Under the pieces are notes generated by a model. The model searched no databases. It saw only the letters and a list, made by a program, of their open reading frames with translations, and was not told where the DNA came from. The position numbers and the translations under genes are program-made. Below are positions 1 through 64,000 of a stretch of 64,000 nt of DNA, in pieces. The stretch is from Limosilactobacillus pontis (GTDB lineage: Bacteria; Bacillota; Bacilli; Lactobacillales; Lactobacillaceae), in NCBI RefSeq assembly GCF_002940945.1, contig NZ_PNFV01000007.1:1267-65266 (forward strand), in the 5' to 3' direction. The first letter of the stretch is position 1, and each line of letters begins with the position of its first letter.

Positions 1-1948
<1,948 letters not shown>

Positions 1949-2027
1949 AGCAGAAGCGGTTAGGTTTGTTGGTGAGATTGGATATTGTTTAGTTTTGAGA
2001 GCACAAGCTCTCACCCGAAGAGGGTAG

Positions 2028-2144
2028 TGTGGTGATGATGGCTTGAAGGATACACCTGTTCCCATGCCGAACACAGTAGTTAAGCTTCAACACGCCGAAA
2101 GTAGTTGGGGGATCGCTCCCTGCGAGGATAGGACGTTGCCACGC
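2028..2144 (+). rRNA. rrf: 5S ribosomal RNA
   Basis: A 117-base segment begins with tgtggtgatgatggc and contains the invariant loop cccatgccgaacacag. It ends with ggacgttgccacgca, whose last bases pair with the 5' end. It follows 23S by about 80 bases, the usual rrn order. No tRNA genes follow it, so this copy of the rRNA operon ends here. Confidence 0.95.
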
Positions 2145-2150
2145 AATGAT

Positions 2151-2187
2151 AAAGGAGTGATGATCACGTCGATCATCACTCCTTTTT
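2151..2187 (+). terminator. Terminator of the rRNA operon
   Basis: A perfect 15-bp stem (aaaggagtgatgatc and its complement) around a 5-base loop is followed by a run of T. It lies seven bases after 5S rRNA. Confidence 0.95.
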
Positions 2188-2603
2188 TGTACTTATATTA
2201 TCAGCCCCTTGATAATAAGTTCCGTTGAACACTTTTGAGGTTGGATAGTTGCCTCGATTCACCTTATGGTAATTGATAGTCAGAATCAGGAATTGATAAT
2301 AATGAGAGACGTAGTTTAAATCATTATCGAAAAATAGAAAGAGATGGAGTGTTTTAATTAAGTTGGAATTAAAACTATATTGTGACCAGTAGTGATCGTA
2401 TTTAGACAGCCTAGCCAGTGTATGGACTAATTTTCATAAGTACTTGAAGACACATTACCGATGAGAGGCCCCTAGCTCCTATTTATGGCCTAATACGTAT
2501 TTGATTAAACGTGCTGGGCAGGCTTATACGGAAGAGGGATAAATTTTTATGGTATCGTCATTCAAATGAATGGCGTAAACTAGAGGAAAAGGGGGCGGAG
2601 AAA
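2188..2603 (+). other. Intergenic stretch, no gene seen
   Basis: About 415 AT-rich bases between the rRNA terminator and the AraC-type gene. I see no tRNA, long hairpin or credible small gene. An in-frame GTG at 2511 could extend the regulator by 31 residues, but those residues (basic, not family-like) and the absence of a ribosome site argue against it. The regulator's promoter must lie here but I could not place it with confidence. Confidence 0.5.
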
Positions 2604-3437
2604 ATGGAAAAAGCCATAGCGTTTGATTACTCACCAGCTAAGGATAGTCTGCTGGGAATCACCTCAGTAGGGCGGTCAGATACAATGGCTGGGCACTGTT
2701 TTGGTCCTGCTGTCCGCCCGTACTACCTGATTCACTATATTCTGGCTGGTTCTGGAACCTTCCGAGTGAACGGAATCGACTATCACCTGCATTCGGGGCA
2801 GGGGTTCTTCATTGAGCCAAACTACCAAACCTATTATTTTGCTGACGAACTGACACCCTGGTCATATGTCTGGCTGGGGTTCGTTGGAGACTATGCGACC
2901 GCTTTGATTAAGCAGCTGGCGATCTCGGAGCAGTCCCCCATCTTTAATAATGATCATTATTATGAGCTAGCTGACTGCGTCAATCAGATTATCCAGCACC
3001 CGTTGACGAGCCCGGCCGCGGAATTAAGAGCCAATAGCAATCTTCTTCGCTTCTTGAGCCTGATTGCTGACTCAACGGTAGTCAGTGATTATCAGTCGGC
3101 ACAACAGAACCCTTATGTCGACCGAGCGATTTCTTACCTAGCCCAGCATGTTGCAACGGCTTCGGCCGACCAATTGGCTCAGGTAGTGAATCTAGACCGA
3201 AGTTATCTCAGTACTCTTTTTAAGCGGGCTACTGACCTGACTCCGGGGCAGTACATTCGGAATTTTCGGATTACCAAGGCCCGACACCTTCTTGAATCTT
3301 CATCGTTACCGATTGAGGAAGTGGCACAACAGTGCGGTTATGATCATGCTAACTCCTTTACCAGGATCTTTAAGCGGATCTATGGAATAACGCCCCGGGA
3401 ATACCGGAAGCAGGTACGAAACCAAAATTCAAAATAA
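2604..3437 (+). CDS. AraC-family regulator, probably of alpha-galactoside use
   Basis: A 277-residue protein with an N-terminal cupin-like sugar-sensing domain (HLHSGQGFFIEPN and the WSYVWLGF segment) and a C-terminal pair of helix-turn-helix motifs. The second motif ends in the AraC signature with CGYDHANSFTRIFKRIYGITP. Length and order match MsmR/RafR-type regulators. I chose ATG 2604 because it follows gggggcggag and begins MEKAIAFDY, as relatives do. It is convergent with an alpha-galactosidase operon (3467-6337), so control of that operon is inferred from neighbourhood only. The protein would bind DNA as a dimer when its sugar ligand is present. Confidence 0.88.
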   Translation: MEKAIAFDYSPAKDSLLGITSVGRSDTMAGHCFGPAVRPYYLIHYILAGSGTFRVNGIDYHLHSGQGFFIEPNYQTYYFADELTPWSYVWLGFVGDYATALIKQLAISEQSPIFNNDHYYELADCVNQIIQHPLTSPAAELRANSNLLRFLSLIADSTVVSDYQSAQQNPYVDRAISYLAQHVATASADQLAQVVNLDRSYLSTLFKRATDLTPGQYIRNFRITKARHLLESSSLPIEEVAQQCGYDHANSFTRIFKRIYGITPREYRKQVRNQNSK

Positions 3438-3466
3438 GCGACTGATTACTGGTCAGTCGCTTATTT
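3433..3466. terminator. Bidirectional terminator between araC-type gene and membrane-protein gene
   Basis: A 13-bp stem aataagcgactga/tcagtcgcttatt with a short loop is flanked by A and T runs. It overlaps the stop codon of the regulator and abuts the stop of the convergent gene, so it can serve both strands. Confidence 0.85.
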
Positions 3467-4090
3467 TTATATCACGGCGCGTTGCCCGCGGGACAATAGG
3501 GGTTCAGCCAGATGCGTACGGAACCATTGGGTGAGTGGCCCCATGAACAGGGCGGTAATGATCGTTCCCACACCGAGGGTGACGTTGAAAAGAAAACCGA
3601 CCAGGACACAGAGACCGTCAGTGATCATCCGACAGTACTTGAAAGGTAGGAGCCGGTATTGGTAAGCGGCAATCAAGGCGATGGCGTCGTAAGCTGAGAC
3701 CCCCAGATCGGCGGTGAAGTAGAGAGCCGCGGCCAGGCAGGTAAATACAATTGCCATTGCCATCAGACCACTGCGCACGATTAAACTTGGGTGGGGTAGC
3801 ATGAGGTCGAGCAGGTGGTGCATTGCGTCTGCTGCCACTCCGGTGAAGAAGAGGTTGATCACGGTGGCTATTCCGATGTAGTGTTTCTTTAGGATGAAGA
3901 CCATGAGGAGAAGGGCCCCTGTTAGGATCAGATAAAAGGTCGAGTAGGTCGAACTAAATATGTTGGCAATTCCGGTCACAAAGCAAGTGAAGGGATCAAC
4001 GCCGAGGTTTGCCTTCTGCAGCATACCGACGCAGAAGCCGCAGAGTACCACGCCACAGAAGGCCATGATGATTCGTCTTAATTGATACAT
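3467..4090 (-). CDS. YczE/YitT-type integral membrane protein
   Basis: A 207-residue very hydrophobic protein with about five or six membrane segments. It has the family pattern of an N-terminal GFCVGMLQKANLGVDPF segment and a repeated LGVSAYDAIAL segment, as in YczE-like (DUF6198) proteins. The function of the family is not established. It starts ten bases after the alpha-galactosidase stop on the same strand, with aaggtg as ribosome site, so the two are co-transcribed. A role in sugar or precursor export is possible but unsupported beyond context. Confidence 0.75.
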   Translation of the reverse strand: MYQLRRIIMAFCGVVLCGFCVGMLQKANLGVDPFTCFVTGIANIFSSTYSTFYLILTGALLLMVFILKKHYIGIATVINLFFTGVAADAMHHLLDLMLPHPSLIVRSGLMAMAIVFTCLAAALYFTADLGVSAYDAIALIAAYQYRLLPFKYCRMITDGLCVLVGFLFNVTLGVGTIITALFMGPLTQWFRTHLAEPLLSRGQRAVI

Positions 4091-4099
4091 AGTTTCACC

Positions 4100-6337
4100 T
4101 TAATCTTTCTTTACCTCAAAGATGAACAGCCGGCTGTAGAAATCAGGGACATCACGAGTGGCTGCCGATTGTTCCGACTCGGCATCCGAGGTAACCAGGC
4201 CGATATTAGCTAGTTCACTACCAGTGTAAGTTCCGCAGTCGTGACCGCCTTCTTCGTGAACCCGGTATTTCTGGTCCGCCAGCAAGCCGGGGACCCGCTG
4301 GAGCCGGTATGGGGCGTTAACATCGTTGAGGACCTTGAAATAGCCCATTGCTGCCTGTTGCTGGTCGGGGCTCACTACCAACCAGGCAGTGATATTGCTA
4401 GTAAATGGACTCTTCAGCCGATAAAAGCGGCCAAATTGGAAGAGCACCCGATAGTGTTTCATCAGCTTGACCTGATTCTTGATCTGGGCCAACTCGTCCG
4501 GCCGTAGTTTAGTCAGGTCGAGCTCATAACCAAGGTCACCGAAGAAGGCTACGTCGCCGCGGGTCTTCAGTGGGGTGTAGCGGTTGACCTGTTCGTTAGG
4601 GCAAACAGAAACGTGAGCACCCATCGAGCTAATCGGGTAACAGTACGAAGTTCCCGCCTGGATCTTGAGCCGTTCGATAGCGTCAGAGTCGTCACTCGTC
4701 CAAGCTTGTGGCGCGTAATACAACATTCCGGCGTCAAAGCGTCCTCCGCCTGAGGCACAGGACTCAAAGAGGATCTTTGGAAACTCCTGAATCAGCTGCT
4801 CGTACAGGCGGTAGGCCCCGAGAATGTAGCGGTGGAAGATCTCTCCCTGTTGATCCGCAGGAAAGGCCGCCGAGAAACATTCAGTGATGTTACGGTTCAT
4901 ATCCCATTTAACGTAATCGACATGACCGTCGCGCAGGACTTTGGCGATCAGATTATAGACGTAATCAACGACTTCCGGCCGGGAGAAGTCGAGGACATAT
5001 TGGTGTCGTCCCTGAGACGGGTGCCGATCGGGAGTCTGGATGATGTAGTCTGGGTGGTGACGATAGAGTTCACTGTCCCGGTTGGTCATCTCGGGTTCAA
5101 ACCAGAGGCCAAACATCATCCCCAGCCGGTGGATTCGATCAGCCAAGCCGCTGATCCCGTTGGGGAGCCGGTCACGGTTAACCCACCAATCACCGAGTCC
5201 GGCTGTCTCGGTAGTCCGCTTGCCGAACCAGCCGTCATCAAGGACGAATAGTTCAATGCCAAGCTCATGGGCTTGCTTAGCTAGCTGGACTAGCTTACCT
5301 TCTGTAAAGTCGAAGTAGGTGGCCTCCCAGTTATTGATCAGGATCGGTCGCGGCCGATCTCGCCAGTAGCCGCGGGCTAGACGTCGCTGGTAGAGTCGGT
5401 GATAGGTCTGGCTAAGCTGGTTAAGGCCGTTGCTGGTGTAGACCATTACTGCCTCGGGGGTCTGAAATTTCTGGCCGGGCGCTAGTTTCCAGGAAAAGTG
5501 GAAGGGGTTGATTCCCATTTGAACGCGGGTAACTTGATAGGCGTCGACCTGGGCCTGAGCGAGGAAGTTCCCGCTGTAGACGAGGGAGAAACCATATGCC
5601 TCACCCTGAAATTCATCGGTATGAGGCCGCTTCAGAATCACAAACGGGTTCTGCATGTGGCTGGATGCGCCCCTGGTGCTACCGACAGATTGGATGCCGG
5701 GCCGCAGGTGGGTGCATTTCAGTTGCCGTTCCCGTCCCCAGGCACCGGAGAACTGTAACCAGTCGTAGTTATCATCGGGAAGGTCAAGATTCATGCTCAT
5801 TGCGGTAGTTAGCTGGTAGTCCTGATCGCTGTGGTTGGCAAAACGGACACTGCGGGTGATCGCATCGTAGTCGGCAAAAATTGTGTAGGTGAGGGTCAGG
5901 TCGACGTTGATTACATCATCGTGAAGGATAATCTCCAGGGTGGTAGCCTCGTCGTTATTTTCGACATAGGTGGCGGGGAGGTCGGCTAGTTTAGGCTTTC
6001 CGGCGTAAATCCGGTGGGATCGGTAGCGGAAGTTGGTTACCGTGCTACCGTTGGGCTGCTTAACCTCGACGGCTGGCATTCGATAGTCTGTCGTTCCGTA
6101 AGCCGGGTACTCTTGCTTGACGTTGCCGAGAGAAAAGTCATAGTCATCATCGTAAACGTAGCTCATCACTGGCCGATAGCCGTTTTCGACCAGGTAGGAA
6201 TGGTCGGCACGGTCGGGAACCCGCCGGCCAAAGTAGAGCTGACCGAGTTGGTCGTTGCGCAGAACCTTAATGATATAGCTGATCCGGTCGTTAAACAGGT
6301 GAAATTCCTGACTGTTTTGATGAAACTTGATTGGCAT
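4100..6337 (-). CDS. melA: Alpha-galactosidase, GH36 (first copy)
   Basis: A 745-residue cytoplasmic enzyme (no signal peptide) that hydrolyses terminal alpha-1,6-galactose from melibiose, raffinose and stachyose. GH36 features are in order: N-terminal beta-sandwich, catalytic barrel with LDDGWFG (about 366-372), nucleophile Asp479 in KWDMNRN, CASGGGRFD near 527-535, acid/base Asp549 in WTSDDSDAIER, and a C-terminal beta domain. Length matches lactobacillus MelA. A strong aaaggag site precedes ATG 6337. The upstream cre-like site suggests catabolite repression, and the nearby AraC regulator may induce it. It is roughly half identical by eye to the second copy at 40064-42283. Confidence 0.95.
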   Translation of the reverse strand: MPIKFHQNSQEFHLFNDRISYIIKVLRNDQLGQLYFGRRVPDRADHSYLVENGYRPVMSYVYDDDYDFSLGNVKQEYPAYGTTDYRMPAVEVKQPNGSTVTNFRYRSHRIYAGKPKLADLPATYVENNDEATTLEIILHDDVINVDLTLTYTIFADYDAITRSVRFANHSDQDYQLTTAMSMNLDLPDDNYDWLQFSGAWGRERQLKCTHLRPGIQSVGSTRGASSHMQNPFVILKRPHTDEFQGEAYGFSLVYSGNFLAQAQVDAYQVTRVQMGINPFHFSWKLAPGQKFQTPEAVMVYTSNGLNQLSQTYHRLYQRRLARGYWRDRPRPILINNWEATYFDFTEGKLVQLAKQAHELGIELFVLDDGWFGKRTTETAGLGDWWVNRDRLPNGISGLADRIHRLGMMFGLWFEPEMTNRDSELYRHHPDYIIQTPDRHPSQGRHQYVLDFSRPEVVDYVYNLIAKVLRDGHVDYVKWDMNRNITECFSAAFPADQQGEIFHRYILGAYRLYEQLIQEFPKILFESCASGGGRFDAGMLYYAPQAWTSDDSDAIERLKIQAGTSYCYPISSMGAHVSVCPNEQVNRYTPLKTRGDVAFFGDLGYELDLTKLRPDELAQIKNQVKLMKHYRVLFQFGRFYRLKSPFTSNITAWLVVSPDQQQAAMGYFKVLNDVNAPYRLQRVPGLLADQKYRVHEEGGHDCGTYTGSELANIGLVTSDAESEQSAATRDVPDFYSRLFIFEVKKD

Positions 6338-6371
6338 ATCGATGACACTCCTTTTCCTTAATTCAGCTCGA

Positions 6372-6386
6372 TTGTAGCGCTTTCAT
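6372..6386 (-). promoter_or_regulatory. Candidate cre (CcpA) site before melA
   Basis: On the minus strand the site reads atgaaagcgctacaa, matching the Gram-positive cre consensus WTGNAANCGNWNNCW at all but one position. It lies 35 bases upstream of the melA start, where CcpA binding would block transcription or early elongation. Confidence 0.6.
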
Positions 6387-6489
6387 TTGTGAGCGAGAAC
6401 AAGTGAATGTGGGAAGAAGTGCACATTTTGTGGGATTACAGAATTAGAAAAGTTGAGGAACAACGCTAATTTTCTTATTCTTAAATATG

Positions 6490-6540
6490 AAAATCCGAAC
6501 CACGATTTTGGCTTTTTCAAAAATCATGGTTCGGATTTTT
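6490..6540 (-). terminator. Terminator after bioY
   Basis: A long hairpin with a 13-bp outer stem (aaaatccgaacca with its complement) and further pairing inside, flanked by A/T runs. It lies between bioY and the melA promoter on the minus strand. Confidence 0.8.
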
Positions 6541-6578
6541 TCTTGTTTAGATAAGGCAGCCCGAGGGCCTAGATACAA

Positions 6579-7091
6579 TCACTGATTAACTTTTAGTCGC
6601 TGGGCAACAATAACAACAAGAAAAAGCTTAAGGATCCCGGGAATAACAAATGGAGCTACGCCGATTGTTATTGCTTGCGAAAGTGTCAGGTGATTAGTGG
6701 GGATTAGCCATAAGGCACCGATGACGAGTTGGCTGCTTGCTCCTAAAAGGTTGGCTAGGCAGATCGTCACCGTGGTGCGTGTTGTTAGACCTAGAATACA
6801 ACTTGTAATTAAGCCGTAAATAAGGAAACCAATTAAGTACCCACCGAGGGGACTCAGGAGGACTGGCAGGCCACCACTAAAGTTTGAAAAAACTGGTAGG
6901 CCAATGGTCCCAATTAAGAGGTAGGTGAGGATTGTTAAAAGACAATCCGATAACGGCAGTAGAGTTGCGATCATTCCAATGGCAAAGGTTTGCAGAGTCA
7001 GAGGAATGCCGGGAAGTGGGATCGTAACCTGTGAACAGATGATGAGGATTGCGAGCATCATTGCATTTAATGTTAACTGTTTGGTTTTCAA
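6579..7091 (-). CDS. bioY: Biotin transporter substrate-binding component BioY
   Basis: A 170-residue membrane protein with six predicted segments. It carries BioY hallmarks: VTIPLPGIPLTLQTFAIG near the N terminus, LIGTIGLPVFSNFSGG, and LSPLGGYLIGF. BioY is the S component of an energy-coupling-factor transporter and imports biotin with a shared EcfAAT module encoded elsewhere. The ATG follows a gaggagc site. I did not see a convincing BirA operator in the 200 bases upstream. It is monocistronic, ending at the hairpin at 6490-6540. Confidence 0.93.
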   Translation of the reverse strand: MKTKQLTLNAMMLAILIICSQVTIPLPGIPLTLQTFAIGMIATLLPLSDCLLTILTYLLIGTIGLPVFSNFSGGLPVLLSPLGGYLIGFLIYGLITSCILGLTTRTTVTICLANLLGASSQLVIGALWLIPTNHLTLSQAITIGVAPFVIPGILKLFLVVIVAQRLKVNQ

Positions 7092-7300
7092 TTAATTTGC
7101 TCCTCGGTAAGATTTAATATTAGTTTGTACAGTCGATTAATCGGGTTAAGCTGGGACTGGGAATTAACTTATTCAAGAGCTAAATTATCAGTCGTTTGTA
7201 GCCAAATAGCCTTACTCCGTTCGCTAGGCTTGAAAACTCTGATTACGACGCCAAACAAATCTATTAGGATTTTAACAATTAAACTCCATAAGGCTGAAAA

Positions 7301-8224
7301 CTAATTATGGGATTTTTGATGGTTGAAAAGGGTCATGATCTTCTGTAGCGGAACGGCCTGGAGAAAGGTGGTTAAGAGGATTAGCAGAGAGCCGCTGACA
7401 GCCGCCAGAGTCATTCGGGTGCCAAGAAGAGTGACCGCCAGCAGAGTTGCCACGAGGGGCTCAAAGGCACTGAGGATTCCTGTGACTGATGGTGATATGT
7501 AACGGATGCTTTGCAGAAACATCGTGTAGGAAAACATCGTACCTCCGATGACGATGTAGCAGATCAGCCACCAGTCACCGCTGGCTAGGTGGGGCCAGGG
7601 GATAGTGAACAAGGATGGCGCGAGGATGATTCCGCTGACCAGCATGGCGAGTCCGCAGACGGCCAGGGAATCGTAGTGCTCCAGCAGTGGCCGGGGCAAC
7701 AGTGTATAGAGGGCGGCTGCTCCGGCGCACCAAAGTCCCCAGAAAAGGGCCACTGGAGTCAATGTTAATGTGTTGAGGTGACCGCCCGTTACCAGGTAGA
7801 AAGTCCCAATCAGGGCGATTATGATTGAGACACAGTCAATCCGCCGGGGCCACTGACGCTGGGCAATGGCTAGCCAAATGATGATAATTACCGGCTGGAG
7901 GTACTGGATTACCGTTGCCGTGGGGGCGTTGCTAAACTTGACAGCTAAAAAGTAGGTCAGCTGCGAGTTCATCATTCCCAGGATGGCAAAGGCCAGCAGG
8001 TAGCCCAGGTTGCGCCGTCGGTGGATTAGGGCCCGGACTTGGTGGGGTGCTCGCGCGATCGAGATAGCGGTTAAGAGAATTCCCGCTGTTAGCAGGCGGA
8101 CTGTGACCAGCCAGGTGGTCGAAATATTGGTAGTGGAAAAGAGGTATTGGGCGGCGGCGCCGGAGCCGCCCCAGAGTGAGGCACCGCCGGCCGCCAGTAG
8201 TACGCCCTTGGTTTGTTGGTTCAT
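7301..8224 (-). CDS. EamA/DMT-family transporter
   Basis: A 307-residue inner-membrane protein with ten hydrophobic segments arranged as two EamA repeats. The first opens with LLAAGGASLWGGSGAAAQYLF and the second has LFWGLWCAGAAALYTLLPRPL. Members of the drug/metabolite superfamily usually export amino acids or small metabolites; the substrate cannot be told from sequence. The ATG follows a gggaggag site. It diverges from the aldo/keto reductase gene, sharing a 147-base promoter region. Confidence 0.85.
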   Translation of the reverse strand: MNQQTKGVLLAAGGASLWGGSGAAAQYLFSTTNISTTWLVTVRLLTAGILLTAISIARAPHQVRALIHRRRNLGYLLAFAILGMMNSQLTYFLAVKFSNAPTATVIQYLQPVIIIIWLAIAQRQWPRRIDCVSIIIALIGTFYLVTGGHLNTLTLTPVALFWGLWCAGAAALYTLLPRPLLEHYDSLAVCGLAMLVSGIILAPSLFTIPWPHLASGDWWLICYIVIGGTMFSYTMFLQSIRYISPSVTGILSAFEPLVATLLAVTLLGTRMTLAAVSGSLLILLTTFLQAVPLQKIMTLFNHQKSHN

Positions 8225-8371
8225 GTGGTTACTCCTCCCTAATTGATTAATCTAAGTTAACACAGATTGGGGGTGGCGACTAGCCAGTTGACGGATTTGC
8301 CTAGTAAAATTTCCAGGAAACGTTTAAGATTATTAGTGATGTTAACCAAGGATAATGAGGAGGAAAGGGCA

Positions 8372-9325
8372 ATGAAAACAGTCAAGATTGGCAACAGTAA
8401 CTGGCGGGCCTCAAACGTAGCGCTCGGCATCATGAGGATGGGGACGCTGCCGGTAGCCAAGGCGGTGGTGGCCTTGCAGACGGCCCATGATGTCGGTATA
8501 AATTTCATTGACTCGGCGGACATCTATGGCAATGATCCGCAGTTAGGTCGGGGATCCTCAGAGATTCACTTTGGCCAGGCCTTCAAGCAAAGCGGGCTTT
8601 GTCGTGATGACTTCTATATCCAGTCAAAGGGCGGCTTGTACGCTAATGCGGATAACAAGATTACTCGCTACGACTCCTCCAAGCACCAGTTGATTAGTGC
8701 TGTGGACGGGATTCTCAACCGGATGGGGATCGACTACCTGGACTCGTTCTTGATCCACCGGCCTGATCCATTGATGGAGCTTGATGAAATTGCGGCAGCT
8801 TTCGACGAGCTTCAGATGGCCGGTAAGGTGCGGCACTTTGGGGTTTCTAACTTCAATCCCCAGCAGATTGCCATGCTTCAGGCGGCACTGAACCAGAAAC
8901 TGCTGGTCGATCAGGTCCAGTTCGGCCTGGCCCACACTGAGATGATCGATTTCGGTCTCCACACCAACATGACAGATGACCGAGCAATTAACCGCGATGG
9001 CGGACTGATCGAGTATACCCGGCGCGTTCAGATGACAATTCAGACCTGGTCACCATTTCAGTACGGTACTTTTGCGGGAACTTTCATCAACAGTGATAAG
9101 TTCCCGGCGTTAAATGATGAACTGGACAAGCTGGCTGCCAAGTACGGTGTCAGCAAGAACGCAATTGCGGTGGCCTGGATTCTTCGCCATCCGGCTCACA
9201 TGCAGGTCCTCTTAGGGACGATGAATCCTGATCACATTAGGGATAGCGCGGCTGGGAGCGATGTGACTCTCACCCGGCAGGAGTGGTATGACCTCTACCT
9301 GGCCGCCGGGAATGATCTGCCATAA
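8372..9325 (+). CDS. Aldo/keto reductase (YdhF-like)
   Basis: A 317-residue NADPH-dependent carbonyl reductase of the cytosol. The catalytic tetrad is visible as Asp47, Tyr52 (in DSADIYGND), Lys86 (IQSKGG) and His129 (LIHRPDP). The C-terminal nucleotide-binding part includes NAIAVAWILRHPA and LGTMNP. An upstream in-frame GTG at 8267 is rejected because ATG 8372 has an ideal aggaggaaag site and the family start. The stop overlaps the next start by one base (taatg), so the phosphatase gene is translationally coupled. The physiological substrate is unknown. Confidence 0.9.
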   Translation: MKTVKIGNSNWRASNVALGIMRMGTLPVAKAVVALQTAHDVGINFIDSADIYGNDPQLGRGSSEIHFGQAFKQSGLCRDDFYIQSKGGLYANADNKITRYDSSKHQLISAVDGILNRMGIDYLDSFLIHRPDPLMELDEIAAAFDELQMAGKVRHFGVSNFNPQQIAMLQAALNQKLLVDQVQFGLAHTEMIDFGLHTNMTDDRAINRDGGLIEYTRRVQMTIQTWSPFQYGTFAGTFINSDKFPALNDELDKLAAKYGVSKNAIAVAWILRHPAHMQVLLGTMNPDHIRDSAAGSDVTLTRQEWYDLYLAAGNDLP

Positions 9326-9846
9326 TGGCCCGGGACTATGCGGCCTTCTATCGCCGCCTGAGCGCTCCCTTCCGGCACCATCCGCGGTGGACAGCAGCCC
9401 TGTGCCTTGCCAACCGTGGAATTGAGGTCATTATGTACGGCGCCTACCTGATTATGGGTGCCAGTTTAGCCTGGTGGGGACTTACCACAGGCTGGCCCGG
9501 TGCCTGGTCACGTCTCCTCCGATTGGTACTAATTCCGGGAAGTGGATTTGTCCTGCTCTCCTTTGTTCGCCAGCATCTGAACGCGCCACGACCCTATGAA
9601 CAGTGGCCAATCGACCCGTTGATTGCTCGGGAGAAGACTGGTGACTCCTTTCCGAGCCGTCACGTTTTCTCGGCGACGGTAATTGCGGTGGCTGCCTTAT
9701 GGATCAACTGGTACTGGGGCCTGGTGCTTCTGGCACTGGCGGCCCTGCTGGCGGTTATTCGGGTGATCGGCGGTGTTCACTACCCCCGCGACGTGATGGT
9801 GGGCGCCCTCTGTGGCCTGGTGATAGGCAGCCTATTGTTTTGGTAA
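9325..9846 (+). CDS. PAP2-family membrane phosphatase
   Basis: A 173-residue protein with about five membrane segments. The three PAP2 motifs are present: RQHLNAPRP (first Lys replaced by Arg), PSRHVFSATV (in place of PSGH) and RVIGGVHYPRD. Relatives dephosphorylate phosphatidate, phosphatidylglycerophosphate or undecaprenyl pyrophosphate at the outer membrane face. The start codon overlaps the aldo/keto reductase stop by one base, a tight coupling with no obvious metabolic reason. The altered first motif is common in distant PAP2 members. Confidence 0.87.
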   Translation: MARDYAAFYRRLSAPFRHHPRWTAALCLANRGIEVIMYGAYLIMGASLAWWGLTTGWPGAWSRLLRLVLIPGSGFVLLSFVRQHLNAPRPYEQWPIDPLIAREKTGDSFPSRHVFSATVIAVAALWINWYWGLVLLALAALLAVIRVIGGVHYPRDVMVGALCGLVIGSLLFW

Positions 9847-9900
9847 GATGCGGGTCTGGGAATGACCAGGCCCTTTCGCTTTGAGAAAGGGGAATCAACC

Positions 9901-12747
9901 GTGGAGATATTAAAAAACGCTATTCTCAACGGCCTGTATGACCAGCACTACCGGGGCCACGAGTTGTTGGCGCCGGCACTGTTGGACAACCAATTTGGTG
10001 ACCAGCTTTGGCTGAGTCTGCGGCGGGAACTGCTGATCTGTCGGGGCTTTACCTGGGCAGTGGCCTTCATTACCCCGAATATGCTGGTGCCCTTTAAGGT
10101 TGTGATGGCTGACCTGGCCGCTAAGGGGGTGGCTGGGACGATCATCACCGGCGACTACCTGGGTTTCAATTCACCAACCGTTTTTGCTGAATTGCTGAAA
10201 ATTCCCAATTTGACTGTTAGGATCGCCCAGTCGGCCGGCTTTCATGCCAAGGGCTACCTTTTTGACCATGATGGTTACCAGACGGCCTACATCGGTAGTG
10301 CCAATTTCACCCGGTCAGCTCTGTTAAAAAATACGGAGTGGGTATTACGGGTGAGTTCGGCGACTGATGCAGCCCTAACGGCCCAGGTTGAACGGCAGCT
10401 CACGGTGTTAAATCAGACTAGTCAGCTGCTTGATGATCACTGGTTAGCCGACTACCAAGCTAGGTGGGTACCACCGGTTCATCCTGCAGCCAAACGCGTT
10501 CAGTCATCGCTAATTACCCCAAACGCCATGCAAACAGCGGCGTTACGTGAGCTCCATGCCCTGGTAGCAGCTGGTGAACACCGTGGCCTGGTGGTTTCGG
10601 CTACGGGAACGGGAAAGACTTACTTGGGAGCTTTTGCAGTCAAAGACTTCCGGCCCCGGCGCTTTCTCTACGTGGTCCATCGAGAACAGATTGCCCGCAA
10701 GTCGCTGACCAGCTTCCAGCGGGTGATTGGTGGCCCGGCTAGCGACTATGGGATGCTGACCGGTGGCCGGCATGATTGGAATGCCAAGTACCTGTTTGCG
10801 ACCGTTCAGACCCTGAGTCAGCCTGAGGTCATAAAGCGTTTGGGTCCCGTCGCTTTTGACTACATCCTGATTGACGAGGCCCATCGAGTGGCAGCGCCGA
10901 GCTATCAGCGGGTGCTGGACCATTTTCAGCCGCAATTTTGGCTAGGGATGACGGCCACCCCAGATCGGCCAGATAATCAAGATGTTTATGCGGCCTTTGA
11001 CTATCACTTGGCCTACGAGATTCGCTTACAGGACGCTTTGGAGGCGGGAATGTTAGCACCTTTTCACTATGTTGGTGTTCAAGACTACGTTACGCCTGCC
11101 GGTGAGTTAATTGATGACACGGCTAGTCTTCATCGCTTGGTTGCCAGCGAACGGGTTCGCTATGTTCTCGACCAATTAGATTATTATGGTTATTGTGGCC
11201 AGCAGCCGCGGGGCCTAGTCTTCTGTTCCCGTCAGGAGGAGGCTCACGAGCTGGCTGCCAAATTTAGTGCTGCTGGCCATCCCGCCGTGGCGCTGACCAA
11301 CACGGATAGTCCGACCCGTCGGCGAACTGCAGTTGACCGACTGGAGGCAGGAAAACTGGAGTATATCATTACGGTGGACCTCTTCAACGAAGGAATCGAT
11401 ATTCCGTCGCTGAATCAAATCGTGATGCTGCGCAACACCCAATCAGCGATCGTCTTCCTCCAGCAGCTCGGTCGGGGGTTGCGGAAGTATCCGGGCAAGG
11501 ATTATGTCACTGTCCTGGACTTCATTGGTAACTATAAGAACAACTACTTGATCCCGCTGGCCCTCAACCACGACACCAGCCGCGATGTTGACAGTGCCCA
11601 AGCAGAAACCCGCCTGCCGGGAATCATCGGCGTGTCAACGATTAACTTCAACCGGGTCGCTACCGCCCAGATTTTAACATCATTGGCTCAGACAAAGTTG
11701 GATTCGATGCGGGCCCTCCGCCAATCCTACCAGGAATTGAAGAACAAGATTGGTCGGGTTCCCTACCTTTATGACTTTTACCGCTACGGGTCAACAGCGC
11801 CCCAAGTTTTCGCCAACAACCCACGATTAGCCCATTATGGTAGCTTTCTAGTTAAAATGGGTGAAGCGGTGACGTTAAGTTCCTACGATAATAGGGTCCT
11901 GTCCTTTGTCACTAAAGAGCTGCTTAATGGGAAGCGTCCTCACGAGCTCCTCCTCTTGGACGAACTGCTCAACTACGGTACGTGCTCGCTTACTCACCTG
12001 CGGGAACGCTGGCGGGCGGTTGGGGCCTACGATACTCCGGCGGTCCGTCAATCAGTAGCTGATATTTTAACCCTCAGCTTTTTTGATGTGAAGGCGGGGA
12101 AGGAGACCAAGAAAGCCCGCTACGGTGGGCGACCACTGCTTGTGACGACCCCGGATGGCTATCAGTGGAATGCGCAGCTCGCTGATGACCTAGGTAGCAA
12201 TCCGGAGTTTTACCGCCTAATGACGGATGCGGTCACGACTGGGCTGACCCTTAGCCATAACTATGACCCGGGGCAGATGTTCACGCCTGGCCACCGTTAC
12301 GATCGCCGTGACGTTTGCCGCCTGTTGAACTGGCCCTTGGACGTTAGCGCGCCCATGTATGGCTACCGGGTAGCGGATGGTGAGTGTCCAATCTTTATCA
12401 CCTACCACAAGAAGGATACGGACCAGCGCAACGCGGTTTACAACAATGAACTTCGTGATGGCCAGTCCCTACGATGGTATACTCGAAGTCCCCGCCATTT
12501 GGACTCACCTGAGGTTCAACAACTCCTGGCCGGGGTGGGCACGGACCAGCCCGCAGTAACACTGCGCCTCTTTGTGAAGCGCAGCGATGCGGCTGGTAAG
12601 CAGTTCTATTATCTTGGCACCGCCAAAATTGCCCCAGGTTCGGTACGTGAGGAGTTGCTCGGTCCAAAGGAAAAGGCGGCGGTGGGGATGGACCTTGTAT
12701 TGGACCGGCCGCTGACGCCGCGAATGTACGAGCTGTTATTTGACTAA
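9901..12747 (+). CDS. PLD-nuclease / DEAH helicase / DUF3427 protein
   Basis: A 948-residue multidomain protein. Residues 1-180 form a phospholipase D-like nuclease domain with His115-X-Lys117 and GSANFT (132-137). A superfamily 2 helicase core follows, with Walker A SATGTGKT (233-240), DEAH box (325-328), TAT (351-353) and QQLGRGLR. The last 350 residues resemble DUF3427. I chose GTG 9901, preceded by gagaaaggggaa, over ATG 9862, which lacks a ribosome site. A single PLD motif suggests dimerisation for cleavage. Relatives are often annotated as restriction-like or repair helicases; the role is not established. No methylase or other defence gene is adjacent. Confidence 0.88.
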   Translation: MEILKNAILNGLYDQHYRGHELLAPALLDNQFGDQLWLSLRRELLICRGFTWAVAFITPNMLVPFKVVMADLAAKGVAGTIITGDYLGFNSPTVFAELLKIPNLTVRIAQSAGFHAKGYLFDHDGYQTAYIGSANFTRSALLKNTEWVLRVSSATDAALTAQVERQLTVLNQTSQLLDDHWLADYQARWVPPVHPAAKRVQSSLITPNAMQTAALRELHALVAAGEHRGLVVSATGTGKTYLGAFAVKDFRPRRFLYVVHREQIARKSLTSFQRVIGGPASDYGMLTGGRHDWNAKYLFATVQTLSQPEVIKRLGPVAFDYILIDEAHRVAAPSYQRVLDHFQPQFWLGMTATPDRPDNQDVYAAFDYHLAYEIRLQDALEAGMLAPFHYVGVQDYVTPAGELIDDTASLHRLVASERVRYVLDQLDYYGYCGQQPRGLVFCSRQEEAHELAAKFSAAGHPAVALTNTDSPTRRRTAVDRLEAGKLEYIITVDLFNEGIDIPSLNQIVMLRNTQSAIVFLQQLGRGLRKYPGKDYVTVLDFIGNYKNNYLIPLALNHDTSRDVDSAQAETRLPGIIGVSTINFNRVATAQILTSLAQTKLDSMRALRQSYQELKNKIGRVPYLYDFYRYGSTAPQVFANNPRLAHYGSFLVKMGEAVTLSSYDNRVLSFVTKELLNGKRPHELLLLDELLNYGTCSLTHLRERWRAVGAYDTPAVRQSVADILTLSFFDVKAGKETKKARYGGRPLLVTTPDGYQWNAQLADDLGSNPEFYRLMTDAVTTGLTLSHNYDPGQMFTPGHRYDRRDVCRLLNWPLDVSAPMYGYRVADGECPIFITYHKKDTDQRNAVYNNELRDGQSLRWYTRSPRHLDSPEVQQLLAGVGTDQPAVTLRLFVKRSDAAGKQFYYLGTAKIAPGSVREELLGPKEKAAVGMDLVLDRPLTPRMYELLFD

Positions 12748-12753
12748 CTAGAG

Positions 12754-12795
12754 ATTCTCGTGAGCAAGAAATGAGGTGACTCACGGGAATTTTTC
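12754..12795 (+). terminator. Terminator after the helicase gene
   Basis: An 11-bp stem attctcgtgag/ctcacgggaat with one G-T pair is followed by ttttt. It lies just after the helicase stop and before the GntR promoter. Confidence 0.8.
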
Positions 12796-12804
12796 ATTTT
12801 AAAC

Positions 12805-12864
12805 TTGCTTTTATACCTTACCGCTTATATACTTAGTTACATGAGTAATTAACCAAGTAACTAA
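12805..12864 (+). promoter_or_regulatory. Promoter and GntR operator of the ABC exporter operon
   Basis: A -35 ttgctt (12805-12810) and a -10 tatact (12828-12833) are spaced by 17 bases. Immediately downstream lies an inverted repeat, ttagttac (12833-12840) and gtaactaa (12857-12864), whose next three bases also pair with one mismatch. Such a site overlapping the transcription start fits autorepression by the YtrA-type GntR protein encoded first in the operon. Confidence 0.75.
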
Positions 12865-12878
12865 AGAGAGGTGATCCT

Positions 12879-13262
12879 GTGCAATTCGATTTTGATGATT
12901 CCGCACCGTTGTATCAGCAATTAGCAGCTCAGATCGAGGAAATGATCTTTACCGGTGGGTTTGACGAAGAAACCCAGGTACCATCGACGACCCAACTGTC
13001 CCAACAGCTCCATATCAACCCGGCCACAGTTCTTAAGGGGATGAATATGCTGGTTGACGAGGGACTTTTGGAGAAGCGACGGGGGCTGGGGATGTTTGTT
13101 CGTCCCGGGGCTCGACAGAAGATCATGGAACGCCGCAAGGATAATTTCTACAATGACTATGTCAAGAAGCTCCTGGTGGAGGCCGCCAAGCTTGGTATCA
13201 CCAAGGAGCACCTGATTGAACTGATCGAACGGGGGGAACAAGATGGAACAATTAAGCATTAG
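12879..13262 (+). CDS. GntR-family regulator, YtrA subfamily
   Basis: A 127-residue repressor with a winged helix at residues 1-75 (LYQQLAAQIEEMI, then VPSTTQLSQQLHINPATVLKGMNMLVDEGLLEKRRGLGMFV) and a short helical tail for dimerisation. It lacks a large effector domain, which defines the YtrA subfamily. GTG 12879 is preceded by agagaggtgat. The stop lies inside the next gene (20-base overlap), so repressor and ABC transporter are made together. It most likely binds the inverted repeat at 12833-12864. Confidence 0.9.
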   Translation: MQFDFDDSAPLYQQLAAQIEEMIFTGGFDEETQVPSTTQLSQQLHINPATVLKGMNMLVDEGLLEKRRGLGMFVRPGARQKIMERRKDNFYNDYVKKLLVEAAKLGITKEHLIELIERGEQDGTIKH

Positions 13263-14115
13263 TCACATTTCAAAGAAATTTGGCCGTCAGCTGGTCTTGG
13301 ATGATGTTTCGTTTACTCTAGCGCCAGCCAAGATTTATGGCCTGCTTGGGCGTAATGGGGCCGGAAAGTCGACCTTGTTGAACATTATTACCAACCGGAT
13401 TTTCCCAACGGCTGGGACAGTCAAGTTGGGGACCGAGGACGCCAATAACAACGATGACGTCCTCGGGCGAATGTTCTTGATGAGTGAGGCCAACCTCTAC
13501 CCTAAACGGACCAGTATTCGGCGGACCTTTGACCTGGCCAACGAGGCTTACGGACAGTTCAACTATCAGACCGCGGCCCGGCAGCTGCGGGAGTTTGGCC
13601 TCAATGACCAGCAGCATATTAACGACCTATCGACTGGGCAGCAAACAATTGCCAAGCTGGTGCTGGCCCTTAACGTCGACGCGGACTATATCCTGATGGA
13701 TGAACCAGTCCTCGGCCTCGATGCTACCCACCGGGATATCTTTTATAAGGAACTGCTAAAGTCCTACCAGGCTAAGCCACGGACCTTCGTTCTATCAACT
13801 CACTTGATTTCGGAGATCGCACAGCTGGTGGAGCACGTGATTATTATCGACCAGCACAAGGTGATTGCCGATGACCAGGTTCAGCACCTGCTTGATCGGG
13901 CCTACACCGTCAGCGGGCCAGCTAAACTGGTCGATGAGTACACGGCTGGCCTACGGGTCTTAGCCAGTGAGGATCTGGGTAATATTCGGACGGCCTACCT
14001 TCTGGACGATCTTGACGACCAGCGGACTATTCCTGATCAGGTTAAACTCGGTCATTACGACCTGCAACACCTGTTCATCTACTTAACGAACGGAGGCGAA
14101 CGCAACGATGATTAA
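13243..14115 (+). CDS. ABC transporter ATPase (YtrB-like)
   Basis: A 290-residue nucleotide-binding protein with Walker A GRNGAGKST (36-44), the signature LSTGQQTIAKL and Walker B ILMDEPVLGLD. The C-terminal 70 residues are a non-conserved extension common in exporters of this class. It overlaps the GntR gene by 20 bases and the permease gene by 8, forming one operon. Related GntR-ABC operons respond to cell-wall antibiotics or export lipids or peptides; the substrate here is unknown. Confidence 0.92.
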   Translation: MEQLSISHISKKFGRQLVLDDVSFTLAPAKIYGLLGRNGAGKSTLLNIITNRIFPTAGTVKLGTEDANNNDDVLGRMFLMSEANLYPKRTSIRRTFDLANEAYGQFNYQTAARQLREFGLNDQQHINDLSTGQQTIAKLVLALNVDADYILMDEPVLGLDATHRDIFYKELLKSYQAKPRTFVLSTHLISEIAQLVEHVIIIDQHKVIADDQVQHLLDRAYTVSGPAKLVDEYTAGLRVLASEDLGNIRTAYLLDDLDDQRTIPDQVKLGHYDLQHLFIYLTNGGERNDD

Positions 14116-14827
14116 TACGAAACAGAAAATGGTTGCTAGCAACGTCTTTCATCGCCTAGGCTTGGCGGCCTTGATCATGGTGGCATGGATTGTTGGCTTT
14201 GAGTTGGTAACCTACCTGATCGGCCTGGCTTTCAGCCATAATTTAACCTCCTTTTTGGTTAGCCTGCAGGGAATCCCGGAGACACTGGTGGCTTTCCTGC
14301 CGGTCATTCTCGTGGCCTACTTCCTGGTTACCCCCTATAGTGACTTCAAGTGGGCGATTCAAAATGGCATCTCCCGCTCAACTCTTTGGCAGGGGCGGCT
14401 GATTGCTCTCCTGCTCAGTTCAACGCTGGTCTATCTTGTGGACGAGCTTCTGACGATGGCATATCGGCCACTCGGCGATTGGCAAGAGATTCTGATTAAC
14501 TTTGGTGGTCTTCTGACGATGGTTTTCACATGCCAAGCGATTGGGAACGGCTTCAGTCTCTTGAATCGGAAATGGAAGGTAATCGTTGGTATTGGCCTGC
14601 CGGTAGTAGCAGTCATCCTGCTGATGATGCTGGTGAGCGGGTTAAGCAACCTAAGTACGGGGATGCTGCCGACCTACCAGCATGACCATTTTGTTGGTCC
14701 GTTGGCCTGGGTCTTCAATTTGACATTATCCCCAGCCACCCCATGGATAGTCTGGGCAATCTACCTGGCTATTATCATTTATCTGACCAAGTTGTTCAAC
14801 GACCACCTGCAACTGCGGCGGGACTAA
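14108..14827 (+). CDS. ABC-2-like permease of the GntR operon
   Basis: A 239-residue protein with six hydrophobic segments, beginning near residue 18 (LAALIMVAWIVGFELVTYLIG). It has no recognised soluble domain. The start overlaps the ATPase stop by eight bases, so it is the membrane partner of that ATPase. The sequence is poorly conserved, as is usual for such permeases, and the family is called from hydropathy and context. A strong terminator follows. Confidence 0.8.
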   Translation: MINTKQKMVASNVFHRLGLAALIMVAWIVGFELVTYLIGLAFSHNLTSFLVSLQGIPETLVAFLPVILVAYFLVTPYSDFKWAIQNGISRSTLWQGRLIALLLSSTLVYLVDELLTMAYRPLGDWQEILINFGGLLTMVFTCQAIGNGFSLLNRKWKVIVGIGLPVVAVILLMMLVSGLSNLSTGMLPTYQHDHFVGPLAWVFNLTLSPATPWIVWAIYLAIIIYLTKLFNDHLQLRRD

Positions 14828-14846
14828 TAAACGCTATGCGTACAGT

Positions 14847-14903
14847 ACACAAATGGGCTCCGAAGCTCGGTAAAACCGAACTCTGGAGCCCTATTTGTGT
14901 TTT
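14847..14903 (+). terminator. Terminator after the ABC exporter operon
   Basis: A long hairpin: acacaaat and gggctcc pair with ggagccc and atttgtgt, with further pairing around aagctcgg/ccgaact. A tttt tract follows. Confidence 0.9.
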
Positions 14904-14981
14904 ACAGACGGGGGCGCAGTCATAAATGACCTCAGTCACGTTCCCGTGCGTGTATTAACGATGTTGTCGACTGTTCCTTTG

Positions 14982-15401
14982 CTATGCGATCTTTTTCTCG
15001 TCCTTGTTATTATTGGCCAGTTCTTCCTTGGTTTTAACGTCGTTGATGTGAAGCTCGAACTTGACCAGCTTCAGCCCAGTCATCTGTTCTAGGGCCGTAG
15101 CAACTTCCTGGCAGGCGGCCTTGAAGATCTCGGGGGCGGACTTGCCATACTCGATAGTGGCATCCATCTTAACGGCGGCTTGCTTTTCTCCGGCGTCAAC
15201 CTTGATCCCCTTAGTAACGTTGGTGCCGGACGTCACCTTGTCAGCAAATTCGCTGAACATATTGCCGTCGAGGGAAACAATCCCGGGAACCCGACTAACA
15301 GTAATTCCGGCGATCTTCTCAATTACCTGGTCATCAAAAGTTAGTTGTTGGTCAACAGCGTTTTTAGTTGTTGGTTGGTTAGTTTGATTAGTGGTTGTCA
15401 T
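14982..15401 (-). CDS. Asp23/Gls24-family envelope stress protein
   Basis: A 139-residue soluble protein of the alkaline-shock Asp23 family. Conserved segments are QVIEKIAGITVSRVPGIVSLDG, VKMDATIEYG and the C-terminal VKFELHINDV. The first 20 residues are rich in Thr, Gln and Asn, and the tail is charged. In staphylococci Asp23 coats the membrane by binding AmaP; the same pair is encoded here with a small membrane protein between them. The ATG follows aggaggaatta. It is the last gene of a three-gene operon. Confidence 0.93.
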   Translation of the reverse strand: MTTTNQTNQPTTKNAVDQQLTFDDQVIEKIAGITVSRVPGIVSLDGNMFSEFADKVTSGTNVTKGIKVDAGEKQAAVKMDATIEYGKSAPEIFKAACQEVATALEQMTGLKLVKFELHINDVKTKEELANNNKDEKKIA

Positions 15402-15424
15402 AGTGTAATTCCTCCTATAAATGG

Positions 15425-15616
15425 TTAGTTACTGATCTTTTCGAGCATCTTACTCGTAAATTTGTTGAGAGAATATCCCATGATGTCGAGAACATAGCCA
15501 ATGGTACCGAGAATTAGGGTAGTCAATAGGATTGCCAGCATGGGGAGAAATCCCCAGGCGACCCAGCTGACACTGATGATCAGACCGATTACCACGAATA
15601 TTATTGTGAGTTTCAT
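15425..15616 (-). CDS. Small DUF2273-type membrane protein
   Basis: A 63-residue protein with two hydrophobic segments (IIFVVIGLIISVSWVAWGFLP and MLAILLTTLILGTIGYVLDIM) and a basic C-terminal tail. Size, topology and place between asp23 and amaP match DUF2273 proteins, whose function is unknown but which always accompany this stress module. The ATG follows taggaggtgcgca. It is 10 bases after the amaP stop. Confidence 0.85.
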   Translation of the reverse strand: MKLTIIFVVIGLIISVSWVAWGFLPMLAILLTTLILGTIGYVLDIMGYSLNKFTSKMLEKISN

Positions 15617-15626
15617 TGCGCACCTC

Positions 15627-16172
15627 CTAGACGATCGCGACGTATTGCTTGTGACTGTATGGCTTTAAGTTAACCTTTAATTTGCGCAGATCAATGTCGA
15701 ACTGCTGCTTCAAGTTTTGGGCAATCGTGTGTTGAATGTTGCGTCGCAGGAGCTGGGGATTGGAACGCTGGGAAAGCATCCCACCCACAGTGACGTCTGC
15801 CTGCTGACTGTTACGGTGCATTTTAACCTTGACGTCAGTGTTGTAGAGGTCGTAATCGGCCAGGGCGAGGCAAAGATTCTTCTCTACGGCGGTCTGGTCA
15901 ACCCGCATCTGGTAGGGACCATCGTGGACAATGGTCATCTTCTTGGTTGTGGTTGGCCGGAAGACTGCGATCCCGATCGTCACCAGGGCGATCAGGAGCA
16001 AGTAACTGGCAATCACGACCATGGTGACCTGTCCCGGGTTGGTCGCTAGCCAGCCAAGGACAACTTGCGCCCAGGCTTGATCTTGAAAGTACCAGAGAAG
16101 GATTCCTCCACCAGCAACTAGCGCCTGAATTAGGAAGGCCCAGAATGCCCACCATTTTTTCCATGCTGCCAT
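15627..16172 (-). CDS. amaP: AmaP, membrane anchor for Asp23
   Basis: A 181-residue protein with two membrane segments (about 8-29 and 50-72) and a cytoplasmic C-terminal domain related to Asp23 (VEKNLCLALADYDLYNTDVKVKM, then an LRKLKVNLKP end). It anchors Asp23 to the membrane. I chose ATG 16172 (MAAWKKWW), eight bases after aaggag, over the GTG/ATG at 16181 and 16178 that sit too close to that site. First gene of the amaP-DUF2273-asp23 operon. Confidence 0.9.
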   Translation of the reverse strand: MAAWKKWWAFWAFLIQALVAGGGILLWYFQDQAWAQVVLGWLATNPGQVTMVVIASYLLLIALVTIGIAVFRPTTTKKMTIVHDGPYQMRVDQTAVEKNLCLALADYDLYNTDVKVKMHRNSQQADVTVGGMLSQRSNPQLLRRNIQHTIAQNLKQQFDIDLRKLKVNLKPYSHKQYVAIV

Positions 16173-16377
16173 CCGCATCACTCCTTTCGTTTGAACTACT
16201 GTTACTGCTTTTGCTATGTTTCAACTATAACAGGTTTCTAACTAAATTATGTGATTTTCAAAGCTTCTAAATGCATTCTTAATTATGACATGACGTAATT
16301 TGAATAACTACATGGATATAGAAACGCAAAAGGACACTTTTAGCTGATTGGCCTATTATCTACGGGACTGGGTAAAT

Positions 16378-16406
16378 GAAAACGCCCACGACGAATCGTG
16401 AGCGTT
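16378..16406 (-). terminator. Terminator after the P-type ATPase gene
   Basis: An 11-bp stem (aacgcccacga with tcgtgagcgtt, one mismatch) around cgaa, followed on the minus strand by ttttcattt. It lies 38 bases after the ATPase stop. Confidence 0.8.
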
Positions 16407-16443
16407 GGACAGTAACTAATATGTTGCAATTTTGACCTTGTAT

Positions 16444-18198
16444 CTACCGAGCCTTTAGTGCCCACAAGATCGAGACGGTGTCGATAACCTCTTGGAGCAT
16501 GGCACCGACAAATGCCGGGATAATTCCGGTGGTAGCAACCAGCATCAAGAAGGTACAGATGGCAATTCCAATCAGGACCGCCTGCTTGGCGATCTTGATG
16601 GTGTCTTTGGAAATGGCAACGGCCTTGGCAACCTTATAGAGATCGTCTTTTAGGATTACCACCTCTGCTGATTCACTGGCGGCTGATGACCCATGAGCCC
16701 CCATGGCGATTCCAACATCGGCTGTCGCAAGTGATGGTGCATCATTTACTCCGTCACCAACCATGAAGACCGGATGGAGGTTGGCCGGGATGTTCTTGAG
16801 GGCTGTAATTTTATCCTGAGGCAGGAGATCGGCCGCGATGTTGGTAATGCCAACCTGATTGGCAACCTGGTCGGCAATGGCGCGCTGGTCACCAGTCAGC
16901 ATCACCAGATTGGTGACGCCGAGTTTACGCAGGGTGGTCATCATCCGTGCGGCTTCCGGCCGAATATGATCGGTGAACGTGATGGCCCCATAGTAGTTGC
17001 CATCGATGCTGACGTAGATTGCGGTGGTCTTTAGCGGAAGTTGATCACTCTGGGGCGCAACGTATTTTAACTTGCCAACCTTGATCTGATGCCCAGCAAT
17101 GGTAGCAGCGATTCCTTTTCCGGTGGATTCAACCAGATTGGTAACGGCAAGGAGCTTAACCGCATGCTGGCTGGTGTAGGCCAGTAGGGACCGAGCAAGG
17201 ATGTGGGATGACCCTTGTTCGGCACTGGCGGCAAACTGGAGGAGGCGGTTCCGATCAGCATCGTTGCTGGGAAGTACATCATCTACTGATAGCTGGCCGC
17301 TAGTGATTGTCCCGGTTTTGTCAAAAGCACCGGTCTTGGCAGCAGCCAGCTTTTCCAGAACACTCCCGGTTTTGACGACGACCCCATTCCGTGATGCTCG
17401 ACTCATCCCCGATACCATTGCCACCGGGGCAGCTAGAATCAAGGGACACGGCGAGGCAACAACCAGGACCTCCGCAAACCGTCGCGGATCCTTAGAGATC
17501 CACCAGGCGGCCAGTGAGATTAAAACGGCGATAATGGTGAAGGGGACTGCATACCGGTCAGCCAGCCGGACAAAGTGGGCCGGGGTATTTTCGGCCTCTT
17601 TGACCAGCTTAACCAGCTGTTGATACTGACTGTCCTTAGCCAGTTTGATAACAGCGATGGTGACGGCACTGTCACCGTTGACTGATCCGGACATTACCTC
17701 GTCACCGACTCCCTTGTCAACCGGTTTGGATTCCCCAGTCAGTGAGGACTCGTTAAACAGGCCGGATCCCTTGATGATCTTGCCATCGACGGGAACCAGC
17801 TCGCCGGGTTTGACCAGGACGTCCTGACCGATCTGGACATCATCGACCTTGACATCCGTGCTACCATCGTCAGTGATAACGTGGGCCACCTGGGGTGAGT
17901 TATCAAGTAAGGACTTAAGTTCCGTGTTGGCTTTTTTGGCGGCGTAGTCTTCCAGAGCATCACCCCCAGTCAGCATAACCAGGATGACCATTGCGGCCCA
18001 GTACTCACTGACGGCCAGGGTGGCAACTACAGCCAAGATCGCTAGCAAGTCAACCCCGTACTTGCCGGAACGCAGGGTTTTGATCATACCGATGAACATG
18101 TTTAGTGCTACGGCAGCTCCAACCACGCTGACCAGGGCCTGGGCGAACAGCGGTTCGTGAAAGACATATTGGAGGAGGAGGGCCACGGCCGCAATCAC
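16444..18198 (-). CDS. Heavy-metal P1B-type ATPase, start out of frame
   Basis: The open frame encodes 584 residues: four N-terminal membrane helices, actuator motif with TGES, ion helix with ASPCPLILAAPVAM, phosphorylation site DKTGT, MVGDGVNDAP, and a C-terminal helix pair. There is no metal-binding HMA domain. The SPC triplet, rather than CPC, is the P1B-4 signature, but the usual final-helix HEGGT is replaced by QEVIDTVSILWALK, so the metal is undefined. No good start exists in frame: the only GTG (18198) has no ribosome site. The real start appears to be ATG 18244, one base out of frame, so the gene as given carries a frameshift. Confidence 0.85.
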   Translation of the reverse strand: MIAAVALLLQYVFHEPLFAQALVSVVGAAVALNMFIGMIKTLRSGKYGVDLLAILAVVATLAVSEYWAAMVILVMLTGGDALEDYAAKKANTELKSLLDNSPQVAHVITDDGSTDVKVDDVQIGQDVLVKPGELVPVDGKIIKGSGLFNESSLTGESKPVDKGVGDEVMSGSVNGDSAVTIAVIKLAKDSQYQQLVKLVKEAENTPAHFVRLADRYAVPFTIIAVLISLAAWWISKDPRRFAEVLVVASPCPLILAAPVAMVSGMSRASRNGVVVKTGSVLEKLAAAKTGAFDKTGTITSGQLSVDDVLPSNDADRNRLLQFAASAEQGSSHILARSLLAYTSQHAVKLLAVTNLVESTGKGIAATIAGHQIKVGKLKYVAPQSDQLPLKTTAIYVSIDGNYYGAITFTDHIRPEAARMMTTLRKLGVTNLVMLTGDQRAIADQVANQVGITNIAADLLPQDKITALKNIPANLHPVFMVGDGVNDAPSLATADVGIAMGAHGSSAASESAEVVILKDDLYKVAKAVAISKDTIKIAKQAVLIGIAICTFLMLVATTGIIPAFVGAMLQEVIDTVSILWALKAR

Positions 18199-18260
18199 GA
18201 GGATTAAGATTAGTTTCTGCTTACTTATTTGATAAACGGTTCATAATAAACCATCCTCCT
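18199..18260 (-). other. Displaced start region of the ATPase gene
   Basis: On the minus strand an aggagg site (18255-18260) is followed ten bases later by ATG 18244. It opens MNRLSNK and then meets TAA. Removing the T before the next aag restores one frame, MNRLSNKKQKLILILVIAAV, which runs straight into the ATPase and resembles the usual N terminus of this family. This is either a real one-base insertion or a sequence error. Confidence 0.7.
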
Positions 18261-18416
18261 ATAATAAAGATTATTAACTTCATTATAGGTGATTTATGAT
18301 TTTATAACAAGTGTTACTAAAAAAGATTATGAAAAAACCGCCTGGCGGCAAAATGGTTGTCACCGGGCGGCGGATTCGTTAAGGTAAAGGTGAGTAAATA
18401 GAAAGGGTGAGATCTG

Positions 18417-18911
18417 ATGAAGATTATTGTGATTTCAGGCAGCGCCCACGCCAACGGGGCATCGACCTACCTGGCTGACCGTTTTATTGCCGGGGCTATC
18501 GCGGCTGGCCATCAGGTCGACCGCTACAACGTGGTTGACCACCAAACTAACTTCGTCATGGTGGCGGAAAATGAGGATCCAATTCCCCAGGATGATGATG
18601 GTGCCCAGCTCTTGAATAAGGTTGTCGCCGCCGACCTGGTGGTGTTGGTGACCCCGGTCTACTACTACGCGATGAGTTCACTGCTCAAGACCGTCATTGA
18701 CCGTTTCTATGAAGTTAACGCGGAACTGAAGCAGACCGCCAAGCAGGTCATGATGTTCGCGACAGCCTATGACCCAGATGAGCACGTTTTCGACTCGATG
18801 AAGATCAACTACGGCCAGTTGGTTGACTATCTTGGCTGGCATGATGCTGGGACCATGGCGCCCTGGCCCATCCCCAGATTGATCAATACGGCCAGCGGGC
18901 TTATGACTTAG
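18417..18911 (+). CDS. NADPH-dependent FMN reductase-like flavoprotein, C terminus frameshifted
   Basis: A 164-residue flavodoxin-fold protein with the N-terminal FMN loop SGSAHANGASTYLAD and the TPVYYYAMSSLLKTVIDRFYE segment of NADPH-dependent FMN or quinone reductases. It should reduce free flavin or quinones in the cytosol. The last 20 residues (PWPIPRLINTASGLMT) do not fit the family. After a one-base loss around 18862-18875, another frame reads LAHPQIDQYGQRAYDLG to a stop at 18931, giving the normal end. A gaaagggtgag site precedes ATG 18417. Confidence 0.82.
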   Translation: MKIIVISGSAHANGASTYLADRFIAGAIAAGHQVDRYNVVDHQTNFVMVAENEDPIPQDDDGAQLLNKVVAADLVVLVTPVYYYAMSSLLKTVIDRFYEVNAELKQTAKQVMMFATAYDPDEHVFDSMKINYGQLVDYLGWHDAGTMAPWPIPRLINTASGLMT

Positions 18912-18927
18912 GAGCCCAGCTGAAAGG

Positions 18928-19059
18928 TTAGCGTCGGTTATTGAAATAAAAGGCCAGGACAATCAACAGTGCGATGACGATGATTGCCAGACGGGGGTCA
19001 GTCTTGAATAACTCATGCATGGCGTGGATTTGGCCGATACCAAGGGGCAGATTGAACAT
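18928..19059 (-). CDS. Small single-span membrane protein
   Basis: A 43-residue protein: a short amphipathic start (MFNLPLGIGQIHAMHELFK), one hydrophobic helix (LAIIVIALLIVLAFYF) and a basic end NNRR. ATG 19059 has a strong aaaggag site; an upstream in-frame ATG at 19110 does not and sits in poor context. It converges on the flavin reductase gene and touches the end of that gene's original reading frame. I do not recognise the family; a one-helix regulator or membrane stress peptide is possible. Confidence 0.6.
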   Translation of the reverse strand: MFNLPLGIGQIHAMHELFKTDPRLAIIVIALLIVLAFYFNNRR

Positions 19060-19143
19060 ATTAACAACTCCTTTTTCATCAATTATGCCGGTGGCGATGT
19101 TGCAGGGCAAGCAAAAAGGTTCTTTTATGTTTGGATAAAATAG

Positions 19144-19172
19144 TTGGCTTTAACGGTCAATTCCGGGATAAT
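19144..19172 (+). promoter_or_regulatory. Promoter of ldhD
   Basis: A -35 ttggct (19144-19149) and a -10 gataat (19167-19172) spaced by 17 bases. The predicted start is about 55 bases before the ldhD ATG. Confidence 0.6.
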
Positions 19173-19180
19173 GGTCTTGA

Positions 19181-20236
<1,056 letters not shown>

Positions 20237-20252
20237 TAAATAATTAACAAAC

Positions 20253-20282
20253 GGGTTTCAGCACGGCTGGGACCCTTTTTAA
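20253..20282 (+). terminator. Terminator of ldhD
   Basis: A 10-bp stem gggtttcagc/gctgggaccc with G-T pairs and a 3-base loop, followed by ttttt. Confidence 0.85.
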
Positions 20283-20305
20283 ATTGAGAAAGGATGATTA
20301 ATTAG

Positions 20306-20743
20306 ATGACAGACAAGGATAAGGAGAAACTTCGTCAGCGTCTGACGCCGACCCAATATGCAGTTACTCAGGATGCTGCTACGGAGCGTCCATTTACCGG
20401 TCGCTATGACCGTTTCGACCAGCCGGGAATCTACGTCGATGTGGTCAGCGGTGAGCCGCTGTTCTCATCGCTAGACAAGTATGATGCTGGTTGCGGCTGG
20501 CCGTCTTTCACTAAGCCAATCGCCAAGCGGGTTGTCAGAGAGAAACGCGATCAGTCATTTGGCATGGAGCGCACCGAGGTCCGCAGCAGGCAGGCCGACT
20601 CCCATCTGGGGCACGTCTTCACGGATGGTCCGGTTGACCGGGGCGGACTACGCTACTGCATTAACTCTGCTGCCCTCCAGTTCATTCCAGTCGACGAGCT
20701 AGAACAGGCTGGCTATGGGGAGTATCGTCAGCTCTTTCAATAG
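20306..20743 (+). CDS. msrB: Peptide methionine (R)-S-oxide reductase
   Basis: A 145-residue enzyme that repairs oxidised methionine in proteins. MsrB motifs are present: [30 protein letters not shown] and the catalytic cysteine in [11 protein letters not shown]. The two CxxC pairs that bind structural zinc in many MsrB proteins are absent, so this is a zinc-free form. The ATG follows gagaaaggatgat. The gene sits between two terminators; a promoter for it alone was not identified. Confidence 0.95.
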
Positions 20744-20749
20744 AAAGTC

Positions 20750-20798
20750 AAAACGGCCACAGTAATGATCTTGAAAATCATCACTGTGGCCGTTTTAG
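20750..20798 (+). terminator. Terminator of msrB
   Basis: A roughly 20-bp stem (aaaacggccacagt... with ...actgtggccgtttt, one mismatch) and a seven-base loop, flanked by A and T runs. Confidence 0.9.
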
Positions 20799-20831
20799 TT
20801 ATAAATGAATAATTGCTTAATTTAATTTAGA

Positions 20832-20933
20832 TTATTGTTGGGGTTTACCACCTACAAACATCCCGGCAGCAGAAGCTATAATAATTCCAACAAAACTTAC
20901 AACAGCAATCATGTTACTTAAAGCTGACATCAT
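20832..20933 (-). CDS. 33-residue hydrophobic peptide
   Basis: An open frame with a good aaggaaggg site encodes MMSALSNMIAVVSFVG and continues to a Gly-rich hydrophobic stretch ending GGKPQQ. It is a single predicted membrane span with a short polar tail. An extended -10 promoter lies about 50 bases upstream. No homologue is recognised. Size and shape fit small membrane regulators or type I toxin-like peptides, but there is no proof of either. Confidence 0.55.
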   Translation of the reverse strand: MMSALSNMIAVVSFVGIIIASAAGMFVGGKPQQ

Positions 20934-20982
20934 GGTAAACACCCTTCCTTTTCTAAATGCTTTGTTATCTCTCAACACCTTT

Positions 20983-20991
20983 ATTATAGCA
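20983..20991 (-). promoter_or_regulatory. Extended -10 promoter for the small hydrophobic peptide
   Basis: On the minus strand tgctataat gives a perfect -10 with the TGn extension. No clear -35 is present. The predicted start lies about 45 bases before the peptide's ATG. Confidence 0.5.
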
Positions 20992-21221
20992 ATTCTCGGC
21001 CATCGTGCTGATAATAATTGGCTAATTTTTTAATAAGCAAAACGGCGACAGAACTTATCGAATGCTTAGGAATGGTTAATGATTTATCATAATGTTCTCT
21101 GCGGGGACAAGTAGCTAATTTTAACCCATTTTCGAATAGTGAACGATCCCAAAAATTATCTGGGGCAATTTTCACTTTTTCATAAACAATTTGCGCTTTT
21201 TATAAAAGATTATCAACTAAT

Positions 21222-21251
21222 AACAAAAAGGCCGATTTCTCATCAGCCTTT
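21222..21251 (-). terminator. Terminator of the methionine-uptake operon
   Basis: On the minus strand aaaggctgat pairs with atcggccttt around a five-base loop and is followed by ttttgtta. It lies 17 bases after the peptidase stop. Confidence 0.8.
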
Positions 21252-21268
21252 GGGGAGTTTATTAAATT

Positions 21269-22411
21269 CTAATTGAAGAAGTCACGGGCAATCTGCTTGT
21301 AGGCTTTGATTGCCGCCAGGTAACTGGGGATCGTGGTGCATTCATCGGTCTGGTGGGCCATATTCCAGGAGTCACAGCCGAGGACGACCACGGGAAGGTC
21401 TGGCCGATTGAGTGTGAAGACGCTGGCGTCGGTAGCACCGTTAATTGTCTTGAGCTCCACGTCATTCGGGTAGTTACGCTGGGCAGCGTGGAGAGCCAAC
21501 TGAACGAAGTCATTGTCCGGCTCGGTCAGAATTGGTCCGAAGCTTTGGGTGATCTCCATTTCTAACTGGAATGGAGTTTGGTGATTGAGCTGGTCTATCA
21601 GATCGGTCAGGCGGGCCGTGACGGCCTGGTTATTAAAAACAGCAGTTGGCCGAATATTGCCGAAAAGCTGAGCCTGGTCAGGGATTGTGTTGGCCTGCTT
21701 GCCACCCTCAATAATGGTGATACTATGCTGAACCTTGCCTAGATACTGGTCATCAGCCACATCAGTAAAGAGAGCTCGCTCCTGCTCAATGAAGTGGAGC
21801 AGGCCGTCGATGGCGTTGATTCCCTGGTCAGGATGGGAACTGTGAACGGACTTACCGATGCTGGTAATTCGGTAGGTGATGCTGCCAGAGTGGGCGAATA
21901 CAACGTTGCCGCCGGTCGGTTCCCCGACCACCAGGGCCGTCAATTTATCGGCTGCGCCCTGCTTCTCTAAGCGCCAAGCCCCAGGGGTCCCTAGTTCCTC
22001 ACCTGCTGTGGCAATGAACTTGAGGGTCCCGGCCGGCAGATCCCCGGCCTCCTTTAACTCGATCAAGGCAATCACCTGAGCAGCCAGGCCGCTCTTCATG
22101 TCGGCAGCCCCCCGGCCGTAGATGTGGCCACTGACAACTTCACCGGCGAAAGGATCGTGTTGCCAGCGGCTCGCGTCTGGCACTGCTACCGTATCCATAT
22201 GACCGGTAAAGCCAAGGATACGGGGGTCGGTACCTTCACCGATCTGGGCGATCAAGTTAGCGCGGCGGTCGCCAAAGGCATCGATGGTGACGTCAATACC
22301 GTGGGCTGAAAACAGCTTTTCCAAGTAATCTGCCACTGCAATCTCGTTGCCGTTGACAGAATGGATTCTAATCAGCTCTTGCAGGATGCGGACTTGTTCG
22401 TTGGTTTCCAT
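21269..22411 (-). CDS. M20-family zinc peptidase/deacylase (ArgE/DapE type)
   Basis: A 380-residue di-zinc amidohydrolase. Metal ligands are visible in FTGHMDTV (His and Asp), GRGAADMKSG (bridging Asp), ATAGEELGT (Glu pair) and the late MAHQTDE (His). A dimerisation domain occupies the middle (SGSITYRITSIGKSVHSSHP). Such enzymes are usually labelled succinyl-diaminopimelate desuccinylase, but here it is last in the metQ-metN-metI operon under a methionine T-box. Release of methionine from an N-acylated or peptide form imported by that transporter is a plausible job. A ggaggc site precedes the ATG. Confidence 0.88.
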   Translation of the reverse strand: METNEQVRILQELIRIHSVNGNEIAVADYLEKLFSAHGIDVTIDAFGDRRANLIAQIGEGTDPRILGFTGHMDTVAVPDASRWQHDPFAGEVVSGHIYGRGAADMKSGLAAQVIALIELKEAGDLPAGTLKFIATAGEELGTPGAWRLEKQGAADKLTALVVGEPTGGNVVFAHSGSITYRITSIGKSVHSSHPDQGINAIDGLLHFIEQERALFTDVADDQYLGKVQHSITIIEGGKQANTIPDQAQLFGNIRPTAVFNNQAVTARLTDLIDQLNHQTPFQLEMEITQSFGPILTEPDNDFVQLALHAAQRNYPNDVELKTINGATDASVFTLNRPDLPVVVLGCDSWNMAHQTDECTTIPSYLAAIKAYKQIARDFFN

Positions 22412-22449
22412 AGTAATGCCTCCTTTATTGGGGGGTGAGTTAGAATGGA

Positions 22450-23139
22450 TTAGCGAGTCTGGTGATCAAGCTTCTTGGCGATGAGGTCACCAACTACTTG
22501 AATAATCAGGACAAGCAGCAATACGAGCAGGGTAGCAACCAGGGTTACATCGTTGTTGAAGCGGTTGTACCCGTAAGAAATGGCGGTGTTCCCCAGGCCA
22601 CCAGCACCGATAGCGCCGGCCATGGCAGTCAGGCCTACCAGGCTGATCAAGGTCACTGTGGAGACCCTGGTTAGTTCAGACCGGGCCTCGCGTAGGTAAA
22701 CATCCACGATGATGTCCCAGTTGGTTGCGCCGATGGCCTCAGCCGCTTCGACCTTACCGTGATCAACACTTTCTAGGGCGACCTGAACCTGCCGGGCGTA
22801 GAAGCCGAACACACCGATGGTCAGTGGGACCAGGGCTGCAGTCGTTCCAATCTGGGTCCCAACCAGCAGCTGGGTGAATGGAGCGATGAAGGCCAACAGG
22901 ATGATAAACGGGATGGCCCGGAAGATTGATACAATTTTATCACAGACGTTAAACCAAAATCTATTCTCAAGAATACCACCGGGTTCGGTGATTACCAGGG
23001 CGACCCCGAAGAGGAGACCGAGGATGCCACCAAATATTGCTGGCCAGAAGGTCATGTAGATGGTCTGAATGATTGAGGTTCCCCAACCGTTGTCACCACC
23101 CCAGCCGAGCTGAATTACGTTTGGTAAAAGATTACTCAT
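22450..23139 (-). CDS. metI: Methionine ABC transporter permease MetI
   Basis: A 229-residue inner-membrane permease with five spans and the EAA loop ([23 protein letters not shown] shortened here to its core, [10 protein letters not shown]). It resembles MetI/MetP proteins, with [15 protein letters not shown] near the end. ATG 23139 (MSNLLPN) is chosen because aggagg stands seven bases before it; the longer frame from 23157 begins inside that site. The start overlaps the metN stop by eight bases, so the two are translationally coupled. Confidence 0.93.
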
Positions 23140-24196
23140 TCCAAATCCTCCTATCATTAATCTTAGTTACGGTTACGTTGCTTTGCTTAAGGAAGTCGAC
23201 AGCCTGGTCACGTTGGGCCTGGTCGCCCTTGACGATGATGAACAGGGTACCGACCGGCTGCCCACTGAGGACCTCGACGTTCCCATAGAGGATACTGGCC
23301 TCGACATTGAGACGTTTGTAGAGCTCAACGATGATTGACTGGGTCACGTTGTTGCCGTTGTAGACCAGCTGGAAGAGTTCTTCGTTATCGTTGAGGTGGT
23401 CAAGGTTGAAGGACTTAAGGGTATCGATAGCAGCCAGGGAGCCACCAACAAACTGCCGGGTCAATTCTTCCTTCGGTCGCAGGAAGACGTCCTGGAGAGC
23501 GCCTTTTTCGATGACTTTACCGTGTTCCATCACGGCGATCTTGTTGGCTACCCGTTTGACGGCGTCCATTTCGTGAGTGATTAAGACAACGGTCAGGCCG
23601 ATTTTCTGATTGAGACTCTTCAAGAGGTCGAGAATTTGGTTGGTGTTCTGGGGATCCAGGGCCGAGGTGGCCTCGTCGGAGATCAGAATCTGCGGGTCGT
23701 TGGCTAGCGCCCGGGCGATTGAAACCCGTTGCTGTTCACCGCCGGAGAGCTGAACGGGGTAGAATTCGGCCTTATCCTTCAAGCCGACCAGGTCGAGCAG
23801 CTCCAAGGCCTTCTTCTCCTGAGCATCGCTGTCGAGGTTACTGTGCTTAAGGGCAAAGAGAACATTTTCAATCACCGAGGTTTCGTTGAGCAGGTTGAAG
23901 TGTTGGAAGATCATACCGATCTTACGACGCTTATTCTGTAATTCCTTATTAGAAACCTGCTGATGGTGGTCACTGAAGAAGGTGTCGCCAGCGACGATCA
24001 CCGTCCCATCCGTTGGCTTTTGCAGGAGGTTAATCGTTCGTACTAATGTTGACTTTCCAGCCCCGGAGTAACCGACGATTCCGTAAATATCGCCGGGTTG
24101 AATTTCGAGGGAGACGTCTTGAACGGCGCGAACCACCTTTTTACCCTGCTTAAAGGTTACATTAATATTTTGTAGGTTAATGATTGGGTCTGCCAT
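23132..24196 (-). CDS. metN: Methionine ABC transporter ATPase MetN
   Basis: A 354-residue ATPase: Walker [11 protein letters not shown]-loop IFQHFNLL, signature LSGGEQQR, Walker [15 protein letters not shown]-loop LITHE. The C-terminal 90 residues form a NIL domain, which binds methionine to trans-inhibit transport ([24 protein letters not shown]). Its length equals that of known MetN. It sits 14 bases after metQ and overlaps metI. Regulation is by the methionine T-box upstream of metQ. Confidence 0.96.
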
Positions 24197-24210
24197 ACAA
24201 AGTCCTCCTA

Positions 24211-25062
24211 TTACTTATTGAAGTTCAGGTCCCAGGCTGGTAATTCAGCGGTGCCATAGTGCTTCTTGATGAATTGCTTCGTCTTTTCGGTCTGGTATGC
24301 TTTGACCACGTCTTGGTAGGTCTTCTTGTCCTTGTTGCTCTTCTTGGCAGCAATGATGTTGACCCACTGTTCGGAATCCTTGTTGATTGGTTCAACAAAA
24401 ATAGCGGATTTGTAGTTGATTCCAGCGGCTTGGGCATAGTTGGTGTTGACCACCGCAGCGTCGACGTCTTTCAGGGAACGAGCGGTTTGTTCAGCGGCTA
24501 ATTCCTTGAATTGGATGTGCTTAGGGTTCTTGGCAACAGAATTAGCACTAGCCAGGGTTGTTCCCTTCTTGAGGGTGATCAATCCGGCGTTCTTCAGGGC
24601 GAAGAGGGCCCGTGATTCGTTGGTGGCGTCGTTCGGTACGGCAACCGTGGCGTTGTCGGGCAGGTCCTTCAAGTTCTTGTACTTGTTGGAGTAGACTCGA
24701 ATAGGGGTGATGTAGGTATCACCGACGGACACGATGTCAGTGTGGTGTGCCTTGTTCCAGCTTTTTAAGAAAAGCTTGTGCTGGAAGGCGTTTAGGTCAA
24801 TGTCACCATTCTGCAGGGCCTTATTTGGCTGATTGTAGTCAGTGAAGTCCTTGGTCTTAACTGTGACGTGGTACTTATCCTTGGCGGTCTTGGCAACAGA
24901 TTGCCATAGCTTGGCCTCGTTCTTGTCCCCGGACATGATCCCGACGGTTACCGTCCGTTGGCTCTCCTGACGGGGCCGAACAAAGCTGAAGTAGCCGGCA
25001 ATGATAACCAGGATGGCGACAACCACCCAGATGATTGTTCTTTTCTTCTTTCGATTCCGCAT
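24211..25062 (-). CDS. metQ: Methionine-binding protein MetQ (NlpA family)
   Basis: A 283-residue substrate-binding protein. A basic start and a hydrophobic segment ([19 protein letters not shown]) form an uncleaved membrane anchor; there is no lipobox cysteine, unlike most NlpA-family members. The NlpA fold follows with [32 protein letters not shown] and [15 protein letters not shown]. It binds methionine at the cell surface for MetNI. First gene of the operon, with a gaaagggag site, 60 bases below the T-box terminator. Confidence 0.93.
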
Positions 25063-25124
25063 AGTAATAACTCCCTTTCGTAATATCTTGCTGCATTAAT
25101 TAATCAAGGTCGGTACTGGAAATG

Positions 25125-25409
25125 AAAAAAGCACCCGTCCCTTAAACTAAAGGACGAGTGCTTCGTGTTACCACCTTTATTCGCTGGACCGTCACCGACC
25201 CAGCCTCAGTAGGTTACTCTAACCTCAGTTAGAATTACCTAGCACGAATAACGTGTGCTAACCCGTTACTGGCTAATCACGATCGCCAGTACCATTCCAA
25301 GCCCATCTTCGGCAACGACACCTGCTCCTTCACACCAGCCAGAAGCTCTCTTGAAGGTTTAGTTGCTTACTCTGCTTTTCGATATGTTTAACTTTGATTA
25401 ATTGATTAT
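25125..25409 (-). promoter_or_regulatory. T-box leader, methionine specific (metQNI operon)
   Basis: On the minus strand the leader contains the stem I distal signature agagagcttctggctggtg (25338-25356), the T-box itself aaaggtggtaacacgaag and, directly after it, the terminator aagcactcgtcctt...aagggacgggtgctttttt (25125-25163). Uncharged tRNA would pair with the T-box and favour readthrough. Two ATG triplets are candidate specifiers (minus strand 25306-25304 and 25295-25293); both fit methionine and the operon beneath. Confidence 0.88.
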
Positions 25410-25415
25410 GGCTTT

Positions 25416-25443
25416 ATTATAATAACTTTCTCATTGTTGTCAA
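25416..25443 (-). promoter_or_regulatory. Promoter of the methionine T-box operon
   Basis: On the minus strand a consensus -35 ttgaca (25443-25438) and -10 tataat (25421-25416) are spaced by 16 bases. Confidence 0.8.
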
Positions 25444-25573
25444 CACTTTTTATAACGAAAATCAATTTGAAAAGATGTCTACTATAAATACGATTGCTCT
25501 GAAAAATACTGCTCATTACTAGAGAGTGTGGACCATGACGGTGGGATAGTCGAAAGTTTATAGTGGGACTGGC

Positions 25574-25598
25574 GTTTAATGTTAAACCGTGCTATATT
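25574..25598 (+). promoter_or_regulatory. Promoter and palindrome before L-HicDH gene
   Basis: A perfect palindrome gtttaatgttaaac (25574-25587) lies just upstream of an extended -10, tgctatatt (25590-25598). The palindrome occupies the spacer/-35 region, a typical place for an operator. The cognate regulator is unknown. Confidence 0.5.
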
Positions 25599-25638
25599 AA
25601 AATTCAATGAGATTGATTAGACGAAAGGGGTCTTAATA

Positions 25639-26574
25639 ATGGCACGAAAAGTTGCAGTAATCGGAATGGGGCATGTCGGGTCAACCGTTGCCCACTACAT
25701 CGTCGCTAATGGTTTTGCGGACGACCTGGTACTGATCGACACGAATGAGGCAAAGGCCAAGGCGGATGCCTTAGACTTCAAGGATGCGATGGCTAATCTA
25801 CCGTTCCATACCAACATTGTTGTCAACGACTATGCGGCCCTCGCAGATACCGACGTGATCGTTTCCGCGGTCGGCAACATTAAGCTTCAGGATAATCCAA
25901 ACGCGGATCGGTTTGCGGAGCTGCCGTTTACTCGAGATGCCGTTGCTGATGTTGCCCAAAAAATCAAGGATAGCGGCTTTAATGGTAAGATCGTAGTGAT
26001 CACCAATCCAGTTGACGTGATTACCTCTCTCTACCAGAAGATCACCGGCCTGCCGAAGGGGCACGTCATTGGAACCGGGACCCTGCTGGACTCCGCCCGG
26101 ATGAAGCGGGCGGTGGCCGATCGCTTACACGTTGATCCACGTTCCGTGGCTGGTTACAACCTCGGTGAACACGGAAACTCCCAGTTTACGGCCTGGTCGA
26201 CGGTTAAGGTTCTTGACCAGCCGATCACCAAGCTAGCTAAGGAGAAAGGCCTTGATCTAGATGAACTGGACAAGGAGGCCAAGATGGGTGGCTGGACAGT
26301 TTTCCAGGGTAAAAAATACACCAGTTACGGGGTTGCCACCGCAGCAGTTCGCCTGGTCAACGTTATTCTTTCCAACGCCTTGACTGAACTGCCTGTTTCC
26401 AACTACCGAGCTGAATATGGCGTGTACCTGTCATACCCAGCGGTAGTTGGCCGCGATGGGATCGTTGCCCAGTCCCAGTTGGACTTGACAGAGGAAGAAC
26501 TCAAGAAGCTCCAGACTTCAGCTGATTTTATCAAGGAAAAGTATGCGGAGAGCCTGGCTGCTACGAAAAAGTAG
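25639..26574 (+). CDS. L-2-hydroxyisocaproate dehydrogenase (L-LDH family)
   Basis: A 311-residue NAD-dependent L-2-hydroxyacid dehydrogenase. The NAD loop GMGHVGS (9-15), Asn123, Asp151, Arg154 and catalytic His178 (NLGEHGNSQF) are present. Segments such as NEAKAKADALDFKDAMANL and VVVITNPVDVITSLYQ track Weissella L-HicDH rather than ordinary L-LDH, including the extended substrate loop GNIKLQDNPNADRF. It reduces branched 2-oxoacids, or pyruvate less well, so it may serve amino-acid catabolism (leucine to hydroxyisocaproate). A cgaaaggggtc site precedes the ATG. Confidence 0.9.
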   Translation: MARKVAVIGMGHVGSTVAHYIVANGFADDLVLIDTNEAKAKADALDFKDAMANLPFHTNIVVNDYAALADTDVIVSAVGNIKLQDNPNADRFAELPFTRDAVADVAQKIKDSGFNGKIVVITNPVDVITSLYQKITGLPKGHVIGTGTLLDSARMKRAVADRLHVDPRSVAGYNLGEHGNSQFTAWSTVKVLDQPITKLAKEKGLDLDELDKEAKMGGWTVFQGKKYTSYGVATAAVRLVNVILSNALTELPVSNYRAEYGVYLSYPAVVGRDGIVAQSQLDLTEEELKKLQTSADFIKEKYAESLAATKK

Positions 26575-26616
26575 CCAAACAAGCTAAAAGGTGCTAAAGT
26601 AGTGATAAATATACTT

Positions 26617-26647
26617 AAGGGACTATGACGATTGTCGTAGTCCCTTT
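26617..26647 (+). terminator. Terminator after L-HicDH gene
   Basis: A 9-bp stem aagggacta/tagtccctt with further pairing gac/gtc inside, followed by tttt. Confidence 0.85.
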
Positions 26648-26673
26648 TCGTCTGAGAAAGGAAATAAGTAACA

Positions 26674-27861
26674 ATGACCAAAGAAGTAAAAAGGATCATT
26701 GCCACCGTTATCTTTTGCGAGTTCCTAATCTGCTTGGGGATGAGCTTGATCTTCCCGGTAATGCCCTTTATCAAGAACGAATATGGTTTCTCGGCTTTCG
26801 ACATGGGGGTAATGTCTTCTTTATTTGCCTTCGTCCAGTTCGTGGCCTCGCCGGTGGTCGGTCGGATCTCCGATAAGATCGGGCGGAAGCCAATGCTGGT
26901 GTGGGGCCTGTTGATCTTCTCTCTCGCCGAGTTTCTATTTGCAATTGCCCAGCACCTTTGGGCATTTGATATCTCTCGGGCGATCGACGGCCTATCGGCG
27001 GCAATGTTTGTGCCGACCTCGATGGCCTTGGCTGCCGATTTGACGACTGCCCGTCAGCGGGCAAAGGTAATCGGTTGGCTCTCGGCGGCTTTCAGTGGTG
27101 GTCTGATCCTGGGTCCTGGTCTGGGCGGTATCCTAGCTAATGTCAGTTATAAGTTTCCCTTCTGGGTTGCGGGTGCTCTGGGCCTGGTTAGTACCGTGGT
27201 GGCCTGGAGCCTCCTGCCCCGTGACAACGATGAACGTTTCCAGAGCACGACCAAGCATCCAGAAAACCAGTTGCTGGGGAGTACCTGGACCCAGCTGCGC
27301 CAACTGATGACCCCAGCCCTCATCACCCTGTTTGCAATGATCTTCGTGGCCGCTTTCGGCCTAGCGGGCTTTGAAAGTATCTACAGTCTCTACGTCAATG
27401 AGGTGCACCACTTCGACCTGGCAACGATCGCCCTGGTCCTGACACTGAATGGAATCATTTCCCTGATTCTCCAGGTTTTCTTCTTCGAGGGCCTGGTTCA
27501 CTGGATGGGGGAGGTTCGATTGATTCGGTACAGCTTCTTCCTTAGTGTTGTGGGGACGGTTTTCGTGATCTATGACCATTCTCATTGGCAGCTGGTGGTG
27601 GCAACGCTGATTGTCTTTGAGGCCTTTGATATGCTGCGACCGGCGATTACTACCCTGCTGACTAAGATGAGCAGGAGCAACCAGGGACTGCTGAACGGGA
27701 TCAATATGTCCCTGACCAGTGTTGGCAACATCATTGGTCCACTGATTTCGGGGGCTCTGCTGGACATGAACTACCAGTATCCGTACTGGGTGGTCATTGT
27801 CTTTCTGGCGGCCGCTTTTGTGATCACCTTTGGTATGAACCGCCTAGTGGTGCGAGATTGA
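26674..27861 (+). CDS. MFS drug/metabolite efflux transporter
   Basis: A 395-residue transporter with twelve hydrophobic helices. Motif A is GRISDKIGRKPM between helices 2 and 3, and the motif C-like GLILGPGLGGIL segment lies in helix 5, a mark of antiporter-type drug exporters (TetA/NorA-like). The ATG follows gaaaggaaataag. It lies only 20 bases before the TauE gene on the same strand and they are probably co-transcribed. The substrate is unknown. Confidence 0.88.
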   Translation: MTKEVKRIIATVIFCEFLICLGMSLIFPVMPFIKNEYGFSAFDMGVMSSLFAFVQFVASPVVGRISDKIGRKPMLVWGLLIFSLAEFLFAIAQHLWAFDISRAIDGLSAAMFVPTSMALAADLTTARQRAKVIGWLSAAFSGGLILGPGLGGILANVSYKFPFWVAGALGLVSTVVAWSLLPRDNDERFQSTTKHPENQLLGSTWTQLRQLMTPALITLFAMIFVAAFGLAGFESIYSLYVNEVHHFDLATIALVLTLNGIISLILQVFFFEGLVHWMGEVRLIRYSFFLSVVGTVFVIYDHSHWQLVVATLIVFEAFDMLRPAITTLLTKMSRSNQGLLNGINMSLTSVGNIIGPLISGALLDMNYQYPYWVVIVFLAAAFVITFGMNRLVVRD

Positions 27862-27880
27862 AAAGGAGACTCGATAAAAC

Positions 27881-28630
27881 TTGATAAGTAACCTGATTCT
27901 ATTGATTACAGTTGGCCTGCTGGTAGGCATTTTTGTCATCTCTCTCGGTGGAGGTGGGGGTGCTATCTACCTGGGTGTCCTGACGGCTCTCTTCAGCCTG
28001 CCGCCCGCTACTGCTGCGGCCACTTCGATTGTGACCGCTCTGCCAGCGCTAGTTCTTGGCTCGTGGGCCTATTACCGACGGGGAATGATTGATTTCCACC
28101 TCGGCAACCGGATGCTGGTAGCGGCGATTCCCAGTATCTTCGTTGGTTTCTGGCTGTCACCCTGGCTGCCTGAGCAAACCTATAAGCTGGTGATCGGCCT
28201 GATCCTCGTTGCTCTGGGAATTCAGCTGATCTACAAGGTTTACCACCAGCCGGTTAGAAAGCAGGTAGCCTCCAAATGGGGGAGCGTAGCCTACGGGATT
28301 CTCGGTGGCCTGATGGTCGGTATCGCGGGGCTTAGTGGCGGCGGACCGATCACCGCTGGCCTGCTTTTATTGAATGTCAGAATGGCCAATGCTTCGGCTA
28401 CTTCGGCTTATGTCTTGGTAGGGATGTCGGTTGTCGGTGCCATCTTACATCTGACTGGCGGGAGTGTTGACTGGGCAGCCGCTGGCGGATTGGTTGCAGG
28501 CTCGCTGGTTGGTGCGCTTTTGGCCCCACCAGTGATTCTTTGGCTGACCAGAAAGTCCCAACGAACTCTGATCATTAAACTGGTCCTCGGGATTATGCTG
28601 ATTTTGATGGGGATTAAGACGACTATTTAG
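27881..28630 (+). CDS. TauE/SafE-family sulfite or anion exporter
   Basis: A 249-residue protein with about eight membrane helices in two repeats; conserved glycine patches are ISLGGGGGAIYLGVL and GIAGLSGGGPITAGLL. TauE/SafE proteins export sulfite or sulfoacetate, but many in Firmicutes are uncharacterised. The start is TTG 27881 (no ATG or GTG in frame nearby), 12 bases after aaaaggag, a wide spacing. It follows the MFS gene by 20 bases and ends at a bidirectional terminator. Confidence 0.85.
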   Translation: MISNLILLITVGLLVGIFVISLGGGGGAIYLGVLTALFSLPPATAAATSIVTALPALVLGSWAYYRRGMIDFHLGNRMLVAAIPSIFVGFWLSPWLPEQTYKLVIGLILVALGIQLIYKVYHQPVRKQVASKWGSVAYGILGGLMVGIAGLSGGGPITAGLLLLNVRMANASATSAYVLVGMSVVGAILHLTGGSVDWAAAGGLVAGSLVGALLAPPVILWLTRKSQRTLIIKLVLGIMLILMGIKTTI

Positions 28631-28642
28631 CGACAATAATAA

Positions 28643-28683
28643 AGGCGTCGTTAGTGAACAATCACTAGCGGCGCCATTTCTTT
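28643..28683. terminator. Bidirectional terminator between tauE and nth
   Basis: A stem ggcgtcgttagtga/tcactagcggcgcc with G-T pairs and a 3-base loop, flanked by aa and tttcttt. It serves both converging genes. Confidence 0.8.
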
Positions 28684-29323
28684 ACATTACGTTATCTTGG
28701 CCGTACTTGCACATCGCCAGTAGCGGGCAGTGTTCGCACTTGGGGTTGCGGGCTGTACACTGGTAACGGCCCCAGAAAATCATGCTGTGGTGGGCATCCA
28801 GCCACTGGTCCTCCGGAACGGCTGCCATCAGCCGGTGTTCGATCTGGAGGAGGGTAGCCTTGGGTTCGACCATGGCTAACCGACGGGCCACCCTGCTGAC
28901 GTGGGTATCAACGGCGAAGGCTGGGATCTTAAAGCACTCGGCCAGGACCACGTCGGCCACTTTGCGGCCCACTCCCGGCAGACTCATCAACTCTTTGCGG
29001 GTGTGGGGAACCGTCCCGCCAAAGTTATCAACAATGGCTCTGGAGCAGTTGACCAGGTACTTGGCTTTATTGCGATAAAGACCAAGGCGCTTAATGTAGG
29101 GTTCAACATCCTCTGGTTCTACTGCGGCCAAGTCGTTGGGACCCGGAAAACGCTGAAAAAGGGCAGGAGTAGTGAAGTTGACGGACTTATCGGTGGCCTG
29201 GGCGCTGAGAATGGTGGCGAGGAGGAAGTGGAAAGTGGTGTCGGCCTTCAAGGTGGTACTAGCGTTAGGAAAACTCTGACGCATGACCTGGATAGCCTGG
29301 CGGATTTCTTGGTCGGTGAGCAT
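28682..29323 (-). CDS. nth: Endonuclease III (DNA glycosylase/AP lyase)
   Basis: A 213-residue base-excision repair enzyme that removes oxidised pyrimidines and cuts abasic sites. The helix-hairpin-helix LPGVGRKVADVVL carries the catalytic Lys, and VDTHVSRVARRL carries the catalytic Asp. The C terminus has the iron-sulfur pattern C-X6-C-X2-C-X5-C (CTARNPKCEHCPLLAMC). The ribosome site (gaaagaag) is moderate. It converges on tauE. Confidence 0.96.
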   Translation of the reverse strand: MLTDQEIRQAIQVMRQSFPNASTTLKADTTFHFLLATILSAQATDKSVNFTTPALFQRFPGPNDLAAVEPEDVEPYIKRLGLYRNKAKYLVNCSRAIVDNFGGTVPHTRKELMSLPGVGRKVADVVLAECFKIPAFAVDTHVSRVARRLAMVEPKATLLQIEHRLMAAVPEDQWLDAHHSMIFWGRYQCTARNPKCEHCPLLAMCKYGQDNVM

Positions 29324-29477
29324 GAGAAGACTTCTTTCTATGAATATTCTTAGTTAAATTGTCGAGGGTTAGCCGATGTAAGTCAAGTTCTAGTAAAATG
29401 TGTATTAAAATATTTTCATTTTACGTGCTGGCGCTAGCTGACTAATCGCTAATATTCAAAATGGGGTTAACTAATAA

Positions 29478-29523
29478 ATGAAAGCGATTACGCTTGACTA
29501 TCGAATATTAGACTATTTAAAAT
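29478..29523 (+). promoter_or_regulatory. cre-like site and promoter of the permease-aminotransferase operon
   Basis: atgaaagcgattacg (29478-29492) matches the cre consensus except for its last base. It lies directly upstream of a -35 ttgact (29494-29499) and a -10 taaaat (29518-29523), spacing 18. A cre upstream of the -35 can mean activation or repression by CcpA. The transcript would have a leader of about 90 bases. Confidence 0.6.
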
Positions 29524-29621
29524 TAATTAAATAAACATTTGACCTTAAGGAACGGAATTGGTAGAATAAATTAAAGTTTTTCTTATGATTCTAATAAAAT
29601 TCTAATGAAGGAGGAAGAGTT

Positions 29622-31064
29622 ATGAGTTTTTGGAAAACGATCACGCGGAAAGAAGATCCGCATGTTTACGAAAGCAAAGACGGCCATCTGGTCCGATCAC
29701 TGCGGGTGCGGGATTTTCTAGCATTGGGTGTCGGAACCATTGTGTCGACCTCAATTTTCACTCTTCCCGGTGAAGTTGCTGCGATGCATACTGGTCCGGC
29801 GGTGGCCATCTCATTCCTGGTGGCGGCTATAGTAGCTGGGCTGGTTGCCTTTGCGTATGCCGAAATGGCGGCGGCGATGCCGTTTGCCGGGTCTGCATAT
29901 TCCTGGATCAACGTTGTCTTTGGTGAATTTTTTGGTTGGATTGCCGGATGGGCACTGCTAGCCGAATATTTTATCGCCCTAGCCTTCGTTGGTTCTGGAT
30001 TATCGGCCAACTTTCGGGCGCTGATTGCCCCCATGGGGTTGAAATTACCAGCTTCACTGTCAAATGCTTTCGGAACCGACGGCGGGGTTGTCGACCTGAT
30101 CTCCGTTGTCGTTATTGCCTTGGTGGCCCTGTTGATTTCGTTTGGGGTTTCCCGGGCAGCCCGGGTAGAAAACATCCTGGTTGTCTTGAAGGTCTTCGCG
30201 GTCCTACTCTTCATTGTAGTTGGCTTATTTGCTATTAAGGCTACCAACTACGTTCCGTTTGTCCCAAAGTACCATGAAACTGCCAACGGTCCGTTTGGGG
30301 GCTGGCAAGGAATCTATGCTGGTGTCTCCATGATCTTCCTTTCCTACATCGGCTTTGACTCGATCGCGGCTAACTCGGCCGAAGCGGTTAACCCTCAGAA
30401 GACGATGCCACGAGGGATCCTTGGTTCTCTGGCTATCGCCGTGGTCCTATTCGTTGCTGTCAGTTTGGTCCTGGTCGGTATGCTGCCATACCAAAAGTAC
30501 GCCAATAGTGCTGAGCCAGTCGGCCTGGCATTGCGGGCTGCCGGTCACGGTGGAGTGGCCGTGGTTGTCCAAACTATTGCTGTTGTTGGGATGTTTACTG
30601 CCCTAATCGGGATGAGCATGGCTGGTTCCCGGCTGATTTATTCCTTTGGGCGTGACGGTATGTTGCCAAAGTGGCTCGGTGGCCTTGATAAGAGCAACCG
30701 GCCTAATCGAGCATTATGGACGCTGACGATCGGTGGAATCCTGATCGGCGCCTTCTTCCCGTTCGCTTTTCTTTCCCAGCTGATTTCTGCCGGGACCCTG
30801 ATCGCTTTCATGTTCGTTTCTCTGGGAATTTACGCTCTGCGGAAGCGGGAGGGGAAGGATATCGCCAACCCAGCCTTCAAGATGCCGCTTTATCCAGTGC
30901 TGCCAGCACTAGGATTCCTGGCCTCCCTGTTTGTCTTCCTTGGTTTAGACTACCAGGCTAAGCTATATGCGGGGATTTGGTTCATTCTTGGTCTGGTCAT
31001 CTACTTTGCCTATGGAGTCCGACATTCCTACTTGAATAAGAAGGGAGCGGATGACCATGAGTGA
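29622..31064 (+). CDS. APC-family amino-acid permease
   Basis: A 480-residue permease with twelve membrane helices. It shows the APC start GVGTIVSTSIFTLPGEVAAMHTG (key part GTIVSTSIF), the SAYSWINVVFGEFFGWIAGW segment and the helix-6 FLSYIGFDSIAANSAEAVNPQ segment. It resembles the cationic amino-acid transporter branch. A ggaggaag site precedes the ATG. The stop overlaps the aminotransferase gene, so the imported amino acid is probably the substrate of that enzyme. Confidence 0.9.
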   Translation: MSFWKTITRKEDPHVYESKDGHLVRSLRVRDFLALGVGTIVSTSIFTLPGEVAAMHTGPAVAISFLVAAIVAGLVAFAYAEMAAAMPFAGSAYSWINVVFGEFFGWIAGWALLAEYFIALAFVGSGLSANFRALIAPMGLKLPASLSNAFGTDGGVVDLISVVVIALVALLISFGVSRAARVENILVVLKVFAVLLFIVVGLFAIKATNYVPFVPKYHETANGPFGGWQGIYAGVSMIFLSYIGFDSIAANSAEAVNPQKTMPRGILGSLAIAVVLFVAVSLVLVGMLPYQKYANSAEPVGLALRAAGHGGVAVVVQTIAVVGMFTALIGMSMAGSRLIYSFGRDGMLPKWLGGLDKSNRPNRALWTLTIGGILIGAFFPFAFLSQLISAGTLIAFMFVSLGIYALRKREGKDIANPAFKMPLYPVLPALGFLASLFVFLGLDYQAKLYAGIWFILGLVIYFAYGVRHSYLNKKGADDHE

Positions 31065-32403
31065 AGAGAGTAATCGTCAGATTTTGGAAAAGGAGCAGGC
31101 GGCCTTTGCGACGGCGGCCCGTATTAAGTACTATGACATTGTGATTGACCATGGGCACGGGGCCATTATCACTGATGTTGAGGGCAACGACTACATTGAC
31201 CTCTTGGCCAGTGCAAGCTCGACTAACACTGGGCACGCCCATCCTAGGATCGTTAAGGCCATTCAGGAGCAGGCTGCTAAGATCATCCAGTACACGCCGG
31301 CATACTTTGCCAATTCACAAGCAGCGCGGCTCGCACCACGCTTGGCGGCTCTGGCACCGATGAGCGGTCCGGTTGAGGTAGCCTGGGGGAACTCTGGCTC
31401 AGATGCTAACGATGCCATCATTAAATTTGCCCGGGCTTACACCGGTCGACCTTACATGGTTTCCTTCACAGGAGCCTATCACGGGTCGACCTATGGTTCC
31501 ATGACCCTTTCTTCCGTTACCCTGAACATGAGTCGGAAGATGGGGCCGCTTCTTCCTGGGGTGGTCAAGGTACCATTCCCATCACCATGGGACCGCCTTC
31601 CGGATGAAAGTGAGGACCAGTTTGTAAATCGGATGTTTGCGGCCTTCAAGCAGCCATTTGAGACCTACCTGCCGGCCGAGGAGACTGCGGCAATTTTAAT
31701 CGAGCCAATTCAAGGTGACGGGGGAATCATCAAGACTCCGCCAGCCTTTATGCAGAAGGTTTATGATTTTGCCAAGGAACATGGGATTCTCTTTACTATC
31801 GACGAGGTCAACCAGGGAATGGGGCGGACTGGCAAATGGTGGTCCATTCAGAACTTCCCAGGGATTGAGCCTGACTTGATGTCCGTTGGTAAGTCCCTGG
31901 CTTCGGGGATGCCGCTGAGCGCAATCGTCGGCCGTAAGGATATTATGGAATCCTTGGGGTCTGCTGCTAATGTCTACACCACGGCGGGGAACCCGGTTAC
32001 GACCGCGGCGGCTAACGCTACCCTGGACGTGATCAAGGACGAACACCTGCTGGAACGCTCGACCCGATTGGGTAAGAAAGCGACGGACTTCTTTAGCCAG
32101 GAGAAGGCTAAGTACGACTTTATCGGCGACGTTCGGATGTATGGCTTGGATGGCGGAATTGATATCGTCAACCCAGCCACAGGTGAGGGGGATGTAGTTG
32201 CCACCACTAAGCTGATGTACCGGATATTTGAACTTGGGGCGATTATCATTAGTTTGCGGGGAAGCATCCTGCGTTTCCAACCACCGTTAGTAATCAGCGA
32301 TGACCAGCTCGATCAGGCCTTTGGGATGATTGACCAGGCCTTCAGTGAATTGGCGGCTGGCAAGCTCGCTTTGCCAAGCAACGCTGAGGAACTTGGCTGG
32401 TAA
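31057..32403 (+). CDS. Class III PLP-dependent aminotransferase
   Basis: A 448-residue fold-type I enzyme. Visible features are the PLP phosphate loop NSGSDANDAIIKFARAYTG, cofactor Asp in TIDEVNQGMGRTGKWW, and the Schiff-base Lys in MSVGKSLASGMPLSA. Members act on omega-amino groups (GABA, ornithine, beta-alanine) or, in lactobacilli, as amino-acid racemase-like enzymes; substrate is not assignable. ATG 31057 sits nine bases from aagggag and is preferred to ATG 31051. It overlaps the permease gene by eight bases. Confidence 0.88.
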   Translation: MSEESNRQILEKEQAAFATAARIKYYDIVIDHGHGAIITDVEGNDYIDLLASASSTNTGHAHPRIVKAIQEQAAKIIQYTPAYFANSQAARLAPRLAALAPMSGPVEVAWGNSGSDANDAIIKFARAYTGRPYMVSFTGAYHGSTYGSMTLSSVTLNMSRKMGPLLPGVVKVPFPSPWDRLPDESEDQFVNRMFAAFKQPFETYLPAEETAAILIEPIQGDGGIIKTPPAFMQKVYDFAKEHGILFTIDEVNQGMGRTGKWWSIQNFPGIEPDLMSVGKSLASGMPLSAIVGRKDIMESLGSAANVYTTAGNPVTTAAANATLDVIKDEHLLERSTRLGKKATDFFSQEKAKYDFIGDVRMYGLDGGIDIVNPATGEGDVVATTKLMYRIFELGAIIISLRGSILRFQPPLVISDDQLDQAFGMIDQAFSELAAGKLALPSNAEELGW

Positions 32404-32453
32404 CAATTGAAACCCAGTAAGATACGGGTAGCTAGTATTAGCAAGCCTGTTAA

Positions 32454-32498
32454 AATGACTCTTAACGTTCGAGTGTTCGAATGTTGGGAGTCGTTTTT
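32454..32498 (+). terminator. Terminator of the permease-aminotransferase operon
   Basis: A 16-bp imperfect stem (tgactcttaacgttcga with ttcgaatgttgggagtcg) and a 3-base loop followed by ttttt. Confidence 0.85.
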
Positions 32499-32510
32499 AC
32501 TTAGGCTAAT

Positions 32511-32540
32511 TTGCCTTTTGTCCAGTGCTTCAGTTATACT
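32511..32540 (+). promoter_or_regulatory. Promoter of the tRNA-Thr transcript
   Basis: A -35 ttgcct (32511-32516) and -10 tatact (32535-32540), spacing 18. The first base of the tRNA is only seven bases after the -10, so transcription would start at or within a base or two of the tRNA 5' end. Confidence 0.6.
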
Positions 32541-32546
32541 TTAAAC

Positions 32547-32620
32547 GCCGCCTTAGCTCAGATAGGTAGAAGCACATCCATGGTAAGGGTGACACGGCAG
32601 TTCGAGCCTGCCAGGCGGCT
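32547..32620 (+). tRNA. tRNA-Thr (anticodon GGT)
   Basis: The acceptor stem gccgcct/aggcggc is perfect. The anticodon stem catcc/gggtg encloses loop atggtaa with anticodon ggt, reading ACC. The T stem ggcag/ctgcc has a normal ttcgagc loop. The CCA end is not encoded. The D arm is abnormal: gctc faces gaagc, so only three pairs form, and the D loop is two bases longer than usual; the variable loop is one base shorter. It is probably functional, but these deviations leave open a decaying or specialised tRNA. Confidence 0.85.
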
Positions 32621-32649
32621 TATGGGATTGAAGAAAATATTTAACTGGA

Positions 32650-32932
32650 GTGTATGATCATAAGCAGTGGGTTCTTATAAGAAAGGAACCTGGTAATGAC
32701 TACAACTCTATACGAGGAACGTTGGTCACGTTGATAGGCAAGAAACCTTGTCAGCACGATTACTACTGCGGGCTGGCATCTTCACTTTATCAGTGATAAC
32801 CGCTTGAAAGCCGGGGCTGTCGGAAGAACACATTTGATACCAAAGCCTGTGCGGGAATTCCCCAGTCTGAGGTGAGCACAGAATAAATTATTGTATATAA
32901 AAAAGGAGAGGCGTTGTGCTTCTCCCTTTTTA
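32650..32932 (+). ncRNA. Structured stretch after tRNA-Thr, possible small RNA of unknown family
   Basis: No open frame of note. Several local hairpins are visible: ggttc/gaacc (32670-32690), ggcaag/cttgtc (32737-32752), tcacttt atcagtga (32782-32796) and ctgtgc...gcacag (32847-32881) enclosing gggaattccc. There is no terminator after the tRNA; the first on the plus strand is at 32899-32931, so the tRNA promoter would transcribe this stretch. I tested it by eye for tmRNA, RNase P RNA, SRP RNA and common riboswitch cores and recognised none. No plus-strand gene follows, so it is not an obvious riboswitch. Confidence 0.35.
32899..32931. terminator. Terminator between the tRNA/RNA region and the SDR gene
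   Basis: aaaaaggaga and tctccctttt pair around a loop of about nine bases, with A and T runs on the two sides, so it can work in both directions. Confidence 0.7.
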
Positions 32933-33733
32933 TTATGGCCGCTGGCCGAGACCCCCTTCTAGGGTGATCGTCTCCCCAGTCATATATTTGAAATCCGGTG
33001 AGGCTAGCTGAACGCAGACCCGGCCGATCTCTTTTTCGGCATTGCCAAAATGACCCATTGGCGGGACATGAACGTTGGCCTTGAAAGCGTCCGGGAAGGC
33101 TTCTTTGAACTGTTCCAGCTTAGCCGTCCAGGCAAGCGGGCAGACAATGTTGACGTTGACATTGTCCTTGGCCCATTCTGTGGCAGCCACTCGGCTCATC
33201 CCCCGAATGCCTTCCTTAGCGGCGGCATAGGCACATTGGCCGTAGTTGCCGAAGAGACCGGCGCCGGACGCAAAGTTGATCACGCTGCCCTGAGTCTTCT
33301 TGAGGTAAGGATAGCAGGCTTTCATGTAGTAGAAAGCGGCATACAGTCCAGAATAGATGGCAAGGTCAAACTGGTCGCTGGTGTGATCAGCCAGGGTCAC
33401 CCCGGAAGCCGAAGCCTGGGCGTTATTAATCAAGACATCTAACCGGCCGAATTCCTTGATTGCCTGGTCAACAACATTTTGGACGACTGCTTCGTTATCC
33501 GCGTGGACGTTGATATCGGCAACCACAGGTAGGACCTGGATCCCGTACTCCTTCTCCAACGCATCCTTGGCGGCGGTTAGTTTAGCCTTGTTTCGGCCAG
33601 TGATGACCAGATTGGCCCCTTCTTTGGCGTAGGCGGTCGCAATCCCGTAGCCGATTGATCCGCTCTGACCATTGCTGAGGACGACCCGGCCAGCCCCAGT
33701 GATCAAGGCTACCTTATTTTTTAGGAAACTCAT
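32933..33733 (-). CDS. Short-chain dehydrogenase/reductase
   Basis: A 266-residue NAD(P)-dependent oxidoreductase. The cofactor motif is ITGAGR...GSIGYGIA with an insertion of about nine residues in the glycine loop, followed by NNAQ (in place of NNAG), Ser in FASGAGL and the active site YAAAK. The insertion and the GQSGSIGYG spacing resemble enoyl-ACP-reductase-like or multi-substrate SDRs. Substrate unknown. The ATG follows aggtagaat, a moderate site. Its stop abuts a shared terminator. Confidence 0.88.
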   Translation of the reverse strand: MSFLKNKVALITGAGRVVLSNGQSGSIGYGIATAYAKEGANLVITGRNKAKLTAAKDALEKEYGIQVLPVVADINVHADNEAVVQNVVDQAIKEFGRLDVLINNAQASASGVTLADHTSDQFDLAIYSGLYAAFYYMKACYPYLKKTQGSVINFASGAGLFGNYGQCAYAAAKEGIRGMSRVAATEWAKDNVNVNIVCPLAWTAKLEQFKEAFPDAFKANVHVPPMGHFGNAEKEIGRVCVQLASPDFKYMTGETITLEGGLGQRP

Positions 33734-33808
33734 CTATTCTACCTCCATATAAAATTATTTGTACCATTATTTTAACATTGGCAAAACAGCTGAATAATTA
33801 AACCTTTG

Positions 33809-34363
33809 TTAACTTTTTCGGTGCCGGCGGGCCACCGCCTGCCGAATCTTCGGGTACTTGACTAACAGAGTGATGCCATAGGCAAAACTGGTGGCAACGG
33901 TCAGTACCCAGACAAACCATTCGTTACTGAAGCTGAAGAAGGCAATTGATGAGAGATCCTTCAATATTTCTTTAACCAGCTCCTGGACGACCGCATTACC
34001 GTTGATGCTGGCCTGGTCGGTAAACTCAATGGCAATGTCGATGACAAAGACGATAATCCAGCCGAACAAGTAGGGCCAGTTCCGCTTGACTTTAATGATT
34101 GGCCGGCCATAGCGGTCTTGTTCGTGGGTGTCGGTAACAGTTACTTTTGTGGCCTGGAAAAGTCCAATGAGGATGCCGACGACTAGGAGGATGGCGGTTA
34201 GGATCAGCTTATGATTGAAGTTCTCTTCAGCCAGGGAACAGATCATCATGACTAGTGCATAGCTGGGGATGATGACCAGACTCTTCCGAGTAACAGCCTC
34301 GGCTTCGAAGGTTCCGCGGATAAACGAATAGATTAATAAGACGAATAGGATAATCGGCCACAT
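33809..34363 (-). CDS. Membrane protein, possibly DUF1453/CcdC-like
   Basis: A 184-residue protein with four or five hydrophobic helices and a mid-protein GLFQATKVTV...IIKVKRNWPYLFGWIIVFVIDI arrangement reminiscent of DUF1453 (CcdC) proteins. That resemblance is weak and from memory only. It lies 30 bases after the ClC gene on the same strand, with an aaggagcg site, and is probably co-transcribed with it. Function unknown. Confidence 0.65.
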   Translation of the reverse strand: MWPIILFVLLIYSFIRGTFEAEAVTRKSLVIIPSYALVMMICSLAEENFNHKLILTAILLVVGILIGLFQATKVTVTDTHEQDRYGRPIIKVKRNWPYLFGWIIVFVIDIAIEFTDQASINGNAVVQELVKEILKDLSSIAFFSFSNEWFVWVLTVATSFAYGITLLVKYPKIRQAVARRHRKS

Positions 34364-34393
34364 GGCGGTACGCTCCTTAGATTTTGATTAGAC

Positions 34394-35749
34394 TCAGTTT
34401 TTAAACACCATCTGCTGACGGAGAGCATTGTAGATTGATGGCCGGGCACCGAGCAGCATGCTGACGTAATAGGCAATGAAAGTCAGCATCATCATTGGGA
34501 AGATCTGCTGGATTGATCCCACCATTTCGGTGACCAGCAGGATCGCGGAGAACGGCGCCCCCTCGGCGGCTCCAAAGAAGGCAGCCATGCTGATGGCGAT
34601 AATATTTAAATAGCAACTGGCCGGGATAATACCGGCGTGGATCATGGTAATGCCGGCAATTGCCCCCAGAACGCTGCCAAGGACGAAAATTGGCATGAAG
34701 ATTCCCCCGGGAACTGTTGATCCGTAAGCAAGCATGGTGCCGCAGAACCGCAGGACAAAGAAAAATATCATCATCCCCAGCAGCGGTGCCCAATTGGCAT
34801 GAAGGCTCGTGTCAGCCACGTACATGATGAAGTTGTGGCTTCCCCCAAGAATGTGGGGATTCCACAGGCCGACCGGGATGACCAGAAGGAGAGGCAGGAT
34901 GCTGTGGTAGTAGTCAGGCAACAGCGGGAACTTCCGGTACCAGTATTTGAGGCTAAAGATGAAGTACTGGAAGAGAAAGGCAAATCCACCGAGGATCAGC
35001 CCGAGTACGATCAGCCAGGGGTAGACCCGTACTGGCAGTTCCAACTTGATCGGCAAATAGAGGCAGGGTGTGGTACCGAAGAAGAGAAAGGTGACCGCAT
35101 CGGCCGCAATCGCTGCAATGAAGGCAGTCACCCAGATCTTATTCTTAAAATGATGGGTGATCTCTTCTAATAGGAAGACCGTCCCGGCCAGTGGAGCACT
35201 GAAGGCAGCGGATAAGCCGGCAGCCACGCCACACTGAAGCAGCAGGTACTCGTCCTCCTTGTTTAGCTTGAAGACCTTTTCTGATAAACCCTGCCCGATG
35301 CAGGCGCCAATTTGGATACACGGCCCTTCACGACCGAGAAAGAGACCTGGGCAAATGGTCAGTAGGCCGCTGACAAACTTGCGCCAAAGGACAGTCCACC
35401 ACTTCATCCTATGCTGCCCGAGCAGGATCGCCTCGATCTGGGGGACCCCGGAGCCAACCAAATCGGTGAGGTCTACCTTAATCAACTGGCCAATCAGCCA
35501 TGAAACAAGGATAGTGCCTAGAATATAGGGGATCAGCCAGACTGGGTGCTGGTTGAGAAAGGGATAAACGACAGTCAGCAGGTGAAGAGTCTGATCGATG
35601 ATCCAACGGAAGATGCTGACCACGAGCCCGGTGACCAGTCCGACCGTGATCCCGGCCCAGATGTACTTAAGAAATGGGGCTGAGAATGGTTTGGCAAGGA
35701 TATCCTTAGCCCGATGATAGTGCGTGTGTGAATTATTCAATGAGACCAT
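34394..35749 (-). CDS. ClC-family chloride channel / H+-Cl- exchanger
   Basis: A 451-residue membrane protein without C-terminal CBS domains. The three Cl- selectivity segments are GSGVPQIEAI (GSGIP type), GREGPCIQIGA and GGIFMPIFVLGS. After GREGP the protein has the usual long helices. The exchanger-type glutamate in GREGP suggests H+/Cl- antiport, which helps in acid resistance. Its ATG follows aaggaaggat. First gene of a two-gene operon, divergent from the antiporter at 35849. Confidence 0.92.
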   Translation of the reverse strand: MVSLNNSHTHYHRAKDILAKPFSAPFLKYIWAGITVGLVTGLVVSIFRWIIDQTLHLLTVVYPFLNQHPVWLIPYILGTILVSWLIGQLIKVDLTDLVGSGVPQIEAILLGQHRMKWWTVLWRKFVSGLLTICPGLFLGREGPCIQIGACIGQGLSEKVFKLNKEDEYLLLQCGVAAGLSAAFSAPLAGTVFLLEEITHHFKNKIWVTAFIAAIAADAVTFLFFGTTPCLYLPIKLELPVRVYPWLIVLGLILGGFAFLFQYFIFSLKYWYRKFPLLPDYYHSILPLLLVIPVGLWNPHILGGSHNFIMYVADTSLHANWAPLLGMMIFFFVLRFCGTMLAYGSTVPGGIFMPIFVLGSVLGAIAGITMIHAGIIPASCYLNIIAISMAAFFGAAEGAPFSAILLVTEMVGSIQQIFPMMMLTFIAYYVSMLLGARPSIYNALRQQMVFKN

Positions 35750-35848
35750 CCTTCCTTAGTCTAAAGCTGTAATCCCATTATAGTTCACTCAACACGACTA
35801 TAAACGGCTATGTTAAAATGATAGTTAGATTATTTAAGGAGGTATTTT

Positions 35849-37006
35849 ATGGAGTTTATTGCGACCTTAGCGGGTCTGCTGTTGGCGACTCAGGTGGTGG
35901 CCCACCTTTGCCGGCGGGTAGAGATCCCTGAGGTGATCGGCCAGATCCTGGTGGGGATCATTGTTGGCCCGGCCATCCTTAACTGGGTGCACCTCGATGG
36001 GATGATGAATGAGTTCCAAGAGATTGGGGTCATCATCTTGATGTTTATCGCAGGACTGGAAAGCGACCTTTCCCTACTTAAGAAGTATCTGCGCCCGGCT
36101 GTGATTGTCGCGGTTATCGGGGTCATCGTACCGTTAATTGTGATGGGCGGCGCCAGCTACCTGTTTGGGTTCACAAAGATGGAGTCGCTCTTCATCGGGG
36201 TGATCTTTTCCGCTACCTCGGTCAGCATTTCAGTGGCGGTCCTGCGGGAGTTCAAACGTCTTGATAGCCGGGAGGGCGCCACGATCCTGGGGGCTGCGGT
36301 CGCCGATGACATCATCGGGGTAATCATGCTGAGTATCATGATCAGTATGATCAATGGTAGTCAGGGCGGCCATACCAACCTACCACTGGGAATTGCTCTC
36401 CTGCTCCAGATCCTCTTCTTCGGTGGCACCTACTTAGTTGTCCGCTGGCTGGCACCATACTTGATGCACCTCAGCGAACGTCTGTTAACTGTGGCGGCCC
36501 CGTCGGTAATGGCAATGATCATCTGCCTGGGAATGGCAGCCCTGGCCGATTACGTCGGTCTCAGTGGAGCGGTTGGCTCCTTCTTTGCCGGTATTGCCGT
36601 GGCCAACACCCACCGCAAAAAAACAATTGACCGGAGCTTCATTCCGATTGGTTACGCCCTGTTTATCCCGCTCTTCTTCGTCAGTGTCGGTCTCAATATG
36701 CGCTTTGACAACATCCAACGTTCATTTATCTTCGTGATTGTCATGACGATCTTGGCCTGCCTGACTAAGCTGATTGGCTGTGGGGCGGGGGCTAAGATGT
36801 CCGGCTTTAGTCTGCCGAGCTCTTACGTTGTCGGTAGTGGGATGGTGGCTCGAGGTGAGATGGCCCTGATCACCGCCCAGATCGGTTACGAGGCACACCT
36901 AATGTCGTCAATGTATTATTCGGACGTGATTACCGTAATCATATTGGCTACGGTTCTGGCCCCATTCATGCTTAAGCACGCCCTGAAATCTGCCCATGAG
37001 GAATAA
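35849..37006 (+). CDS. CPA2-type cation/proton antiporter (NapA/KefB-like)
   Basis: A 385-residue protein with about twelve helices. It starts with the family segment EVIGQILVGIIVGPAIL and contains the ion-binding Asp pair in AVADDIIGVIML and the LSGAVGSFFAGIAVANT segment. It has no C-terminal RCK domain. Such proteins exchange Na+ or K+ for protons and help keep pH. The ATG follows an ideal taaggaggt site. Being next to a ClC exchanger, it may form a pH/ion homeostasis locus. Confidence 0.9.
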   Translation: MEFIATLAGLLLATQVVAHLCRRVEIPEVIGQILVGIIVGPAILNWVHLDGMMNEFQEIGVIILMFIAGLESDLSLLKKYLRPAVIVAVIGVIVPLIVMGGASYLFGFTKMESLFIGVIFSATSVSISVAVLREFKRLDSREGATILGAAVADDIIGVIMLSIMISMINGSQGGHTNLPLGIALLLQILFFGGTYLVVRWLAPYLMHLSERLLTVAAPSVMAMIICLGMAALADYVGLSGAVGSFFAGIAVANTHRKKTIDRSFIPIGYALFIPLFFVSVGLNMRFDNIQRSFIFVIVMTILACLTKLIGCGAGAKMSGFSLPSSYVVGSGMVARGEMALITAQIGYEAHLMSSMYYSDVITVIILATVLAPFMLKHALKSAHEE

Positions 37007-37012
37007 TTAACA

Positions 37013-37045
37013 AAAGACTGTGCGGAATTGGCCAGTCTTTTTTTG
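37013..37045 (+). terminator. Terminator of the antiporter gene
   Basis: A 9-bp stem aaagactgg-like/ccagtcttt with an 11-base loop, followed by a run of seven T. Confidence 0.8.
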
Positions 37046-37134
37046 TGCCATAGTTCCCCAGGGCGTTGCTGACGACGGCAAGGGGATGAGGTGTTACAAT
37101 ATTGTATTGCAAATAACGAGAAAAGAGGCTAAGT

Positions 37135-39450
37135 ATGGGAGAACGAGAAGAGAAACGACAAGAGCAACGCCGTGTTGACCGGGTGATTGCCGAAATCAAA
37201 CGACAGATCACCGAAACGAGCATCGCCGCTGAGGCTGCCCATAAGGAGACCCGGGCGGTTGAGCGTAACTACAGCGAGAACGCCTCGATCAACCGTTATG
37301 AGGTCGATGATATCGCCGAATCGCGATCAATGCTGGAACAGCAGCGACAACTGGTCTCCCGGGCCGCCGAGAGTGAGATAATCTTAAAGCACCAGCTGGC
37401 AACACTGAAGGGCTTGCAGGAATCACCATACTTTGGTCGAATCGATATTCTAGATCCCGGTGAAGACAAGTCGGAGTCGCTCTATATTGGAACCGCCTCG
37501 TTGATGAACGATGATAAAACCGATTTCTTGGTTTACGACTGGCGGGCACCGATTGCGGGTGTCTACTATAACGGGACTCTTGGCCAGGTCAGCTACGAGA
37601 CGCCGGCCGGTACTCAGCACACTGAGTTAGTTAAGAAGCGGCAGTTTACTATTAAAGACGGTCAGATCACCAACATGTTCGATACCAACGAGACAGTCGG
37701 TGACGAGCTCCTTCAAGCGGCTTTGGGTGAACAGAACGATCAGTATATGCACAATATCGTGGCGACGATCCAACAGGAACAAAACGACATCATTCGTGAC
37801 ACTCATAGTGACCTTCTTTTGGTTCAGGGGGTTGCGGGGTCCGGGAAGACCTCAGCAATTCTCCAGCGAATTGCCTACCTTCTTTATCATAGCCGGGCCG
37901 TCTTGAATGCCGATCAAATTGTCCTCTTTAGCCCCAACAACCTCTTTAGCCATTACATTTCTGAGGTCCTGCCAAGCCTTGGTGAGCGTAATATGCGTCA
38001 AGTGACACTGGAGGGATTTGTGCGCCGGCGCTTTGCAGGGCTCCAGGTTGAAAATCTATTTGAGCGCTACGAAAAGCGTCAGGCTCATCCCAATACCGAT
38101 CAGACAATTGCCAACTTCATGGAGGGGACAGCGGTGATGGACCAGGTTCACCAATATGTGACTGATCTGACAGATGCGGACCTCCAGTTTGCCGACCTGC
38201 GTTTTAATGGTCGGGTCTTCTTCAGCGCTGATCATATTCGAGCGGTTTACGAAACACTACCGAAGGCCATGCACCCCGCTGACCGGATGGTTCAGTTAAA
38301 GAATAAATTAATTCGGGAACTCCAGCACCGGGTACGGATCGAGGCTAAGCAGGACTGGGTGGCCAAGGAGCTGGACGATCTTACCACTCAGCAGCTTTAC
38401 CGCCTGTATGGCAAGAAAACGGTAGACGACTTTGCCGATGAGGATGCTCAGTACGCCTATTTGTCCCGCCGGTGGGCCAAACGACGCTTGCGGATCATTG
38501 CGGATGCCATCTACAACAATTACTTTCTCGACTTCTATAACCAATATGAGCACTTTCTCCGTCAGGTAAAGCTGCCGGATTCGATCAGTACCCGGGATTG
38601 GGCGAAGATGATCCTGAACTATCAAGATGAAATTGAGTTTCATCGTCTGGAACTGATGCACGCTGCTCCATTGATGTACCTGCGTGACCTGATCACTGGT
38701 AGTGGGCAGAACCGGTCTTTCCAGTACGTCTTCATTGATGAGATGCAGGATTATTCCCTGGCGATGATGGTCTACCTGCGCCATGCCTTCCCCCAAGCCC
38801 GGTTTACTGTTCTTGGCGACAGTGAGCAGGCGCTCTTTAAGCCCCTTCAATTACCTGAGACGATGCTCAAAGAGCTTAGTGGTGTTCTTAATGCCAAGCA
38901 CCCGAACCTGATTGCCCTGCGACGGAGCTACCGGTCAACCAAGGAGATTACCGATTTTGCCAAGGCCCTCCTGCCAGATGGTGATCAGATTATTTCATTT
39001 ACCCGCCATGGAGCCACACCGCGCCTGCTGGTCCGCTACTCGGCGGCCAGTACCCGGCAGGCGATGGTTGAGGAAGTGGCTAAGCTTCATCAGAATAATG
39101 AAACGGTGGCGATCCTAACCAAGAACAGTGAACAGGCCCAGGCAGTCTACCATATTCTTCACCGGCAGAAGATGCCTGACCTTCACCTGCTCAGTGAGAA
39201 GGATAGTGCTTTGCCGACCGGGGTCCTTGTCTTGCCGATCTACCTGGCTAAGGGGTTAGAATTTGATGCTGTTCTGGCCTATGACGTTTCGGCGGCCAAC
39301 CTGAAGAATACTGATGAAGTCGGAATGATTTACACAATGGCTTCCCGGGCGATGCACCAGCTGACCCTGCTCAGCAATGGTCCCGTCAGTCCAGCCCTGA
39401 ACGCCAAAGCCTGTCAGCAGCTAGTAATCGAACACGAAATTGTCAAATAA
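37135..39450 (+). CDS. helD: HelD, RNA polymerase recycling ATPase (UvrD-like)
   Basis: A 771-residue superfamily 1 ATPase. The N-terminal 90 residues are a charged coiled coil (residues about 5-95), which in HelD enters the secondary channel of RNA polymerase. The segment DFLVYDWRAPIAGVYYNG is a HelD hallmark. Walker A GVAGSGKT is at 232-239 and the UvrD-type motifs FIDEMQDYS and DSEQALFK lie in the second half. It frees stalled or post-termination polymerase. It has its own promoter region and a gaggctaag site. Confidence 0.93.
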   Translation: MGEREEKRQEQRRVDRVIAEIKRQITETSIAAEAAHKETRAVERNYSENASINRYEVDDIAESRSMLEQQRQLVSRAAESEIILKHQLATLKGLQESPYFGRIDILDPGEDKSESLYIGTASLMNDDKTDFLVYDWRAPIAGVYYNGTLGQVSYETPAGTQHTELVKKRQFTIKDGQITNMFDTNETVGDELLQAALGEQNDQYMHNIVATIQQEQNDIIRDTHSDLLLVQGVAGSGKTSAILQRIAYLLYHSRAVLNADQIVLFSPNNLFSHYISEVLPSLGERNMRQVTLEGFVRRRFAGLQVENLFERYEKRQAHPNTDQTIANFMEGTAVMDQVHQYVTDLTDADLQFADLRFNGRVFFSADHIRAVYETLPKAMHPADRMVQLKNKLIRELQHRVRIEAKQDWVAKELDDLTTQQLYRLYGKKTVDDFADEDAQYAYLSRRWAKRRLRIIADAIYNNYFLDFYNQYEHFLRQVKLPDSISTRDWAKMILNYQDEIEFHRLELMHAAPLMYLRDLITGSGQNRSFQYVFIDEMQDYSLAMMVYLRHAFPQARFTVLGDSEQALFKPLQLPETMLKELSGVLNAKHPNLIALRRSYRSTKEITDFAKALLPDGDQIISFTRHGATPRLLVRYSAASTRQAMVEEVAKLHQNNETVAILTKNSEQAQAVYHILHRQKMPDLHLLSEKDSALPTGVLVLPIYLAKGLEFDAVLAYDVSAANLKNTDEVGMIYTMASRAMHQLTLLSNGPVSPALNAKACQQLVIEHEIVK

Positions 39451-39456
39451 AGTATC

Positions 39457-39470
39457 TGAAAGTGCTTTCA
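39457..39470 (+). promoter_or_regulatory. cre-like palindrome before ndk
   Basis: tgaaagtgctttca differs from the ideal palindromic cre (tgaaagcgctttca) by one base. It lies 57 bases before the ndk start, beside a -10-like tatgataat (39484-39492). CcpA control of ndk, and possibly of the alpha-galactosidase beyond it, is inferred. Confidence 0.55.
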
Positions 39471-39526
39471 ACGGTGAATGAGATATGATAATCTAATGAT
39501 AGTGATTTGAAAAGGAGAGGTTCGTT

Positions 39527-39970
39527 ATGGTTAAAGACGAATACACATTGGTTTTAGTAAAGCCTGATGGTGTCAAGACCCGGCATATTGGTGAAATTAT
39601 CACGCGGATTGAGCGTAAGGGCTACAAAATTGAGGCTTTGAAGATGATTCAGCCAACCGAGGAGTTACTGCGCCAACACTACGCTGACAAGGTCGACAAG
39701 CCATTCTTCCCTGACCTGCTCGAATACATGACTGAGGGGCCAATTGTTGGGATCGTGGTTTCCGGAACCAACGTCATCAAGGCTATCCATAACATGGCCG
39801 GGGCTACCAACCCGGTTGAGGCCGAATGGGGGACCATTCGTGGTGATTATGGCCGTGAATGGCCAGATGGCAACCTGCGGAACATTGTCCACACGTCCGA
39901 TGAACCAGCCAGCGCTACCAAGGAAATCAAGATCTGGTTCCCAGAGTTTAATTTTACCCAGCCAGACTGA
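39527..39970 (+). CDS. ndk: Nucleoside-diphosphate kinase
   Basis: A 147-residue enzyme that transfers the gamma phosphate of ATP to NDPs through a phospho-histidine. Family motifs are LVLVKPDGV, RGDYGREW and the active-site NIVHTSD, where the common HGSD is HTSD. A short insertion and a C-terminal EIKIWFPEFNF close the protein. The ATG follows an aaaggagagg site. A hairpin terminator separates it from the second alpha-galactosidase. Confidence 0.94.
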   Translation: MVKDEYTLVLVKPDGVKTRHIGEIITRIERKGYKIEALKMIQPTEELLRQHYADKVDKPFFPDLLEYMTEGPIVGIVVSGTNVIKAIHNMAGATNPVEAEWGTIRGDYGREWPDGNLRNIVHTSDEPASATKEIKIWFPEFNFTQPD

Positions 39971-40017
39971 TTCTGGTGAGTGGTTAGCGCCAAACCATGT
40001 AGAATAATTGTTTTCAT

Positions 40018-40043
40018 CAAGGCGCTTTATGGCGCCTTTTTAT
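40018..40043 (+). terminator. Terminator between ndk and alpha-galactosidase
   Basis: aaggcgc pairs with gcgcctt around tttatg and is followed by ttttta. It ends only about 20 bases before the alpha-galactosidase start, so any promoter for that gene must lie upstream of or within the hairpin. Confidence 0.75.
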
Positions 40044-40063
40044 TTACAAGGGGGACTTAGAAA

Positions 40064-42283
40064 ATGAGTATTCATGTTAATGACGAACAACAGCTTTTTC
40101 ATCTGCAGACGGCCACAACCAGCTATATCTTTAAGATCCTGGAAAATGGCGCTGCTGGCCAGCTCTACTACGGGCCACGGATTCCGGTCAAAAATGGCTA
40201 TACCAATCTGGCCAGCCGGGAAGAACATGACTGTACCAATACCTTGACAGTTGAACAGAGCGACTTCCAGTTAGAGCTGATTAAGCAGGAGTACGCCGGC
40301 CTGGGCAAAGGGGACTACCGTTACCCGGCTTACCAGATCACCTACCAGAATGGATCGCGGACCTCGGAGTTTGTCTACCAGGGTTATGAGATTACAGATG
40401 GCAAGGCACGATTAGCTGACTTACCATCCAGTTTCGATGACCAAGGTGATGATGCGCAAACTCTGACCGTTAAGTTTAAGGATGAGCTGGCCAATGTGCT
40501 ACTGGATCTGCACTACACAGTCTTTGAAAAGGAAGATGTGATTGTTCGCAGTGCCACCTACACCAACCATGGGGAGCCGATTACCCTTAACCGGGCTTTG
40601 AGCACGCAGCTGGATCTACCGGATAGCGACTATGACCTGTTGCAGTTTTCCGGGTCTTGGGCGCGAGAACGGCACCTTATTCGGACTCACCTGCGTTCCG
40701 GTGTGCAGAGTATTAGTAGTCTTCGGGATGCTTCCAGCCATCAGCAGAATCCGTTCTTCATCCTTGCCCGGCCCCACACCGACAATAATCAGGGAACGGC
40801 AATCGGTTTTAACCTGATCTATTCGGGCAACTTCCTCGATTCCGTCGAAGTTGATCAGTTTGATACTACCCGGGTTCTGGTTGGAATCAACCCGGATGAG
40901 TTTGCTTGGCACCTGGATGACGGTGGACGTTTCCAGACACCAGAAGCTGTGATGTCTTATACTACTGCTGGGCTGAACCAACTGAGTCAGCAGATGGGAG
41001 CCTTTTATCGGGACCACCTGGTTAATCCGCGTTTTGCCCATGAGGAGCGGCCAATCCTAATCAACAACTGGGAAGCTACCTTTATGGACTTTACTGAGCA
41101 GAAACTAATGCCAATCGTCGACAAGGCCCATGAGCTTGGCATTGAGATGTTTGTGCTTGATGATGGCTGGTTTGGCCACCGGGACGACGATAAGTCTAGC
41201 CTAGGGGACTGGTTCGTCGACGAGAAGAAGTTCGCCGATGGAATCGACGGATTCGCGAACGCAGTTCATGCCAAGGGAATGAAGTTTGGCCTCTGGTTTG
41301 AGCCCGAGATGATCTCTATCGATAGTAAACTCTACGAGGCTCATCCTGACTGGATGATTGCTACTCCTGGTCGGCAGAGTACCCCGGCTCGAAACCAGTT
41401 TGTTCTTGATATGAGCCGACCTGAGGTGGTGGACTACCTGGTCGATCATATCAGTGCAATTATCCGGAAGACCAAACTGGACTACATCAAGTGGGACATG
41501 AACCGGAACATCACCGAGATGTACGGGAAGCAACTGCCAGCTGACCGTCAGCTGGAGTTTGCCCACCGCTATATTCTCGGCGTCTACCAGCTGTACGCCC
41601 GGCTGACCAAGGCTTTCCCGGACGTTCTGTTTGAATCCTGTGCCTCTGGTGGTGGCCGTTTCGATCTCGGGATGATGTATTATGCTCCACAGGCTTGGTG
41701 TAGTGACGATACTGATGCTATCGAGCGGATCAAGATCCAGGATGGGACCTCGTACGGTTATACTCAGTCGATGTGGGGTGCCCATGTCTCGGCCGTGCCA
41801 AATGACCAGGTCGGTCGGCTGACCTCGCTTAGTACCCGGGCTTCAGTAGCCTATTTCGGGGATTTTGGCTATGAGCTGGATATCACTAAGCTGCCGGAAG
41901 ACCAGCTAGCGACTATTAAGAAGCAGGTGGCCTTTTACAAGCAATATCGGCATCTCTTCCAGTTTGGCAAGTTCTACCGGCTGGAAAACCCAGATACTAA
42001 CAATGCCAACGTTTACGGCTGGCAGGTTGTCAATGATGACCAGAGTGAGGCCATCGCTGCCCGTTTCCAGATTCTCAACGGTGCCAACCCAGCATACATT
42101 CGGTTCTACTTCGCCGGTCTCGACCCCGAGAAGACTTATACGGTTAATGGTAGTCAGGAGAAATTCTCCGGTGCCGAACTGATGCACGTCGGTTACTTTG
42201 TTCCGCGGATCATGGACCGAACCAAGCCGGAGAAGGATCCGTCCGACTTTAGCAGTCGTCTATTTGTAGTGAAGGAAGTTTAG
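40064..42283 (+). CDS. Alpha-galactosidase, GH36 (second copy)
   Basis: A 739-residue cytoplasmic GH36 enzyme hydrolysing alpha-galactosides of the raffinose family. It has the same order as the first copy: FVLDDGWFG (363-371), nucleophile Asp478 in KWDMNRN, SCASGGGRFD (525-534), acid/base Asp548 in WCSDDTDAIER, and a C-terminal beta domain. The site acaaggggga precedes the ATG. Unlike the first copy it has no transporter or regulator beside it and no promoter between the ndk terminator and its start. Confidence 0.95.
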   Translation: MSIHVNDEQQLFHLQTATTSYIFKILENGAAGQLYYGPRIPVKNGYTNLASREEHDCTNTLTVEQSDFQLELIKQEYAGLGKGDYRYPAYQITYQNGSRTSEFVYQGYEITDGKARLADLPSSFDDQGDDAQTLTVKFKDELANVLLDLHYTVFEKEDVIVRSATYTNHGEPITLNRALSTQLDLPDSDYDLLQFSGSWARERHLIRTHLRSGVQSISSLRDASSHQQNPFFILARPHTDNNQGTAIGFNLIYSGNFLDSVEVDQFDTTRVLVGINPDEFAWHLDDGGRFQTPEAVMSYTTAGLNQLSQQMGAFYRDHLVNPRFAHEERPILINNWEATFMDFTEQKLMPIVDKAHELGIEMFVLDDGWFGHRDDDKSSLGDWFVDEKKFADGIDGFANAVHAKGMKFGLWFEPEMISIDSKLYEAHPDWMIATPGRQSTPARNQFVLDMSRPEVVDYLVDHISAIIRKTKLDYIKWDMNRNITEMYGKQLPADRQLEFAHRYILGVYQLYARLTKAFPDVLFESCASGGGRFDLGMMYYAPQAWCSDDTDAIERIKIQDGTSYGYTQSMWGAHVSAVPNDQVGRLTSLSTRASVAYFGDFGYELDITKLPEDQLATIKKQVAFYKQYRHLFQFGKFYRLENPDTNNANVYGWQVVNDDQSEAIAARFQILNGANPAYIRFYFAGLDPEKTYTVNGSQEKFSGAELMHVGYFVPRIMDRTKPEKDPSDFSSRLFVVKEV

Positions 42284-42293
42284 TTGAATAGTG

Positions 42294-42334
42294 AAAGGCC
42301 CGATCTGGTTTTACGCCAGATTGGGCCTTTTTTA
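42294..42334. terminator. Bidirectional terminator after alpha-galactosidase
   Basis: A 15-bp stem aaaggcccgatctgg/ccagattgggccttt (one G-T pair) with a seven-base loop and a run of T. It also ends the convergent gene at 42345. Confidence 0.95.
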
Positions 42335-42344
42335 TCCATAAAAA

Positions 42345-43118
42345 TCATGCCTGAATTGCAGAGCAGATCAGAATCTTGTCCGCAGAGGTTAGCTTTTTGA
42401 CTGGTTTGGCCTTTTGACTAGAGAGGTGGATAAAGTATAGGCTGCCTGAGCTGTTTGTCTTAAGACCTACGTGATAGATATTTGCCTCGTGATCCGCAAT
42501 GATGTTTTTATACAGTAGTTCTAAGGTTTGACGGTTCTTTGCCTTACTTTTAGTATCCCCGGTAGCAATGACGACTTTAGCTTCGGGATGGTGAGCAATA
42601 AATTGGCTGATGAAAGCGATGCTCTTGACAATTGGATTATCAGTATCGTCGTTGATGTGGCCTTGGGCCTGTTCAAGCTCAGCGATCGTATAGGTACTCA
42701 TCGGGAAGAGGTCGAGGACGTAGATGTGGCCGAGTTGTTTTCCGTCATCTATTAGCTGCCGGGCAATTTTTACTGCCCTGTACCAGAAAGCATTGGAACT
42801 GCTGTGCGGTCCTTCTTTGTAGAGAGGTTGGCCAGTTTGCTGGAACTTCTTTTTCCGTTCATTGCATGTTTTTTGGCGGTCAAAGGTTTTGCCTTTAGGA
42901 TTGATGCCGATGAAGATTACGTCCTCGCCATCCGATCGGTATTTCTCTTTAAGGCTATTTGTAACCTCTAGTTTGCTGTAGGCATAGTCTGGATCGAAGG
43001 CCTCATATGCCCAGACAATGCCAATCTTATTACTCTTATCGAACAGGTAGGGAAGTCTGTTTTTCGTAGCGGCCTGTTCAACCTTGCGTAAAACTTTAAG
43101 ATAGTCGTTAGTATTCAT
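42345..43118 (-). CDS. DUF1643-like protein of unknown function
   Basis: A 257-residue soluble protein. The core resembles DUF1643: VIFIGINPKGKTF with a following Cys/Arg-rich segment, a helix FWYRAVKIARQL and YVLDLFPMSTY, then a Rossmann-like VVIATGDTKSK. The fold is probably uracil-DNA-glycosylase-like or nucleotide-binding, but no catalytic role is known. The ATG follows aggaggatcaac. It diverges from a zinc-ribbon microprotein across a notably AT-rich promoter region, and may be a recent acquisition. Confidence 0.65.
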   Translation of the reverse strand: MNTNDYLKVLRKVEQAATKNRLPYLFDKSNKIGIVWAYEAFDPDYAYSKLEVTNSLKEKYRSDGEDVIFIGINPKGKTFDRQKTCNERKKKFQQTGQPLYKEGPHSSSNAFWYRAVKIARQLIDDGKQLGHIYVLDLFPMSTYTIAELEQAQGHINDDTDNPIVKSIAFISQFIAHHPEAKVVIATGDTKSKAKNRQTLELLYKNIIADHEANIYHVGLKTNSSGSLYFIHLSSQKAKPVKKLTSADKILICSAIQA

Positions 43119-43190
43119 GGTTGATCCTCCTATTAATGAGTATGTGTTAATTATACCAAGAAAAATATATATGTAAATATCAAAAATACC

Positions 43191-43218
43191 TTGAAAAGAT
43201 AAAATTGCGATATATAAT
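43191..43218 (+). promoter_or_regulatory. Promoter of the zinc-ribbon microprotein
   Basis: A -35 ttgaaa (43191-43196) and a perfect -10 tataat (43213-43218) spaced by 16 bases, in AT-rich DNA. Confidence 0.75.
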
Positions 43219-43246
43219 AGAAATATCGAGAAAAGGAGTGATCAAT

Positions 43247-43384
43247 ATGTTGTTTTTCGAAAAACCACACTGCAAATATTGTGGTTATGAGTTGACGAGT
43301 TTGGAGGAGTCTTTAACGGTGCTTTCGTTCCATTGTCCCAAGTGTAATCACCTGCTTACGAGTGATGATATCAGATACTATTAA
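43247..43384 (+). CDS. 45-residue zinc-ribbon microprotein
   Basis: The frame encodes a protein with two CxxC knuckles, CKYC (9-12) and CPKC (30-33), separated by 17 residues, a classical zinc ribbon. It has its own strong promoter, an aaaaggagtg site and its own terminator, so it is very likely a real gene. No family is recognised; small zinc ribbons often bind RNA, ribosomes or RNA polymerase. Confidence 0.72.
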   Translation: MLFFEKPHCKYCGYELTSLEESLTVLSFHCPKCNHLLTSDDIRYY

Positions 43385-43389
43385 TAGTC

Positions 43390-43428
43390 AAGGCCGTCGG
43401 TGGTTATAGAGCCACCGGCGGCCTTTTA
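43390..43428 (+). terminator. Terminator of the zinc-ribbon gene
   Basis: A 14-bp stem aaggccgtcggtgg/ccaccggcggcctt with an eight-base loop, followed by tttt. Confidence 0.92.
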
Positions 43429-43542
43429 TCATTGTTATATGAGTTGTTTAAACAGGACCCATGAAGGCCTGTTCGGGAATCAGGGCGCACCACATCGTTT
43501 CCCAGTAGGGTTAGGTGGGCGCCAAGTGTTCATTCTGGTTGC

Positions 43543-43905
43543 CTACTTGTAACGGCGAACGATGTCGTCACGGATGATCCGGCTACCATACTGGGCACGA
43601 AGGTTGGCAAGCCGGCGTCTTGAGAAGGCATGACAGAGAACAGGAATATCCCACTTTTTCTGGAAACTCATCAAAACCTGCTGATAATCGTCGTCACTAT
43701 ATTGGTCAAATGGAAGATGACAGACGATTGCGGTAGTAATCCCGGTACCAACCCGCTTCTGAGCCTCGACGGTGATCACGTAGTTGCGGCTGAGGGTGAC
43801 AATCGATGTCCAGAGGTTTAGCCGACCAGACGAGTGTTGCTGAAAATCAGCGATAACCTGGTTGCCCTGCTTGATCGCCATCCTGATTTCGTTATCACTT
43901 GCCAT
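43543..43905 (-). CDS. Hypothetical protein of the translesion polymerase operon
   Basis: A 120-residue protein without recognised motifs: start MASDNEIRMAIKQGNQVIADFQQ, a middle NYVITVEAQKRV, and a basic end DDIVRRYK. ATG 43905 follows gagaggaggag; the longer frame from 43962 starts inside the previous gene without a ribosome site. It overlaps the YolD-like gene by eleven bases and is the last gene of the operon. Small proteins of this kind are often found with UvrX polymerases, but no function is known. Confidence 0.7.
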   Translation of the reverse strand: MASDNEIRMAIKQGNQVIADFQQHSSGRLNLWTSIVTLSRNYVITVEAQKRVGTGITTAIVCHLPFDQYSDDDYQQVLMSFQKKWDIPVLCHAFSRRRLANLRAQYGSRIIRDDIVRRYK

Positions 43906-44344
43906 GCGGCTCCTCCTCTCTTGAAACGTCGCGGATGCTGCGGAGGGGGATGAGGAGGCCATCTACAAAGCAAGCTACCTGCTGGGCCCAGTTGATCCGG
44001 GATAGGGTGCCTCGGTAATGGTCGTAGTAGCCGCTCTCCCCGTTGAAGTAGGTGAGCTCCAGCGTCACTGTCTCGTCCATCGGCAGCCCACGAAAGAAGG
44101 CAAAGATCGCTTGGACCTCCTTCCCGGTCGGGTAACGTTTATTGGCGTAACGCTGGGCTGCCTTGTCGAGCAGTTCCCGGTATCCAGTGAGGGCCGCAAA
44201 GGGGGCAAACTGTCCGGCCCGGTCCTGTTTGGTCATTGGCAGGTGGGCCCGGGAGATGTGGCGGGGTACGTCCATGATGTCATTGTAGCGGCTGGTGTCG
44301 TTAAATTGGGCTTGCTCAGCCTGCCACTGTTGCTTGTTTGTCAT
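43895..44344 (-). CDS. YolD-like protein
   Basis: A 149-residue protein with the YolD-family segment MTKQDRAGQFAPFAALTGYRELLDKA near residue 37-60 and a C-terminal beta-rich part (VTLELTYFNGESGYYDHYRGTL) of the WYL/SH3-like type. YolD-like proteins accompany Y-family polymerases and may control them. The start overlaps the stop of the polymerase fragment by four bases (atga), showing translational coupling with the original full-length polymerase frame. Confidence 0.82.
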   Translation of the reverse strand: MTNKQQWQAEQAQFNDTSRYNDIMDVPRHISRAHLPMTKQDRAGQFAPFAALTGYRELLDKAAQRYANKRYPTGKEVQAIFAFFRGLPMDETVTLELTYFNGESGYYDHYRGTLSRINWAQQVACFVDGLLIPLRSIRDVSREEEPHGK

Positions 44345-44734
44345 GCCTGGTGACCTCCAATTTCTTTATTGCGTTTCTTAGCCACGGCTCCGTCCTTGAG
44401 GTCCGCGGCCCGGATGATGGCGTTTTTACCAAAGTCTTTCTGCATCTTCAAGATCAGTTTCTGTAGTTTGTAGTCCTGGTCGCGCCGGGCTTGTTGCTTG
44501 GCGGCCGTCTGCACCGCCTGCTCGGGGTCGGCAAAGAGGTCGAGCTGCTCAGCGTAGGTCCGCTCCTGGGCCTGGTGGCGGCTAACTAGGTGGTTGGCGG
44601 TGACGGTAACACGGCGGATGGTGAGCTGGTGATGAAAGGACTGGTCATAAGCAACGAGGAACCGGTCGATTAGCTCACTGGGCGAGGCGGTCGGCACCTT
44701 GAAGCTAATCTTGGCGTGATCAGGATGGGGGGAC
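44341..44734 (-). pseudogene. C-terminal part of Y-family DNA polymerase, separated by a frameshift
   Basis: This frame continues the polymerase: HPDHAKISFKVPTASPSELI, the little-finger domain segment IRRVTVTANHLV, AEQLDLFAD and a conserved end KNAIIRAADLKDGA...RNKEIGGHQA. There is no start codon with a ribosome site of its own. The join to the N-terminal part is at a run of six C (minus strand, plus 44727-44732); five C would restore one frame (GRDVPHPDHAK). The stop overlaps the YolD-like start. Confidence 0.75.
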
Positions 44735-45853
44735 GTCCCGACCGTAGAAGTCCTTGCTGATGGTCCCATGATAGTCGTGGCTTGCCTGCAGGTTCTGGGC
44801 ATCGTAGTTAGCGGTCACGGAAAATTCGTCGGCCACCAGATCACGTTTAACCATCTGCAAGCAGAGCATGTTGGCCATCTCCTGGACGACAATCCGCCCC
44901 TCCGCAAAGGTGTAGGGTCGGGGGAGAACGATACTAGAGTAGAGACCGTGGTCGGTGGAATGGTAGTGCTTAATATCATCGATGGTTGCCGATTCGTATC
45001 CCCAGGCGTGATCGATCAGCAGCTCGGCATTCTTGCCAAATTCTTGATAAAGGGTCTCTTCGTTTTGCGGGTCGGAGAGGGTGCCTAAAGAGCAGCGGGC
45101 GATATCTCCCATTGTATGCAGGCCGAGTTTGGCTAAGCGCTTGGCATAACCACGACCGACCCGCCAGAAGTCAGTAATCGGTTGGTGGGCCCAGAGATAG
45201 TGCCGGTATTTTTGCTCGTCCATTGTGGCGATCCGCACTCCATCTTCGTCGGCCGGGATCCGTTTGGCTACGATATCCATGGCTACCTTAGCGAGATAGA
45301 GGTTGTCCCCGATTCCTGCGGTTGCTGTGATCATGGTCTCGGCCTGGATCACTTGAATGATTTCCTTGGCGAGGTCATGAGCGGTCGTATGGTGGCTGTT
45401 CAGGTAGTCGGTGATATCCATCATGACCTCGTCGATGGAGTAGGGATGAATCTTGGCTGGCGGCAGGTAGCGAAGATAAATCTCATAGACCTTAGCACTG
45501 CGTTGGAGGTAAAAGGCCATCCGGGGTGGGACCACCTTATACTCAATCTTGAGACTGGGTGAATGAAGGAGCTCATCCCGATAGATAGATCCCCAAGGAG
45601 CCAGCCGGTGATCACTCGTTGCCTGGGCTCGCTGACGGTTGAGTTCGGCAACTCGCTGTTCGACCTCAAACAATCGTGGTCGGCCAGGGAGGCCAAACTT
45701 TTTAAGGGCCGGTGAGACCGCTAGGCAGATTGTCTTGTTGGTTCGGCTGGCATCGGCCACCACCAGGTTAGTGTTCAGGGGATCGTAGCCTAGGTCGGCG
45801 CACTCCGCTGAGGCGTAGAATGATTTGAGGTCAATTGCCAGGTAGGTTGCCAT
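44720..45853 (-). CDS. Y-family DNA polymerase (UvrX/ImpB type), N-terminal part, frameshifted
   Basis: Residues cover palm, fingers and thumb of a translesion polymerase: MATYLAIDLKSFYASAE carries the first catalytic Asp, HPYSIDEVMMDITDYL the catalytic Asp-Glu pair, and the helix-hairpin-helix region follows. The frame stops early, at VPPS, where the C-terminal domain is in another frame (44341-44734). Together they would give a normal protein of about 505 residues. ATG 45853 is nine bases from aaagga; ATG 45859 is too close. The operon has an SOS-type operator. Confidence 0.85.
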   Translation of the reverse strand: MATYLAIDLKSFYASAECADLGYDPLNTNLVVADASRTNKTICLAVSPALKKFGLPGRPRLFEVEQRVAELNRQRAQATSDHRLAPWGSIYRDELLHSPSLKIEYKVVPPRMAFYLQRSAKVYEIYLRYLPPAKIHPYSIDEVMMDITDYLNSHHTTAHDLAKEIIQVIQAETMITATAGIGDNLYLAKVAMDIVAKRIPADEDGVRIATMDEQKYRHYLWAHQPITDFWRVGRGYAKRLAKLGLHTMGDIARCSLGTLSDPQNEETLYQEFGKNAELLIDHAWGYESATIDDIKHYHSTDHGLYSSIVLPRPYTFAEGRIVVQEMANMLCLQMVKRDLVADEFSVTANYDAQNLQASHDYHGTISKDFYGRDVPPS

Positions 45854-45885
45854 TATCATCGTCCTTTCCGTGAAATTCTGTTTCT

Positions 45886-45921
45886 ATTATACTGAATAGC
45901 TTTGCTCCGAACAAGTGTTTG
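45886..45921 (-). promoter_or_regulatory. LexA-type (SOS) operator and promoter of the polymerase operon
   Basis: cgaacaagtgtttg (45908-45921) matches the Firmicutes LexA box cgaac-4-gttcg except for one inner base. On the minus strand it overlaps a -35 ttgttc (45914-45909), which is 17 bases from a perfect -10 tataat (45891-45886). Repression by LexA and induction by DNA damage follow from this arrangement. Confidence 0.75.
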
Positions 45922-45931
45922 TGTGATCTGC

Positions 45932-46126
45932 TTGCCTTTTGTGATGAAACTCGCTAAAATATAGTCATTGAGTAGCACGAGTTGCAGCGAGGGACGGTAG
46001 GTGAAAAGGTCTCCAGGGTGCGAACTGGATTTCAATGAGAATCAATCACGAGTGGCAATTTTTTTGCAATTTAGGTGGCACCGCGCGCAAGCGTCCTATT
46101 AGTTAATGGCTAATAGGACGCTTTTT
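45932..46126 (+). promoter_or_regulatory. Promoter and tryptophan T-box leader of trpS
   Basis: A -35 ttgcct (45932-45937) and -10 taaaat (45955-45960), spacing 17, start a leader of about 160 bases. It contains a stem I with candidate specifier tgg (46026-46028, in gaactgga), the T-box aggtggcaccgcg (46073-46085) and the terminator gcgtcctattag/ctaataggacgc with ttttt (46091-46126). The specifier agrees with the tryptophanyl-tRNA synthetase gene downstream. Confidence 0.92.
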
Positions 46127-46128
46127 AA

Positions 46129-47169
<1,041 letters not shown>

Positions 47170-47187
47170 TCATAAGTAAAAATTATG

Positions 47188-47228
47188 AAGGGACTATCCC
47201 GACATTTATTTGTCAGGATGGTCCTTTT
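47188..47228 (+). terminator. Terminator of trpS
   Basis: aagggactatcc pairs with ggatggtcctt, with gaca/tgtc continuing inside and a short loop; tttt follows. Confidence 0.85.
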
Positions 47229-47347
47229 AATTATGAAGAAAATTTTCTCTGCCGGGCAGTTATTAGTGTTTCACGACGCGGAACATGGTAACATAAAGAG
47301 GATGTTTTCTTAAGAAAAAATAAAACGGAAAAGCGGAGGTGAAAATA

Positions 47348-48274
47348 GTGGAAAACCTCGCGATTGTTGACCTCGGCTCTAACTCGGCCCGGATGGCGAT
47401 CACTGAAATCGCCCCAGATGGCCGTTTTCGCGAAATTAAGCGGGTCAAGGAGAATACCCGTCTATCAGAGGGGATGGGCCGCGAAAAGATGCTGCAGGAA
47501 GACGCCATGAAGCGGACAATTACCGCCCTGAAGCGTTTTAAGCAGATCTATGAGTCTATGCCCCATACCCAAGTACGGGCGATCACGACGGCAGCGATGC
47601 GTCAGGCCCGTAATCGGCAGGAGTTTCTCGATCGGGTACAAAAGGAGGTCGGAATTCGTCTCCAGGTACTCTCGGGTAAGAAAGAGGCCTATTACGACTA
47701 CCTGGGCGTGATTCGGACGATGAAGCTAAACCACTGTTTGATTCTGGATGTCGGTGGTGCGAGCTGTGAACTGGTCTTGGTGCAACAGCGACGGGCGCGA
47801 GACTTGATCTCAATTCCAGTCGGCGCTGTGACCTTGTCTGAACAGTTCCACCTCAATGGCTACGTACGCTCGGCAGACCTCTTCCGGGCCCAGGTGGCGA
47901 TGAATGAACGCTTGACTAAGATTCCATGGCTGCGGTACGCGACCCGGGTGCCGATTGTCCTCCTCGGTGGTGCCAATCGGACCCTGGCGCGGATGACCTG
48001 GTCCTATCACCATCGGCACCGACGTCAGCGGTCAATCCACGGCTACCAGCTCTCGTCCCGGGTGGTTTTTGCTACCTATCGGGAACTGTTGAACCGTAAT
48101 CTGGCCCAGCGCAAGCGAATGCCCGGCCTTGAACCGGAACGGGCGGATATTATTGTTGGGGGGATGCTGCCCCTAGTCAGCCTGCTTCAGCGCAATAGTG
48201 ATGGTCGAGTGATTTTCTCGGAGAGTGGTGTCCGAGAGGGGATCATTACGGAATACGTTAACCAAAGGAAGTGA
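47348..48274 (+). CDS. Ppx/GppA exopolyphosphatase-family phosphatase
   Basis: A 308-residue protein of the sugar-kinase/actin fold. ENLAIVDLGSNSARMAI is the first phosphate loop and LILDVGGASCELVLV the second; AITTAAMRQARNR lies between. It lacks the C-terminal HD-like extension of E. coli Ppx, as short Gram-positive members do. It removes terminal phosphate from polyphosphate or pppGpp. GTG 47348 follows gcggaggtgaa; the GTG at 47339 is inside that site. No polyphosphate kinase is adjacent; mvaA follows five bases after its stop. Confidence 0.88.
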   Translation: MENLAIVDLGSNSARMAITEIAPDGRFREIKRVKENTRLSEGMGREKMLQEDAMKRTITALKRFKQIYESMPHTQVRAITTAAMRQARNRQEFLDRVQKEVGIRLQVLSGKKEAYYDYLGVIRTMKLNHCLILDVGGASCELVLVQQRRARDLISIPVGAVTLSEQFHLNGYVRSADLFRAQVAMNERLTKIPWLRYATRVPIVLLGGANRTLARMTWSYHHRHRRQRSIHGYQLSSRVVFATYRELLNRNLAQRKRMPGLEPERADIIVGGMLPLVSLLQRNSDGRVIFSESGVREGIITEYVNQRK

Positions 48275-48279
48275 CCACA

Positions 48280-49533
48280 ATGAGTGATTGGCAACACGGC
48301 TTTTATAAGACCGATCCTCAGACACGGCGTGAACGACTGGCCCGAGGTCTCCACCTTCCCCAGTCGGTGACTGCCCTGCTGGCCCGGGGAGCAACCGAGC
48401 TGGGTAACGAGCTGGTAGAAAACTACCTGACGGACTACAGCCTGCCGGAGGGAGTGGGGCTGAACCTCACCGTTAATGACCAGGAGTATGTTGTCCCGAT
48501 GGTTGTTGAGGAACCTTCCGTCATTGCGGCTGCTAGTAATGGTGCCAAGCGGGTCCAAGTTTCTGGTGGTTTTACCGCGCCTCGGCAGCACCGTGAACTG
48601 ATTGGTCAGGTTGTCTTGACTGACGTTGTGGATGTTTCGACTACAGTAGCTAAACTGAATGCTCAGCGTGCCCACCTTCTGGCTGTCGCTAACGAAGCCC
48701 ACCCGTCGATGCAGCGGCGGGGTGGCGGTGCCCAGTCGATGACAGTGCGAACGCCCGGCGACTTTATCAGCATTGACTTGGGGATCAACGTCTGTCAGGC
48801 GATGGGAGCCAATAGCGTCAATACGATGGCTGAGGCAGTAGGGCGTGACCTGACTGCTCAGGGGTACCACGTTTTGGTAGCGATCCTCAGCAACCTGGCG
48901 ACCAACAGCCTGCAGACGGCTACTTGTGACGTCGATTTTGTCCGATTGGCCACTAAGCAGCTGCCTGGAAAGCAAGTGGCTCAGCGAATTGCCCAGCTTA
49001 GCGCCCTCGCCCAGGTCGATCCCTATCGCGCCGCTACTCATAACAAGGGAATCATGAATGGAATCGATGCCGTCATGATCGCCAGCGGCAACGACTGGCG
49101 GGCCATCGAAAGCGGTGCCCATGCTTACGCCGCCCGTGACGGCCACTACCGGGGACTCAGCACTTGGACCATTCGCGATGAACGCCTCCATGGTGAGCTG
49201 ACCCTTCCGTTGCCGGTTGGAGTGGTCGGTGGATCGATCGGGCTGAATCCCCTGACCAAGGTCAATTACCAGATTAGTAAGATTCAAACAGCCGAAGAAC
49301 TAGCGGCAGTGACGGCTAGCATCGGCTTGGCTCAGAACCTAGCCGCACTACGAGCCCTGGCGACGACCGGAATTCAAGCGGGGCACATGAAGCTGCAGTA
49401 CCGATCGTTAGCGGTGAGCGTCGGCGCTACCCCGGCGGAGGTTCCGTTAGTCGTGGCTCAATTGGCTCAACAGGCCCATGTTGACCAGAAAACGGCCCGT
49501 CAGGTGCTAGCCAAGATTAGAAAGGACAAATAA
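48280..49533 (+). CDS. mvaA: Hydroxymethylglutaryl-CoA reductase, class II
   Basis: A 417-residue enzyme that makes (or in class II can oxidise) mevalonate from HMG-CoA, feeding isoprenoid and undecaprenyl phosphate synthesis. Motifs: EEPSVIAAAS with catalytic Glu (77/78), DLGINVCQAMGANSVNTMAE, THNKGIMNGID with catalytic Lys, IASGNDWRAIE with catalytic Asp, and AGHMKLQ with the mobile-flap His. ATG 48280 is chosen over GTG 48271, which lies next to the aaagga site. It is coupled to the next gene (one-base overlap). Confidence 0.95.
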   Translation: MSDWQHGFYKTDPQTRRERLARGLHLPQSVTALLARGATELGNELVENYLTDYSLPEGVGLNLTVNDQEYVVPMVVEEPSVIAAASNGAKRVQVSGGFTAPRQHRELIGQVVLTDVVDVSTTVAKLNAQRAHLLAVANEAHPSMQRRGGGAQSMTVRTPGDFISIDLGINVCQAMGANSVNTMAEAVGRDLTAQGYHVLVAILSNLATNSLQTATCDVDFVRLATKQLPGKQVAQRIAQLSALAQVDPYRAATHNKGIMNGIDAVMIASGNDWRAIESGAHAYAARDGHYRGLSTWTIRDERLHGELTLPLPVGVVGGSIGLNPLTKVNYQISKIQTAEELAAVTASIGLAQNLAALRALATTGIQAGHMKLQYRSLAVSVGATPAEVPLVVAQLAQQAHVDQKTARQVLAKIRKDK

Positions 49534-50495
49534 TGAGCGAAGAAGAAATTAAATTAAACGCGACCAATCAAGCTCTTTTGGACGAGGTCAATGCCCTCTA
49601 TCCGGAAGGAACGGTTTTTGTGCAGTTTCATGGCAAGAAGTCCGGCTACGTCCGGCATGACCAGGCGACCCAGAAGACGCTGCCTGGCGGTCTCTTTATC
49701 ATTGTGACCGACTTGACGGCACCTAATTACACCGCCTCTCATGAATTGCTGCACCTGCTGATGCTGCTCAAGGGTTTCCCTCAGATCTTTTTCCAGCTGT
49801 CGCTTGGTGACAAGGAACTTGATGAGCAGATGATGATCATGTCCACGGACCTCTACAACGTTGCTATTCACCGGGTAGTGGTTGCCGAGCAACGCAAGCA
49901 CGGTCTGATCGATGACCAGATCGAAGAGGAATACTGGAAGGGAATCGAACACACCCTGACCAAGGAGGGCGGTAAGGACGATGACGAGCGGACTTTGCGC
50001 CTGTTGACGGTCCTGGATGCCCTGGTATTTTATGGTGACCACTTTGCCAAGTTTGCTGATCGCTTTGAAGAATACTATCCGGTAGCCCTGACGGCAGCCC
50101 AGAAGATCTACGACCAGATCACAGCTAAGCCGATTAAATCACCATTCGATATGCGGCGGACGATCATCAAGATCTATTCGATGTTTGACGAACAGATGCA
50201 GGCGTGGGGACTGCCAGCCTTGCACAATAATGAATACACGACCGTCTCTCCGGTGCTGAGCGAACGTCAGCTCCGCCTCGAGATGCGGCAGGTCTTTGAG
50301 ATTTTCCATTCCGACATGAAGGAGCGGGGGACAACCAAACGGGCCTATGTGGGTTTGCGGCGTAGTGATCGGCAGAACTCCTTTACCCTGGCGGCTCCGA
50401 CCGGTAACAGTCCCGAGTACTTCAAGCGGGTCTACGATATGCCAGTTAAGAAGTTTCTGGAAGAACACAGCGTGCCATACATTGTAAGGAAGTGA
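49533..50495 (+). CDS. Conserved protein with zinc-metalloprotease-like HELLH motif
   Basis: A 320-residue soluble protein. His70-Glu71-Leu-Leu-His74 in YTASHELLHLLMLLKG is the HExxH pattern of zincins, preceded by a beta-strand pattern (GGLFIIVTDLTAP) as in such enzymes. The third ligand is not obvious; a downstream Glu/Asp-rich helix (DDERTLRLLTVLDALVFYGDHF) is a candidate. I recall similar lactobacillus proteins being labelled IpaB/EvcA family, a label without functional support. It overlaps mvaA by one base and precedes the sirtuin by four. Confidence 0.72.
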   Translation: MSEEEIKLNATNQALLDEVNALYPEGTVFVQFHGKKSGYVRHDQATQKTLPGGLFIIVTDLTAPNYTASHELLHLLMLLKGFPQIFFQLSLGDKELDEQMMIMSTDLYNVAIHRVVVAEQRKHGLIDDQIEEEYWKGIEHTLTKEGGKDDDERTLRLLTVLDALVFYGDHFAKFADRFEEYYPVALTAAQKIYDQITAKPIKSPFDMRRTIIKIYSMFDEQMQAWGLPALHNNEYTTVSPVLSERQLRLEMRQVFEIFHSDMKERGTTKRAYVGLRRSDRQNSFTLAAPTGNSPEYFKRVYDMPVKKFLEEHSVPYIVRK

Positions 50496-50499
50496 GCTC

Positions 50500-51198
50500 A
50501 TGGATGCGCAGATTCAGCAAATGTTTGATAATGCCAAGCAAATCGTTTTCCTGACGGGGGCCGGGGTATCGACCGCCTCGGGGATTCCTGACTTCCGATC
50601 ATCTAATGGGCTCTACACCCAGGACAAGAATGCGGAATACTACCTGAGTCATCGTTACTTCAGTAGTGATCCGGCGGGGTTCTATGAGTTTTGCAAGAAG
50701 AACCTCTACTTCCCGGATGCCAAGCCAAATGTGATTCACCAAAAGCAGGCGGCCTTGACTAACCAAGACCGGGCAACGGTAATTACTCAAAACATCGATA
50801 ACCTCTATGAAGAAGCGGGGACAACCCACCTGATTGATTTTCATGGCAACCTCTACCATGTTTACTGTGAGAAGTGCGGTGAAACGGTACCGGTGGCTGA
50901 CTACTTGAAGAGCCGGCTTCACGCTAAGGATGGCGGTGCCCTGCGCCCTGACATTGTCCTCTATGATGAGGGGATCAAGCAGGATGACATCATGAATTCG
51001 ATTCGGGCAATGCAGGCAGCTGACCTAGTAGTCATCGTCGGTACCTCGATGAAGGTTTATCCCTTCGCTGGTTTGCTTGAGTACCGGAACCAGGATGCCC
51101 AGGTGCTGGCAATCAACCAGCAGGTGCTACACCTGCCATGCGAGTTTACGATGGTTCAGACCGACGCAACGAAGTTCTTCGACGAGCTCCAGGTTTAA
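50500..51198 (+). CDS. Sirtuin NAD-dependent deacylase
   Basis: A 232-residue SIR2-family enzyme. NAD-binding motifs GAGVSTASGIPDFR (20-33) and TQNIDNL (96-102) and catalytic His115 (DFHGNLYH) are present, with GTSMKVYPFAGL near the end. Of the four zinc cysteines only the first pair remains (C123, C126); the second pair is replaced by HAKDGG (141-146). It would remove acyl groups from lysines, possibly of metabolic enzymes. Last gene of the mvaA cluster, ending at a terminator. Confidence 0.9.
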   Translation: MDAQIQQMFDNAKQIVFLTGAGVSTASGIPDFRSSNGLYTQDKNAEYYLSHRYFSSDPAGFYEFCKKNLYFPDAKPNVIHQKQAALTNQDRATVITQNIDNLYEEAGTTHLIDFHGNLYHVYCEKCGETVPVADYLKSRLHAKDGGALRPDIVLYDEGIKQDDIMNSIRAMQAADLVVIVGTSMKVYPFAGLLEYRNQDAQVLAINQQVLHLPCEFTMVQTDATKFFDELQV

Positions 51199-51210
51199 TG
51201 ATGAATATGA

Positions 51211-51240
51211 AAAAACGCGGATCAGATAATCCGCGTTTTG
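51211..51240 (+). terminator. Terminator of the mvaA-sirtuin cluster
   Basis: A stem aaaacgcggat/atccgcgtttt with a five-base loop and T run. Confidence 0.92.
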
Positions 51241-51261
51241 TTATTGGCCTGATTTTTCTTC

Positions 51262-51287
51262 AACCGTCTAGCTGCAGCTGGACGGTT
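51262..51287 (-). terminator. Hairpin after the amino-acid ABC transporter operon
   Basis: accgtctagc pairs with gctggacggt around tgca. It lies just after the stop of the binding-protein gene on the minus strand; the T tract on that side is poor, so termination may be weak. Confidence 0.5.
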
Positions 51288-51290
51288 ATT

Positions 51291-52130
51291 TTAGTTGTGG
51301 GCGTTGAATACCTTCTGGGCGCCCGGCAGCTTGAAGGTGTTTTCGTAGAGGTACTTGTTGGTCAGTTTCTCCAAGTAGCCATCGTCATGAAGCTTCTTGA
51401 GTTCCTTGTTCATTGCCTGAGTCAGCTTCTTATTGGCTGGGCTTTTGTGAAGGAGGAAGTAGGAGCTCTCTAGGCCGATTGACTTGGAGGCAGTCAGGTT
51501 CTTGCCGGCCGCGGTTGTCTGAACGGACTTGTAGGCAGCGTACGGGTAGACAGCGACATCGTACTTTCCTGAGGCAACCTGTTTAAGGGCATCTCCAGTT
51601 GTTTGGTCACCGATTCCCTTGAGGTTGAGCTTGTTGTTAGGGTGCTGCTGGTTGTAGTTCTCAAGCAGGCTGTAGCGAGCGTCACTGGTTGAGACCGGAA
51701 CCACTGTCAGCTTCTTCTTAGCTACCTCAGCTAGGGAGTTGGCTTTCTTGCCGTTCTTACGTTCCACCAGGCGAAGATCATCGAGACCATTTGCCCTGGT
51801 GTGGTAGTAGTTGTTGAAACGCTGCTTGCTGTACCAGAAGTTAGACATGGCAACGTCATATTTGCCAGATTGGAGACCGGCGAAGACTGCATTTTGGGAT
51901 GTGAAGGTGGTCTTGAATTTGTACTGCGGCAAATCATGGTCAATCTTCTTGATCAGGGCACCGTAGTAACCACTGGCCCCGTGGTCGGTGTTGATGATGT
52001 AGGGTGAGTTGCCGTTTGGGGCGGCAACGGTAACGGTTCTGGCAGCAGAAGCGGAAGTGGTGGCAGTAGAAAGGCCGAGAATGGTCAAGCCAGCAAGGGC
52101 GGCCCGGCTAAAGAAATGGGATAATTGCAT
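51291..52130 (-). CDS. Amino-acid ABC transporter substrate-binding protein
   Basis: A 279-residue family 3 solute-binding protein. The signal peptide ends in TTSASAA with no lipobox cysteine, so the mature protein is not lipid-anchored in the usual way. The ligand domain shows SGYYGALIKKIDHDLPQ, GLQSGKYDVAMSNFWYSKQR and VASGKYDVAVYPYAAY. It is the last gene of an operon with two permeases, an ATPase and a zinc methyltransferase. Substrate probably a sulfur amino acid (cystine, methionine or a relative), inferred from context. Confidence 0.88.
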   Translation of the reverse strand: MQLSHFFSRAALAGLTILGLSTATTSASAARTVTVAAPNGNSPYIINTDHGASGYYGALIKKIDHDLPQYKFKTTFTSQNAVFAGLQSGKYDVAMSNFWYSKQRFNNYYHTRANGLDDLRLVERKNGKKANSLAEVAKKKLTVVPVSTSDARYSLLENYNQQHPNNKLNLKGIGDQTTGDALKQVASGKYDVAVYPYAAYKSVQTTAAGKNLTASKSIGLESSYFLLHKSPANKKLTQAMNKELKKLHDDGYLEKLTNKYLYENTFKLPGAQKVFNAHN

Positions 52131-52157
52131 AATTTAAGACTCCTTTATTTGATAATT

Positions 52158-52856
52158 TTAGTTGAGAACATAACGACGACGAAGCTGGCTTTCGATCAAT
52201 TGGAAGATCTTGGCAAAAATCCAGCAGATAATGATGTAGATAATTAGGGCATCGGTGTAAGTTTCCAGGTACTTAAAGCCGATCGAGGAAACGATATTGG
52301 CCTGCCCCATGATCTCCACCAGCCCAATATTGTAAATCAGGGCGGTATCCTTGATCAGATCAAGAAAGATGTTGGTAAAATTGGGGATTAGGTTGGTAAT
52401 TAGCTGTGGAATCACGATCTGGGTCATGGTCTTAAATGGTGTCATTCCGACCGCGATCCCTGCCTCATACTGGCGGTGGTCCACCGAATGGTAGGCCGAT
52501 CGGATACTCTCTGAGAGGGTAGCCATTGCGTTCAGTCCATAAGCGGAGAAGACGATGACAATGGCAGGAAGGCCATCAGGATTGGTGTTCCAACCCCAGC
52601 TACGCATCAGAACCAAAAGCTGTGGCAAACCGTAGTAGACCACGTAGAGTTGGACCAGGATCGGGGTTCCCCGGATGAAGGAGACCAGGACGGTCAGAAT
52701 CTGGGCGAGGACGGGGATCTTCTTCTCGCGGGCAATAGCGACCAGAATTGCTAAGATCAGCCCGCCCAGGGTGGCTACCACTGCGACTAAGAGGGTGAGC
52801 GGAGCAGCGGCCAGAATCTGGCCGAACGACTCACGGGCAAAGTTTAGATCAAACAA
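52158..52856 (-). CDS. Amino-acid ABC transporter permease 1 (TcyL/HisM type)
   Basis: A 232-residue permease with five helices and the EAA loop QYEAGIAVGMTPFKTMTQIVIPQ (key part EAGIAVGMTP). FIRGTPILVQLYVVYYGLPQ is the hallmark of polar amino-acid permeases. The start is TTG 52856, eight bases after aaaggagg; there is no ATG or GTG in frame nearby. It pairs with the next permease as a heterodimer. Confidence 0.9.
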   Translation of the reverse strand: MFDLNFARESFGQILAAAPLTLLVAVVATLGGLILAILVAIAREKKIPVLAQILTVLVSFIRGTPILVQLYVVYYGLPQLLVLMRSWGWNTNPDGLPAIVIVFSAYGLNAMATLSESIRSAYHSVDHRQYEAGIAVGMTPFKTMTQIVIPQLITNLIPNFTNIFLDLIKDTALIYNIGLVEIMGQANIVSSIGFKYLETYTDALIIYIIICWIFAKIFQLIESQLRRRYVLN

Positions 52857-52875
52857 GTTGCGTTCCTCCTTTCAG

Positions 52876-53547
52876 TTAGGCACGGATAGCGGCGAAGCGG
52901 TTTTTGATTAAGTAGAAGAAACCTTCGATGATCAAGACGATAACCCAGTAGGTGAGGGCCAGCAGGATGAAGATCCGTAGCTGATGGATCCCCGCCGTCT
53001 GGTTAGATAGGTTAGAAGCCTCGTTATATAAGTCGTATAGACCGAGCACGTAGACCAGCGAGGTGGCCTTGACCAAGCCGATAACCAGGTTCTCGATGTT
53101 TGGCAGGGCGATCATTGCGGCCTGGGGGATCAGGATTTGCCAGAAGGTGGTTCGATCTGGCAGGCCGATTGATCGGGCGGCTTCCAGTTGACTGGGATCC
53201 ACGGACAGGTAAGCACTGCGAAAGGCCTCGGCTAGGTAAGCACTCCAGCCCAGCGAAAGACCGAGGACACCAAAGGTTAGCTTTGTCCAGCCATCGATGT
53301 TGATACCGATACCTTTTAAGAGGACTGGCAACCCGTAATAGGCCAGAAGCAGCATCAATAGGGGCGGGGTCCCCCGGATCAGACCAAGGTAGATGTTGGC
53401 TACACCTCGGGCAGCTTGGTTTTGTCGAAGGCCTAGCCAGGCGAGGAGAATTCCCAGGATAGTTGCGAACATAAATGAGAGGATCAGCAAGTAAAGAGTG
53501 TTGGGTAATCCGCGGAGGATGATATCGATAATCTTAGCGTTATTCAT
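52876..53547 (-). CDS. Amino-acid ABC transporter permease 2 (TcyM/HisQ type)
   Basis: A 223-residue permease: LRQNQAARGVANIYLGLIRGTPPLLMLLLAYYGLP followed by an EAA loop (LEAARSIGLPDRTTFWQILIPQA). Five helices are predicted. The ATG has an aaggaggcga site. It lies between the first permease gene and the ATPase gene, with spacings of 14 to 20 bases, as in one operon. Confidence 0.9.
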   Translation of the reverse strand: MNNAKIIDIILRGLPNTLYLLILSFMFATILGILLAWLGLRQNQAARGVANIYLGLIRGTPPLLMLLLAYYGLPVLLKGIGINIDGWTKLTFGVLGLSLGWSAYLAEAFRSAYLSVDPSQLEAARSIGLPDRTTFWQILIPQAAMIALPNIENLVIGLVKATSLVYVLGLYDLYNEASNLSNQTAGIHQLRIFILLALTYWVIVLIIEGFFYLIKNRFAAIRA

Positions 53548-53561
53548 TAGACCTCGCCTCC

Positions 53562-54305
53562 TTAGTTGGCGTTACTGAGGGCGGTAAGGAATTGGGCTGT
53601 CCGTTTGTTCTGTGGGTGGTCGAACAATTCCTGCGGGGCTCCCTCTTCAATGATCTTTCCTTCATCGAAGAAGACGATTCGGTCAGCAACCTGGCGGGCA
53701 AAGCCAAGCTGGTGGGTGACAATGATCATTGTCTGGCCTGCCTCTGCCAGCTTGCGCATGTCGCCGAGGACAGAACCAACCAGCTCGGGATCAAGGGCGG
53801 AGGTTGGCTCATCGAAAAGGATGATTTCCGGGTTTAGAACCGTTGCCCGAGCGATACCGATCCGCTGCTGCTGACCACCGGATAACTGGGCGGGATAAAG
53901 CTGGAACTGCTGGCTGAGCCCCAGGCTGGCCAGTTCCTGTTCGGCAATGGCGTTCGCCTGATTCTTAGTCATTCCCTGGGCATATATCAGCCCCTCGGTA
54001 ATGTTTTGCAAGGCTGTTTTGTTCTTGAAAAGACTGTAGTTTTGAAAGACCATTGCGGAATGGCGTCGGACCCACTGAACCTCTTTTTTAGCCGGTTTGT
54101 CCAGGTTAATCTGGTGACCAGCAAAGTCCATCTGTCCACGGTCGGCGTGTTCCAGGAAGTTGAGATTGCGCAGGAAGGTTGTCTTTCCAGAACCAGACGG
54201 ACCGATCATGACGACGATCTCACCCTTGTCGATTTGGAAGTCGATCCCCTTGAGGATTTTCCGACCATTGAATGATTTATGCAAGTCGTTAACAGTTAGT
54301 AGCAA
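53562..54305 (-). CDS. Amino-acid ABC transporter ATPase (TcyN/GlnQ type)
   Basis: A 247-residue ATPase: Walker A GPSGSGKTT, Q-loop FQNYSLF, signature LSGGQQQR, Walker B ILFDEPTSALDPE, H-loop VTHQ. I place the start at TTG 54305 (then LLTVNDLHKSFNG), which has a gaggagg site seven bases upstream; the longer frame to 54404 would run into the methyltransferase gene. The gene starts 14 bases after that gene's stop. Confidence 0.92.
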   Translation of the reverse strand: MLLTVNDLHKSFNGRKILKGIDFQIDKGEIVVMIGPSGSGKTTFLRNLNFLEHADRGQMDFAGHQINLDKPAKKEVQWVRRHSAMVFQNYSLFKNKTALQNITEGLIYAQGMTKNQANAIAEQELASLGLSQQFQLYPAQLSGGQQQRIGIARATVLNPEIILFDEPTSALDPELVGSVLGDMRKLAEAGQTMIIVTHQLGFARQVADRIVFFDEGKIIEEGAPQELFDHPQNKRTAQFLTALSNAN

Positions 54306-54318
54306 GATGATGCCTCCT

Positions 54319-55329
54319 CTAGTTGTGTGCTGCCTCGATGGCCCAGCGTAGGTGGTCGTAGTTGATATCACGCGGTACCGTGCAATCAGCGCCGAGCAGG
54401 ACACCCTTTTTACCGGCTTCAGCGATTAGGGAATGGACCTTCTCTTGGATCTGCTGCTTTGTTCCGCTGTACAGGATCCCCTTGGTGCTGTTGTCAAAGC
54501 CGCCCATCACTGGTCGGTCGCCGAAGAGCTTCTTGCCCGCAGCCAGGGTATAGCCATCGGTCTCAGTGGCCCAATTGATTACCTGCAAGGGATAATTAAC
54601 GAACCAATCCAGGTGGTTGTCGGCGCCGTCAAAACCACAGATGTGCAGGATGTTGAGCGGGGAGACGGCATTGATAGCATTCTGGACGTCGATGTCGACC
54701 GGCTCCATCACCTCCGTGAAGAACCTTGGCGTCTGGGTACGCTCATCCTGAATTTCCTGGGTGCTGTAGTAGATCCCGTCAATGTTGGAACCAGCCATCA
54801 GGGCTCGGGCAACTTTCTTCTGGTCGTCACTGATCACCTTCAAAACGTGGAGGATCAGTTGAGGATCCTGCTCATACATATCGGCAAAACGTTTGTCCGC
54901 TAGCAGGAGAGGCTCCTGATAGTGTTCAATCAGCGCCCACTTCAAGAGGAAGAGCGGGGAGAACATGGTAACGAAGGTTGGCCGGTCACCAGCAATTCGC
55001 TTTTGTTGTTTAGCTAGGGCCACCTGTCCAGTCAGCCAGGGGTCATTATCTGCAATTGGCCGCAGGTTGTGGAGGTCGACCAAGTTCTTGGGGTCCTTGA
55101 CCCCGGGAAACGGGTAAGGAAAATAACCGTCGAGCATTGTCTTGGCGAAGTCGACGTCCACGGCCTGGTAATAGTTGCGGTGGCCGGTCAGGTTGGTATC
55201 TAGAACACTGGAATCCGTGGCCGCGTTGGTGAACTCGTTATCGGCGAAGTGGCGCCAGAACGACGCTGGAACCTGATCGACGTTCTCGTTGTGCAGGGCT
55301 TTTAGAACAGTTTCACGATGCAAAGTCAT
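54319..55329 (-). CDS. Zinc methyltransferase of the MtaA/HemE (UROD) fold
   Basis: A 336-residue member of the uroporphyrinogen decarboxylase superfamily. It has His229-X-Cys231 (ILHICGFDG) and Cys316 (GADCTVP), the H-x-C...C zinc ligands of corrinoid-dependent methyltransferases such as MtaA, MtbA and CmuA, and not the paired Arg/Asp of haem decarboxylases. It should move a methyl group to or from a thiol through zinc. It heads an amino-acid ABC operon, so it may demethylate an imported S-methyl compound or methylate homocysteine. No corrinoid protein is seen nearby. A gaaagagtgat site precedes the ATG. Confidence 0.82.
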   Translation of the reverse strand: MTLHRETVLKALHNENVDQVPASFWRHFADNEFTNAATDSSVLDTNLTGHRNYYQAVDVDFAKTMLDGYFPYPFPGVKDPKNLVDLHNLRPIADNDPWLTGQVALAKQQKRIAGDRPTFVTMFSPLFLLKWALIEHYQEPLLLADKRFADMYEQDPQLILHVLKVISDDQKKVARALMAGSNIDGIYYSTQEIQDERTQTPRFFTEVMEPVDIDVQNAINAVSPLNILHICGFDGADNHLDWFVNYPLQVINWATETDGYTLAAGKKLFGDRPVMGGFDNSTKGILYSGTKQQIQEKVHSLIAEAGKKGVLLGADCTVPRDINYDHLRWAIEAAHN

Positions 55330-55351
55330 AAATAATCACTCTTTCTTTGGA

Positions 55352-55391
55352 TACAAAAACGCCACCGATCACGTGACATGATCGGTGGCGT
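55352..55391 (-). terminator. Attenuator-type terminator before the methyltransferase-ABC operon
   Basis: On the minus strand a perfect 13-bp stem acgccaccgatca/tgatcggtggcgt with a seven-base loop is followed by tttttgt. It stands between the leader peptide and the first structural gene, 23 bases before its ATG, so transcription of the operon must pass it. Confidence 0.9.
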
Positions 55392-55427
55392 CTGCCTATT
55401 TTATGCGGGATTTTCTGTGAGGAAAGT

Positions 55428-55499
55428 AAAAAAGTCAACCTCAAAGAAAACGGCCAGCTGAACTCATGTCAGTTTGTCCGAATGTACTTGAAGGTTGAC
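55428..55499 (-). promoter_or_regulatory. Leader hairpin overlapping the Cys codons
   Basis: On the minus strand gtcaacct (55499-55492), at codons 12-14 of the leader next to the Cys pair, is complementary to aggttgac (55441-55434), directly after the leader stop codon. Six T follow (55433-55428). A ribosome paused on the Cys codons would keep this hairpin from forming. Confidence 0.6.
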
Positions 55500-55533
55500 A
55501 ACAAATAGCAGACATAACAGTAATCATTAACAT
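55441..55533 (-). CDS. Leader peptide with tandem Cys codons
   Basis: A 30-codon frame beginning MLMITVMSAICCQPSS, with an ideal aaaggag site eight bases upstream and a consensus promoter 30 bases further on. Codons 11 and 12 are both TGT. It ends at TGA 55443-55441. Peptide leaders of this type let ribosome pausing on a scarce aminoacyl-tRNA decide if transcription continues; here Cys is the likely signal. It has no recognised homologue as a protein. Confidence 0.65.
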   Translation of the reverse strand: MLMITVMSAICCQPSSTFGQTDMSSAGRFL

Positions 55534-55564
55534 GGGCTCAGCTCCTTTCAAACTTGATGCTTGT

Positions 55565-55594
55565 ATTCTAAGCTAATGTGTCGACGTTTGTCAA
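55565..55594 (-). promoter_or_regulatory. Promoter of the leader-methyltransferase-ABC operon
   Basis: On the minus strand a consensus -35 ttgaca (55594-55589) and -10 tagaat (55570-55565), spacing 18. Confidence 0.75.
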
Positions 55595-55624
55595 CAAATT
55601 TTTACTAATCTTTTGTTAGCAAAA

Positions 55625-55655
55625 CAAAAAAGCCCCACCAGATGCGGAGCCTTGG
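55625..55655 (-). terminator. Terminator of the 39-residue protein gene
   Basis: On the minus strand aaggctcc pairs with ggggctt (with a T-G pair) and is followed by tttttt, 13 bases after the stop codon. Confidence 0.65.
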
Positions 55656-55667
55656 ACGTTACGTTAA

Positions 55668-55787
55668 TTATTCGAAGAAGACGACCTTGCCATCCACCTT
55701 GAATGGTAATGCCACTGAACCCTTTGGGTGGCCATCCTTCTTAAAGTGACGTGTTACGTTACGAATTACATTAGTGTTTAGTAGCAT
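55668..55787 (-). CDS. 39-residue basic microprotein
   Basis: The frame encodes MLLNTNVIRNVTRHFKKDG, a Pro/Gly/Val middle and the end KVDGKVVFFE. It has a gaagggag site eight bases before the ATG and a hairpin terminator after the stop. It is soluble, net basic in its first half and has no Cys. No family is recognised. The clean gene signals make it a likely real gene. Confidence 0.62.
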   Translation of the reverse strand: MLLNTNVIRNVTRHFKKDGHPKGSVALPFKVDGKVVFFE

Positions 55788-56095
55788 TGTGATCGCTCCC
55801 TTCCTTGTTATTCAATTGTAAAATATCATGTTTTTTTGGACATTTACAGTTAAAAATCCCAGTCTAAGAAAGTCTCTCATCTTTGTCCAGACCAAACCTG
55901 TATAATTTGCGTACGCCAACCATGATACTTGTATAAATGGTACTAAATAGGCCCTGAGAAGTGCTCAAATGATGAATATAAATTTATTTTCCTGTGAATA
56001 AGAATTTAATAAGCAAAACGCTGTGACTTTTCTTCTTTTTGATTGCAATGTCAGCGGGTGGCCTTTAGGATAGAAACGAAGATGGAGGGATTACC

Positions 56096-56944
56096 ATGAA
56101 AATAACCATTGGCCTGACGACCTGGACCGAGCACCCGGCCCTGATCAAAAACGAACAGCGACCAGTAACCCTGAATGAGTATGCTCAGCACCTGCCGGTC
56201 GTGGAGGTGGATACCTTCTTTTACGCGCTCCCACAGGTGACTACCATTCAGAACTGGCTGGCCCAGGTGCCAGAGTCGTTTCAGTTCATCGTAAAGGCCC
56301 ACCGGGGGATGACCCTTCATGAACGTGGTCAGGAGAAGGGGGAACTCGAACAGCTTTTCAACCGTTACAAGCAGACAGTGGCGCCACTGGTAGCGGCTGG
56401 TCAGCTGAAAGCGGTACTCTTCCAGTTTCCACCATACTTTGACGCCTCGCCCGCTGATATTGAGTATCTGCGTCTGGTTCGTCTTTGGATGGGTAAACTT
56501 CCGGTGGCGATTGAGCTACGCAACCAGACCTGGTATCGGCCCGGAACATTGAAGTCCCTGCTGGCCTTCTGCCAGGAGCTTCACTTTACACTGGTGGCCG
56601 CCGATGAGCCCCATGGCATTGTTGCCTCGGTGCCTTTTGTTCTGGCGACGACTAACCCGGACTTGGTAATGATGCGTCTGCATGGTCAGAATACAGCGGG
56701 TTGGATCAACCAGGGAAAGAGCTGGCGCAAGACGCGGACCCTATATAAATACTCTTCAGCTGAGCTGGCGGCTTTTTGTGACCAGATCAAGCAGCTGACC
56801 CCGCAGCCGGCGGAACTCTGCGTTATCTTTAATAATAACTCGGGCAAGGACGCGGCCCCCAACGCCTTACAGCTGCAGCAGATGCTGGGCGTTCATTTTA
56901 CCGGTCTAGCCCCGCATTCACCTGAGCAGATTGACCTGTTTTAG
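56096..56944 (+). CDS. DUF72-family protein (YecE/YunF-like)
   Basis: A 282-residue TIM-barrel-like protein of DUF72: start ITIGLTTWTEHP, then VEVDTFFYALP, FIVKAHRGMTLHE, LFQFPPYF, VAIELRNQTWY and a late MMRLHGQNTAGW. The function of the family is unknown, though it is widespread. ATG 56096 has a gatggaggga site. About 300 bases before it hold no gene. Monocistronic. Confidence 0.9.
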   Translation: MKITIGLTTWTEHPALIKNEQRPVTLNEYAQHLPVVEVDTFFYALPQVTTIQNWLAQVPESFQFIVKAHRGMTLHERGQEKGELEQLFNRYKQTVAPLVAAGQLKAVLFQFPPYFDASPADIEYLRLVRLWMGKLPVAIELRNQTWYRPGTLKSLLAFCQELHFTLVAADEPHGIVASVPFVLATTNPDLVMMRLHGQNTAGWINQGKSWRKTRTLYKYSSAELAAFCDQIKQLTPQPAELCVIFNNNSGKDAAPNALQLQQMLGVHFTGLAPHSPEQIDLF

Positions 56945-56965
56945 CCTGGCGGCGGGCGGCTAATA

Positions 56966-56974
56966 TGCTATACT
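56966..56974 (+). promoter_or_regulatory. Extended -10 promoter of metG
   Basis: tgctatact is a TGn-extended -10 with one base off consensus, 47 bases before the metG ATG. No clear -35 is seen, as is common for extended -10 promoters. Confidence 0.5.
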
Positions 56975-57006
56975 AAAATATAAAACTAATTTTAGAAATT
57001 CATTAG

Positions 57007-59052
<2,046 letters not shown>

Positions 59053-59063
59053 AGCGGCATACG

Positions 59064-59879
59064 ATGAGCAAGCACGCAAGCTGGCGGCAGGTCTATGACT
59101 CGCACACCCACCTGAACGATGGTCCTTTCTATGATGACGTCGCCGCCTTCATCGCCCGGGCTGATCATTATGGGGTCACGGTAATGAACATCGTCGGTTC
59201 CAACAGGCAGCTGAACGACCGGGCGATCGAACTGGGACATCGTTATCCTAATCTCCACCCAGTTGTTGGCTGGCACCCGGAGGACCTGGCGACTTTCAAT
59301 GAAGCAGAGATGGCCCACTTGAAGGCTCAGCTGAATGATCCGGTTGTGGTGGGGGTTGGCGAGATTGGACTAGATTATTATAATGATCAACACTCGCCCC
59401 ACGACCAGCAGTGGGCATTGTTTGAAAAGCAACTCCAGTGGGCACGTGAGCTGAACCTGCCAGTCTCGATTCACTGCCGGGATGCCCTAGAAGACACTTA
59501 CGCGATCCTGAAGAATGCTCACCTGGATGAATTTGGCGGGGTTATGCATAGTTTCAGCGGTAGTCCGGAATGGGCAGCCAAGTTCATGGAATTAGGAATG
59601 GCAATTTCCTTCAGTGGGGTGGTCAGCTTCAAAAATGCGGCCTCTGTCCATGCTGCTGCCCTGGCGACGCCGTTGGACCGGATGATGGTGGAGACTGATG
59701 CCCCTTACCTGACCCCAAAGCCATACCGAGGGAAACAAAATGAACCAGCCTTTACCAAGTTCGTAGTTGACGCCATTGCTGAACTGAAGGGTGTTGATGC
59801 GGAACGGGTGGCCTACCATACCTACCACAACGCCACCCGATTATTTCTTAAGAATGGGGTACAAGATGAGCAAGATTAA
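59064..59879 (+). CDS. tatD: TatD-family metal-dependent DNase
   Basis: A 271-residue TIM-barrel hydrolase. Metal ligands are in DSHTHLN (HxH), GEIGLDYY (Glu), SIHCRDA (His), GVMHSFSG (His) and VETDAPYL (Asp). TatD proteins act as 3'-5' exonucleases or deacylases of nucleic-acid repair. The ATG lies eleven bases after the metG stop without a strong ribosome site, so coupling is likely. It overlaps rnmV by 14 bases. Confidence 0.94.
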   Translation: MSKHASWRQVYDSHTHLNDGPFYDDVAAFIARADHYGVTVMNIVGSNRQLNDRAIELGHRYPNLHPVVGWHPEDLATFNEAEMAHLKAQLNDPVVVGVGEIGLDYYNDQHSPHDQQWALFEKQLQWARELNLPVSIHCRDALEDTYAILKNAHLDEFGGVMHSFSGSPEWAAKFMELGMAISFSGVVSFKNAASVHAAALATPLDRMMVETDAPYLTPKPYRGKQNEPAFTKFVVDAIAELKGVDAERVAYHTYHNATRLFLKNGVQDEQD

Positions 59880-60432
59880 AGAAGTCATTGTTGTCGAGGG
59901 CAAGGATGATACCAAGCAGATTCATAAGGCAGTTGATGCCGATACCTATGAGACCAATGGATCAGCCCTGTCGGATATTGACCTGGTTCGATTGAAAAAA
60001 CTCCAGGCTAGCCGGGGATTGATTATCTTCACCGATCCGGACTTCAACGGGGAACGGCTGCGTAAGATGATCAGTGCTGCCGTCCCGGGAGTAAAACACG
60101 CATTCATTCGGCGTGACCAGGGGGTGCCAGACGAGGCCCATGGCAGTCTGGGAGTGGAGCATGCCACCCCGGCCACTATCAAGGCCGCCCTTGCCCATCT
60201 CTATACCCAAAAAAGTGAACCACCGGTTGCCCCCTTTAAGATTCAGGACCTGCAGGCCGCCGGGCTGACGGGAAACCCGCACGCGCGATACCGGCGGGAA
60301 CGTCTGGGGGCTATCCTGGGGATCGGTTATGGTAATGGCAAGCAATTGGTTCACCGGTTGAATATGTTTCAGATCACGCCTGCACAATTTAAGCAGGCCA
60401 TGGCAAAGATTAAGCAGGAGGAAAATGGATGA
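59866..60432 (+). CDS. rnmV: Ribonuclease M5
   Basis: A 188-residue Toprim nuclease that matures 5S rRNA with ribosomal protein L18. The Toprim motifs are VVEGKDD (8-14) and [13 protein letters not shown]. The C-terminal half ([25 protein letters not shown]) is typical. I chose ATG 59866 ([12 protein letters not shown]), preceded by ggggtacaag, over an upstream ATG at 59791 within tatD. The stop overlaps the rsmA start (atga). Confidence 0.95.
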
Positions 60433-61322
60433 GTCAGTCACCAGAAATCGGTAGTCGTACTCGAACCCGGGCAATTATGGAGAAGTACGGGATCCGTACC
60501 AAGAAGAGCTTCGGTCAGAACTTTTTAACGGATCTGAACGTCTTGAATAACATTGTGGCGGCCGCTGACATCAGCAAGGATGACAATGTGATTGAGATTG
60601 GCCCAGGGATCGGGGCTTTGACGGAACAGCTAGCCCAGGCGGCCGGGGAGGTGCTGGCCCTGGAGATCGACGCTGACTTGATTCCGGTGCTAGATGAGGT
60701 TCTTGCTCCCTACGACAATGTGACCGTCCTCAACCAGGACGTCCTAGAGGCCAACCTGCCGGAGCTGATTCAGCAACAATTTAGTGATCCGACTAGGCCA
60801 GTGAAGGTGGTGGCCAACCTGCCATATTACATCACCAGCCCGATTCTGATGAACTTGCTGGCCAGCCCGGTCGACTGGGCGGCCATTTGTGTCATGATGC
60901 AAAAGGAGGTTGCTCAGCGGCTGACCGCTAAACCAGGGACTAAACAATACGGGGCCCTAACCCTGGCCATTGAGTACCAAATGGACGCCAAGATTGCCTT
61001 TGACGTTTCCCGGCGAGTTTTCGTACCGTCACCTAACGTTGATTCGGCCATTGTTGTCCTAACTCCGCGGCACCAGCCGTTAACCACCCAGCCCTTTGAC
61101 AAACAGAAGCTCTTTGGCTTCATCCGGGGATGCTTTGCCCATCGCCGCAAGAGTCTCTGGAACAACCTCCAGGGGGTTATCGGCAAAGATAAGGCGATCA
61201 AGGACCAGATGGCGGCAATTCTGGACGAACTCGATATTTCCCCGCAGATCCGACCCGAACGGCTGTCCCTGGCGCAGTTCATTGCCCTGGCTAACGCCCT
61301 CCATGCGGCAAACCTTTTATGA
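60429..61322 (+). CDS. rsmA: 16S rRNA dimethyladenosine methyltransferase RsmA/KsgA
   Basis: A 297-residue SAM-dependent enzyme that dimethylates two adenines near the 3' end of 16S rRNA. The start [14 protein letters not shown], the SAM loop [16 protein letters not shown] and the active-site [10 protein letters not shown] are diagnostic. The C-terminal helical domain includes [17 protein letters not shown]. It overlaps rnmV by four bases and ends the metG operon. Loss of this gene gives kasugamycin resistance in other bacteria. Confidence 0.97.
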
Positions 61323-61331
61323 GATCAGTAC

Positions 61332-61390
61332 TTGACCCACTAACTGCTGTATGATAAAATATTGAATTTTATACATTAATCCTGTATAAT
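61332..61390 (+). promoter_or_regulatory. Tandem promoters of veg
   Basis: Promoter 1: ttgacc (61332-61337), 17 bases, taaaat (61355-61360). Promoter 2: ttgaat (61362-61367), 17 bases, perfect tataat with tg just before it (61385-61390). Two near-consensus promoters fit the high expression known for veg. Confidence 0.8.
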
Positions 61391-61415
61391 GTTTAATACA
61401 GTGAGGTGAAAGTGG

Positions 61416-61649
61416 ATGCCAGACAGTATTGCTGAAATTAAAGAATTACTGAATGCACGGGTCGGCCAAAAGGTAATGGTGAAGGTCCAGGCCGGCCGCA
61501 AGCGAGTGAATACTCTTCATGGTACGCTTAGCAAGACCTATCCAGCAATTTTTATCATTCACCTGAATAATAGTGAGGATGACCTGCAACGGGTCTCATA
61601 TACATATACCGATTTATTAACACATAATGTTTCACTTGCCTTTGAATAA
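61416..61649 (+). CDS. veg: Veg protein
   Basis: A 77-residue protein. The segments IAEIKELLNARVGQKVMVKVQAGRKR and THGTL-like TLHGTLSKTYPAIFIIHL, then RVSYTYTDLLT, are those of the Veg family. In Bacillus Veg is abundant and stimulates biofilm formation; its mechanism is unresolved. It lies between rsmA and ispE, the conserved Firmicutes order. A gaggtgaaag site precedes the ATG. Confidence 0.94.
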   Translation: MPDSIAEIKELLNARVGQKVMVKVQAGRKRVNTLHGTLSKTYPAIFIIHLNNSEDDLQRVSYTYTDLLTHNVSLAFE

Positions 61650-61654
61650 GATGA

Positions 61655-61689
61655 GTCCGTGCCAAATTTATTTTTGGTGCGGATTTTTT
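61655..61689 (+). terminator. Terminator of veg
   Basis: tccgtgccaaa pairs with tttggtgcgga (two G-T pairs) around a short loop and is followed by a run of six T. Confidence 0.88.
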
Positions 61690-61783
61690 GATTAAAAAGC
61701 ACGGTTTGGAAGTACTTGCCAGCACTGCGGCACCATTAGTATAATCAAAATAAGATCTTTTACGGGAAGGAGTGCTGTTCACG

Positions 61784-62635
61784 ATGCTTGTTACAGAGAA
61801 GGCTCCGGCAAAGCTTAACCTGAGCCTAGATACTCCGATGCGGTATTTCGACGGGTCGCCGCGTTGGGACATGGTGATGACGTCGGCCGACTTAGCTGAC
61901 TATGTGACTGTGGAGACGCATTCCCGGCCCACGACGATCAAGGTTTACACAGACAGCGGCTTTTTGCCAAATGACCAGCGTAATCTGGCCTATCAGGCGG
62001 CTCACATCCTCCACAGTCGGTTTCACCGGCGAGAGGGGGTTACCATTCGAATCAAGAAGAATATCCCGGTGGCAGCCGGGCTCGGCGGCGGTTCATCTGA
62101 TGCGGCGGCGGTGTTGCGGGCGTTAAACCGGATCTGGCGCCTTGGCCTCAGCAGGCCGGAACTAGCCAAGGTGGCCCTAACGATCGACTCGGATGTTCCG
62201 TATTGTGTTTACAGCCAATTGGCCCACGTGACCGGACATGGTGAGCAGATCGAATTGCTGCCAGCTCACCCCCATTACTGGGTGGTGATTGCCAAGCAGC
62301 AGACTAGTGTTTCGACGCCCCAGATTCTCCGACAGATCAACTATGAGGAATTAGATCACTTGGATAATGAGCGTCTGATTGCGTGTTTGAAGGCTCAGGA
62401 TTGGAAGAACGCCGTCAAGTATATGGGAAATGTCTTGGAGCCCGTGACAATGCGGACTCATCCGGAGATTCGCCGTCTGAAGGACAAGATGACTAGTCTG
62501 GGTGCGGACGTAGCCCAGATGAGCGGGACCGGGCCGACGGTATTTGCAATTTGTCACACCGAATCGCGGGCCCGGCGGATTCAAAACAGTATTCGCGGTT
62601 TTTGCCGGGATGTACATGTTGTGACCTTGTTATAG
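61784..62635 (+). CDS. ispE: 4-diphosphocytidyl-2-C-methyl-D-erythritol kinase (IspE)
   Basis: A 283-residue GHMP kinase: KAPAKLNLSLDTP at the start, the ATP loop PVAAGLGGGSSDAAA, and MSGTGPTVFAI near the end. In the MEP pathway it phosphorylates CDP-methylerythritol. This organism carries mevalonate-pathway mvaA, and lactobacilli keep ispE without the rest of the MEP route, so its role here may differ. ATG 61784 is eleven bases after aaggag; GTG 61772 overlaps that site. Confidence 0.92.
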   Translation: MLVTEKAPAKLNLSLDTPMRYFDGSPRWDMVMTSADLADYVTVETHSRPTTIKVYTDSGFLPNDQRNLAYQAAHILHSRFHRREGVTIRIKKNIPVAAGLGGGSSDAAAVLRALNRIWRLGLSRPELAKVALTIDSDVPYCVYSQLAHVTGHGEQIELLPAHPHYWVVIAKQQTSVSTPQILRQINYEELDHLDNERLIACLKAQDWKNAVKYMGNVLEPVTMRTHPEIRRLKDKMTSLGADVAQMSGTGPTVFAICHTESRARRIQNSIRGFCRDVHVVTLL

Positions 62636-62667
62636 ATAAGCTAAAGGCTGGAACTCAGCTGAAGCGC

Positions 62668-62716
62668 CTCATGATTGTTAGACAAAGTTCTAATGATTGT
62701 GAGGCATTTTTGTATG
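62668..62716 (+). terminator. Imperfect terminator after ispE
   Basis: gcctca...ttaga pairs with tctaa...tgaggc with an unpaired middle segment and is followed by attttt. Confidence 0.55.
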
Positions 62717-62761
62717 GAGGCTTGCACCTGATCATAATTTTCGGTAAGATAGTTCATGTTG

Positions 62762-62784
62762 TAAATAGTAACGATTACTATTTA
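62762..62784 (+). promoter_or_regulatory. Zur-type operator before znuA
   Basis: A perfect 10-bp inverted repeat, taaatagtaa-cga-ttactattta, matches the 23-bp Firmicutes Zur box (taaatcgtaatnattacgattta) at nearly every position. It lies 25 bases before the znuA start, overlapping a -10-like tactat (62776-62781). Zinc-dependent repression of znuAC follows. Confidence 0.85.
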
Positions 62785-62809
62785 TTTTTGAGAAAAGAGT
62801 GAAGAATGC

Positions 62810-63724
62810 GTGGGAAGAAAGAGTTATTGTTTGGGCGTTGGCAGCCTAATTGCAGTTCTGCTGGTAATCCTTGGGTTATCCGTTGTGCCGTGGCGAAGTA
62901 TACATCAGGAACGGCGGCCGATTCGGGTGATTACTAGCCTGGATTTTTACGGTGAGGTAGCTCAGAAGGTAGCCGGCAGGTACGGGGAAGTGACATCATT
63001 AATTAACAATGCCGCTATTGATCCCCATGACTATCAGCCCGGTACTAAGCAGGCCCAGAAGATGGAACAGGCTAACGTGGTGATTGAGAACGGTCTCGGT
63101 TATGATCACTGGCTGACTAAGCTGACCATGTCAGCGGCAGGTCCTCAATGTACGGTGATCGACGTCGGTCAGGAGGTAGCAGGAAAGCATCTGGGGGCTA
63201 ATGAACATGTCTGGTACGACCCGCAGACGATGGGGCGGCTGGCCGACACGTTGGCCAGCCGTTACGGGGAGATTGACCCCCGGCACAAGGACTACTACTG
63301 CCAGCGGGCCCGCCAGTACCATCAATCGCTAGCACCGCTCAACTCTGAAATTGCCCATATTCGGGACAGAGTGGGCAGTAAGCGGGCTGTGGCGGTCAGT
63401 GAGCCAGTTTTTGATTATGCTCTTGAATCACTAGGCTACCAAGTAGTTGATCCCCACTTTGCGAAGGCAATCGAGGATGGCAACGATCCGTCACCCAAGG
63501 ATATTCAGGAGCTGCAACAGGCGATCATCAACCACCGGATTGCATTTTTCGTCGAGAATCGCCAGACTAGTGACCGGATGATTGACAACATGGTTTGTTT
63601 GGCGCGCCACCATGGGGTTCCCGTTCTAAAGGTGACCGAAACCAAACCTAACGGGACGAGTTATGTTCAATGGATGCTTAAACAGTACCGGCAGCTGGGC
63701 CGGATTCAGCAGGAGGGAGAATAG
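62810..63724 (+). CDS. znuA: Zinc-binding protein of an ABC transporter (ZnuA/AdcA)
   Basis: A 304-residue cluster 9 metal-binding protein. The N terminus (ACLGVG-like hydrophobic stretch GSLIAVLLVILGLSVV) is an uncleaved anchor or signal peptide with no proper lipobox. Metal ligands include His in DPHDYQP, His in NEHVWYD, a further His after DPHF and acidic EDGNDPSPKDI. It captures zinc (or manganese) for the ABC importer encoded next. GTG 62810 starts the frame; ATG 62806 is in another frame. Controlled by the Zur box. Confidence 0.9.
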   Translation: MGRKSYCLGVGSLIAVLLVILGLSVVPWRSIHQERRPIRVITSLDFYGEVAQKVAGRYGEVTSLINNAAIDPHDYQPGTKQAQKMEQANVVIENGLGYDHWLTKLTMSAAGPQCTVIDVGQEVAGKHLGANEHVWYDPQTMGRLADTLASRYGEIDPRHKDYYCQRARQYHQSLAPLNSEIAHIRDRVGSKRAVAVSEPVFDYALESLGYQVVDPHFAKAIEDGNDPSPKDIQELQQAIINHRIAFFVENRQTSDRMIDNMVCLARHHGVPVLKVTETKPNGTSYVQWMLKQYRQLGRIQQEGE

Positions 63725-63725
63725 G

Positions 63726-64000
63726 ATGGCAGTTGTATCAGTAGAAGATCTGAGTGTAGCCTATGGCAACCACCAGGTTATCTCGGACCTAAGCTTCACG
63801 GTCAATGAGGGGGATTTCCTGGTAGTGATCGGTGAGAACGGGGTTGGAAAGACCACCCTGGTGCGGGCCTTATTGGGTCTGCTTAAGCCGCGCAGTGGGG
63901 AAATTGATATCCCGGCTAGTACTAAGATCGGTTACGTACCCCAGTTTCGTAACATTGACGAGGAGTACCCGCTCTCAATTCGTGATTTCGTATCGCTGAA
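63726..64000 (+). CDS. znuC: Zinc ABC transporter ATPase (ZnuC), 5' part
   Basis: The first 91 codons of an ABC ATPase are in the window: SVEDLSVAYGNHQVISDL, Walker A GENGVGKTT and the Q-loop GYVPQFRNIDEEYPLSI, the last typical of metal-type ATPases such as ZnuC/MntB. It begins right after the znuA stop with ggagaatagg as ribosome site. The gene runs off the window end; a permease gene is expected beyond. Confidence 0.9.
   Translation, partial: MAVVSVEDLSVAYGNHQVISDLSFTVNEGDFLVVIGENGVGKTTLVRALLGLLKPRSGEIDIPASTKIGYVPQFRNIDEEYPLSIRDFVSL

Follow-up and report, generated by a model that had tools for sequence, protein, structure and literature searches.

The short open reading frame (ORF) with tandem cysteine codons that precedes a methyltransferase-transporter operon in Limosilactobacillus pontis is very probably a cysteine-responsive, ribosome-mediated transcription attenuator and a member of a class of leaders by which Limosilactobacillus controls a cysteine/sulfur regulon. 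It lies on the minus strand of the 64-kb stretch of DNA that we analysed, here called the window, where the promoter, the ribosome site and the 30-codon ORF with TGT TGT at codons 11-12 were all found between 55594 and 55358, as the initial annotation had described them. The elements of the locus are the following.

55565..55594, minus strand: promoter TTGACA-18-TAGAAT, 11 of 12 consensus matches
55542..55548, minus strand: Shine-Dalgarno (SD) sequence of the leader, AAAGGAG, 8 nt ahead of the ATG at 55533
55525..55549, minus strand: segment S1 (SD and start codon), partner of S2 according to pairing energies and alignment A4
55441..55533, minus strand: leader ORF, 30 codons and TGA, MLMITVMSAICCQPSSTFGQTDMSSAGRFL, conserved in relatives
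55498..55503, minus strand: control codons TGT TGT (Cys 11-12), the last Cys codon lying 28 nt before segment S2
55492..55499, minus strand: segment A5, GTCAACCT, 5' strand of helix A, beginning within the last Cys codon
55436..55472, minus strand: segment S2 (CTGACATGAGTTCAGCTGGCC..., codons T-D-M-S-S-A-G-R...), putative antiterminator strand and also partner of S1
55434..55441, minus strand: segment A3, AGGTTGAC, 3' strand of helix A, complementary to A5, with TTTTTT next to it
55358..55392, minus strand: intrinsic terminator S3:S4, a fold of 16 pairs at -27.5 kcal/mol, then the T-run TTTGT

The leader promoter is the top one of 10 promoter-like sites in 53000-60000, where shuffled sequences average 5.9 sites, and by sequence a short SD-preceded ORF is present between it and the first gene. 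On both strands of the window this leader is the sole ORF between 12 and 45 aa long that combines an SD-like motif with CC or CxC, the Cys background being 93 of 14,396 residues (ORFs of at least 250 aa). No Rfam family matches it at gathering score, T-box RF00230 included. The two segments that had been noted as an 8-bp complement between codons 12-14 and the bases after the stop codon (55499-55492 and 55441-55434) are indeed complementary; the 13-bp terminator before the first structural gene is also there, with 13 perfect pairs in 55392-55358 and a fold that extends to 16, and the ATG of the methyltransferase at 55329 (minus strand) comes just past it. Another ORF of 39 aa, MLLNTNVIRNVTRHFKKDGHPKGSVALPFKVDGKVVFFE, with a good SD and a terminator behind, occurs just upstream of the leader promoter (window 55787-55668, minus strand), and near-identical copies of it were seen at L001, L002 and L004 among five loci inspected.

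The operon behind the leader consists of the following genes.

54319..55329, minus strand: URO-D family (PF01208) methyltransferase-like protein, 336 aa
53562..54404, minus strand: amino-acid ABC transporter ATPase, best NCBIfam match TcyN, below its cut-off
52876..53547, minus strand: ABC permease, best match cystine permease PRK15100, below cut-off
52158..52856, minus strand: ABC permease, best match cystine permease PRK15100, below cut-off
51291..52130, minus strand: solute-binding protein (SBP), SBP_bac_3

Residues H229, C231 and C316 of the methyltransferase are invariant across 17 aligned sequences. Since the transporter scores fall below the NCBIfam cut-offs of the cystine models, cystine is not a proved substrate of the ABC system.

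Relatives of the methyltransferase were collected at 70 loci in species-representative genomes. In the genus itself, 14 of 50 Limosilactobacillus genomes carry 16 such genes, and a site of our leader RNA model R1 stands just before each of the 16, a match that is partly by construction, most of these leaders or near copies of them having built R1. With E<=0.01 the model finds 29 sites in 20 of the 50 genomes, three of these sites being weak antisense matches on the core. The class discussed below comprises 27 leaders in 16 groups; outside it were left L004, L005 and L008 (near-identical or duplicate), repeat sites in L071-L078, L080-L085, L090-L103, L110 and L111, where L074 and L077 are T-box loci, as well as L130 and leaders outside the T-D-M class.

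Cys codons are conserved in all 27 leaders, at least two of them in 15 of the 16 groups and one in the L. mucosae group. The last Cys codon lies 24-39 nt from the leader ATG and 22 or 28 nt before S2 in 26 leaders (21 nt in the frameshifted L112), and this placement is kept while the peptides vary at the N-terminus and between Cys and T-D-M. C-terminal residues (motif T-D-M-x-S-V-G) are strikingly similar across groups. A terminator with a T-run follows the leader in 27 of 27 cases, with energies from -16.4 to -28.0 kcal/mol, and upstream of all 27 the best promoter-like pair, scored with no shuffle control, agrees with the consensus at 9-11 of 12 positions, 31-47 nt ahead of the leader ATG.

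The methyltransferase-transporter operon, which the initial annotation had assigned to the leader, is confirmed as a target, but it is only one of several, since 10 of the 27 class leaders precede other genes. In L104 these are metA-like and cysK genes, CysK scoring above a curated cut-off (TIGR01139); in L105-L108, cystine-type ABC operons, with the SBPs of L121 and L123 scanned and the rest named by likeness; in L112 and L117, cystine-type SBP genes; in L109, genes of the M20 amidohydrolase, metQ and metN types; and in L113, a metQ/nlpA-type lipoprotein gene. The ABC, MetQ and MetN names at these targets stand for best matches that stay under the cut-off. Behind the leader and terminator of L114 comes a sequence which we take to be group-II-intron-like, and presumably the same kind of sequence follows the T-D-M leader and terminator of L127 (G033:C1:1362902 on), at the place where its near copy L109 has the operon. 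The methyltransferase and leader of L089 are borne on a plasmid (L. mucosae, NZ_CP058955), where the annotation shows no ABC transporter genes less than 5 kb away.

In a search for spread beyond the genus, R1 matched in 10 of 349 Lactobacillaceae genomes, nine of which were also in the genus search, and the match in G248 (L119) was rejected as a chance one. Among 345 Lactobacillales genomes, model R2 had a single strong site, in G003, and four weak ones, L135-L138; at these weak sites no Cys leader was seen, L137 having only an antisense ORF with two scattered Cys. In these family and order runs 10 candidates per genome were scored under strict filters, and divergent cases could be missed. Among five weak R2 matches in a draw of 37 genus genomes, L130 proved to be a leader, and L131-L134 were rejected (L133 is short). 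In this divergent leader, which a metA-like gene follows, S2 is altered (CCGAACGG) and the terminator loop (CCGGTTCGG) fits the altered sequence, as judged by eye with no statistic; the metA-like gene behind it (G016:C3:59007-59769) was matched as two overlapping pieces, with an in-frame TGA in the first. From the Streptococcus homologues (among L020-L057), L020, L034, L035 and L046 were scanned for short Cys ORFs, and one was found with CxC in L034, overlapping a longer ORF in another frame.

The leader RNA has four pairings: S1:S2, A5:A3 (helix A), S2:S3 (S3 being the 5' arm of the terminator) and S3:S4. Over the 16 groups, the mean duplex energy of A5:A3 is -16.0 kcal/mol for cognate and -10.0 kcal/mol for non-cognate strands (0 of 20,000 permutations as low), and that of S1:S2 is -19.6 against -16.6 kcal/mol (0 of 20,000); S2:S3, with -18.1 against -16.8 kcal/mol and 346 of 20,000 permutations, is the weakest of these tests, all of which treat the groups as independent; part of the cognate advantage may come from base composition that the strands share. 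The cognate partner is the best one in its own row in 7, 3 and 0 of 16 groups for A5:A3, S1:S2 and S2:S3, respectively, and with the first eight groups only the corresponding permutation counts are 2, 530 and 294 of 20,000, the tests of S1:S2 and S2:S3 being limited by the conservation of S2. When 42-nt leader stretches were compared as partners of the terminator 5' arm, S2 came first in seven of eight group representatives and fell short of the first by no more than 0.1 kcal/mol in the remaining one, L012. Shuffled S2 did as well in 17, 0, 2, 0, 27, 40, 64 and 7 of 300 trials for these eight, and the single leaders L086 (64/300) and L009 (40/300) are not convincing alone.

Covariation measures are mixed. 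In alignment A4 (27 rows), which was fitted to the model and hence leans to it, 88.6% of the S1:S2 cells are paired, against 26-39% when one strand is slid, and 30 cells are changed on both sides, against 10.2 in shuffles (0 of 500 as high), with the number of pairs showing both-side change (5 against 3.6) staying within shuffles (91 of 500). The unfitted alignment A2 gives 12 both-side cells against 6.3 for S1:S2; shuffles reached the number of pairs with a both-side change in 356 of 500 trials and the number of further pair types in all 500, and neither measure rises above them there.

Helix A, the complement of codons 12-14 and the post-stop bases, is kept by compensatory change, with bases that differ between groups and one exception, L007, where a changed stop codon breaks it (-5.3 kcal/mol). 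L007 apart, the start of the helix ranges from 8 nt upstream to 5 nt downstream of the first base in the last Cys codon, and a fixed register was rejected, the longest ungapped helix giving registers of 6 to 15. Because the register slides, the MAFFT columns of A2 misalign helix A, and for this reason the cognate and non-cognate duplex energies were used instead. The run of six T that had been noted behind the 8-bp helix is present in the window but is no general feature: at least five T within 3 nt after helix A occur in 3 of 16 groups (pontis-like, L086 and L109/L114), and a reading of the helix with its T-run as an early terminator was rejected as general on this count. The broken helix in L007, together with the mixed covariation measures, slightly lowers our confidence in the attenuator reading.

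The core of the ribosome-mediated layout proposed in the initial annotation is supported by these data, but the 8-bp helix is not the antiterminator, and the S1:S2:S3 pairing system, the one able to act on the terminator, had been missed. The two conservation checks that it named, on the Cys codons and on the complement of codons 12-14 with the post-stop bases, both went its way. According to the mechanism that we suggest, RNA polymerase would start about 25 nt before the short ORF and stop at S3:S4, before the operon, and S2 (codons T-D-M-x-S, inside the ORF) would pair either with S1 or with S3. In untranslated RNA the S1:S2 pairing would form, S3 would be left free and transcription would be terminated. 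With ample Cys-tRNA the ribosome would clear the Cys codons, and helix A would hold S2/A3, which would again lead to termination. Under cysteine shortage a ribosome stalled on the Cys codons would cover A5, either this ribosome or one queued behind it would keep S1 away, and S2, staying free during the stall, would pair with S3, so that the operon would be read. Because of the order of synthesis helix A can form before S3 exists, and we infer a kinetic role for it, in which it would win before S3 is made.

Folding was run for 18 of the 27 leaders (near copies left out), with the RNA ending at the terminator loop. An antiterminator of at least four pairs was predicted in none of the 18 free leaders, and again in none of them when a ribosome sat on the last Cys codon and S1 was left uncovered, where S1:S2 persists, which is why the model needs S1 to be blocked; with a ribosome on the last or the first Cys codon and S1 covered it was predicted in 17 of 18. 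The mean number of expected S2:S3 pairs is 0.35 in free leaders, 0.22 with the ribosome on the last Cys codon only, and 9.69 with S1 also covered, so that folding predicts the switch to the antiterminator on condition that S1 is blocked. With S1 covered, the antiterminator was predicted in 4 of 18 leaders for a ribosome six codons past the last Cys, in 12 of 18 for no stall at all, and in 11 of 18 for a ribosome at the stop codon; in view of the last two counts, equilibrium folding alone does not explain repression during active translation.

Cysteine and methionine had both been considered as the sensed amino acid in the initial annotation, and it is cysteine that the comparison favours. Stalling at Met codons, in an operon that makes or imports methionine, would be in agreement with the four Met codons of the window leader, with the Met residues that flank Cys in several leaders (CMC, MCMC, MCNCM), with the MetQ/MetN-type neighbours of some class members, and with the T-boxes whose specifier is read as AUG and which stand before the same methyltransferase gene in Loigolactobacillus, Lentilactobacillus and Paucilactobacillus (L013, L018 and L062 reach the Rfam threshold; L015, L016 and L017, the last of these from a Lactobacillaceae bin, were read by eye only). 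Met codons near the control site are, however, not universal, many leaders having none there (AICCQP, FNCCQT, ECCACT, VCCCT, FCCCT, CCTCT, TCCCCT), as against Cys in 27 of 27; the Met of T-D-M sits in S2 and is lost in L086, where V replaces it, and, by frame, in L112; the leader class also precedes the cysteine-synthase operon with cysK; and the window's own metQ/metN-like operon (23132-25062, genes named by likeness) has an AUG-specifier T-box upstream instead (25147-25391, minus strand), the sole T-box match of the window at gathering score. On these grounds we consider methionine sensing improbable, and in the L. pontis genome methionine uptake seems to be under a T-box, with a Cys leader at the methyltransferase operon. 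Genes named by likeness again, the methyltransferase is followed by ABC genes in L015, L017, L018 and partly L013, while L062 and Phascolarctobacterium L059 have the two in a different order. The same gene type in Phascolarctobacterium (L059 and L060) has an unrelated Cys-rich leader, MRQYALAANNIMCKMQAQEMCCSCCAQFYM (..MCCSCCAQFYM), some 200 nt ahead of it, with a terminator, seen by eye, before the methyltransferase; two ORFs which we take to be PLP-enzyme-like come after in L059.

The similarity of the C-terminal residues might also be taken as a sign that the peptide itself acts, as an arrest peptide or a trans-acting small protein with T-D-M-x-S-V-G, rather than the codons and the RNA. We find this highly improbable, as the same bases serve as partners of S1 and S3, and L112 keeps the S2 bases but reads them outside the T-D-M frame (MKSLNQAMICMCTPAKSELTWFQLGIFGYIN); on these two observations peptide-level conservation was rejected as the driver. 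In addition, L086 ends early, and six leader peptides gave no NCBIfam match at E<=10 and a single Pfam match with E 0.11, below the cut-off. An action on translation of the first gene, or by some route other than a ribosome stalled ahead of a transcription terminator, would agree with the ability of S2 to sequester the leader's own SD, and with the metA-like leaders ending in CC or CCC, described below, which often come without a strong terminator (of 23 metA-like leaders in all, 14 have one of -9 kcal/mol or lower). The terminator with its T-run in every class member, and a terminator in 24 of 24 cystine-type ABC loci, speak against it and make it quite improbable for the T-D-M class, for which we retain attenuation of transcription by a ribosome stalled at Cys codons.

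Relatives of the cystine-type SBP in L123 occur in 24 of the 50 genus genomes, and all 24 cystine-type ABC operons are preceded by a short SD-preceded ORF with CC or CxC, four of them of the T-D-M class, and by a terminator of -13.8 to -29.1 kcal/mol. Further Cys-rich leaders, such as MLNNVMPNEFCSACCVVCNKLFGVIKIQ, stand at L193-L212, and the last codons of L193, L195 and L205, AAATTCAG, match the terminator loop (CTGAATTT or CTGGATTT). A terminator-complementary segment exceeds shuffles (at most 4 of 60 as good) in these three of the 16 non-T-D-M leaders compared, four near copies being left out, and shows no excess over shuffles in the other 13. The metA-like genes (39 matches in 35 of 50 genomes, with the loci of 30 examined in addition to L130) have a short ORF with CC or CxC in 25 of 30 cases with no SD rule applied, one being T-D-M (L139), and in 23 of 30 with the SD rule. 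Among those with no leader ORF, L146, L166 and L167 lie, in our own reading, directly behind another gene; the others are L141 and L168. At L140-L165 the ORFs mostly end with CC or CCC right before the stop codon, for example MLKITNSIHPWSTSCCC, about 100-240 nt upstream; these leaders are a second Cys leader type, whose action is possibly translational. As a control, a CC/CxC leader ORF occurs at 5 of 65 other gene starts, two of the five being the methyltransferase leader itself; the control starts are mechanical ORF starts from nine loci around the methyltransferase rather than a random draw. Taken together, we think it likely that Limosilactobacillus as a genus uses the translation of Cys-codon leader peptides to sense cysteine throughout its sulfur regulon (metA/cysE-like-cysK, cystine-type ABC, metQ-type and URO-D methyltransferase operons), in at least three architectures: the T-D-M class, CSACCVVCNKLFGVIKIQ-like leaders before cystine-type ABC operons, and the CC/CCC-ending leaders before metA-like genes.

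This kind of attenuator is already known. Among the papers listed by our literature search, the reach of which lay mostly outside subscription papers, none showed a Cys leader, or a regulon of such leaders, in Lactobacillaceae. In the trp leader a short ORF has its control codons at the 5' strand of a helix, and the antiterminator is exclusive with the terminator. The L. pontis leader shares the short ORF and the placement of its control codons with the classical trp and his attenuators, has a putative antiterminator that would likewise exclude the terminator, and differs from them in its Cys codons, in the position of S2 inside the ORF, where it also pairs with the leader's own SD and start codon, and in the separate sliding helix A. 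Trp, His, Thr and Leu leaders are listed as Rfam families in the accessible part of PMC3766115, and T-boxes and Rfam leaders are treated in what is accessible of it and of PMC2494555. The uORFC-8-2 motif, compared by its description in the available portion of PMC8632094, has an upstream ORF with tandem Cys codons (usually 14-15) in the first stem and a terminator; it belongs to alpha-proteobacteria (Rhodobacterales), stands only before cysS and uses mainly UGC, in contrast to the several operons, mostly UGU codons and S1:S2/S2:S3 switch found here. In Actinobacteria, including mycobacteria, Cys codons occur in a short ORF before cysteine genes, the Cys run lying near the stop codon with no conserved terminator, as far as the accessible text of Seliverstov 2005 (PMC1262725) goes, and the accessible text of PMC13236596 cites Canestrari 2020 on mycobacterial Cys-codon leaders. 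Unlike the mycobacterial ones, the window leader has an SD, its Cys at codons 11-12 of 30 and a strong terminator. The ORFs of the more recent mycobacterial work are reportedly leaderless. It is the CC/CCC-ending metA-like leaders that look more like those of Actinobacteria. Leader-peptide attenuation in Firmicutes is also represented by the Leu leader of S. aureus ilvD and the His leader of Bacillus hisS/hisZ (PMC5794164 and PMC2965389, in their accessible parts), with other amino acids and genes. The Cys and Met T-boxes of lactobacilli, described for L. paracasei in the accessible part of PMC6004538, which gives no hint of regulation before cysE-cysK, have similar metabolic targets and likewise control transcription by tRNA charging; in our case there is no T-box match at the leader, and codons in an ORF would be the sensor.

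Amino-acid control in Firmicutes has mostly been told as a story of T-boxes and repressors. The methyltransferase-transporter operon has a Met T-box in sister genera, a Cys leader here and an unrelated Cys leader in Phascolarctobacterium, and the leaders would provide clues to the function of the URO-D-type methyltransferase and of unassigned ABC transporters, while the RNA models R1 and R2 can be used to find further members. If our reading is true, a coding segment of the T-D-M class would double as a brake on translation from its own start and as an antiterminator, and Cys leaders would stand in for the T-boxes that precede the methyltransferase operon in sister genera. A genus widespread in gut and food that controls its cysteine regulon through leader peptides would then offer a clear case of RNA sensor replacement on the same operon.
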